The position numbers were made by a program, and so were the translations under genes. A DNA stretch of 32,722 nucleotides, taken from positions 1 to 32,722 of IMG/VR virus record IMGVR_UViG_3300033143_002584. One strand, given 5' to 3'. Below the pieces are notes generated by a model, which had not been told where the DNA came from, did not search any database, and saw nothing but the letters and a program-made list of their open reading frames with translations. Origin of the DNA: a virus. Shown here piece after piece: positions 1-32,722 of the stretch. Position 1 is the stretch's first letter. Every line of letters begins with the position of its first letter.

Positions 1-114
1 ATTGATGTCTGTATGGGTAGATTGTAATGGTGATGGCGAGCCTGACGAAGATGAGGTCGGTCCTTTGCCTGTCAGTACAGTGGATACAAGCAATTACTTT
101 GCTACAAATGGGTT
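1..114. repeat. Left copy of the 114-bp terminal direct repeat
   Basis: The first 114 bases are identical to the last 114 of the window. The gene beginning at 31785 continues in frame through the repeat and finishes at 148, so the two ends join in the real molecule. This is most simply an assembly overlap from a circular or circularly permuted genome. A genuine short terminal redundancy cannot be excluded from sequence alone. Confidence 0.95.
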
Positions 115-148
115 CGATCCAGTATTCGAGTGGGATTCGAGCTTCTAA
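1..148 (+). CDS. Head-tail adaptor-like protein, C-terminal part (gene continues from 31785)
   Basis: This is the 3' end of a gene whose start lies at 31785; the joined product is 323 aa. The reading frame enters at base 2 and stops with TAA at 146-148. It encodes a calcium-binding-type loop at 20-55, with Asp, Asn, Asp, Gly, Asp and Glu at EF-hand positions 1, 3, 5, 6, 9 and 12, and then an acidic and aromatic C-terminus. The next gene starts one base after the stop, so the two are probably translationally coupled. The position between the capsid gene block and the neck and tail-terminator genes argues for a connector role. No family-specific motif was recognised, so that role is inferred from gene order. 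Confidence 0.8.
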   Translation, partial: LMSVWVDCNGDGEPDEDEVGPLPVSTVDTSNYFATNGFDPVFEWDSSF

Positions 149-149
149 A

Positions 150-596
150 ATGGGCATCACTGTTACAGATAATAAGAAAGAAAAGAAAATTAGCCTTTCT
201 TTTACTGAAGATGACTACAGAAGAGTTGCTGCTGCTATGGTAGCGGCTATTCAAGAGCGAACACTGGCTGGTCTCTCTGCTGATGGTGAAAAAAGGTTTA
301 AACCTTATACGAAAGAGTATGCTGCCTGGAAAGGCCAGACTCATGTTGACCTTAAACTAATCGGTACAATGCTTAATTCACTAATAGTCAAACGAACAAG
401 GACAGGTTTTCGAATCACACTTCCAGATTCTGAGATGAAGAAAGCATTAGGCAATGAGGTCAATGGACGTGCCTTTATGGGGATTACTAAAAGCACCATA
501 GAAGCCATGGAATTGGTTATTGCCGAAATAGTAGATGAAAAGCTTGGCTTAACACCATTGCGCTCTAGGTCTACCTCAAGAAGAACAATTAAATAA
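150..596 (+). CDS. Neck / virion morphogenesis-type protein
   Basis: The product has 148 aa. The ATG at 150 follows the previous stop by one base; an in-frame upstream ATG at 27 lies inside the preceding gene and is rejected. A central segment (about residues 50-85) has the pattern of phage virion-morphogenesis and neck proteins: a Phe-x-Pro-Tyr-x-x-x-Tyr stretch, a Lys-Gly, then a 'DL..IGTMLNSL' helix followed by beta strands. Family members join or complete the head-tail interface. It lies between the adaptor gene and a tail-terminator-like gene, as expected in siphovirus operons. The C-terminus is rich in Arg and Ser. The family assignment is by eye; the structural role is fairly secure from context. 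Confidence 0.65.
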   Translation: MGITVTDNKKEKKISLSFTEDDYRRVAAAMVAAIQERTLAGLSADGEKRFKPYTKEYAAWKGQTHVDLKLIGTMLNSLIVKRTRTGFRITLPDSEMKKALGNEVNGRAFMGITKSTIEAMELVIAEIVDEKLGLTPLRSRSTSRRTIK

Positions 597-607
597 AGGA
601 CTTTATT

Positions 608-1081
608 ATGGGAATCGGCGCAGCTATGGATCAACTATCGAATGCGGTAGTAAATGTAATTCCACTACAACACCCTAATCAACCATTCAGAGCTATTGAC
701 ATGAATGGTGCAGCCCCAAGACTAGAAGAGATTGCGAAAACTACTGATAGATCTTTTGATATTGGAACCTTATCTCTCCCAGAAGATGATGGTGAAGCTG
801 GGAGTCCTGATTGTGGAAGATTGAGAGCAAGAGTTGAGCTTGTCTTGAGGATTGGTTATAGGCTCGGAGATAACCTGAACAGGCGAGCTTTGGATGTAAT
901 GATTGCTGAGGATATTAGGCGTGTTGTTAATTGTATTATGTCTCCAATGAATTGGGACGCTGCTAATACAGATATCTTGACGGTGATGCCTCCAAGGACA
1001 CCCGTTGCAGATAATATTGATGACCAAGCTCTCATTATTAATATCCCTTTTACAATGCTTTATAGGGAACTTGTTCCTTAA
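608..1081 (+). CDS. Tail terminator-like protein
   Basis: The product has 157 aa. AAAGGA precedes the ATG at normal spacing, 11 bases after the neck gene. The sequence is a compact mixed alpha/beta protein with no signal peptide or membrane segment. It has a central Arg-rich segment followed by 'ELVLRIGYRL', an alternating strand typical of tail terminators, and ends with another strand (LIINIPFTMLYREL). Its size and its place directly before the tail tube gene match tail-terminator proteins, which cap the tube and join it to the neck. No diagnostic motif is visible, so the call rests on synteny and length. Confidence 0.55.
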   Translation: MGIGAAMDQLSNAVVNVIPLQHPNQPFRAIDMNGAAPRLEEIAKTTDRSFDIGTLSLPEDDGEAGSPDCGRLRARVELVLRIGYRLGDNLNRRALDVMIAEDIRRVVNCIMSPMNWDAANTDILTVMPPRTPVADNIDDQALIINIPFTMLYRELVP

Positions 1082-1088
1082 GATAGAA

Positions 1089-1122
1089 TTATCGTCAACA
1101 TTGGTTCTAATTAAGACGATAA
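1089..1122 (+). promoter_or_regulatory. Inverted repeat enclosing a promoter-like motif upstream of the tail tube gene
   Basis: TTATCGTC (1089-1096) and GACGATAA (1115-1122) are perfect inverted 8-mers. The spacer contains TTGGTTCTAATTAAGA (1101-1116), and the same 16 bases recur at 2747-2762 before the tail chaperone gene. The gap to the tube gene start at 1200 holds no ORF. The TAATTA part resembles a sigma70 -10 element but no good -35 is present. It may be a phage late promoter or an activator site. Confidence 0.4.
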
Positions 1123-1199
1123 GCTAGGAGCTGGCGTGTTGCTATGCTGCTAAAAAGAAAGACAAATGCTGAATAATAACGGCATAGGAGTTAAACATT

Positions 1200-2561
1200 A
1201 TGGCATCTAGCCCTACTTCAATCAAGTCAGTCGCAATTGCCGTCGAAAATGTCAGCTTTGGTAGCGTTGCCTCTGCTACAGGCGTTTCAGACCATGCAGC
1301 CCTGACATTCGTTACAGCCGCCGGCATTGCCCGCGCTGACATTACTACAATTGGTGAGTCAATCTCTAACACTCGTGATGACGAGGTGCGTTGTGCTGCG
1401 TATGCATTAGCGCCAGAGCCCGCCACTATGTATGACCACTCTAAGACCCCGCCTGAGCGTATTCGTAGGCGTAGAGGCGAGATTACTCTTACCTTCAATG
1501 AGATTCAGCTCTTGGGTGATGGTTCTGGCGATATCTTTGATTATGCCGGCCACCCTTTGCACATGCTTGTTCACTCTGGAATGAAGCTTGTTAGTTCTAG
1601 CGGCATGACTACTGATACAGTTGTTGCCAACATTGATAATAACACTTTCACCTCTACTGATCTTCTTGGTACGTACCAAACCCAGGTTGGTGGTCTTTTC
1701 AGTACAGTTATCAATGGTCGAGTAGAGTATAGTGCCATTACTGATGCTACAGGTAACCCTTTGGCTGCTGGTGACGTTACTCACGCTCCTGCGATGAGTG
1801 TTGGTCTAAGCAATGAGGAACTTAGATTTGCTGAGAACTTCTTCTCTGCTTCTGATCTTAGCCTTGATGCTAACAGCTCAGTAGCCCTTCGCCTTGATGG
1901 TGTCGGCTTCAGGACCTACGCTTACGGTTGCCGTATGACCGGTCTCAGTGCCAGCGTTAGCAACGACCGCCTAACGCTGGCTGTAACTCTTACTTGTGCT
2001 TACGTTACAGATGATCATGCTAATGCTGATGTTGGTTGTCCTGCATATCCGAACGGTGCTACCCAGCATCTTCGTGGCTCTTACTTTGTGACTGGTTCAG
2101 ATATTAACTCCATGAGTGCTGCTGGCGCTCCTTTCAAGACTGCGAGAACCAATACCCAGGTCAGTTCTGATTCGGTTTCTTGGTCCATCACAAACACTTA
2201 CGCCCCTGAAGGTCGAAGTGATGACATTGTTGGAATGAGTGACTGGGCTTTGACTGATTCTGCCGCAGAGATGACTTACACGACTACAGTTCCTAACACG
2301 AACATAGACGATGACTTCCTTAACTCAAGCTACCGCTCTGCTCTCTTGGGCTTTGCACCGCAAGGGCAAGGTAATGGCTTAGCTTTCTACATTCCTTCTG
2401 GTTTTCAGACTGAAGATGCCAGCAAGCGTGATGTTAGTGGCGAACTCGTTTCGCAAACCATTAATCTTCGTGCTGGTCCTTGGCTGGGTGATGTAGAAGT
2501 TGTTGGAACTTCTAATGAGCACCTTGTAAACAGCCCGTTCCGCCTTAGCTTCGGTCTGTAA
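1200..2561 (+). CDS. Major tail tube protein (putative)
   Basis: The product has 453 aa. ATAGGAGT precedes the ATG at 9-base spacing. It is a Ser/Thr/Ala/Gly-rich, beta-strand-dominated protein with no signal peptide or transmembrane segment. An Arg cluster near residues 88-94 precedes a 'GEITLTFNEIQLL' strand. The gene follows the tail-terminator-like gene and precedes the tail assembly chaperones and tape measure gene, the classic position of the tube protein. At 453 aa it is longer than simple tube proteins, so it may carry an extra surface domain (about residues 200-400). Codons favour forms common in highly expressed genes. It is followed by a strong hairpin and a non-coding gap, which fits separate high-level expression. 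A decorated tube or tail-associated structural protein remains possible. Confidence 0.6.
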   Translation: MASSPTSIKSVAIAVENVSFGSVASATGVSDHAALTFVTAAGIARADITTIGESISNTRDDEVRCAAYALAPEPATMYDHSKTPPERIRRRRGEITLTFNEIQLLGDGSGDIFDYAGHPLHMLVHSGMKLVSSSGMTTDTVVANIDNNTFTSTDLLGTYQTQVGGLFSTVINGRVEYSAITDATGNPLAAGDVTHAPAMSVGLSNEELRFAENFFSASDLSLDANSSVALRLDGVGFRTYAYGCRMTGLSASVSNDRLTLAVTLTCAYVTDDHANADVGCPAYPNGATQHLRGSYFVTGSDINSMSAAGAPFKTARTNTQVSSDSVSWSITNTYAPEGRSDDIVGMSDWALTDSAAEMTYTTTVPNTNIDDDFLNSSYRSALLGFAPQGQGNGLAFYIPSGFQTEDASKRDVSGELVSQTINLRAGPWLGDVEVVGTSNEHLVNSPFRLSFGL

Positions 2562-2568
2562 AGTAAGA

Positions 2569-2596
2569 AATGTTCCTGGTTTCTTCCAGGAACATT
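2569..2596 (+). terminator. Strong hairpin after the tail tube gene
   Basis: AATGTTCCTGG (2569-2579) and CCAGGAACATT (2586-2596) form a perfect 11-bp stem with a 6-base loop, 8 bases after the tube stop codon. Only a weak T stretch follows, so it may be an attenuating terminator or an mRNA 3'-end stabiliser that raises tube protein yield over downstream genes. Confidence 0.6.
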
Positions 2597-2617
2597 ATTC
2601 ACCCCTTCCACACATGG

Positions 2618-2681
2618 CCATAGTCGGCCGCTAAGGGCCATAGAGCGCCCTTAAAACAAAAACACACCTCCTAGTACCTAT
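2618..2681 (-). repeat. Dispersed intergenic repeat, copy A
   Basis: The complementary strand holds a 17-mer (rc of 2665-2681) identical to 16979-16995, followed by a GGCC-loop-GGCC core with CTATGG (2618-2639) that aligns with the cores of copies B, C, D and E. The gap 2562-2800 has no gene. It holds the tube hairpin, this repeat, a further segment (about 2695-2740) resembling other copies, and a promoter-like motif. Confidence 0.6.
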
Positions 2682-2746
2682 ACCAAATTAACGTGCCTGT
2701 ATGGCGCTTTAGGGATAATTGTGTTATTGGTGGGTGTTAGGATACG

Positions 2747-2762
2747 TTGGTTCTAATTAAGA
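2747..2762 (+). promoter_or_regulatory. Late promoter-like motif before the tail chaperone gene
   Basis: TTGGTTCTAATTAAGA is an exact 16-base copy of 1101-1116. It lies 39 bases upstream of the chaperone start. The core TCTAATTAAGA matches a motif seen before several other genes (see findings). Confidence 0.4.
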
Positions 2763-2800
2763 ATGAATGCAGCTCAGGAGAGACTGTAAGGAGAAAAGAT

Positions 2801-3388
2801 ATGGCTATTAAATTCTATCCGAATGCAGACGAAGTAATTGAGATCGTATTGGCATGTGATCCCTCGTTGCAGGAAGCGAACACAGAAGAGGTGTTAGCGA
2901 AATACCTTGCTACTGGCGATGATAGTGATCTTGAGAAGCCTGAAGATGTTTCGGTGTTTAAAATCAAACCCCTGACCGTTGCTCAATTGAGCATTGCTCG
3001 ACGTAAAGCTGGCCGTGCTTCTGTTCTTGGTGATGAAATCAAGAAGAAATTAGACAGTGCAAACCTAAAAGCTATGGAGAACATCCAGAAAGCTCTAGGA
3101 TTAGCTATCGGAGAAGAGCGAGAACTAACAGAAGATGAATTGGATTCAGACGAGTTTAAACCATCGTTCACTCTTGATGACTTAAGTGACAAGGAGTATA
3201 AAGCTTACAACGTTACTCTTGCATATGATGAAGCATTTAACGATGCTTTGGTCAAACTAGGTATGAAGGCTGATACTGGTGGTGATTTGGCCAATATCAG
3301 ACCTCTAAACTTTCAGATGAAGGTCAGAAATGAGCTTTTTGTTCATATTCTTCGAGCAACTAATATGAGCGCTGAGGGAAAAGACTAA
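2801..3388 (+). CDS. Tail assembly chaperone, short form (lambda gpG-like)
   Basis: The product has 195 aa and is acidic and helical, with no signal peptide. TAAGGAG (2787-2793) sits 7 bases before the ATG at 2801, which decides the start; an in-frame start at 2747 would overlap a promoter-like motif. Its position between the tube and tape measure genes, and the G GGA AAA slippery heptamer just before its stop, identify it as the short tail assembly chaperone. In lambda the equivalent gpG and frameshifted gpGT coat the tape measure protein and recruit tube subunits. The primary sequence is not obviously lambda-like, as is usual for this fast-evolving gene. Confidence 0.8.
   Translation: MAIKFYPNADEVIEIVLACDPSLQEANTEEVLAKYLATGDDSDLEKPEDVSVFKIKPLTVAQLSIARRKAGRASVLGDEIKKKLDSANLKAMENIQKALGLAIGEERELTEDELDSDEFKPSFTLDDLSDKEYKAYNVTLAYDEAFNDALVKLGMKADTGGDLANIRPLNFQMKVRNELFVHILRATNMSAEGKD
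3376..3382 (+). promoter_or_regulatory. Programmed -1 ribosomal frameshift site
   Basis: G GGA AAA in the zero frame fits X XXY YYZ and differs from lambda's GGGAAAG only in the last base. It lies three bases before the zero-frame TAA (3386-3388). After a -1 slip, translation resumes with AGA CTA ATC and stays open to 3810. A stem (CTGGG 3402-3406 / CCCAG 3415-3419) lies 19 bases downstream and could assist, although it is further away than usual. Confidence 0.8.
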
Positions 3389-3810
3389 TCAGGACAGCTA
3401 TCTGGGTTGCAAACCCCAGTGACGGGGCCATGCCTTGCTGGTCCTGTGAAGATTGCCCTGCTAACATAAGGAAAGCTAGAGGTAATTGTGGTGGTCCTAT
3501 GATCGCAGGCAAATATGGTATTGGAAAGAATGAAAACGGCGAGGCTGGTGTACCAATGTATAGAGTCATCCCGGCATGCTCTAATGAAACCTGGGCTGAT
3601 GAGTTTGTTACGACATGCCCAATAGCTGGTCTTAGGGAACATTGGATACATGAAGCCATGGATCTTCATCATACAATAAAGACATTCCCAGGTTTCGATA
3701 TTAAGGCTTTAGTTGGAACACCATCTAATCATTGTCTAGAGGCTATTAATGCTGTTTCTAGTGCTATGGCTGGTATTGAAGCAAACTATTATAGAGAAAA
3801 AAGCAAATAA
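3382..3810 (+). CDS. Tail assembly chaperone, frameshift extension (lambda gpT-like)
   Basis: This 142-residue extension is read after a -1 slip at 3376-3382 to give a G-T fusion of about 336 aa. The frame is open from 3376 and has no convincing SD before its first ATG at 3430, which argues against independent initiation. The extension carries a Cys cluster (C-W-S-C-E-D-C, then another Cys 14 residues later) that could bind metal, and ends in amphipathic helices. In lambda-type systems the T part binds the tape measure protein or the tube, while the G part coats the tape measure. The order G, G-T, tape measure is fully conserved here. Confidence 0.75.
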   Translation, partial: RLIRTAIWVANPSDGAMPCWSCEDCPANIRKARGNCGGPMIAGKYGIGKNENGEAGVPMYRVIPACSNETWADEFVTTCPIAGLREHWIHEAMDLHHTIKTFPGFDIKALVGTPSNHCLEAINAVSSAMAGIEANYYREKSK

Positions 3811-3853
3811 TTGCCTACAAGTTTGTTAACGAGAGGCATTGTGGAGAATTACA

Positions 3854-6160
3854 TTGAGTATTAATAGAGAAATCGACATTGTCTATGATGTTAAAGGCAC
3901 GAAAGAGGCCACCAGAGATATTGAAAAGCTTAATAAAGCTATTGATAAAACTGGTGATGAAGCAAAAAAGACTTCAAAAGAGGTAGATAAATTAAATAAG
4001 TCTACAAAGAAAGCCTCTGTTGAGACAAAAGGTCTTAATGACAAGATGAAAGATAGTGCTGGCGCAGCTAAAGACAGCCTGAAGGGTTTCACTGAGATGA
4101 ACTCCCTCATGGGCGACCTTGCTGGTGCCGCTAAACTTCTTTCTGGTGTTGCATTATTTGATCTTGGTAAACAAATCTTTGATATGTCAAAAAAGATGTA
4201 TGATCTTGCTAACAATACTGGTGGTGCGAAGCGTGCAATTGCTGGTATTTCAAAAATAGCTTCAGCAGAGGCTAAGAGCCTTCAAGGTTTTGCTACATCT
4301 ATTGAGAAGATTATGTCCGCTACAGGCAAGGCTGTAAGATATGAACAATGGAAAGCTATTGAAGATGCAAAATTAAAATACCAATTGGCCCAAGTTGATA
4401 TGCTCACTGCATATAAAATTCGAAAAGAATTTACGGTCATGCAAAAAATAACAGGCCAGAAGTTTGCCCAAGCAGAAGCGCGGAAATTGGCTTCTGCTCA
4501 ATTCATCTCTGAGATAGGCCCAGGCGGTAAGCCGACAGGTAAAACCATTAAGTTCTATAACCAAGCATTGGTTGAAGAGGCAGCATTCCAAAAAAAGATG
4601 TTAGGTTTGCAACAGGACGCCTTCAATGAAGCGGGCCGAAATCTTACAGGATTAGAAAACGCCTCTTTTGAGTTATGGAAGGCGATGAAAAAGCTCACCG
4701 GGGAGAGTTATGGTCCAAAAGCGAAAAAGAAGGTTGAGACTTTCTCAAGCGAACTTCTAAATGCCGTCTTGGCCAGTGAAGCCTTGGCCACTGCAACAAT
4801 TGGTATAAGAGATGCGTTTTCTGATGCCAGAGAAGAACAAGCCCTCTATATTAGAAAAGCAAAAGAGTATGGCATTTCTGTAAAAGAATTAATGGCTTTG
4901 CAGGCAGACCCTCAAAGAAGATTCATCATTGGGAAAGAGGTGGTCTTTGATAGGCCCGGTGGAGAGTTTACTGGAGATCGTGATCTCTTGCAAGAGATGC
5001 TTGACTCAATGACTCAAAAACCACTGTCTCTGGATCTTATTATCGAAGAGATGAAAGCACTCGAACTAAAAGATGTTTCTGTTAAAGATTATTTAAAATT
5101 TAGACAGCAAGTAATCATGAAACAAGTATCTACTGCCCTTTCAGAATTGACTAGTGTTGGTGCAGATGCTGAACTAGTAAAGACAATGGCTGAACCGCAT
5201 GAAGCATTACTCTCGCGATTACTGCAAGAGAATCTTCAAGCGATTACAGACCCCAAGCTTCGAAAGCAAATGAGCGACGAGATATTTGAGGCTTACAAAG
5301 TCATACAGAAGGAAGTCGCAAGGAAGATGGACATAGAAAGAAAGACAGGCGGGGATCTGTCGGTTGATATAGTCACTGGTGCTCTTTCTATTTCCGCTCT
5401 TGGCTCTATGTCGAAACGTCTCGGCGGACCAGATTTGCTGCAACCCATAAAGACCGAGGAACAAGTTGTTAGGGGACTGATGAAGGATTTGCTGCCTGAA
5501 GACATAGGCAAAGGCTTTCTAGACTTTTTTGGGCCGTCTGTATCGAAGGGTTTTGATGCTGGGGCTGCCTTCCTCGATCAATTAACAGCCAAAAGGGCAG
5601 AATTCGAGGCAATCAAAGAACTTCAGGTCGATATTACCCAGATAAGCAAAGGTCTTAATATAGCTTCTGGTGGTATGAGTGCTTTCGCAAGTGCCTTGGG
5701 TGCTGCTGGTATTGCTGGCGAGAAAACTAGACGTGTTATGGCTGGCGTGAATGCTGCAATGATGGGTGCTAGGGCCGCAGAAGCTTATGCCGATGGCCTT
5801 TACTGGCTTGCAAACCCTTGGTACTTAGGTGGACCTAACCCTGCGCTTTCTGCAGCATCTTTTGCGGCCTCTGCAGCTTATGCTGGTAGTGCTGGCCTAT
5901 ATGGTTACGTTGCTGCAACTGGTGCTGGTGGTACTTCAGGAGGTGGCGGAAGCTCTGCTGGTACGACTTCTGCACCACCTTCCAGGCAAGAGTTTGATAA
6001 AGGCGATGAAGTTGGAGCCATGACGGTTAATATTGTTCAAGGTGGACAAGCTTTACATACCCAGCAAGACACGAGAAACCTTGTAATGTCAGCTTTTGAA
6101 GAGACGTTAGCCCAGAGAGGAAGTGGAGCAAGACGTAGAATCAGAACCGCCCTCCAGTAA
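3854..6160 (+). CDS. Tape measure protein
   Basis: The product is about 768 aa. I choose TTG at 3854 because GGAG (3843-3846) lies 7 bases upstream. TTG at 3839 in the same frame is possible but has only 2 bases after its GAGAGG. Residues 10-75 form a charged Lys/Asp/Glu coiled coil. A short hydrophobic stretch follows near 80-115. Long helical segments run through the middle. Residues 640-730 are Ala/Gly-rich and hydrophobic, ending in a run of glycines, as in tape measure proteins that contact membrane. No lysozyme or peptidase motif was seen. The protein sets tail length and probably enters the cell envelope on injection. Confidence 0.88.
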   Translation: MSINREIDIVYDVKGTKEATRDIEKLNKAIDKTGDEAKKTSKEVDKLNKSTKKASVETKGLNDKMKDSAGAAKDSLKGFTEMNSLMGDLAGAAKLLSGVALFDLGKQIFDMSKKMYDLANNTGGAKRAIAGISKIASAEAKSLQGFATSIEKIMSATGKAVRYEQWKAIEDAKLKYQLAQVDMLTAYKIRKEFTVMQKITGQKFAQAEARKLASAQFISEIGPGGKPTGKTIKFYNQALVEEAAFQKKMLGLQQDAFNEAGRNLTGLENASFELWKAMKKLTGESYGPKAKKKVETFSSELLNAVLASEALATATIGIRDAFSDAREEQALYIRKAKEYGISVKELMALQADPQRRFIIGKEVVFDRPGGEFTGDRDLLQEMLDSMTQKPLSLDLIIEEMKALELKDVSVKDYLKFRQQVIMKQVSTALSELTSVGADAELVKTMAEPHEALLSRLLQENLQAITDPKLRKQMSDEIFEAYKVIQKEVARKMDIERKTGGDLSVDIVTGALSISALGSMSKRLGGPDLLQPIKTEEQVVRGLMKDLLPEDIGKGFLDFFGPSVSKGFDAGAAFLDQLTAKRAEFEAIKELQVDITQISKGLNIASGGMSAFASALGAAGIAGEKTRRVMAGVNAAMMGARAAEAYADGLYWLANPWYLGGPNPALSAASFAASAAYAGSAGLYGYVAATGAGGTSGGGGSSAGTTSAPPSRQEFDKGDEVGAMTVNIVQGGQALHTQQDTRNLVMSAFEETLAQRGSGARRRIRTALQ

Positions 6161-6186
6161 TATCTTCACTGCACTTTAAGCCAAAT

Positions 6187-6247
6187 GGACCAGCAAATAT
6201 GTGCAAACCCTTAAGACATATAATGCAAGAAGAGAATTTGCTGGTCC
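6187..6247 (+). promoter_or_regulatory. 12-bp perfect inverted repeat between tape measure and distal tail genes
   Basis: GGACCAGCAAAT (6187-6198) and ATTTGCTGGTCC (6236-6247) are perfect inverted copies 37 bases apart. The gap 6161-6287 has no other gene. A TCTAGTTAGA promoter-like motif (6263-6272) follows. The hairpin could slow or separate transcription or protect mRNA ends. There is no T-run, so it is not a standard terminator. Confidence 0.5.
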
Positions 6248-6287
6248 CTTCCTCTTCAGCAATCTAGTTAGATACAGAGGAAATACT

Positions 6288-7514
6288 ATGCCAACTTATG
6301 AATATTCTCCAGACATTGCGATAGCATCACGCTTTGACGCTCGTTCCTGGGGAGCAAATATAGACCTATATTCGAGAATCACTATTGCAACTGGTCTGGA
6401 GATTGTGGAAGGGACTGCGTCTCTAGCTATTATCCATGATGATGCTCTTGCCTTTCTGAACGGCAGAGGTATCTATAGGTCATGGGAAGATGAGCTTAAT
6501 GCTGGGCCACTTTTAGGAACCTTTACTACCGGCATCGATGAAGACGATAGAGTATACATTGAGAATGCTACAAACGACTTCGAGATAATTGCTCGACCTG
6601 ACAATGAAGCATGGGGTTTCGCTGCTGCTGGTACAGGTTTTGCTGGTGGTATAGCTCCATTTAGGCATACTGCCTATACCAATTGGCCAAGGGGAGTAAT
6701 GATTATTCCTTCAACTGGTTCCAGCCCTACAGTAGCTGTTCATGATGGTGCTAGTACAGATTACTGGCCGAATGATCGTGGATTTACCCAAGACGTTCCA
6801 ACATCTATGCGAGGTAGAGGTGTTGCAGGCGATATTGATGACCTAGGTAATGATTGTTTGGAAATCTTAGACGACAATGCTTTTACAGGACACAATACTT
6901 GGGGAGTTGATGCAGACGGTCACGTATACAACGATACACCCTATTACAAATACCCCACTGAAGCTGATGCCACGATTGTTTGGATTGATACTGACCTAAG
7001 AGACAGACTTGGCTTTGATGGTACTGAAGTTATTGATTCTTCTACGTTTTATCGTTGGAGAACTACAGCTACTCACCCCTTGCCAGGATTTATTAAGCCT
7101 ACTCGGCCTCTAATCAAACTCAGCATTGGAACAGAGAATGTAGGCTCTAGTATTAGAAAGGTGAGTGGTGCACATTACGCAGCGCCAATTAATACTTATC
7201 ACACAGTAGACTTTAGCTGGCACTTAGATGGCCCATCAGATAGTTTAGATTTATCTCGTCATTGGGAAGAATACGTAGTGCCTTATCTTCAAGAGGGTAT
7301 GCCTTTCAACCTTTATCAAGACTGGGGAGATAGTCGTAGAGCTGGGCTAACTCGCAAGAACCAAACGTATGGCGGCACTTACACGGTCGAATTCAAAGGA
7401 TATAGGGGTCGCCTACCATTGTACATTTTAAACGGCGTAGATGGCACTTTAGAGTGGCCTGATGAGCTTAGAAGGCGTATGCCAATCAACATGGCAAGCC
7501 AACGACGCGATTAA
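6288..7514 (+). CDS. Distal tail / minor tail protein
   Basis: The product has 408 aa. AGAGGAAA lies just before the ATG at 6288; a GTG at 6201 in the same frame has no SD and would place the start inside the inverted repeat. It is an aromatic and Asp-rich beta-strand protein without a signal peptide. Residues 280-408 have a Tyr/Trp-rich pattern ('EYVVPYLQEGMPFNLYQDWGDSR' region) seen in tail-tip proteins of marine siphophages. Being first after the tape measure gene, it is a good candidate for the distal tail protein linking the tube to the tip. The family is not recognised with certainty. Confidence 0.5.
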   Translation: MPTYEYSPDIAIASRFDARSWGANIDLYSRITIATGLEIVEGTASLAIIHDDALAFLNGRGIYRSWEDELNAGPLLGTFTTGIDEDDRVYIENATNDFEIIARPDNEAWGFAAAGTGFAGGIAPFRHTAYTNWPRGVMIIPSTGSSPTVAVHDGASTDYWPNDRGFTQDVPTSMRGRGVAGDIDDLGNDCLEILDDNAFTGHNTWGVDADGHVYNDTPYYKYPTEADATIVWIDTDLRDRLGFDGTEVIDSSTFYRWRTTATHPLPGFIKPTRPLIKLSIGTENVGSSIRKVSGAHYAAPINTYHTVDFSWHLDGPSDSLDLSRHWEEYVVPYLQEGMPFNLYQDWGDSRRAGLTRKNQTYGGTYTVEFKGYRGRLPLYILNGVDGTLEWPDELRRRMPINMASQRRD

Positions 7515-7529
7515 CGGAGAGACAATCAA

Positions 7530-9095
7530 ATGGCGAATACATTTAATACACCTTGTACGCTTGCAAACCCAGATGACTTTGTTGTCAGTGAGGTTATTGA
7601 CACAGCAGGCATACATGATCCATTAGACATTGAAATGACTGGAGGCACATGGGCTTCAGGCTGGCACGCACCCAATACGATTGCTCTAGGCGATGATGCT
7701 ATGGTTACAGCTACGGTTGGTGACGAAGCGGGTTGTGCCTTTATGATAGGTTTTGACGCTACAAACCCAGACGAGCATTATAATACTATAGACTATGCTG
7801 TATATCCCAACGTATCTAGCGGCATTGTTTATGTTTACGAGAATAGTGCATTCATGGCAAGCGCCGGTGCTGCTCCACAGGCTGGGGATACAGTTAGCGT
7901 TAGGAAGACTGGAACTACCATTGAGTATCTTTATAATGGTAGCGTATTCTATACTTCTGGCGTAGCAGTCCCAGGAAGCCTTGTTTTAGATAATACTTTC
8001 AGAAACCTTCCTTCAACAATGAAGAACGTTACCCTTGAGGTAAATGGAGCTAGGGAGCTTGTAGTTCCCAGCTCTTATGTTGGCTCTGCTCTCATTGAGC
8101 ACAGCACTGCTGGCTTCGACCTTGTAAGAGATTCGCTGAACTATGCTGTTGCATATGGACAGGCAGCTCCATTATTCAATCAGTCTTTTAAAGATGCTGC
8201 AATATATGATCAGACCGCAATGCAAACAGTCTGTGAATGGCAAACTCATCTACCCTCTGATGAGCATCAAGCAGTTGAGATAAAGTTTGAGGCAGAATCC
8301 TTTTTTACTGGTGGTGGAACTGTTAGATTTATAAGCCTTAGTTCAGGAGCAAATGTGGATACAGCCGTTCCTATTGGTAAAGCTGTCTACACAATCGTCC
8401 TGCCTGTGGGTATGGCTGGGTGGGATTATGGACGCATAACAATGGCCTTGCAAGTGGCGGGAGCCCTTGATACCTTGAAAGTTTACTGGGTCAAGGCTCA
8501 ATATGTTGCACTTACGTCTCCTTTACCAACTTATCCAATCGAATCAGGTCATTCATCTGAATATGCATGGCCTCTAGGCGAAGAAGAGAATGGCGCTTTT
8601 GACAGACCTCTATCAGCATCTAAGGCTCATCATATTATAGATACGGTTGAGCATCTATATGCGCGCCCAGAATGCATTGCTACATGGTCTGGAACTCAGA
8701 ATACGACATTAGTACAAGTAATGCAGCCGGATCTCTATAGATGGATTTGGTTAATGACTCCGGGAGGTTTTAATAGGACAGCAGGCCCTGGCGGTAGAGG
8801 AAGGCTTAGAAATAAGATTCGCTTTTATGTCAATGCTAAACCTGATGCAGTAGTTGATACTTATGTTTACTTCCAAATTGGAGGGTCATTCACTAGTGCA
8901 TCTCACAGGATAACAATTCCTAGTGGCGGTCTTACAGCTTGGTTTATACTTGATGTTGAATTATCTCTAGACCCATTTGATCACTTTGGAACCTTCCCTT
9001 ATCCCGCAACTTATGTTGGCCTTTGGCCGACACAAAGAGGCGATGAGAACAGAACTGACGCCAATGTTTATGGCTTTGCAGCATTTGCAATCTAA
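7530..9095 (+). CDS. Tail tip protein with lectin-like N-terminal domain
   Basis: The product has 521 aa. GGAGA precedes the ATG. Residues 40-165 match a jelly-roll, concanavalin-like pattern common in phage and surface proteins: 'IDYAVY', 'GIVYVYENS', 'AGDTVSVRKTGTTIEYLYNGSVFYTS'. Here strands display an aromatic-rich carbohydrate-type surface. The C-terminal two-thirds is a separate beta-rich region. The likely role is host recognition or a tail-tip accessory. The lectin-like fold is recognised from strand motifs and not from catalytic residues. No depolymerase active site is visible. Confidence 0.55.
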   Translation: MANTFNTPCTLANPDDFVVSEVIDTAGIHDPLDIEMTGGTWASGWHAPNTIALGDDAMVTATVGDEAGCAFMIGFDATNPDEHYNTIDYAVYPNVSSGIVYVYENSAFMASAGAAPQAGDTVSVRKTGTTIEYLYNGSVFYTSGVAVPGSLVLDNTFRNLPSTMKNVTLEVNGARELVVPSSYVGSALIEHSTAGFDLVRDSLNYAVAYGQAAPLFNQSFKDAAIYDQTAMQTVCEWQTHLPSDEHQAVEIKFEAESFFTGGGTVRFISLSSGANVDTAVPIGKAVYTIVLPVGMAGWDYGRITMALQVAGALDTLKVYWVKAQYVALTSPLPTYPIESGHSSEYAWPLGEEENGAFDRPLSASKAHHIIDTVEHLYARPECIATWSGTQNTTLVQVMQPDLYRWIWLMTPGGFNRTAGPGGRGRLRNKIRFYVNAKPDAVVDTYVYFQIGGSFTSASHRITIPSGGLTAWFILDVELSLDPFDHFGTFPYPATYVGLWPTQRGDENRTDANVYGFAAFAI

Positions 9096-9107
9096 AAGAG
9101 GAATAAA

Positions 9108-9728
9108 ATGAGTTTAATTTATCCATCAGCATCTTATGTGGACAATATCCCGAAAGATGCTTGCAAAATCAAAAGAACAGCGCAAGGGACATCGGTCTCT
9201 GGAATGACTGACGCTATAAATCACCAAATAGAGTATAGATTTCTTCGAACTACTACAATGATGTTTCAGGAAAGCCTTGTTGTATCGGGAATGCGCTTTA
9301 ACGAACCCGCTGTAGGTATAGAGACTGGCCTTGTTAGGTTAACAACATCACCAAGAGCGACACAGTTGTGGGTATGGGTTGATTGCGCTGGAGGTTTTGC
9401 TACATGGAGTTCAAAGACTACTAATCCATACGTTGGTATAGATCTGGTTGATCCAACTACATTTGCGGTACTTGATGCTGGTTATAGCCACAGATCTATA
9501 GATGGAACTCTTACTGAACAGTATGCAGGATTCAGGGATAATGGTTTGTGGGACCAAAGGTATCTATTTAGTGGTGATAGAACAGATCCAGGCAATGGAG
9601 CCCCACGCCGACTTGAAATCCCAGAAGCCTATAGAGGACAGGAAGTGACGGTTCGTGTGGTCAGAAGTGCAATGAGGTTGCGTTCTGTTACAGTAATGGA
9701 AGCATTTCAACCCACTACAGAACAATAA
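9108..9728 (+). CDS. Hypothetical tail protein
   Basis: The product has 206 aa. AAAGAGGAA precedes the ATG, 12 bases after the preceding gene. It is beta-rich with many aromatic residues ('ATQLWVWVDCAGGFATW', 'DNGLWDQRYLFSGD') and no signal peptide, membrane helix or recognised motif. Tight spacing with its neighbours puts it in the tail-tip cluster. It may be a small tip or fibre-attachment protein. I do not recognise the family. Confidence 0.5.
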   Translation: MSLIYPSASYVDNIPKDACKIKRTAQGTSVSGMTDAINHQIEYRFLRTTTMMFQESLVVSGMRFNEPAVGIETGLVRLTTSPRATQLWVWVDCAGGFATWSSKTTNPYVGIDLVDPTTFAVLDAGYSHRSIDGTLTEQYAGFRDNGLWDQRYLFSGDRTDPGNGAPRRLEIPEAYRGQEVTVRVVRSAMRLRSVTVMEAFQPTTEQ

Positions 9729-9739
9729 AGGTTAAGATT

Positions 9740-12700
9740 ATGAACAATGATTTCACCACATCAGGGCGACGAGCATTCCTTTTAGAGGTCGCCGGCCTTC
9801 CTATGAGATATTACTCGGGAGCACAGCCGCCCTCAACTGCTATTCCTGGTGTTCCTTCGGTCTATGTTGATGTGGAGGCTGTCACAAACGTATCAGACTA
9901 TGGAGCCACTTTAGATTTGGCTGGTGGCATTGCTGCGTTCGATACAGTTTTCGTAACCATGGCATCTAATCAATATGACGGCCAAGCACCATTAACTGAC
10001 CCAGGTGTTATATTCGGTCGTCTTGGCCCCCAGTCGTCTAATGCTCAAGGCTTTCTTGGTGCTACTATTCTCCAAGATGATAGCTTAGTTGGTGGTATTG
10101 AGATGGCTCCAGGAAGTGCAGTCCAATTTACTGCTCCTGGTATTATCTATATTGAACAAGAAGCGTTTTATTTTACTGGTATTTCAGGAGACTTTCTTAC
10201 TGGTATCACTAGAGCCGTTGCAGGAACTCATCAGCAAGAGCATCTAGTTGACACAACTACTGGAAGTAAGCCTTATGTTACAGACACAATGGTCTTCTGG
10301 CGTGGCCAAAGAGCTGTTCTTAAGATGGCTCCAGTGCGCGATGATGGCTCTGTAGGCGACTATATAGAGGTTGCTAAGGGTTTCATCGAACAAACCCCTA
10401 CAATCGCCTCTGTAGGCACTAGCGTAGAATTAGGAATAGCTCCACTGACTGCAATGCTCGATGTAAAGTATGCTGGAAAGTCTCAGGCGGCCACTGTTGG
10501 CCTGCTTGAGGGATGGCATTACTTTGTTGAAGGCGAAGCTGATACCGTAGAGATTCTTGGTGCTATGTATCGTGGTGCTGTAGACTTTGGCCTTAACCCT
10601 GGCGAAGCAGCTACTTCCCAGAAGCTTACAGTTAATCAGCTCCTCACAAGCAAGTACCTTAAAATATTTGATCCTGTCGGCCTTAATACGCCAAGACATC
10701 CTCGTAATGGAGCTATGATCTCTAGAATTTATGATGATAATGTTCCATATGATGTTGCCGGAACTACAGGCGTTAACCAGATAGACTTGACTGATGCAAA
10801 TGCACCTTATTCCAATCTGCCGCTCGGCTCTATGGTTACGAACAGGCTTGTTTTCGAGGCCAAAAGAGCAACTTGCTCACCTGGGCTGCAAGAGTGGCCT
10901 GAAGCTGCGAGGACAGCATTTGAAAAAGACTTTCAGCCTGTAGATAACACAGGAAGAGATGGTGGCTGGTTCACTGTAAGGATGGCTGATACTGTTAACG
11001 GAGGCCCTGCCATTGCTCTTAAGCCTATGCCTTACTGTGCTGATGCCCACATTGTAATGACCTCAAGGATGTCTGACTACTTCAGCAATACCACCTTCCA
11101 TTGGGATGGCGCTGCTTCACCATATACTCCTAGTCATGTGCTTGACCAGTATCAGTCTCTTTGGTTTGGTTTAGACCTAGCTAAGATTGACGATACAACT
11201 TATCCTCGGTCGGACAGGGATGCTCCAAGAGAGCGAAAAGTAGGTTGGGAAAGGCGCGAAAGAGTAGGTTCGGACACTTCAGTGCATCCTATTAGAGGCG
11301 TTGCAAAGGGGTATTACCAGACTGGTGAGCAATACATCCTTGCTGATGGACCTGTGCCTATCCTTGGTGGCTCTACCGAGACCCATATTGAGGTTGAATA
11401 TTTTGATAGACATGAAGATGATAGAGTAAGAGCTAGGTGTAGAATTATCTCCTCAACTCTTGTAACTCACCCAACGACTTTTGCTGATGTTGGCTACATC
11501 CTTGAGATAGACGAGCGCGATAGGCGTAAGATGCCTTGTTTTGGTATCTGGCCCGGAACTAATGGTGCTGTTACGATTAAGCCTGTAATTGTGTTCGACG
11601 AAGACACAGCTTCAGACGTACTTCTTCAGTTACTCATGTCTGGTGGCGGCAACCATATCAACGATGCTGGTAAACCTTCTGACTATCCTTACTATGATGT
11701 GCAGACAACTGGCGCTAACTTAAATTACGACGATGTAAATGTAAGTGAGGTTCGTGCGTTTACTGCACCTCCAAGGCTTAATACTTGGTCGTTGAGAGTT
11801 CCTGATGATGCTACCCTTGGCGAAATCATGGCTCCTGTGCTTACCTTGACTCAGACTGCTCTTACGATGCAGCTTGATGAGGATGGAAAACTAAAGCTTA
11901 CTCGTGTAAGGATTGGTCCTGAAGACCCTACTCAGGTGATTGATTCAATTGATGCTGGCGAATGGGATTCTGACAACCTTCCGAGATGGGGAACAGATGA
12001 GGCAATTAAGAATGTCTATAAATTCCAGGTTAACTGGGATGATATGGAAGATGAGTCTAAGCGAGAGATTATCGTCAACGATGACCGCTCTATTAGGTCT
12101 TATGCTGAGTCTCAGGAGATTAACTTAGATTGCAGAGGCTTAGTTCTACCCGATGCGACCCCAGGCACTGCTACACAGGTTCTTAGAGGTGCTTATAGCC
12201 TTCTATCGGCTACATTTGCTGATCCTCGGAGAACCTTTGAAGGCGGTATTAGCAGTGGGAAGGGTATGTTGGCGCAGTTAGGTGCCATCTATGACTTCTC
12301 TTCCCCCTTGCTCCGCTCTTACGGCGATACTATGGGAGTAACTGGCGCTGCTGGACGTATCGTTGAGATGCGTATTAGTCTCTGGAATGCTGAAGGCTTC
12401 ATCAAGGCTGTTCACTATGACTCAAGGTTTACCGGTTGGAATGTTGCATTAGAGATTATGAATGTCTCGGGTGCTGACATCAATATTGTAAAAGATGCTT
12501 ATGGCACAACAAACCAGGACCTAGATCACTTCAGCGTGGGGGATACAGTAAGACTACACCCAGCAGGGAATGAAGACTCTATTACCAGCCATACAGTGAT
12601 TGCTATTGATGCTGGTGCTAATAAAATGACACTCAATCCAGCACCTCCAGGCACTATTGTAGCGCCCTATTACGGAGATGTTATCGCAGAAGTAAGAGAA

Positions 12701-12790
12701 TTGGCTGCTACAGAGCATAAGCTTTTAGCCTTCTTCGCTGCTGCTACCGGCCTCTTTGGCGATGGCGATGATGGACAGACTTTCGGCTAA
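9740..12790 (+). CDS. Large tail tip / central hub protein
   Basis: The product has 1016 aa and is the largest protein in the window. AAAGG precedes the ATG. Residues 125-165 contain the pattern 'GIIYIEQEAFYFTGISGD' followed by 'LTGITRAVAGT', a short beta module found in phage tail hub and tail-tip proteins. The C-terminal part (about residues 680-1000) has strands and an 'SVGDTVRLHP' barrel-like segment. Its size and its position as the fourth gene after the tape measure fit a baseplate hub or central fibre protein. No peptidoglycan hydrolase motif was found. Exact homology is not certain. Confidence 0.6.
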   Translation: MNNDFTTSGRRAFLLEVAGLPMRYYSGAQPPSTAIPGVPSVYVDVEAVTNVSDYGATLDLAGGIAAFDTVFVTMASNQYDGQAPLTDPGVIFGRLGPQSSNAQGFLGATILQDDSLVGGIEMAPGSAVQFTAPGIIYIEQEAFYFTGISGDFLTGITRAVAGTHQQEHLVDTTTGSKPYVTDTMVFWRGQRAVLKMAPVRDDGSVGDYIEVAKGFIEQTPTIASVGTSVELGIAPLTAMLDVKYAGKSQAATVGLLEGWHYFVEGEADTVEILGAMYRGAVDFGLNPGEAATSQKLTVNQLLTSKYLKIFDPVGLNTPRHPRNGAMISRIYDDNVPYDVAGTTGVNQIDLTDANAPYSNLPLGSMVTNRLVFEAKRATCSPGLQEWPEAARTAFEKDFQPVDNTGRDGGWFTVRMADTVNGGPAIALKPMPYCADAHIVMTSRMSDYFSNTTFHWDGAASPYTPSHVLDQYQSLWFGLDLAKIDDTTYPRSDRDAPRERKVGWERRERVGSDTSVHPIRGVAKGYYQTGEQYILADGPVPILGGSTETHIEVEYFDRHEDDRVRARCRIISSTLVTHPTTFADVGYILEIDERDRRKMPCFGIWPGTNGAVTIKPVIVFDEDTASDVLLQLLMSGGGNHINDAGKPSDYPYYDVQTTGANLNYDDVNVSEVRAFTAPPRLNTWSLRVPDDATLGEIMAPVLTLTQTALTMQLDEDGKLKLTRVRIGPEDPTQVIDSIDAGEWDSDNLPRWGTDEAIKNVYKFQVNWDDMEDESKREIIVNDDRSIRSYAESQEINLDCRGLVLPDATPGTATQVLRGAYSLLSATFADPRRTFEGGISSGKGMLAQLGAIYDFSSPLLRSYGDTMGVTGAAGRIVEMRISLWNAEGFIKAVHYDSRFTGWNVALEIMNVSGADINIVKDAYGTTNQDLDHFSVGDTVRLHPAGNEDSITSHTVIAIDAGANKMTLNPAPPGTIVAPYYGDVIAEVRELAATEHKLLAFFAAATGLFGDGDDGQTFG

Positions 12791-12900
12791 TTTATAGCCG
12801 TCAAAGGCTCGTACTTAGTCCTTAAGGCGTGCCAAAACAGAAACATGAACCCTGGTCTGTATCCGCAGGCAGGGCTCTCTAAACAGCCTTAGAAAAGGCT
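12784..12900 (+). promoter_or_regulatory. Intergenic hairpins around the hub / 257-aa gene boundary
   Basis: Two hairpins stand out in the 125-base gap. CGGCTA / TAGCCG (12784-12800) overlaps the stop codon of the hub gene. AGCCTT-AGAA-AAGGCT (12885-12900) has a perfect 6-bp stem and ends one base before the SD AGGAGG (12902-12907) of the next gene. The second could influence ribosome access. Neither has a T-run. Confidence 0.45.
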
Positions 12901-12915
12901 TAGGAGGATATTAGT

Positions 12916-13689
12916 ATGGGTTATAATCTAGACAACGCTGAACTTGATTTTGGCGGAATGGTTGCTGCTGGAAATATTACAGGGTATACAGCACGAATGA
13001 AGTTTGGAGAAAGAACTACGGTCGGAACGACAGAAGAAGACTTATGGGCTTGCCCGGCTGTTGCATATGAAGGATGGCTTCAGGTTGCTCAGACTGTCAG
13101 AGTAAAGGCTGGAGGAAATGGTGCTGACACTCTTGCGGGTGCTGGTGCTAGAACCATTATGGTTCAAGGGTTAGATGAGAACTGGGAAGAAGCTTATGAA
13201 GTGATCGAGTTAGCAGGAACAGCTGCCTCTGCCTCCACTACTACCAAGTTCATTCGCCAATTCAGGTCTTTTGTAATGGAAGTTGGAACCTATGGCGGAT
13301 CTAATGTTGGTATTATCACGATTGAAACATCGGATGGCAACTACGTTACTTCATGCATGGAGGCTGGTGTATCCCAAACTCAACAGATGGCGCTTACTAT
13401 CCCGAAAGGTCAAGCATTTGTTGCATATACCTTTGATGTAAGCATTGATTCTAATAAGAGTGGTACGTTTAGAGTCTATATGAGACCGAATGCAAATAAC
13501 ACCACAAACTTTAGTCCATTTAGAAAGGTTTATACTCTGTCTGGTATTGCTGGCGGTGCTACTTCTGTGATTAACATCAAGATTCCGCTCTACTTCCCAG
13601 AATATACTGATGTTTTAGTAACGATTGAAGCTGACTCTATTGGAGCAAAGGTCCACGCATCTATTACAGGATATACGATGCCTGCGTAA
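12916..13689 (+). CDS. Virion-associated beta-rich protein of a phage-specific family
   Basis: The product has 257 aa. TAGGAGG precedes the ATG at 8-base spacing. It shows a pattern I associate with virion proteins of many environmental phages: an early 'DLWACP' Trp, a strand with 'VKAGGNGADTLAGAGARTI', then 'GLDENWEEAYEVIELAG' and a Thr-rich stretch. The rest is Ig- or jelly-roll-like strands ('GQAFVAYTFDVSID', 'GTFRVYMRPN'). It is probably a tail fibre tip or accessory structural protein. Function is unknown. The position after the tail hub supports a virion role. Confidence 0.5.
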   Translation: MGYNLDNAELDFGGMVAAGNITGYTARMKFGERTTVGTTEEDLWACPAVAYEGWLQVAQTVRVKAGGNGADTLAGAGARTIMVQGLDENWEEAYEVIELAGTAASASTTTKFIRQFRSFVMEVGTYGGSNVGIITIETSDGNYVTSCMEAGVSQTQQMALTIPKGQAFVAYTFDVSIDSNKSGTFRVYMRPNANNTTNFSPFRKVYTLSGIAGGATSVINIKIPLYFPEYTDVLVTIEADSIGAKVHASITGYTMPA

Positions 13690-13707
13690 GTTAGAAAGGA
13701 TAATATT

Positions 13708-13908
13708 ATGAGAAAAGGAATTTTAGATAAAGGTTTAAACAAGCTGGTTTCGAAGAAGTTACTAGTTTGGGGAACTGGGGTCTGTGCTTTGTTCACAAAT
13801 CATATCAACGGCGATGAATTTATAAGCCTAAGCATTATATACATTTTATCACAAGGTGCCGTGGACGCTATTGTTCGTTATAAACATGGTGACAAACTGC
13901 TCCCATAA
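13708..13908 (+). CDS. Small membrane protein, possible holin
   Basis: The product has 66 aa. AAAGGA precedes the ATG. It has a basic N-terminus (MRKGILDKGLNKLVSKK), one hydrophobic segment near residues 17-30, a second near 38-52 ('FISLSIIYILSQGAVDAIV'), and a charged C-terminus (RYKHGDK). Size and topology fit small holin-like phage proteins at the end of a tail cluster. It is followed directly by a rho-independent-type terminator. There is no sequence signature, so holin is only a suggestion. Confidence 0.5.
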   Translation: MRKGILDKGLNKLVSKKLLVWGTGVCALFTNHINGDEFISLSIIYILSQGAVDAIVRYKHGDKLLP

Positions 13909-13912
13909 GCCC

Positions 13913-13956
13913 TTAGACGGCCGTTAACGCCTATTCTCGGCCGTCTAAATCTTTTT
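13913..13956 (+). terminator. Rho-independent-type terminator
   Basis: TTAGACGGCCG (13913-13923) and CGGCCGTCTAA (13938-13948) form a perfect 11-bp stem with a 14-base loop, followed by ATCTTTTT. It lies 5 bases after the small membrane protein gene. The arm is related to the CCCTTAGACGGC stretch in the 22.4-kb intergenic region. Confidence 0.75.
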
Positions 13957-13996
13957 ACATACCAACGTAGCTGTTTGCGTTTTAGTACGCTATAAC

Positions 13997-14006
13997 TCTA
14001 GTTAGA
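13997..14006 (+). promoter_or_regulatory. Promoter-like motif before the 146-aa gene
   Basis: TCTAGTTAGA lies 28 bases upstream of the ATG at 14035, directly after TATAAC and after a terminator, where a new promoter would be needed. It matches the recurrent TCTA(A/T/G)TTA(A/G)A motif. No good -35 is seen. Confidence 0.35.
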
Positions 14007-14034
14007 AAGAGTTACAAATTCAAAGAGGTATATT

Positions 14035-14475
14035 ATGGATCAGGCAGTTATAATGTGGGCGGGCGGCATATTGCTCGGTGTAATCGGCGGTCTTGTCGGA
14101 TGGGTCAAAGTATCTGCCGATAGGCGCATGGATAAAAATGAAAAGGAAAGCGAAAAGAATGAAATCGCAATATCCGACATGAAAATCGAAATCACTGCTA
14201 TTAGTACTCAGCAGAAAGGGCATGGTAGTGAGCTAAAGGAGTTAGTAAAAGCTCTTGCTGAATTAGGCAAGGCTGTATCAGCCTTATCCGAGTCTAATGC
14301 CCGCTTTGAAACATGGGTAGAGGGCCTCGATTCAAAATTAGAGAACATCATGCTTAAGACTGTGGCCACTGTTACAGACAGCTTCAGAAAAGAATTACAA
14401 GACCACGCAAGAGACAGTGCTGCCTTTAGGCGAGAATATCTCCAACAACATCTTAGAGATGAAGATAAGTCCTAA
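14035..14475 (+). CDS. Membrane-anchored coiled-coil protein
   Basis: The product has 146 aa. AGAGGT precedes the ATG. A single hydrophobic N-terminal helix with a glycine-rich face (residues 5-25, 'IMWAGGILLGVIGGLVGWV') is followed by a long Lys/Glu-rich coiled coil to the C-terminus. This architecture occurs in phage holin-accessory or spanin-like proteins and in membrane-tethered scaffolds. It is the last rightward gene before the leftward island. A lysis or host-takeover role is plausible. No family is recognised. Confidence 0.55.
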   Translation: MDQAVIMWAGGILLGVIGGLVGWVKVSADRRMDKNEKESEKNEIAISDMKIEITAISTQQKGHGSELKELVKALAELGKAVSALSESNARFETWVEGLDSKLENIMLKTVATVTDSFRKELQDHARDSAAFRREYLQQHLRDEDKS

Positions 14476-14554
14476 ACAATTCTAAGCACGTTTTAAGGCT
14501 ATTGAATTCTATTTTGATAGCAGGGTGAGGGTGAAGGGCTTAGCTCTTACTGTA

Positions 14555-14577
14555 GGCCCCTTAACGGGGCTCTATGG
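14555..14577 (+). repeat. Dispersed intergenic repeat, copy C (core)
   Basis: The core matches copy B (17021-17043) at 20 of 23 positions and includes the shared 12-mer GGGGCTCTATGG (14566-14577). GCCCC (14556-14560) and GGGGC (14566-14570) form a short hairpin. It lies in the gap between convergent genes (14476-14592). The gap also holds a weak GCTAT/ATAGC hairpin (about 14497-14522) and no gene. Confidence 0.6.
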
Positions 14578-14592
14578 GCTGTTAGGTAGGAG

Positions 14593-15021
14593 TTATTGGT
14601 GGGCGTTATTGGCAGGTGCTGCCCAAATGACATTCCAGTCATCTCTGTCTTCTAAATTAACATCTGGCACTGGGAAGGCATCATGCGGCTTAATCGAGCC
14701 AGCAACAAAGGGTTCGCCGTTGGCAATCTCTTCAAACAGCTTATCAAACATTACATCCAGTCTTTTATCTAAACGCTTAGACATTTCGTCAATCTTCAAA
14801 TTAAGGCGTTCTTCAATCTCTTCTAATTTCTTATCAAAATCTTGAATATCTTGATCATCATAAAGACCAGTTGTGACGAGATCGACATTATGTGTGTCAC
14901 ATAAAGAACACAGCCATCGTATCTCTGTGTTTGCTGCAATCTCAGTGAATGAAGTAGAAATCTTTGATGGTTTTCTACAATGTAAGCATTCCAGTTCGTA
15001 TTCTTTGGTAAATGTAGTCAT
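14593..15021 (-). CDS. Zinc-ribbon and coiled-coil protein
   Basis: The product has 142 aa. The ATG at 15021 is preceded by GAGGAG, which overlaps the end of the HTH gene, so the two are probably co-translated; a longer start further upstream lacks an SD. Residues 9-45 contain two CxxC knuckles (E-C-L-H-C and L-C-S-L-C) forming a likely zinc ribbon. Residues 60-100 are a Lys/Glu coiled coil. The C-terminus is Pro/Trp-containing. It may bind nucleic acid or protein. No known function. It shares an operon with the upstream HTH regulator. Confidence 0.7.
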   Translation of the reverse strand: MTTFTKEYELECLHCRKPSKISTSFTEIAANTEIRWLCSLCDTHNVDLVTTGLYDDQDIQDFDKKLEEIEERLNLKIDEMSKRLDKRLDVMFDKLFEEIANGEPFVAGSIKPHDAFPVPDVNLEDRDDWNVIWAAPANNAHQ

Positions 15022-15022
15022 C

Positions 15023-15253
15023 TTATTTCTCCTCAATGTCAGAATCTTCAAGCTTCACACCCCACCATAGATCCCACCCGCATAATCGCATAAATGTCTC
15101 AACATCCTCGACAGTCCAGCCTTTACCATGCTCTAATCGTAAAACCTTATCTCGATGATGGCCTAATTGGGTGTCCAGCGCTACTTGGCTCAAGCCTTGC
15201 GAGAGTCTCCAAGCCTTTAGTCGTCGTCCTAGTTCGTCTTTAAGTGTTGACAT
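15023..15253 (-). CDS. XRE-type helix-turn-helix regulator
   Basis: The product has 76 aa. GGAG sits 6 bases before the ATG. Residues 6-45 form a Cro/CI-type HTH: 'RLKAWRLSQGLSQVALDTQLGHHRDKVLRLE', with the 'LSQ..LD..LG' helix and a recognition helix at 'HRDKVLRLE'. The C-terminus is short, with 'CGWDLWWGV', so there is no separate oligomerisation domain. It is a small DNA-binding regulator, either of this island or of the control region. Its promoter and leader share a 19-base sequence with the leader of the HNH gene at 20401, which suggests joint control. Confidence 0.75.
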   Translation of the reverse strand: MSTLKDELGRRLKAWRLSQGLSQVALDTQLGHHRDKVLRLEHGKGWTVEDVETFMRLCGWDLWWGVKLEDSDIEEK

Positions 15254-15259
15254 ATTCTA

Positions 15260-15309
15260 CTCCTTCTATGTCCTACACTCTAAATAGAATGTTCAAGATG
15301 TAGAAGCAA
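15260..15309 (-). promoter_or_regulatory. Promoter and conserved leader of the HTH gene
   Basis: Read on the minus strand: -35 TTGCTT (15304-15309), a 17-base spacer, -10 TATTTA (15281-15286), then GTGTAGGACATAGAAGGAG (15260-15278). The last 19 bases are identical to 20377-20395 in front of the HNH gene and include the SD. The -10 also lies inside TCTATTTAGA (15279-15288). The predicted mRNA would start near the GGACA. Confidence 0.6.
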
Positions 15310-15360
15310 CAGATTTATCGATTTTCTCAAAATAATTACAAACATATTGACGTTGGCAGG

Positions 15361-15627
15361 TTAGTTGGCAGACTCAATAAGGACACTTGCAAGTGTGATG
15401 GGTGCTATAGCATCATTCTTAACCAACTCTCTCACTTCAGTACAAAGGAGTCGAGATTGCCACTCTTCAGTGCCGGTTTGGTTTGAATAAAGTCCTGTGC
15501 AATCATTGATAAAAATAGATTCGTGTAGCTTATCCCAGAACCAATCTAATCTGTCGGAGTTGGAAGCTATTGATGCCGATGACATAGTTCCGAGTCCGAA
15601 AAGTACGATAATCAAAAGAGATTTCAT
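15361..15627 (-). CDS. Small exported protein
   Basis: The product has 88 aa. AAGGAAA precedes the ATG and overlaps the end of the upstream gene, so they are translationally coupled. Residues 1-21 form a signal peptide (basic start, hydrophobic core 'LLIIVLFGLG', then 'SSASIAS'). The mature part has Trp residues and two Cys ('INDCTGLY', 'LLCTEV') that could form a disulphide in the periplasm. It has no recognised domain. Together with the two exported proteins next to it, it may act on the envelope, for example in lysis or superinfection exclusion. Confidence 0.65.
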   Translation of the reverse strand: MKSLLIIVLFGLGTMSSASIASNSDRLDWFWDKLHESIFINDCTGLYSNQTGTEEWQSRLLCTEVRELVKNDAIAPITLASVLIESAN

Positions 15628-15631
15628 ATAT

Positions 15632-16030
15632 TTAGTTTCCTTTATTGATGCCTCTTAGCAGGTTCATCGCTGTAAAATGATTTTTACTCACAAAACCAAG
15701 GCTTTTTCTAGATTCGGCAATTGTCATTGGGGGCCAATTACACCCAAACTCGGGCTTGCAAGTATCTCTCACGACCGAATCCTTTCTATAACTTGAGATT
15801 CGAGATTTAAAGTCTTTCTCTGAGTCATTCTTGTGCATATCAAAAAATTTATTGCAAATATGGTGCAATGTGCGGGGACTGATCGCCTTTTTCGTTGAGC
15901 GCGCATGATAAAACACTTGACAAGACTCCATGTATTCATTCCTAGAGTCTTGTGATACTTCAGCGTCAGCACAAAAAGGTGCGAGCATTGTCATGATTGA
16001 AAGAATGATTACAATAGCTGGCCTGTTCAT
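15632..16030 (-). CDS. Exported cysteine-containing protein
   Basis: The product has 132 aa. AGGAG lies 6 bases before the ATG at 16030, so longer in-frame starts are rejected. Residues 1-23 form a signal peptide ending in 'CADA'. The mature chain has Cys in 'ESCQVFY', 'HHICNKF', 'DTCKPEFGCNW', an even set suitable for disulphides. A predicted promoter lies upstream (16068-16096). I recognise no catalytic motif, so it is not obviously an endolysin. It forms an operon with the 88-aa exported protein. Confidence 0.65.
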   Translation of the reverse strand: MNRPAIVIILSIMTMLAPFCADAEVSQDSRNEYMESCQVFYHARSTKKAISPRTLHHICNKFFDMHKNDSEKDFKSRISSYRKDSVVRDTCKPEFGCNWPPMTIAESRKSLGFVSKNHFTAMNLLRGINKGN

Positions 16031-16067
16031 CGTGGCTCCTGTGGGCTCCCGCCCTCTGTCTATAACT

Positions 16068-16096
16068 ACTATACCAACTTCATTTGGACGCCACAA
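16068..16096 (-). promoter_or_regulatory. Predicted sigma70 promoter of the exported-protein operon
   Basis: Minus strand: -35 TTGTGG (16091-16096), a 17-base spacer, -10 TATAGT (16068-16073). The predicted transcript would begin about 30 bases before the ATG at 16030. The 110-base gap contains no gene. Confidence 0.5.
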
Positions 16097-16140
16097 GGTT
16101 GAAGCGAACGGTGCGCGAGATAGTCACAAAGGCTGGGTCT

Positions 16141-16527
16141 TCACCTGTCTGCTATCTTGAGCACTAATCCCGTCGCCACCATACCACCCACAAAATAAGC
16201 GTATTTATGCCAGCTTGGTGTATGAGCTTCTTTATAGAGTTTAATTCTTTTGTCAGTATTAAGCTTTTGCTCTAAATAAAGACTATCTTTCTCTTCTAAC
16301 AAAAGCTTGTACATCTTTTTCTGGGTCTGTGTCTCGGCCAAGTGCTTTCTCTCCAATAGCGCCAGAGTATCCTCAGCCAGCTTTAAGTCAGTGAGCAGTT
16401 TTGCATTGGCTTCTAGGTTATAACAAACATAAGTCTCGCTATCTTTCTCCATAAAGGTGAACTTGCCTTTGCTATCAGCTTTTAAAGGTAGCAAAAACAT
16501 CAATAATATTAGTAGTTTAATCAACAT
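16141..16527 (-). CDS. Signal-peptide, coiled-coil and C-terminal membrane-anchor protein
   Basis: The product has 128 aa. I use ATG at 16527; a TTG two codons upstream is possible. Residues 1-20 form a hydrophobic signal sequence ('LIKLLILLMFLLPLKADS') with no lipobox Cys. Residues 40-95 form a coiled coil. Residues 105-122 are a transmembrane helix ('AYFVGGMVATGLVLKIAD') next to a Pro-Ser-Trp junction. This signal, coil and tail-anchor layout is common for phage proteins near lysis genes and resembles unimolecular spanins, except for the missing lipobox. It overlaps the upstream coiled-coil gene by 11 bases, so the two probably work together. Confidence 0.6.
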   Translation of the reverse strand: MLIKLLILLMFLLPLKADSKGKFTFMEKDSETYVCYNLEANAKLLTDLKLAEDTLALLERKHLAETQTQKKMYKLLLEEKDSLYLEQKLNTDKRIKLYKEAHTPSWHKYAYFVGGMVATGLVLKIADR

Positions 16528-16870
16528 AATCAATATCCAGTTGTTTCTTGATGTGTCTTTTTAATTCATCAGTGTCATAAGGATTGGTTAAGATAAAGCT
16601 ATCTCTCTCTTTATTCTCTTCCAGGACTTTGATTTCTTCTTGATAGTCTTCATCAATTTGAACAAGCTCTTCCTCGTGTTCGTTAATGATATCAAGCTCT
16701 TTTTGTCGAGATAGCCTTTCTGCTTCTAATAGTTTGGCTTTTAACTTCTCTTCTCGAATAACCAATTGAATCCTGTCGAATTTGTTATATTTCCTATTGG
16801 CTAACCACAAAAGTACGCCCAGTGCAGCTATAAAGGCTGTTTGAATATAGATGATTGCTTTTTTGAACAT
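16517..16870 (-). CDS. Membrane-anchored coiled-coil protein (i-spanin-like)
   Basis: The product has 117 aa. GGGAG precedes the ATG at 16870 by 7 bases; the longer in-frame start at 16894 overlaps the promoter. Residues 5-24 form a single N-terminal membrane helix ('IIYIQTAFIAALGVLLWLA'). Residues 30-95 are a Glu/Lys-rich coiled coil. This is the Rz-type inner-membrane spanin layout. The next gene, which overlaps it, encodes another exported coiled coil. The spanin role is inferred from topology and pairing, not from homology. Confidence 0.6.
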   Translation of the reverse strand: MFKKAIIYIQTAFIAALGVLLWLANRKYNKFDRIQLVIREEKLKAKLLEAERLSRQKELDIINEHEEELVQIDEDYQEEIKVLEENKERDSFILTNPYDTDELKRHIKKQLDIDYVD

Positions 16871-16892
16871 TTGATTCTCCCATGTTTGTCTC

Positions 16893-16920
16893 ATTCTAAA
16901 TATAGCTGGGTTGTTGTCAA
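16893..16920 (-). promoter_or_regulatory. Predicted sigma70 promoter of the coiled-coil gene pair
   Basis: Minus strand: -35 TTGACA (16915-16920), a 16-base spacer, -10 TAGAAT (16893-16898). A second TTGACA lies 10 bases further upstream (16925-16930). The leader begins near GAGACAAACATGGGAG, resembling the short GACA-to-AGGAG leaders of the other early genes. Confidence 0.6.
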
Positions 16921-16978
16921 AATACTGTCAAGAAAATGACACCTTGTTTTAAGCGACGCTAAGCCACGCTGAAGCTGA

Positions 16979-17057
16979 ATAGGTACTAGGAGGTGGGTAA
17001 GGGTGATTGAAGGGCTGTATGGCCCACTAGCGGGGCTCTATGGACACCTGAGAGGGG
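16979..17057 (+). repeat. Dispersed intergenic repeat, copy B
   Basis: ATAGGTACTAGGAGGTG (16979-16995) is an exact inverted copy of 2665-2681. It is followed by GGCCCACTAGCGGGG and CTCTATGG (17021-17043), aligned with copy C, and by GACACC and a final GGGG. It lies in the gene-free stretch between the promoter at 16.9 kb and the stop of the 84-aa gene. Confidence 0.65.
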
Positions 17058-17059
17058 TT

Positions 17060-17314
17060 TCATCTGATGAGGTAACTAAAGTATCCGCGTTCTGGGTCTG
17101 TCAGCTTAGCATTAGTCCACCCTTGCACTTCGAACTTGAATATGCCCCTATCATAGGTTGGATATAATGATTTGATCGTATGGACGTATGTCTCGTAAAC
17201 ATATCGTGTTTCTTTTACTAAAATATTAGCTTCTATAATATTCCTGCCCAGAAAATCTATTACTATATCATCTTTATAGAAATTATCCTGGGCTGCTTTG
17301 TAGACTGTTATCAT
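17060..17314 (-). CDS. Small conserved protein, paralogue of the 20822 gene
   Basis: The product has 84 aa. AGGAG lies 8 bases before the ATG at 17314; an in-frame start at 17344 overlaps the -10 region. It shares a pattern with the protein at 20822-21079: '(Y/R)xTYVHxxK.L.P....F.F.(V/I).GW' and then a Gly-Tyr or Tyr-Gly near the C-terminus. It is a small alpha/beta protein with no signal or membrane segment. Function is unknown. Two divergently expressed copies flank the control region, so it may be an early host-interaction protein. Confidence 0.65.
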   Translation of the reverse strand: MITVYKAAQDNFYKDDIVIDFLGRNIIEANILVKETRYVYETYVHTIKSLYPTYDRGIFKFEVQGWTNAKLTDPERGYFSYLIR

Positions 17315-17331
17315 GTTGTTCTCCTGTATCT

Positions 17332-17343
17332 TAATATAGTCCA
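17332..17343 (-). promoter_or_regulatory. -10 region shared with the small-RNA promoter
   Basis: The minus strand reads TGGACTATATTA, an exact inverted copy of 17708-17719 in the small-RNA promoter. The -35 position here (GGTTCC) is poor. It may be a repressor or activator site placed over two divergent start points. Confidence 0.45.
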
Positions 17344-17344
17344 A

Positions 17345-17689
17345 AATGGTCGGGCGGAACCTGTAGTTTGTATTTTTCCTGGGGAGGGGTGATTTATATT
17401 GAACCTTTCAAAGTGCCTGCGAAGCTATTTTAGGTCGTCTTAGGGAGCATTTGGCGTCTTGGTTTGTTCAAGAAAGCTGGCTTCAGTTATTTTGAGCTGT
17501 TTCAGAAATTTCTCTTTAAAAACAGGTGGTTAGAGCTAGAAAAATGTTCCACTTACTTCGTTTTGTCTTAAAGTATAAACATAACAAAGTGGAACAAATA
17601 AAGTGCTCCCGCAGGCACTCCGACACCCTCCCCAGAACCTATCACAATCTCGTGTTCCGCTCCGAGCAGAAAAAAAGTGTAAACAACTG
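17345..17689. other. Gene-free control region with inverted repeats (possible origin)
   Basis: No ORF with an SD is seen here. TGTTCCACTT (17545-17554) and AAGTGGAACA (17587-17596) are perfect inverted 10-mers around an AT-rich core, and a third related TGTTCC lies near 17653. AGTGCCTGCG (17412-17421) and CGCAGGCACT (17610-17619) are another perfect inverted 10-mer. Divergent genes, the initiator-type helicase downstream and AT-rich spacers make it a candidate replication origin and operator region. Confidence 0.45.
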
Positions 17690-17718
17690 TTGACAAACCA
17701 CAGTGAGTGGACTATATT
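17690..17718 (+). promoter_or_regulatory. Strong sigma70 promoter of the small RNA
   Basis: TTGACA (17690-17695), a 17-base spacer, TATATT (17713-17718). This is the best consensus promoter in the window. The predicted start is near 17725, only about 55 bases before a terminator, with no start codon or SD for a protein between them. Confidence 0.8.
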
Positions 17719-17724
17719 AGATAT

Positions 17725-17780
17725 ACGAGGTCTTGGTCGTCCTCCTTTCTAGTGTCCGGTGAAAGCCGGCACTTTTTTTT
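17725..17780 (+). ncRNA. Predicted antisense small RNA with anti-SD segment
   Basis: The transcript of about 55 nt is bounded by a consensus promoter and a hairpin with eight Ts. The segment CCTCCTTTCTAGTGTCC (17741-17757) has the reverse complement GGACACTAGAAAGGAGG. That matches all 14 bases of GGACATAGAAGGAG in two distant leaders (15260-15273 minus; 20382-20395 plus) with two single-base bulges, and GGACACAAGGAG (17824-17835) of the next gene with one 4-base bulge. All three sites contain the SD. It is probably a translational regulator or immunity RNA. A mere attenuated leader is the alternative. Confidence 0.6.
17750..17780 (+). terminator. Rho-independent terminator of the small RNA
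   Basis: AGTG(T)CCGG pairs with CCGGCACT around a T-GAAA-G loop, with one bulged T, followed by eight Ts (17773-17780). It lies 60 bases before the Cro-like gene, so read-through transcripts would be limited. Confidence 0.8.
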
Positions 17781-17840
17781 GCTTAAATGAGGAACTTTCT
17801 GTGGTAGCATACTATATATAACAGGACACAAGGAGACATC

Positions 17841-18041
17841 ATGAACGCAGTTGAACAATACAGAGAAGACCACGGTTATACATTTACAGAGCTTTGTAAG
17901 AAACTCGGTTTCACTGTAAAATATTACCACATGTTGAGAACTGGATACCGCCCAGTATCTTACAAGATCTGCTTCAAGATTCAGGAAGCTACAAATCGAG
18001 AGATTCTAGCTGAAGAAGTAGGACCGGAACTTTACTGGTAA
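17841..18041 (+). CDS. Cro-like helix-turn-helix protein
   Basis: The product has 66 aa. AAGGAG precedes the ATG by 5 bases. Residues 5-50 fit a small Cro/YdaS-type HTH: 'YTFTELCKKLGFTVKYYHMLRTGYRPVSYKICFKIQEAT', with a 'GYRPVS..IC..I' turn typical of the phage regulators that follow an immunity region. It is the first gene of the rightward early operon, just after the small RNA. It probably binds the control region to switch early transcription. Its SD can pair with the small RNA in cis or in trans. A TATATA (17814-17819) may be a nearby -10. Confidence 0.75.
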   Translation: MNAVEQYREDHGYTFTELCKKLGFTVKYYHMLRTGYRPVSYKICFKIQEATNREILAEEVGPELYW

Positions 18042-18071
18042 TAGAAACTAAAAACAAAAGGATTACGACCA

Positions 18072-19922
18072 ATGATCACACTAACAAAAAATGAATACCT
18101 CCCAGCACTAGCTCCCCGAGCTAACACTATCCTACTCCTTCGCGCCGGCCTTGGCACTGGAAAGAGTGAGGCAACCATTGATTTCATGAAGAACGTTAAA
18201 TCTTCAGTGTCAATAGTTCCAAGAATCAGTTTAACTCATGACATTCTCAGAAGAATTGAGGAAAAAGGTTTAGACGTTGGACACTACAAAAACGTCGATG
18301 ACTCAAATAAGCCTCACCAAGTATACTGCACACCCAGCCTTCATAAATACGAAGGTCAACCCGAACTAATTTTCATTGATGAGGTACAGACCATCTTTGG
18401 CGGCTTATACCTCATGGACAAGGTAATGGATGCATCTGAGTGTTCAAGGCTGTTGGAGACGCTTACACGGCTCGCTAAGACGGCGAAATACGTAGTGCTA
18501 GCTGATGCTCACATGACAGACACGACGATTGAGCAAATTAAAGATGTATTTGGCACTGAAATAAGGTTTTTAGATGCTGAAAAGCCTTCTGAACTCGTTT
18601 ACTCACACTCCAGCTCTGAGATTGAGGTTGGTTTGTACGCTGAATCATTAATCAGAAAAGGCAAGAAGCTCTTTGTACCTTGCACAACTCTTACAAAGAC
18701 AAAAACGTTATCTGATTTATGGAGAGGCCAATTCCCAGAGAAGAATATCTTGGTTCTCAATAGCGCCACATCCCCGAATTTAAAAAAGAGAGCTATGGCA
18801 AATCTCACCAAATATACTCGCGAGAACAACATCGATATCTTGATTGCCAGCCCTACAGTTTCATCTGGTGTATCACTAGATGGTCAATGGTTCCACGAGA
18901 CAGTAGGCTTTTGTCGCGCTGGCGGTGTTACAGCCCTAGAATTTCTTCAACAGTTGGGTCGTGTGCGCCATCCAATTGACGGTCGTGTCAGTTTTTATGT
19001 TGACGGTGGTGGCAAGAACAAGACTATGGTACTTCGTGAGATTGGAAAAGAGGTTAAGGCCACACCATTATATAACCTCGCATTCGGCGAAAAGAAGACA
19101 GATACGGACAGATTAGCCGATGTCACCTTTGTCCATAACAAATCTCAACAAAGAGCTTTAGGCGGCGACGGCTGCAGAATCGTTGAGCCACTACTAGAGC
19201 GTATTAATTCCTTTGAGTTAGGTTTTAAATTCACAGAAGATCATAAAAAAGCTCACACAAAGATGAGCAATGCCTCAAAAGCTTTTAGTAAAACTGTCAC
19301 GATTAATGAAATTATGGGAGCAAGGGTTATTAAATTTGACTACAACTTCCAGCCAACGACGAAAGAAGCCAAATTAGCTCACATGCGCTCCCTCATTCAG
19401 TATCGATATGGCAAAGTAACACTTGATACAATCAAAGATAGTCTGACTTACGCTGGTTGGGAGCAAACAACCCGAACAGCTTACCTATCATTAGGTCTAG
19501 ACGGTATCAAGAAAGCTGTTGATAAGAGCTGGGCTGACATGAAATACATTACTTGTGTCAGTGAAATCCCTAAATTCCAAGAAGAATTGTATGTTATTTG
19601 GAATCTTTTGGAATCTGCACACAGAAACCCCTTCCCAGGAGGAACCAATACTAGTGCCAGAGATGAGAGCGGTTACAAAAATGTTGTGAAATACTACAAG
19701 AAAAACAAAAAACTGCTTGACTCACTAGATCTTAAGATGACTAAGTCCATTCCGAGATACATTACCAAGATTTTAAAGAAACTTGGTATGAGTCAGAGTA
19801 GTAAAAAAGTAAGAATTGGCGATAAGCTCGTAAATACCTACCAACTTGATATGAAATCATTCGAAAAAAGAACTGACCTAGCTGAAAAAGCTATTGAAAA
19901 ACTAAAAGGAAAGAAACTATGA
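18072..19922 (+). CDS. Origin-binding-type superfamily 2 DNA helicase (replication initiator)
   Basis: The product has 616 aa. AAAAGGA precedes the ATG. Residues 26-32 form Walker A (G-L-G-T-G-K-S). 'VPRISLTH' (49-56) is motif Ia. D103-E-V-Q is motif II. 'ADAHMT' (near 148) is motif III. 'SPTVSSGVSLDG' (near 260) is motif V and 'QQLGRVRH' (near 300) is motif VI. This pattern resembles origin-binding helicases of the herpesvirus UL9 type found in some phages and plasmids. The C-terminal half (350-616) is basic and probably binds DNA. With no polymerase or primase-helicase in the genome, it is the likely initiator that opens the origin and recruits host enzymes. It overlaps the next gene by ATGA. 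Confidence 0.8.
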   Translation: MITLTKNEYLPALAPRANTILLLRAGLGTGKSEATIDFMKNVKSSVSIVPRISLTHDILRRIEEKGLDVGHYKNVDDSNKPHQVYCTPSLHKYEGQPELIFIDEVQTIFGGLYLMDKVMDASECSRLLETLTRLAKTAKYVVLADAHMTDTTIEQIKDVFGTEIRFLDAEKPSELVYSHSSSEIEVGLYAESLIRKGKKLFVPCTTLTKTKTLSDLWRGQFPEKNILVLNSATSPNLKKRAMANLTKYTRENNIDILIASPTVSSGVSLDGQWFHETVGFCRAGGVTALEFLQQLGRVRHPIDGRVSFYVDGGGKNKTMVLREIGKEVKATPLYNLAFGEKKTDTDRLADVTFVHNKSQQRALGGDGCRIVEPLLERINSFELGFKFTEDHKKAHTKMSNASKAFSKTVTINEIMGARVIKFDYNFQPTTKEAKLAHMRSLIQYRYGKVTLDTIKDSLTYAGWEQTTRTAYLSLGLDGIKKAVDKSWADMKYITCVSEIPKFQEELYVIWNLLESAHRNPFPGGTNTSARDESGYKNVVKYYKKNKKLLDSLDLKMTKSIPRYITKILKKLGMSQSSKKVRIGDKLVNTYQLDMKSFEKRTDLAEKAIEKLKGKKL

Positions 19923-20191
19923 ACATTATCTTCCCACTGACGAACGAATTTGGCAAACCTTTATCGAATAGAATTGAAAATACTGAAGCTATCTTAGAGA
20001 GTTTAGGTGTAGTCCTGAAGAAGAATATTGCAACACAGAAGCACGAAATCATTTGGCACAATAACAATTGGAAAGATTTGTTTACAGCAGTAATGATGAC
20101 TGCTGAGAAAAACAAATACAAACTGTCAATATCTCGCTACAAAATCCACATTGATTTTATATGCGGACAGAATGCGTATACTCCTCAGTAA
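19919..20191 (+). CDS. Stand-alone primase/VirE-type N-terminal domain protein
   Basis: The product has 90 aa. Its ATG overlaps the helicase stop (ATGA), so the two are translationally coupled. Residues 18-90 follow the N-terminal module of phage primase-helicase/VirE-domain proteins: 'ENTEAILESLGVVLKKN....HEI', a central helical part, then 'SISRYKIHIDFICGQNAYTP', where the family has 'L.....IA..N.Y.P' and then continues into an ATPase domain. Here it stops exactly at that point. The domain may be a helicase adaptor or DNA-binding partner. The family match is by eye and needs a profile search. Confidence 0.5.
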   Translation: MNIIFPLTNEFGKPLSNRIENTEAILESLGVVLKKNIATQKHEIIWHNNNWKDLFTAVMMTAEKNKYKLSISRYKIHIDFICGQNAYTPQ

Positions 20192-20341
20192 ATCTGCCAT
20201 CAAATCCCTCCCAATAACCCATAGGCGTCCATAGAGACCCCTACAGCGGCCTCGAACACCAACACCCAGCACATAGTATCAATTCAGTTTTCAATAGCCC
20301 TTAAAAGCTCTTGAAATTTATTTTTCACTTTTCTTGTACTT
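20192..20341 (-). repeat. Dispersed intergenic repeat, copy E, in a gene-free gap
   Basis: On the minus strand, 20224-20251 reads GGCCGCTGTAGGGG and then TCTCTATGGACGCC, aligned with copies B and C. Further upstream on that strand TTTTAAGGGCTATTGAA resembles the left part of copy C (TTTTAAGGCTATTGAA). The + strand is C-rich here and I see no ORF with an SD. Confidence 0.55.
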
Positions 20342-20395
20342 TTGAGTGCTTTTGACTTTTGAGTATGCTATTTAAGGTGTAGGACATAGAAGGAG
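20342..20395 (+). promoter_or_regulatory. Promoter and conserved leader of the HNH gene
   Basis: Two readings are possible: TTGAGT (20342-20347), 16 bases, TATGCT (20364-20369); or GTGCTT (20346-20351), 17 bases, TATTTA (20369-20374), which matches the HTH gene promoter at 15.3 kb. GTGTAGGACATAGAAGGAG (20377-20395) is identical to the leader at 15260-15278 and complementary to the predicted small RNA. Confidence 0.65.
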
Positions 20396-20400
20396 ACAAA

Positions 20401-20832
20401 ATGACCACTACAAACCAAAAAGACACCAAGCACTGCTCGGACTGCAAACAAGATCTACCGCTAGAAAATTTCAGCAAGAACCGAGCTAAAAAGGACGGCC
20501 TTCAAAATCAATGTAAAGTTTGTAATAATAACCGAAGGCTTGGTCGTAAAGAAGAAATTGCAAAGTACATGCGACTCTACCGCTTAAGGCCTCTGCAAGC
20601 TCACAAAATTAAATTTCGTAATGCTGCAGCCACTGCTCGTAATAAAGGATTGATTCTCGTAGAAGAGTGTGCTCACTGTGAGGCTACTGACGACCTACAG
20701 ATTCATCACCTGGACTACAGTGATGGTCAAGAGTTGAATGTTATTGTACTCTGCCGCCACTGCCATAAGAAAGAGCACAGAGTTGGACCAGCTATTCTAG
20801 TTCCTGCAAGGTTTTTAACTGATGATCATTAA
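20401..20832 (+). CDS. HNH endonuclease with N-terminal zinc ribbon
   Basis: The product has 143 aa. AGAAGGAG precedes the ATG. Residues 11-46 form a CxxC...CxxC zinc ribbon ('KHCSDC', 'NQCKVC') followed by a basic linker. Residues 95-130 form an HNH nuclease: C-A-H-C, then 'IHHLDY' (catalytic His pair), 'ELNVIVLC' (Asn) and 'RHCHKKEH' (last His). Such small HNH proteins act as homing, restriction-like or packaging-linked nucleases. It lies in the early region, not next to the terminase, so a role in host DNA attack or homing is more likely. The zinc ribbon is nearly duplicated in the protein at 21685. It overlaps the next gene by 11 bases. Confidence 0.8.
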   Translation: MTTTNQKDTKHCSDCKQDLPLENFSKNRAKKDGLQNQCKVCNNNRRLGRKEEIAKYMRLYRLRPLQAHKIKFRNAAATARNKGLILVEECAHCEATDDLQIHHLDYSDGQELNVIVLCRHCHKKEHRVGPAILVPARFLTDDH

Positions 20833-21079
20833 GAGTAAAGCTAGTGACCCTCTCGGAAAGAATGAACTATTGTTTGAGTTTATACGTCAAGAAATTAGAG
20901 ATATTTATATATTGATATCTGAGGACGAGAATCACTATCGCACGTATGTGCATCGGCCTAAAGAGCCCCTTCCGTTCAGCACCGTTGAGTTTAGTATTAA
21001 GGGTTGGCTTGGTAGAGAGAGTTGGTTAGGTGAATACGGCTTCACCCAGTACAAGATAGTTGACAACAAGGAATTTTAA
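20822..21079 (+). CDS. Small conserved protein, paralogue of the 17060 gene
   Basis: The product has 85 aa. The ATG lies within the 3' end of the HNH gene in another frame, with translational coupling. It shares the '(H)YRTYVH..KEPLP....EFSIKGW' pattern and the C-terminal 'GYGF..YKI' with the leftward 84-aa protein near 17.2 kb. No known domain is recognised. It is the second gene of the HNH operon. Function unknown. Confidence 0.65.
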   Translation: MIIKSKASDPLGKNELLFEFIRQEIRDIYILISEDENHYRTYVHRPKEPLPFSTVEFSIKGWLGRESWLGEYGFTQYKIVDNKEF

Positions 21080-21083
21080 GAAG

Positions 21084-21272
21084 ATGAATAATCTTATCCC
21101 AATGCTAGCCTCAGAATACATCACCGTCACAACCCAGGCTATTGGTGACATGATTAGAGTTGAAATAGCAGACCTAGGCGGACGTTTACTTTACAGTTAC
21201 GTTGTCGAAACAGACATCATCCACAAGTCACCGCCAATTAGACTCACAGGTGTACAGAATGGAAGTGTATAA
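21084..21272 (+). CDS. Small hypothetical protein
   Basis: The product has 62 aa. The ATG at 21084 lies 5 bases after the previous stop, with AAGGA 11 bases upstream. A TTG at 21060 is an alternative that would overlap the previous gene. The sequence is mixed beta ('YITVTTQAIGDMIRVEIADLGGRLLYSYVVE') with no signal or membrane segment. It overlaps the next gene by 14 bases. Function unknown. Confidence 0.5.
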   Translation: MNNLIPMLASEYITVTTQAIGDMIRVEIADLGGRLLYSYVVETDIIHKSPPIRLTGVQNGSV

Positions 21273-21570
21273 AATGTATAAGGCGTATAAGGCGTATAAG
21301 GCGTATAAAATGTACAAGGACACAGGAAGTAGAGAAGAAAGCTGTAAAAGAATTAACGACTCTGAATTAACTCCACTAGAGAAGAGATTAATGATCATGG
21401 CTAACGATTTAGAGATAGCTGATTTCCTGCCCTGGGTATTGATAAACACTGCTAAAAGAGGAGCAGTGATCGATGAATTGGCCCTAGCAGCCGCATATCT
21501 CAATGTTCATAAATACAACCTCATCAACCCAGAGACAATTCGCATCTTCAACTTACGACCCCCTCAGTAG
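21259..21570 (+). CDS. Protein with YK(A/M) tripeptide repeats
   Basis: The product has 103 aa. I choose the ATG at 21259, which lies inside the end of the previous gene and has a weak SD (ACAGG). Residues 4-19 consist of five tandem Tyr-Lys-Ala/Met triplets encoded by a 9-bp repeat. The remainder (about residues 30-100) is helical with 'LTPLEKRLMIMANDLEIADFLPWVL' and 'LALAAAYLNV'. No known domain is recognised. The cationic-aromatic repeat could bind nucleic acid or be a slippage-prone region. Confidence 0.55.
   Translation: MEVYKMYKAYKAYKAYKMYKDTGSREESCKRINDSELTPLEKRLMIMANDLEIADFLPWVLINTAKRGAVIDELALAAAYLNVHKYNLINPETIRIFNLRPPQ
21268..21312 (+). repeat. Five tandem 9-bp repeats
   Basis: The units are TATAAAATG, TATAAGGCG three times, then TATAAAATG, followed by a diverged TAC AAG GAC. 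They encode Tyr-Lys-Met / Tyr-Lys-Ala. Perfect identity of the central three units suggests recent expansion by replication slippage. Confidence 0.85.
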
Positions 21571-21625
21571 CCCACCCAGCAACTCTTCCACCGTTCAAAG
21601 TTTATTTCAGAAAGAGTGACTTTTC

Positions 21626-21676
21626 TTGACTTTTCTTGTTTGACTGGTATACTTATACTGAGAGACATGAACAGGA
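21626..21676 (+). promoter_or_regulatory. Sigma70 promoter and leader of the 224-aa gene
   Basis: TTGACT (21626-21631), a 16-base spacer, TATACT (21648-21653), with a second TATACT directly after (21654-21659). The leader that follows reads GAGAGACATGAACAGGAG, again a GACA followed by AGGAG but less complementary to the small RNA. Confidence 0.7.
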
Positions 21677-21684
21677 GAATTTAA

Positions 21685-22359
21685 ATGTCCAACACAACCA
21701 AGAAATGCAGTCAGTGCGAATTAGCTTTAACACTAGACCACTTCAATAAGAACAAGGCGAAGGCCGATGGCCTACAGAATAATTGCAGAGATTGTGATAA
21801 GGCATACCGTAACGCTCGTCAAGACGTTGGGCTCTGGAGAGATATTGCGGTTGTAATCAACGTCGATGAAGCCAAAGCAGTATATGGGTTTGGATCATCA
21901 TCTGACACCTTCGCTGATATTCCTACTAGAATTATGTTCCATCAAGGCGAATTCAGTCTAGATCAGGCCTTTAAAAATGCTTTATGGGCGAATCATAAAG
22001 TACACGAAGAAAGAGAAAAGCTTTCTGTCATCACTTCTATTTTAAATCAACATGATTATGACACTGCTTTCCTTTCTTATTTTGCTTACACTAAAGAGAT
22101 TAAGAAACTCTTAGTTGATGCTGGTATCGATGTGATCGTTGAATATGGTATTGCTTCAACTGCACCAAACAACACGACCCAGAAGATGATTTGGTTGGGC
22201 AAACAAAAAGGCGAAACCCCTTCGGTAGTATTCAAAATGCAACAGGATTGGACTCTCACTTCTAAATTGGTAGGAGACCGTGTTGAATCTGAGATGAGAA
22301 TCCTTGGAGATTTTGTAGTAAACCCTGGATCAGATTGTATCGCACTGTCTTTTTGTTGA
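21685..22359 (+). CDS. Zinc-ribbon protein of unknown function (HNH-less paralogue)
   Basis: The product has 224 aa. ACAGGAG precedes the ATG. Residues 7-40 ('KKCSQC', 'HFNKNKAKADGLQ', 'NCRDC') are nearly the same zinc ribbon as in the HNH protein at 20401. The remaining 180 residues lack the HNH signature and form an unrecognised alpha/beta domain with strands 'IAVVINVDEA', 'GIDVIVEYGIA' and 'TTQKMIWLG'. The ribbon may serve as a shared DNA- or host-factor-docking module with a different effector. It has its own strong promoter and is the last gene of the rightward early block. Confidence 0.65.
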   Translation: MSNTTKKCSQCELALTLDHFNKNKAKADGLQNNCRDCDKAYRNARQDVGLWRDIAVVINVDEAKAVYGFGSSSDTFADIPTRIMFHQGEFSLDQAFKNALWANHKVHEEREKLSVITSILNQHDYDTAFLSYFAYTKEIKKLLVDAGIDVIVEYGIASTAPNNTTQKMIWLGKQKGETPSVVFKMQQDWTLTSKLVGDRVESEMRILGDFVVNPGSDCIALSFC

Positions 22360-22361
22360 TA

Positions 22362-22500
22362 AACCCCACCTAATAGCGCCACACCTGAGCGCCAATGGCC
22401 ATTATCGGCCACCAATCCCAAAACACCAACCCTAGTACCAATATCCCGTTAGCGTGGCTCTAACAGCCCTTAGACGGCGTTATAGTAAAGCGTCAAGAAT
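22362..22500 (-). repeat. Dispersed intergenic repeat, copy D
   Basis: The minus strand carries ATTGGTACTAGG-(G/T)-TTGGTG (rc 22424-22442), related to the 17-mer of copies A and B, and GGCC-ATTATC-GGCC (22397-22410), which forms the short hairpin seen in the other cores. CCCTTAGACGGCG (+ strand, near 22470) resembles the terminator arm at 13.9 kb. It lies between convergent genes. I see no ORF. Confidence 0.5.
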
Positions 22501-22525
22501 GTGACACTTGAATCAGGCTACAAAT

Positions 22526-22559
22526 AAAAAAAGGCCACCTCTCAGAAGAGAAGCAGCCT
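22526..22559 (-). terminator. Rho-independent terminator of the leftward 92-aa gene
   Basis: On the minus strand AGGC...TCTC-TTCT-GAGA...GCCT is followed by seven Ts (rc of 22526-22532). It lies 50 bases beyond the stop codon at 22610. It would also separate the convergent rightward operon. Confidence 0.7.
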
Positions 22560-22609
22560 ATCTTTAAGACGCCAATTATCTGACGCCCATTAAGTTGGTT
22601 ATAATTCTC

Positions 22610-22888
22610 TTACTCTTTGCCGAAGACTGCAGCCACAATGTTCTTAAGCGCCACCGCTTCTGCAATCCGCATGGAAGCTTCAGCAGCTTTGTTACGCTTG
22701 GCTTCACTGTCAGCTTTGAGGGACTCAATATGAGCATTGTTCCACTGCCTACAGGTCATGTCTCCAAGCATCTTGGCAGCCTTCTCAACTAAAGCTTGAT
22801 CGCATAGCTCTTCCTTGCTCATCTCGTGCTGGAAACCAAACACAACACCATCACACTCGATCTTCATCTCTAATGCTAATTTACTCAT
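22610..22888 (-). CDS. Small hypothetical protein
   Basis: The product has 92 aa. AGGAGAGAG precedes the ATG. The SD segment AGGAGAGAGA is perfectly complementary over 10 bases to the loop of the structured RNA at 23.4 kb. The protein is largely helical, with a Cys at residue 12, 'LCDQALVEKAAKMLGDMTCRQW' in the middle and an Ala/Lys/Glu-rich C-terminal helix. No known domain was recognised. It is a single-gene leftward unit with its own terminator. Confidence 0.65.
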   Translation of the reverse strand: MSKLALEMKIECDGVVFGFQHEMSKEELCDQALVEKAAKMLGDMTCRQWNNAHIESLKADSEAKRNKAAEASMRIAEAVALKNIVAAVFGKE

Positions 22889-22928
22889 AATCTCTCTCCT
22901 ATTAACAGCCTTGCTGTCTCTCCATCTG

Positions 22929-22939
22929 CTTTAATTAGA
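22929..22939 (-). promoter_or_regulatory. Promoter-like motif upstream of the 92-aa gene
   Basis: Minus strand TCTAATTAAAG matches the recurrent motif, with a nearby TTGACG. The leader then has an ACAGC/GCTGT mini-hairpin before the SD. No other gene is seen between 22889 and 23019. Confidence 0.35.
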
Positions 22940-23019
22940 ACGTCAATCTAAGAAAAGATCCTCAAATAAGGCTTTATGGTATGAGCCGAGCAACAAACAA
23001 TATAAAGACTCGTAACATC

Positions 23020-23229
23020 TTAATACGTAACGCTATGAACGATAAACCAATAGCCTTCAAGGTAAGCATCATAAAATACTGGGTCAATATCAAGAGGAAC
23101 ATCTAAATCAAGTGTACCACCCAGAGAGACGTATAGGTTATTCTCCTCTAGATCTGAAATAGCTTCCTTGATGCCAGTCTCGTACCAGTACTCATTCTCA
23201 GTTTCATTCTCAAATTTAATATCTAACAC
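23020..23229 (-). CDS. Small acidic hypothetical protein
   Basis: The product has 69 aa from GTG at 23229, which AGGAG precedes by 7 bases; a TTG two codons upstream lies only one base after the SD and is rejected. The sequence is acidic and aromatic ('ENETENEYWYETGI', 'DLDVPLDIDPVFYDAYLEGYWF') with no signal peptide. Acidic small phage proteins sometimes mimic DNA, which is possible here but unsupported by any motif. Expressed leftward, next to the structured RNA region. Confidence 0.55.
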   Translation of the reverse strand: MLDIKFENETENEYWYETGIKEAISDLEENNLYVSLGGTLDLDVPLDIDPVFYDAYLEGYWFIVHSVTY

Positions 23230-23287
23230 TTTCAAACTCCTAGTGCTTCACAATTAACTATGTCCGAAGAACAACAAAAACTGGTTG

Positions 23288-23316
23288 TTGACTTTCAGGA
23301 AGTAAGGTAATAATTA
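23288..23316 (+). promoter_or_regulatory. Predicted sigma70 promoter of the structured RNA / tRNA region
   Basis: TTGACT (23288-23293), a 17-base spacer, TAATTA (23311-23316). The predicted start near 23322 coincides with the first base of a 13-bp hairpin arm. Confidence 0.6.
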
Positions 23317-23321
23317 AAGAT

Positions 23322-23437
23322 GAGCGGTATTGCGCCTTCCTTGTATTGAGTTGGCTAAGGCTTTGACTCTGCACTCGTAATACCGCTCGGTACTCGTAGC
23401 CGACTTCTCTCTCCTTATAGGCTACGAGTATCTTTTT
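23322..23437 (+). ncRNA. Structured non-coding RNA before the tRNA genes
   Basis: The first stem is GAGCGGTATTGCG (23322-23334) with CGTAATACCGCTC (23376-23388), 13 bp with one wobble, enclosing possible inner stems. The second is TACTCGTAGCC (23391-23401) with GGCTACGAGTA (23420-23430), a perfect 11-bp stem, followed by TCTTTTT. Its 18-base loop holds TCTCTCTCCT (23406-23415), which is anti-SD-like. It has a promoter at its 5' end and no ORF. It is not a tRNA: there is no T-loop. It may be a regulatory RNA, or a processed leader of the tRNA transcript. Confidence 0.6.
23391..23435 (+). terminator. Hairpin with T-run between the structured RNA and tRNA-Gln
   Basis: A perfect 11-bp stem with an 18-base pyrimidine-rich loop is followed by TCTTTTT. 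The T-run ends 5 bases before the first tRNA, so it must be partly read through, or the tRNAs need another promoter, or it serves in RNA processing. Confidence 0.6.
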
Positions 23438-23439
23438 AA

Positions 23440-23510
23440 TCGGGGATCGTACAATGGCAGTACAGAGCTTTCTGGTAGCTCTTATCTAGGTTCGAATCCT
23501 AGTCCCCGAG
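23440..23510 (+). tRNA. tRNA-Gln (CUG)
   Basis: Acceptor TCGGGGA/TCCCCGA (7 bp), D stem GTAC/GTAC, anticodon stem GAGCT/AGCTC with loop TTCTGGT (anticodon CTG), T stem CTAGG/CCTAG with loop TTCGAAT, discriminator G. The U1-A72 pair and G73 are Gln features in enterobacteria. CCA is not encoded. Confidence 0.92.
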
Positions 23511-23516
23511 CAATGG

Positions 23517-23588
23517 TCTGCGATAGCATAATGGTAGTGCGCGATGCTGTTAACATCGGAAGTAGAAGTTCAACCCTTCTTCGCAGAG
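23517..23588 (+). tRNA. tRNA-Asn (GUU)
   Basis: Acceptor TCTGCGA/TCGCAGA, D stem GCAT/GTGC, anticodon stem CGATG/CATCG with loop CTGTTAA (anticodon GTT), T stem AGAAG/CTTCT, discriminator G. CCA is not encoded. It lies 6 bases from the previous tRNA. Confidence 0.93.
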
Positions 23589-23594
23589 CAATAC

Positions 23595-23676
23595 GGTGAG
23601 GTGCGATAATGGTATTCGAGCGGATTGCTAATCCGTGGGCTTAACGGCTCTGAAGGTTCAAATCCTTCTCTCACCG
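23595..23676 (+). tRNA. tRNA-Ser (GCU)
   Basis: Acceptor GGTGAGG/TCTCACC (one G-T pair), anticodon loop TTGCTAA (anticodon GCT), a long variable arm (GGGC/GCTC) as required for Ser, T stem GAAGG/CCTTC with loop TTCAAAT, discriminator G. The spacer to the previous tRNA is CAATAC, similar to the CAATGG before that. Confidence 0.92.
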
Positions 23677-23720
23677 CAAACAATATTTCGAGAGAGAAAG
23701 AAAATATCAAGGAGAATGAT

Positions 23721-23927
23721 ATGCCAATGTATAAATATGTATGTATCGCTTGTGGTAAAGAACATGAGCATATTGTATCGTATAGTGACAGAGAAGAACT
23801 AATAGAGTGCCCAGAGTGTAGTTCAGATAGCCATAGGTGCACCAAACCAACAAAGACAGCCTTCAAATTGCTAGGTGGAAAATGGGCAGATTCAGGCTAT
23901 GGCGGTAATAAACTGCCTGGGTTATAA
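23721..23927 (+). CDS. FmdB-like zinc ribbon protein
   Basis: The product has 68 aa. AAGGAG lies before the ATG at 23721; an in-frame start at 23625 lies in tRNA-Ser and is rejected. It starts with 'MPMYKYVCIACGKEHEHIVS' and has a second 'CPECSS', giving the CxxC...CxxC ribbon of FmdB-type regulatory proteins. The C-terminus is 'FKLLGGKWADSGYGG', also usual in this family. In phages these proteins often precede terminase genes. Here it is followed 4 bases later by the small terminase. Its role is unknown, possibly transcriptional or packaging-related. Confidence 0.75.
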   Translation: MPMYKYVCIACGKEHEHIVSYSDREELIECPECSSDSHRCTKPTKTAFKLLGGKWADSGYGGNKLPGL

Positions 23928-23931
23928 AAAA

Positions 23932-24408
23932 ATGACAGAAAAGAAAACTAAAAAAAGATACAAAGGTCCTAAGTTTACAGAAAAGACTAGACAAAAGATC
24001 TATGAAGCCGCCAGACTAGGGGTTACCCAGGGAGCTATTTGTGCCTTTGCTAGCATTGACCGCTCTTCCTTATCAAAGTGGCTTCGACAAGGCAAGGAAG
24101 ATATAGAAGCAGGTTTAGATACAGATAAAGCTGATTTTGTAAGAAAATATGACATAGCTATTGACATCTGGGAAGTAGAAGCCGTTGTTTCTCTTAAGAA
24201 AGCTGCTGAACAAGACCCAAAAATAACACAATGGCTGCTATCTCGTAGACGCAGTGAAGCCTATGGCCAATCACAGACCATTAAAGCTGATATCACTGCT
24301 GATGTGACTGTAGAAAACAAGAGTGCTGAACTAACACAGTCAATGCTTGCTCAATTGCTGAAAACTGCTGAAGAAAAAGACAAAGAAGAGACTGAAGCCG
24401 ATGACTAA
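23932..24408 (+). CDS. terS: Terminase small subunit
   Basis: The product has 158 aa. I choose the ATG at 23932, 4 bases after the previous stop; upstream in-frame ATGs lie inside that gene and no clear SD is seen for any. It has a basic N-terminus, then an HTH at residues 15-50 ('RQKIYEAARLGVTQGAICAFASIDRSSLSKWLRQG') as in phage terminase small subunits. A helical oligomerisation part ('AIDIWEVEAVVSLKKAAEQD') is followed by an acidic C-terminus. It binds the packaging site and recruits the large subunit encoded downstream. Confidence 0.8.
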   Translation: MTEKKTKKRYKGPKFTEKTRQKIYEAARLGVTQGAICAFASIDRSSLSKWLRQGKEDIEAGLDTDKADFVRKYDIAIDIWEVEAVVSLKKAAEQDPKITQWLLSRRRSEAYGQSQTIKADITADVTVENKSAELTQSMLAQLLKTAEEKDKEETEADD

Positions 24409-24616
24409 ACAATGCCTATGCTGTGATAAGAATAAAGAAATTGAGTGTTTTGCACCTCATGTCGATCACCCAGCTAGAGAAGACAACCTAATGATGCTCT
24501 GTGATTTGTGTCTAAATACTTTGAAGATCAATTTACACAAAGCTAATGGTTTTATTATAGGTTTAACTTTAGAAGAGATTGAAGAAATTACGTATGGGGA
24601 GATTGTAACGCTATGA
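24401..24616 (+). CDS. Small zinc-finger protein
   Basis: The product has 71 aa. The ATG overlaps the 3' end of the small terminase gene by 8 bases, and the stop overlaps the next start. Residues 5-8 and about 34-37 are CxxC pairs ('CLCC', 'CDLC') around a His/Asp-containing stretch ('APHVDHPARED'), giving a likely zinc finger or a degenerate HNH-like fold with no Asn-His end. Being between terminase subunit genes it may aid packaging. Unproven. Confidence 0.6.
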   Translation: MTKQCLCCDKNKEIECFAPHVDHPAREDNLMMLCDLCLNTLKINLHKANGFIIGLTLEEIEEITYGEIVTL

Positions 24617-24762
24617 CTGTTGAACAGATTCTAGTTAGAATGAAGGAAATCATTATAGAAGGTGCAACATTGCACGCTAACGGTGGAGACTTTGTTGAAG
24701 CCGAAGAGACGTTAGCTGCTGAATGGAGGCAGCTATTAGCACAACTCAAGGCATTACGCTGA
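24613..24762 (+). CDS. Small helical protein (49 aa)
   Basis: The ATG overlaps the preceding stop (ATGA), and the stop lies 22 bases before the large terminase gene. The sequence, starting MTVEQILVRMKEIIIEGA and ending LLAQLKALR, is helical and acidic/basic mixed. Overlapping start and stop codons support that it is real. Function unknown. It may be a terminase accessory. TTCTAGTTAGAA in its coding region matches the recurrent promoter-like motif. Confidence 0.6.
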   Translation: MTVEQILVRMKEIIIEGATLHANGGDFVEAEETLAAEWRQLLAQLKALR

Positions 24763-24784
24763 ATAAAGCTTTTGGAGAGAGGCT

Positions 24785-26188
24785 ATGAATATTAAAGACT
24801 TTAAAATGACACCTCTTCAAGAGACGCTTATCTCTGAGGTTATCATTAAAAAAACACAACGCATTGGAATCATGGCTGGCTGGGGTTCATCTAAGAGTTC
24901 CGGCCTGTGCATGATGTTCATAGCTTATGCTGAAGTAAACCCTGGTGCTAAGATGTTGCTTGTCCTTGATACGGCTAAACGTATCACTGAGACCTGGGAT
25001 GTAGAGTTTAAGTCTTGGATAGGCCCAGAGTGGACTCATTCGCCTTCTAAAAACTTATATACTCACTCTAATGGCGCAACATTACTTTGCAAGTATTACT
25101 TTAGACCTGGAACAAGAGATAGCTCTGCAAACAGCTTGGAAGGTGGTTCATATCACCTTGTAGCATTAGACGAAGGGCAGACATTCTCCAACCCAGAAGT
25201 AATGATTAAGCTAAGTGCTAGAGCAAGAGCTGGAGATAACCCTCAACTGGTTGCATGTGGATTGCCTGTTTGGGGCGCTTTCTGGATGGAAGTTACAAAG
25301 AAAGCTGGAGGAAAGTGTTTTACTTTCTCTTCATACGCTAACACCAATCTCCCACAAAGCTATTTCGATAACCTTAAAGCCACGCTAACTGAAGAAGAGT
25401 ACCTAGCAATGGTAATGGCTGTACCACAGCCACCAACAGGCTCTGTATACCCACAGTTCAAGCCTAAGACATACCCAGAAGGCAACCTAGCCCCTAAAGG
25501 CTGGAAGTATGACAAAGGGATGATGACTTATATTGCTATGGACTTTGGTAGAAGAGAACCAGCAGCAGTTATCTTTGCCTATGACCAAACATTAGATGCT
25601 CATATAGCTGTACATGACTTTGTCTTTAAGGAAGTATCAGTCAGTCAAATGGCAGAAGCTATCACTAAGGTGGCATGGCCTAGGCGCCTAAACGATTGCC
25701 CGGCCAGTATCAAGTATCTTTTAGATGATGGCGTAGGTGATAAGGCTGGAAGAGTTAAAAACGATCAAACACTTAAGTCTACATTCAGTGTGCTAGGACA
25801 ACACCCATCAAAGGGTGGCATCGGCCTCCAACTAAGATCAACAACTGATAGCTCAAAGACAAACATTGTCAACGGCGTAAAGCTAATGCAAATACTTTAC
25901 GAAAAGAATAAAATACTGATGACACAAGAGCTTTGGGATAATGGTTTAAACATAGACGGTAGTTACGCCAAGTGCATTGTTGGTTATCGTTACAAGAAAC
26001 CTGGGGATATCAAACCCTTTAAAGATGATATTCATGACCACAAGAATGATTTGGCAAGATACTTGAGCGTTACATTCCTTTGGCACTACTTTGTAAACCC
26101 AACAGGTCATATACCAAAAGTTTTAACAGCTAACAAGAGACAATCACCACCAAAAACATTTAAAGTTGGTGGTTTCTTCAGTGCGTAA
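24785..26188 (+). CDS. terL: Terminase large subunit
   Basis: The product has 467 aa. GGAGAGG precedes the ATG. Residues 31-39 form a modified Walker A ('AGWGSSKSS'), and 'LVALDEGQ' (near 126-132) is Walker B with catalytic Glu. The nuclease domain has 'IAMDFGRREPAA' (first acidic residue), 'LLDDGVGD' (second) and 'DDIHDHKNDLARYL' (third) near the C-terminus. It cuts concatemeric DNA and powers packaging through the portal. The packaging strategy cannot be named, but circular permutation of the assembly would fit headful packaging. It is somewhat short and well placed before the portal. Confidence 0.92.
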   Translation: MNIKDFKMTPLQETLISEVIIKKTQRIGIMAGWGSSKSSGLCMMFIAYAEVNPGAKMLLVLDTAKRITETWDVEFKSWIGPEWTHSPSKNLYTHSNGATLLCKYYFRPGTRDSSANSLEGGSYHLVALDEGQTFSNPEVMIKLSARARAGDNPQLVACGLPVWGAFWMEVTKKAGGKCFTFSSYANTNLPQSYFDNLKATLTEEEYLAMVMAVPQPPTGSVYPQFKPKTYPEGNLAPKGWKYDKGMMTYIAMDFGRREPAAVIFAYDQTLDAHIAVHDFVFKEVSVSQMAEAITKVAWPRRLNDCPASIKYLLDDGVGDKAGRVKNDQTLKSTFSVLGQHPSKGGIGLQLRSTTDSSKTNIVNGVKLMQILYEKNKILMTQELWDNGLNIDGSYAKCIVGYRYKKPGDIKPFKDDIHDHKNDLARYLSVTFLWHYFVNPTGHIPKVLTANKRQSPPKTFKVGGFFSA

Positions 26189-26189
26189 C

Positions 26190-26199
26190 TCTATTTAGA
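26190..26199 (+). promoter_or_regulatory. Promoter-like motif upstream of the portal gene
   Basis: TCTATTTAGA lies 31 bases before the portal ATG, within a 42-base gap. It is an exact match to the motif in the HTH gene promoter at 15.3 kb. No good -35 was found. Confidence 0.35.
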
Positions 26200-26230
26200 A
26201 CGAACTCGGCCATACTCAAGAGGTAATTCA

Positions 26231-27628
26231 ATGGCAAATTATACCGACACAGAACAAAAAGAACTCGAAGTATTGCAGGTAACAGGCGAGAAACCTGAAG
26301 CTAGTGATCCTGTTGAGATTAGAGGTGTCTCTGGCACACCACTCAACGCATCTTTCAATCCTCTTGAGCTAAACCCAGCTCTAATTGGAAGCTATGCTTG
26401 GACCCGTACAGTCAGAGAAATGCTTTTAGACCCAGCTATCTCTTCAACATGGTCAGCTCTTAAGGGTACATTGCTATCAGCTAAGTATGACTGGCTATCA
26501 GCAGAGCCTGGAGACCCAGAAGCTGATAAGTATGCTGAATATGCTAAAGATATGTGGAATAGAATGGACGTTCCTTGGGAACAACAGTTACAATACATTC
26601 TAGAATATCTTAATGTTGGCTTTCGCTATGCTGAAATCCTTTACAAGACAGAAGATGGTAAGATTTATATTCGTAACTTTGCAGACAGAGAACCCTCTTC
26701 ACATAGTCGCTGGGTAAGAGAGCCTGATAATGGCACTCTAGTGGCCGTTACACAGAACGCAGGGCTTGGTGCTCGTATTCCGAAGCCTATGCCTGCCTCT
26801 AAGCTTTTACTGCTCACTAACAGCCTTACAGGACAGAACTTTGCTGGCGTTGGTCTACTTCGTCCTCTATATAAGTCCTGGAAATTAAAGAACCATTGTA
26901 TCAATCAAATTGGTATTGGTGCTCAACGCTGGTCAACCCCTTTACTTGCAGTTGATGTTGATCGCTCTAAGATGGCCGAACTCAACTATTCTGCCGAGCA
27001 AATTGATGAGGCTGTACGCTCTGCTAAGGCGGAAGCACAAGCCTATGTATCAATGGAGCAAGGATACGTTGTAAGGACGCCTGCTGTTGGTTATAGCATC
27101 ATTGATGGAACTACACCGGCTGCAAATGGCATTGGAGAGCTAAGAGAAGTCATCACTATGATGAACAATGAAATCTTTACTTCTATGCTTGTCCAGTTCC
27201 TTACACTGGGAACAAGTGATAGCGGCTCTCGTGGCGTATCAGAGACAATGGAAACTTTCTTCAGGCGTGCAGCTATCAACTACCTTGACAATGTTGTCGG
27301 TACAATTAACGGCCCAGCACGTCCTGGTGGTGGCGTTATTGGAAGATTGCTAGACTTTAACTTCTCTAATGTTGATCAGTCTAAGCTACCGAAACTAATC
27401 CACTCTGGGCTGGACATTGAGCCTGTCACTGCGTACCTTAACCAGCTCGGCAGTCTAGTTAGAGATGAATTGATTACAAAGTCTGCTGATCTCGAAACCT
27501 CAATTCGCAAGGCTATCGGCCTCGAACAGCTTCAGATTGAAGAACAAGCTGCAATCATCGAAGCCGAAGACAATCCATCAGTAGCATATATTAAGCCAGA
27601 GCCAGAAGAGGAAGACGATAATGCCTAA
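26231..27628 (+). CDS. Portal protein (DUF935 / Mu gp29-like)
   Basis: The product has 465 aa. AGAGGT precedes the ATG. The early segment 'LLDPAISSTWSALKGTLLSAKYDW' and the middle 'YLNVGFRYAEILYK' with 'NSLTGQNFAGVGLLRPLYKSW' are typical of the Mu gp29/DUF935 portal family. A long helical C-terminal half follows. Portal dodecamers form the DNA entry channel and bind terminase. It overlaps the protease/scaffold gene by 8 bases. The acidic C-terminus ('EPEEEDDNA') is normal for this class. Confidence 0.88.
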   Translation: MANYTDTEQKELEVLQVTGEKPEASDPVEIRGVSGTPLNASFNPLELNPALIGSYAWTRTVREMLLDPAISSTWSALKGTLLSAKYDWLSAEPGDPEADKYAEYAKDMWNRMDVPWEQQLQYILEYLNVGFRYAEILYKTEDGKIYIRNFADREPSSHSRWVREPDNGTLVAVTQNAGLGARIPKPMPASKLLLLTNSLTGQNFAGVGLLRPLYKSWKLKNHCINQIGIGAQRWSTPLLAVDVDRSKMAELNYSAEQIDEAVRSAKAEAQAYVSMEQGYVVRTPAVGYSIIDGTTPAANGIGELREVITMMNNEIFTSMLVQFLTLGTSDSGSRGVSETMETFFRRAAINYLDNVVGTINGPARPGGGVIGRLLDFNFSNVDQSKLPKLIHSGLDIEPVTAYLNQLGSLVRDELITKSADLETSIRKAIGLEQLQIEEQAAIIEAEDNPSVAYIKPEPEEEDDNA

Positions 27629-29375
27629 TCATACTTCAAGACAACGAACACCGAAAAGACTTTCTGATTTTATTAATAAATCACTTGACGGTTGGCCTAT
27701 TGGTATTGTTGGTACATTCGCTAAGACCCATAAAGATGCTACCGTCCTTCAAATGGTAAAGGCCGACTCAAAGGTTTGGAGCGTTGAAAGGTTTTCTGAA
27801 TGGCTAAACACCAATAACCTTAAAACTAAAATCACTGAAGCTAACAATGACACTGTTGAGCTTGCCGAATCAAAGTCTACGCGAGTCATTGGCGAAGAGT
27901 TCACTACCCTCAAAGTTGGTAAGGTTAACTCAAGACTTACAGGTAAATTGATTAAGGAGATTACTTTAGATCATCTTAAAGAGCTGGCCAGAGTATTTAA
28001 TGATAGAAAAGAAGCCGACCCAGTCATTATTGATTGGCAGCACGGCTCTAACAAAATGGTTGACCCTGAAGTTGGCTCCTCACTTGGTCGTGTAATTGGA
28101 ATGAGAGTAGACGGCGATAGTTTAGTCATTCTACCTGAGTACAACAAGAAGGGCGCTAAGATTGTAGATGATGCTGACGGGGACATGTGGTCTTCGCCAG
28201 AGTTCACTCTTAACCCTGTCTATAGCCGTAAAGGTGGCAAACAAGTTGGGTCTGCTCAAATGCTTGCTGTAACTCTTACACCTCGCCCACAGCAAACTAG
28301 TGATGTTGTGAGTGCCGTAAGGCTTTCAGAGTTTGCCAATGAAGATCTTTTGAACATTGCTTTTAAAGAAGAAAAAGAAGTTGCTATTGCAGAGGCCGTA
28401 GAGCCAGAGGAAGAAGATATGACTCCAGAACAAATTGCTGAACTTGAGGCCGAACGAGATGCTGCTATTGAAAAAGCTGCTTTCCTTCAAGCTGACCTTG
28501 AGAAGACTAACGCGGCCTACAATGCTTTGCTGCAACAGTTACCTGAAGATGATAGTGAGGAAGCTCCAGTTGAAGAGCCTGTTGCTATTGAAGATGTTAT
28601 TGAAGACATTATTGAAGAATTACCCATCGAAGAAGATGCCGTTCCAGAAGAAGAGCCTGTTGAGGAAGTGAATGCTGACGCTGAAGCTGAAGACAAGCCT
28701 TCTGAAGATGTACCGGAAGAAGATTCGAAAGAGATTCCGGCTGAAGAAGCTGCTGATGAGCCTGCCAGCGATGATGACGAAGACGAAAAAGACGACGAAG
28801 ATGAAGATAAAGTCGAAGAAATGACTGAAATTCTTCCAGAAACGGTATCTTTGTCTGAGTTTAATCTAGTTAAGACAGCACTCAATGGCGAAATTGTTTC
28901 ATTAACAGAAAAAAATGTTACTCTAACCGAAGAGAATGTCGAACTTAAAACTATGAATACCGAGCTATCAGAGAAAGCCTACGACGCCACTAAAGAAGCT
29001 GCCCTAGATGGCCTTCTGAATACTGGTCGAATGAGCCCTTCTGAAAAAGATCAGGTCAGCAAAGTCTACGACATTGAAATGAAACAGCCTGAACTGGGTG
29101 TTAACTTGTTCTCTGAAATGTACGCCTCTCGTGAAGCCAACAGCATTGTTCCTCTGGGAACTGTTGGCACGAAAGAGCTTGAGGGAACTATGACTCCGAA
29201 AGAAGCCTTAGCCCGTATCAAAGAACTAAAAGAAGAAAAATTGTTAGAACTTAGTGAAGTATCGCCAGAAACAGCTGAGCGGCTTCGAACAAATGTCACA
29301 GAGCTTACTCAGCTTCTTGTGAAAGACAACGCCGAGCTATACAAACTAGCTGGGTTTAATTTTAGGAGTACTTAA
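27621..29375 (+). CDS. Head maturation protease with C-terminal scaffold (Mu gpI-like)
   Basis: The product has 584 aa. The start overlaps the portal stop. Residues 95-240 resemble the Mu-like prohead protease: 'PVIIDWQHGSN' (the family has an Asp-Tyr/Trp-x-His motif here), 'SSLGRVIGMRV', 'MWSSPEFTLNPVYSRKGG', 'AQMLAVTLTPRP'. Residues 265-300 form a coiled coil. Residues 300-400 are very Glu/Asp-rich. Residues 410-584 are helical scaffold-like. In Mu the protease (I) and scaffold (Z) share a reading frame, as here. It cleaves head proteins during maturation. An internal start (M267) may make the scaffold alone. Confidence 0.85.
   Translation: MPNHTSRQRTPKRLSDFINKSLDGWPIGIVGTFAKTHKDATVLQMVKADSKVWSVERFSEWLNTNNLKTKITEANNDTVELAESKSTRVIGEEFTTLKVGKVNSRLTGKLIKEITLDHLKELARVFNDRKEADPVIIDWQHGSNKMVDPEVGSSLGRVIGMRVDGDSLVILPEYNKKGAKIVDDADGDMWSSPEFTLNPVYSRKGGKQVGSAQMLAVTLTPRPQQTSDVVSAVRLSEFANEDLLNIAFKEEKEVAIAEAVEPEEEDMTPEQIAELEAERDAAIEKAAFLQADLEKTNAAYNALLQQLPEDDSEEAPVEEPVAIEDVIEDIIEELPIEEDAVPEEEPVEEVNADAEAEDKPSEDVPEEDSKEIPAEEAADEPASDDDEDEKDDEDEDKVEEMTEILPETVSLSEFNLVKTALNGEIVSLTEKNVTLTEENVELKTMNTELSEKAYDATKEAALDGLLNTGRMSPSEKDQVSKVYDIEMKQPELGVNLFSEMYASREANSIVPLGTVGTKELEGTMTPKEALARIKELKEEKLLELSEVSPETAERLRTNVTELTQLLVKDNAELYKLAGFNFRST
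28419..29375 (+). CDS. Possible internal in-frame scaffold product (Mu gpZ-like)
   Basis: ATG at 28419 is codon 267 of the protease gene and is preceded by AGAGGA with 7 bases of spacing. The product would be 318 aa: a coiled coil, the acidic stretch and the helical scaffold domain, without the protease. Mu and lambda (C/Nu3) use nested starts of this kind. Acidic coding sequence is naturally rich in GAGGA, so the SD could be coincidental. Confidence 0.4.
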   Translation: MTPEQIAELEAERDAAIEKAAFLQADLEKTNAAYNALLQQLPEDDSEEAPVEEPVAIEDVIEDIIEELPIEEDAVPEEEPVEEVNADAEAEDKPSEDVPEEDSKEIPAEEAADEPASDDDEDEKDDEDEDKVEEMTEILPETVSLSEFNLVKTALNGEIVSLTEKNVTLTEENVELKTMNTELSEKAYDATKEAALDGLLNTGRMSPSEKDQVSKVYDIEMKQPELGVNLFSEMYASREANSIVPLGTVGTKELEGTMTPKEALARIKELKEEKLLELSEVSPETAERLRTNVTELTQLLVKDNAELYKLAGFNFRST

Positions 29376-29376
29376 T

Positions 29377-29781
29377 ATGAGTATTGTACGAAAAAGCTTT
29401 GAGTGTGCCGAAACTATCACTCAGTACGCCGCTGTTGCGCTCAACAGTGATCAGAAACTAGTCATTGCTGACGATCCCGATAGCACCACAGAGATGCTAA
29501 TTGGTATCGCCCAGGAAGCTGGAGCCGCTGGAGACCGCATTGCCGTAATCACTTCAGGTGAGAGCTTTGCTCTTGCTGGCGCTGCGGGTGTTGCTGCCGG
29601 CGTTGCTAGCCTTATGGCCGAAGGTGCTGCGACAGGTGAACTTGTTGCCCATGCCTTTGCTGCTGGTGCGGCCCCGAACTATATTCTAGGTCGTCCGCTA
29701 TTCAATGAGAATCAGACATCCGCCGCTGCTGGCGAGAAATTCCGTGTACTTGTAAACCTCGTATACAGCATCACCGCTTAA
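29377..29781 (+). CDS. Capsid decoration / cement protein
   Basis: The product has 134 aa. AGGAG precedes the ATG at good spacing. The sequence is Ala/Gly-rich with short strands ('ETITQYAAVALNSDQKLVIAD', 'AGDRIAVITSGESFALAGAAGVAAG', 'FRVLVNLVYSITA'), matching the DUF2190-like trimeric head decoration proteins that lie directly before major capsid genes. It binds the capsid surface and stabilises it. Gene order protease, decoration, capsid is the usual one. Confidence 0.78.
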   Translation: MSIVRKSFECAETITQYAAVALNSDQKLVIADDPDSTTEMLIGIAQEAGAAGDRIAVITSGESFALAGAAGVAAGVASLMAEGAATGELVAHAFAAGAAPNYILGRPLFNENQTSAAAGEKFRVLVNLVYSITA

Positions 29782-29807
29782 TAGCGTTTTAATAGGAGTA
29801 AATTATT

Positions 29808-30830
29808 ATGAGTAGTAAATATGAAATTGTAGAAAAACTACTGACTCAGGTCGAAGGTGCCTTCCCCGAGGAAGCCAGTTACAAATGGCGCGAAGCCCTT
29901 CCGATTATCGGTCAGCTTCCTGCCTCTAGCGGTCTCTTTGCCGTAGAGGGTGCTGTAAACTTCATGGGCGATGTAAACGCTCAGGGTGGCGTTGCCCCTC
30001 TGGAAACTCTTCCTGTCGTTGATGTGGTTCCTGCTACCAGTGGCTCTTACAGCTGCACCAAGTATGGTTTCAGCCATCCCATTGCCGAGGAAGATATTAA
30101 GAACGAGTCTGACGGGATGCCCATTGTGGAGAAGGCTGCTAAGGTTATCAAGCGAACGGTATGGACCCAGCTAGAAGCTCAGGTTGCTGCGCTTACCATT
30201 AGCAAAGGCACGACTCCTTTCGGTACTGCTACCCTTGCCAACTTCAAGATTGCTAACCCTCTCGCGAATGGTACTAGCTGGCAAACCGTTGGTTCTGATC
30301 CTGTAACAGATCTCCTGATTCAAATGGACGCTGTTCGTATTCTTGGTAATGGCGTTGTTCCTGACACGCTTCACCTCGATTATGATGCTGCCCGTGCGAT
30401 GACCCTGAACGCTAACGTGCGTGGCTACCTTACCGATGGTGTGGTTGCTGCGGGTACTGGTAGCCGTCAGCTCACTTTCGGCCAGCTCGAATCCGTACTG
30501 AACGATGTTCTCTTCGGTGGTAAGGGTAAAGTTGTTATCTTCGAAGGAATGTACAACTCTGCTAACCATGCGAAGGCTGTTGTCGGCGCGAACTTTGGCA
30601 CCAGCGGTTCTGCTTGGATGGGTCGAACCCTTAACGCCGATCCTATCTTCAAGGGTGGAAAGGTTGAGGTTAGTCCTGTTGCTGCGGCGACATTCCTCTG
30701 GGAGGATTTCTCAACTGGTCTTGACGAAATGCGCCATGGTATTGGTATGGACGCTTATGGTAAGATCAACGCCGGTATCCAAATGACAGATGTAAATCTG
30801 GGATACCTCGTCAGTGATCTACTCGCGTAA
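29808..30830 (+). CDS. Major capsid protein (HK97 fold)
   Basis: The product has 340 aa. AGGAGT precedes the ATG at 8-base spacing. An N-terminal helical arm (1-40) is followed by the mixed alpha/beta core. 'YSCTKYGFSHPIAEEDIKN' (about 83-101) and 'VPDTLHLDYDAARAMTLN' (about 182-199) fit the E-loop/A-domain pattern of Mu-like and other HK97-type capsids. Codons are strongly biased to highly expressed forms. A strong terminator follows. This is the main head subunit, matured by the upstream protease. Confidence 0.9.
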   Translation: MSSKYEIVEKLLTQVEGAFPEEASYKWREALPIIGQLPASSGLFAVEGAVNFMGDVNAQGGVAPLETLPVVDVVPATSGSYSCTKYGFSHPIAEEDIKNESDGMPIVEKAAKVIKRTVWTQLEAQVAALTISKGTTPFGTATLANFKIANPLANGTSWQTVGSDPVTDLLIQMDAVRILGNGVVPDTLHLDYDAARAMTLNANVRGYLTDGVVAAGTGSRQLTFGQLESVLNDVLFGGKGKVVIFEGMYNSANHAKAVVGANFGTSGSAWMGRTLNADPIFKGGKVEVSPVAAATFLWEDFSTGLDEMRHGIGMDAYGKINAGIQMTDVNLGYLVSDLLA

Positions 30831-30860
30831 GTTAGGTTGTTAGCGTAAGCTAAATGGCTA

Positions 30861-30885
30861 AAGGGAGGCTTCGGCCTCCCTTTTG
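30861..30885 (+). terminator. Strong rho-independent terminator after the capsid gene
   Basis: AAGGGAGGC (30861-30869), TTCG tetraloop, GCCTCCCTT (30874-30882), then further Ts. The stem is perfect. It ends 3 bases before the stop codon of the leftward HNH gene, so it may serve both directions, although the T-run is better for the rightward one. Confidence 0.92.
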
Positions 30886-30887
30886 TC

Positions 30888-31352
30888 TTATCTGCTAGGA
30901 ATAATGTGGTAAATCGCCTTGGCTTTCTCATAAGCGGCCTGGGCCTTTGCCTCTATGTCAAAATAGCCAAGATGAGTTTTGACACCGTCAATACGAATAT
31001 ATGCTTTCCATTTGCCCATCGCCTTATCCCAGCAGTAGCCCTTAACATTTGAGCAATTAAAGCAATTCTGTTGATAGGTTACCTGTCTAATGTTTTCAAT
31101 ATTATTATTGGATCGATTACGATCAATATGGTCTATCACGAGCGACTTATCGAGATTACCATAGTGCCACTGATAGACAAAACGGTGCGCACCATAGTTA
31201 ATCCCACCCGTCCTGATAATTCTGTAGCCAGCGCTATCGATATACCCAGCAGGCTTTGTAATATCAACACGAGAGCGAAAAGGTCTCTCTTTCCAATAAA
31301 GGTTATTATTTCGATAATCAAATAGGTTGCGTAATTCGTCTTGTGTGAGCAT
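30888..31352 (-). CDS. HNH homing endonuclease with AP2 domain
   Basis: The product has 154 aa. GGAGG precedes the ATG at 31352; the in-frame start at 31391 lacks an SD. The N-terminal half has the usual 'GYRIIRTGGINYGAHRFVYQWHYG' beta part. The HNH core is 'VIDHIDRNRSNNNIENIRQVTYQQN' (about residues 74-98). The C-terminus is an AP2 DNA-binding domain ('YIRIDGVKTHLGYFDIEAKAQAAYEKAK'). Such free-standing genes cut intronless or allele-lacking phage DNA and spread by homing. It is inserted leftward between rightward head genes next to the capsid gene, the usual sort of site. It splits the late operon, so a promoter must follow it. Confidence 0.88.
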   Translation of the reverse strand: MLTQDELRNLFDYRNNNLYWKERPFRSRVDITKPAGYIDSAGYRIIRTGGINYGAHRFVYQWHYGNLDKSLVIDHIDRNRSNNNIENIRQVTYQQNCFNCSNVKGYCWDKAMGKWKAYIRIDGVKTHLGYFDIEAKAQAAYEKAKAIYHIIPSR

Positions 31353-31369
31353 AAATCCTCCAGTATCTG

Positions 31370-31380
31370 TCTTAAATAGA
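31370..31380 (-). promoter_or_regulatory. Promoter-like motif of the HNH-AP2 gene
   Basis: Minus strand TCTATTTAAGA lies 17 bases before the start codon and matches the recurrent motif. Its leader then reads CAGATACTGGAGG. No clear -35 was found. Confidence 0.4.
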
Positions 31381-31467
31381 CTGGTAACCAACTTCTACCC
31401 CACTGTAGCACGAAGTGGTGAGTAATTACAATAGGAACCGGCCTTGTGCTGCCGATAAGGAGAAATA

Positions 31468-31758
31468 ATGAAATTAATTGAATGTAAAGTAAAACTAGGC
31501 AAGAACCGTGGCAACATTAGCATCAAGTGTTTTAAGACAAGCAAGATGGAAAGAGCCTGTGATTGCAATGGTAAGATTGTCTGGGTTAGCCTTGAGTACC
31601 TGGAAGCTTTAAACACTTCATATGACGCTCTCCTAGAGCCCGTAGAGGCCGTTAAAACGAAAACAGATACTCCAGCACCTAAACGTAAACGCAAGGCCCG
31701 TAAGGCGTCTCCCCGCAAAACAAGAGCAAAGAAGGCTGTTGCTAAAGTAAGCGAATAA
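31468..31758 (+). CDS. Small protein with histone-like basic tail
   Basis: The product has 96 aa. ATAAGGAG precedes the ATG. Residues 1-55 are a compact domain with Cys residues ('ECKVKL', 'KCFKTSK', 'ACDCNGKIV') that might bind metal. Residues 65-96 are a Lys/Arg/Ala/Pro/Ser tail ('PKRKRKARKASPRKTRAKKA') resembling histone H1 or basic nucleoprotein tails, so it very likely binds DNA. The position between capsid and head-tail adaptor suggests a capsid-internal or packaging-related role. I do not recognise the globular part. Confidence 0.65.
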   Translation: MKLIECKVKLGKNRGNISIKCFKTSKMERACDCNGKIVWVSLEYLEALNTSYDALLEPVEAVKTKTDTPAPKRKRKARKASPRKTRAKKAVAKVSE

Positions 31759-31784
31759 TTAAAGCGTACACTTAGAGGATAAAC

Positions 31785-32722
31785 ATGTCACACGAAATTA
31801 AAATTCAGTCAGCTGCGGATAGACTATATGAATGGCTGTCACCATTACCTTTAAAGATTAGTGCTGTTCCAACATTAGCTCTTGACCATAAAGATGTGGC
31901 CACTGTTGCTCCAGTACTTGTGCCTATTGCTGCAGATGGTACAGTTTCTTCTATTGATAGAGATTCTGTAACACTTACACTGTCAGCTCCTATCGCTAAT
32001 GACGATGGCGTTCAAGGGGCAATGGGCGAAGCATGGCTTATAACGGCAGAGGATGGCCATTACAGCGTTCGTGTTAAGCGTTTGGATGGTACACAGGTAA
32101 TCCTTGCTGAGCCTCTTCCTACACTACCCAGCATGACTTCTGCGGCTACTCTACAATTCAGAAGGTTTAAAACAACCTTAACTTCACTTGCTGTAACTGG
32201 AATAGAGCGCAGAAACTGGACTTCTACTGTAAGCTATGTAAGTCAGTACGGTGCTGACACCCCAGAAATGCCTTTGACAGACCAAAGCTTAATGCACGTT
32301 GTTAGACAACCCTTTGACACTGGCTTAACCTCTGAAAACCTTGTTCAATACTTCCCTGACCTTAGTGATAATATCCCTGCTCGTCAGCAAGACTTCAAGC
32401 CTCAGATTGATCGTGCTCTTTGGACAATGATTTTTAACATTCGTAAGCAAATGCGAGATAATTCTTGCAGCAAATACGAAGATGATGTTGGTGGCGGCAC
32501 TTTAGCTCAAGCACATGCCTATCTTGTGGCGGCGTTGCTCTATCAGATCAGAGACACAGAGCTTTCTGCTGTCCTTATGGGCCGCTACAATGAAATCTTA
32601 GAAGAGTCATTGATGTCTGTATGGGTAGATTGTAATGGTGATGGCGAGCCTGACGAAGATGAGGTCGGTCCTTTGCCTGTCAGTACAGTGGATACAAGCA
32701 ATTACTTTGCTACAAATGGGTT
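31785..32722 (+). CDS. Head-tail adaptor-like protein, N-terminal part (continues at 1-148)
   Basis: The reading frame starts at ATG 31785 (AGAGGAT precedes it), runs off the right end and resumes at the left end to stop at 148, giving 323 aa. The N-terminal 150 residues are beta-rich ('VTLTLSAPIANDDG', 'HYSVRVKRLDGTQVILAEPL'). The middle ('QIDRALWTMIFNIRKQMRD', 'LAQAHAYLVAALLYQIRD') is helical like adaptor/connector proteins that dock under the portal. Near the C-terminus (32628-32663) it has a canonical EF-hand-like calcium loop. Its role is inferred from gene order: capsid genes before it, neck and tail terminator after it. Confidence 0.7.
   Translation, partial: MSHEIKIQSAADRLYEWLSPLPLKISAVPTLALDHKDVATVAPVLVPIAADGTVSSIDRDSVTLTLSAPIANDDGVQGAMGEAWLITAEDGHYSVRVKRLDGTQVILAEPLPTLPSMTSAATLQFRRFKTTLTSLAVTGIERRNWTSTVSYVSQYGADTPEMPLTDQSLMHVVRQPFDTGLTSENLVQYFPDLSDNIPARQQDFKPQIDRALWTMIFNIRKQMRDNSCSKYEDDVGGGTLAQAHAYLVAALLYQIRDTELSAVLMGRYNEILEESLMSVWVDCNGDGEPDEDEVGPLPVSTVDTSNYFATNG
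32609..32722. repeat. Right copy of the 114-bp terminal direct repeat
   Basis: Identical to bases 1-114. The reading frame of the adaptor gene agrees across the junction, so joining the ends restores an intact gene. The unique genome length is 32608 bp. Confidence 0.95.

Follow-up and report, generated by a model that had tools for sequence, protein, structure and literature searches.

Genomic context of the predicted small RNA

The window analysed is the entire IMG/VR virus record IMGVR_UViG_3300033143_002584, 32,722 nt in length. It ends in an exact terminal direct repeat of 114 nt (positions 1-114 and 32609-32722 of the window), and this repeat makes it probable that the record represents a complete, circular or circularly permuted genome of about 32.6 kb. 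The gene content includes a Mu-type portal, the large and small terminase subunits, a major head protein and three tRNAs. Searches of parts of the phage, IMG/VR and GTDB genomes found no close relative of this phage, either through the RepA, Cro, portal, TerL or MCP proteins or through the RNA sequence or DNA similarity. The RepA relatives present in IMG/VR are only 22-28% identical.

The predicted small RNA lies in a 500-nt intergenic gap that separates leftward genes (start 17314) from a rightward operon comprising a Cro-like HTH_3 gene, the gene of a 616-aa helicase and then a small protein gene. The helicase gene has tblastn matches in N15, phiHAP-1 and CyRepA1 plasmids. Inside this gap no gene is evident between 17345 and 17690 (345 nt), where several inverted repeats occur, among them TGTTCCACTT/AAGTGGAACA at 17545-17596; a replication origin or operators could lie there. 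The features of the locus are the following:

17690..17718, + strand: small-RNA promoter, TTGACA-17-TATATT (11/12 consensus matches, joint best in the genome)
17725..17780, + strand: predicted small RNA of about 54 nt (promoter and terminator; two-hairpin fold, z -3.0)
17727..17744, + strand: 5´ hairpin GAGG...CCTC presenting the loop UUGGUC (minimum-energy and centroid folds agree)
17751..17780, + strand: intrinsic terminator, hairpin and eight Ts (only T>=7 run on the + strand)
17841..18041, + strand: Cro-like HTH_3 protein of 66 aa, first gene of the replication operon (Pfam HTH_3, 1.3e-5)
18072..19922, + strand: replication helicase of 616 aa, N15 RepA / CyRepA1 / Herpes_ori_bp type (PF02399, 1e-14; phrog_4913, 4e-29)

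The predicted small RNA gene

The original prediction described a TTGACA-17-TATATT promoter followed by about 55 bases and a hairpin with eight Ts, and the analysis agrees on each of these elements. Only two sigma-70 matches in the whole genome score 11/12, one of them being 17690-17718. The terminator hairpin (17751-17773) begins about 35 nt past the -10 box and is followed by TTTTTTTT, with no other T>=7 run on the + strand of the genome. The 5´ end of the RNA (about 17725) was placed approximately 7 nt past the -10 box, and the pairing energies are almost independent of the exact start.

The 56-nt RNA folds better than its shuffles (z -3.0), and the predicted fold consists of the 5´ hairpin with the loop UUGGUC, a free linker (CUUUCUA) and the terminator. 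All of the sequence hallmarks of an intrinsically terminated small RNA gene are present, namely a sigma-70-like promoter, a short RNA, and a hairpin with a U-tract, with no ORF. A coding explanation for 17725-17780 was rejected, as an ORF with a usable SD is absent. None of the 4227 Rfam models matches the RNA at the gathering score, and none is credible at E up to 10. Judged by these features, the small RNA gene is very likely real, and the phage probably produces from it a terminated transcript of about 54 nt immediately ahead of the replication gene.

Complementarity to the translation start of the replication gene

The main predicted target of the RNA, which the original prediction did not name, lies 280 nt downstream of it, at the start of the helicase gene:

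17729..17748, + strand: segment of the RNA pairing with the translation start of the replication gene (GGTC, TTGGTCGT, TCCTTT; from cofold and shuffles)
18057..18077, + strand: main predicted target, comprising the SD AAAGGA, the spacer, the start codon and the second codon of the replication gene (18 bp, net -17.2 kcal/mol)

The helicase start site reads AAAGGA TT ACGACCAA T GATC, with the start codon beginning at 18072, and the pairing segment of the RNA reads GGTC TTGGTCGT CC TCCTTT. The 18 predicted pairs are formed mainly by the loop and linker of the RNA, leaving the terminator intact, and they include an exact 8-mer complement outside the SD. Net energies were taken from cofolding, in which both RNAs are allowed to fold, instead of from a raw duplex scan of the full RNA, which is misleading because it opens the terminator stem.

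By this measure, the helicase start ranks first among 38 gene starts (net -17.2 kcal/mol), and its net energy ranges from -17.2 to -21.8 kcal/mol across RNA starts from 17722 to 17730. The value of -17.2 is reached by 0.1% of dinucleotide-shuffled helicase leaders (p 0.001), or by 0.4% when the SD is kept (p 0.004), and by none of 400 structure-matched shuffled RNAs on the helicase gene. When the best of all 38 genes is considered, 4.3% of the structure-matched shuffled RNAs reach it, as do 40% of dinucleotide-shuffled RNAs without structure matching. As a prediction, the helicase pairing can be rated good for a neighbouring prior candidate and borderline for a genome-wide discovery.

An argument independent of the energy and shuffle figures comes from the position of the complementarity. 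When the 700 nt upstream of the helicase start were scanned, its best complement was exactly the RNA bounded by the promoter and the terminator (z -3.7). This was the strongest value among the loci compared, the repA regions of N15 and phiHAP-1 included. Among 147 intergenic windows, the best complement to the helicase start was likewise found on the RNA.

Other complementary sites in the genome

On both genome strands, only two non-self sites score above the helicase start. The best of all non-self sites is located inside the XRE-type HTH gene:

15209..15235, - strand: second predicted target, codons ~6-15 of the XRE-type HTH gene (best non-self genome site, -18.7 kcal/mol, 22 pairs; shuffle p 0.0015)

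These codons are near the start codon and may constitute a second target. A site at 6113 (-17.7 kcal/mol) and the start of a structural gene at 27621 (-15.1 kcal/mol) score nearly as well as the helicase site or better, so energies of this size do occur by chance. The RNA is also strongly complementary to 18161-18183, that is, repA codons 30-38 (Walker A region), a stretch preferred in the cis fold of a longer transcript.

Proposed mechanism and alternative explanations

A role of the small RNA against the replication gene is likely on the grounds of this complementarity, with the blocking of the translation start as its most likely mechanism. The locus would use a strong promoter of its own to make a short terminated RNA of about 54 nt, in the same orientation as the Cro-like and helicase genes and directly upstream of them. 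Its 5´ loop (UUGGUCGU) and single-stranded linker (UCCUUU) would pair with the helicase mRNA start AAAGGA..ACGACCAA.GAUC. This loop-linear pairing would hide the SD and the start codon, so that ribosome binding and translation of the helicase would be blocked. The RNA loop contains UUGG, a sequence of the YUNR type, and such motifs are believed to accelerate antisense pairing (Franch et al., cited in PMC4485353).

With many phage copies, abundant RNA would keep initiator synthesis low; alternatively, the RNA could provide replication immunity. If transcription continued past the terminator, the same RNA sequence could pair with the helicase start in cis. The computed evidence covers the promoter and terminator, the RNA fold and the complementarity, and from it we infer that the RNA is expressed from this start site, represses the gene and may serve in copy-number control, timing or immunity. 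The full proposal, a same-strand antisense-like RNA repressing the replication gene by covering its translation start, is given an even chance of being right.

Because it immediately precedes the cro-repA operon in the same orientation, the RNA could also be an attenuated leader of this operon. In that case the terminator would limit transcription into cro and repA, an antiterminator or read-through signal would open it, and the repA pairing would be either a cis interaction or incidental. The predicted folding of a read-through transcript onto the repA start fits this explanation: in a transcript reaching 18110, the same helix is predicted in cis, with 16-17 of the 18 pairs expected. In a longer one reaching 18200 the cis helix shifts to repA codons 30-38, which counts against the main proposal. 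Such a read-through design is known in IsrK of Gifsy-1 (PMC4825925). However, TATATA directly ahead of the Cro leader may be a separate -10, suggesting that the operon has its own promoter; the eight-T terminator looks strong, and no element of antitermination type was recognised. An attenuated leader is rather unlikely on balance.

A lower probability is assigned to a short terminated transcript without any phage-gene target, either directed to the host or a by-product, with a repA complementarity produced by chance together with SD/anti-SD similarity. This would agree with the borderline genome-wide significance, 4% to 40% depending on the null used, and with the fact that no conservation could be shown, as no close relative was found. 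Nevertheless, the match falls on the adjoining replication gene, over the SD and the start codon, and includes the 8-mer outside the SD, with a repA-specific p of about 0.001-0.004.

Leaders of the HTH, HNH and Cro-like genes

It was originally proposed that one antisense RNA, acting in trans, represses the leaders of the HTH, Cro and HNH genes together through GGACA...AAGGAG. These leaders are the following:

15260..15273, - strand: HTH leader GGACATAGAAGGAG (present; net pairing 0.0 kcal/mol; leader self-pairs)
20382..20395, + strand: HNH leader GGACATAGAAGGAG (net -10.9 kcal/mol, p 0.12-0.14)
17824..17835, + strand: leader of the Cro-like gene, GGACACAAGGAG (net -8.7 kcal/mol, p 0.24-0.44)

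The described complementarities do exist, with 17741-17757 being the reverse complement of GGACACTAGAAAGGAGG, and both the leader sequences and their coordinates are correct. The leaders probably start at or near GGACA, so the RNA would span them whole. Furthermore, the HNH pairing can be extended into AUGACC, and the HTH gene has its second, stronger site at codons 6-15. Against this, the cofold comparison with shuffled sequence placed none of the three leaders beyond chance: against leaders shuffled everywhere except in the SD, p was 0.12 (HNH), 0.44 (Cro) and 1.0 (HTH). Pairing to the SD alone is expected, since every SD resembles the complement of CCUCCUUU. When sites in the genome are ranked by the raw duplex energy of 17739-17757, HNH is 6th, Cro 18th and HTH 22nd, with the RNA's own complement counted as 1st.

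To pair with the leaders, the RNA would also have to open part of its terminator stem and its 5´ hairpin, as the proposed antisense stretch has GTG.CC within the former and CCTC within the latter, and the HTH leader folds on itself (GACATA...TATGTC). In addition, the two identical leaders come from one duplicated element: the HTH and HNH leaders are parts of a single 49-nt repeat that includes their promoters, and they do not count as independent targets or evidence for this reason. The similarity between them can be explained without any RNA. Coordinate repression of the three leaders is accordingly placed among the improbable explanations. For the original proposal of a ~55-nt antisense RNA, the sequence gives good support to a short terminated transcript with an antisense function, but not to the list of targets, which pair no better than SD-containing shuffled leaders (p 0.12-1.0). 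Control of the HTH gene, lost at its leader (0.0 kcal/mol), may survive through the different site at codons 6-15. There is only a slim chance that one 54-nt RNA carries two pairing modules, one for the repA start (loop and linker) and another for HTH codons 6-15 and the HTH/HNH SD leaders, in which case phage copy number would determine both replication and the expression of early genes, with no protein repressor involved.

The two copies of the 49-nt promoter-leader element, 15260-15308 (-) and 20347-20395 (+), are 80% identical (CTATTTA..GTGTAGGACATAGAAGGAG). They possibly represent a single operator class, and a further, weaker copy is seen in the leader at 21685 (GAGACATGAACAGGAG). The leader motif GGACATAGAAGGAGN5ATG has three matches in IMG/VR, with unrelated reading frames behind them, which is no more than expected by chance. 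The genes at 20401-20832 and 21685-22359 are HNH/endonuclease VII-like and have a similar N-terminal zinc-ribbon-like region; the HNH part is apparently present only in the former.

Comparison with known regulatory RNAs

The c4 RNA of P1/P7 is a short same-strand phage RNA located upstream of its target, with imperfect pairing over the translation start, and it arises by processing instead of through a terminator of its own. Similarly, the RNA described here is encoded upstream of a translation start on the same strand and is complementary to it (17729-17748 with 18057-18077). However, the c4 target is the antirepressor operon (icd/ant), whereas the target here would be a RepA/CyRepA1-type helicase, and the RNA has its own terminator and no Rfam model match. 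In the P1/P7 system, Ant is regulated by the C4 antisense RNA and Icd (PMC8201110). The P4 CI RNA offers another parallel, as a short phage RNA paired to the leader of its own replication operon. It is processed from a longer transcript and brings about transcription termination via seqA and seqC (PMC4825925), while the RNA here has, by sequence, its own promoter and terminator and a predicted pairing over the translation start.

Among plasmids, RNAII of pMV158 is an RNA of ~50 nt with an intrinsic terminator that blocks translation of the initiator, in a CopG-RepB operon where the small repressor gene comes first (PMC4485353). The RNA predicted here is of similar size and also has an intrinsic terminator, and it is complementary to a rep start behind a small repressor gene, which it is predicted to inhibit. 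In contrast, RNAII is encoded on the opposite strand and is fully complementary, and the present RNA is on the same (+) strand as repA and imperfectly complementary. The asRNA1 of pSYSA is also located upstream of CyRepA1, and is complementary to the coding sequence of a small gene (PMC9978351). In pSYSA, as predicted here, a CyRepA1-type replication gene that follows a small gene is under RNA control from upstream, but asRNA1 is 153 nt long and on the opposite strand, compared with ~54 nt and the same strand here.

IsrK of the Gifsy-1 prophage is a terminated small RNA heading a phage operon, with read-through and pairing within its own operon (PMC4825925). The same arrangement at the operon head is found here, with read-through and in-operon pairing as predictions; IsrK activates translation, whereas the RNA here is predicted to block it. 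The best reading of these comparisons is that the RNA would work like P1 c4 or pMV158 RNAII and be a member of neither family, because it has no Rfam match, its target is not an antirepressor and it is not on the opposite strand. A phage RNA of the same design against a RepA/CyRepA1-type gene was not found in the literature searched, which covers the field incompletely.

If repression through the helicase translation start is true, this otherwise unrelated phage would rely on a tiny RNA from the same strand to control its replication initiator, combining the principle of the antisense RNAs that set plasmid copy number with that of the RNAs behind phage immunity. Such a design is compact and makes a clear pairing prediction. 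It would also point to similar RNAs ahead of phage replication genes that stay unannotated because no RNA family matches them. In the upstream regions of the IMG/VR RepA relatives, no general complement to the repA start was detected, and the arrangement proposed here was not seen in distant RepA relatives, which weighs against the proposal. Many N15-type repA genes (loci L012, L018-L024, L041-L046 and others) carry a hairpin directly before the SD, e.g. TTGCGTTTTTACGCAAGGGG, which is perhaps a separate translational control.
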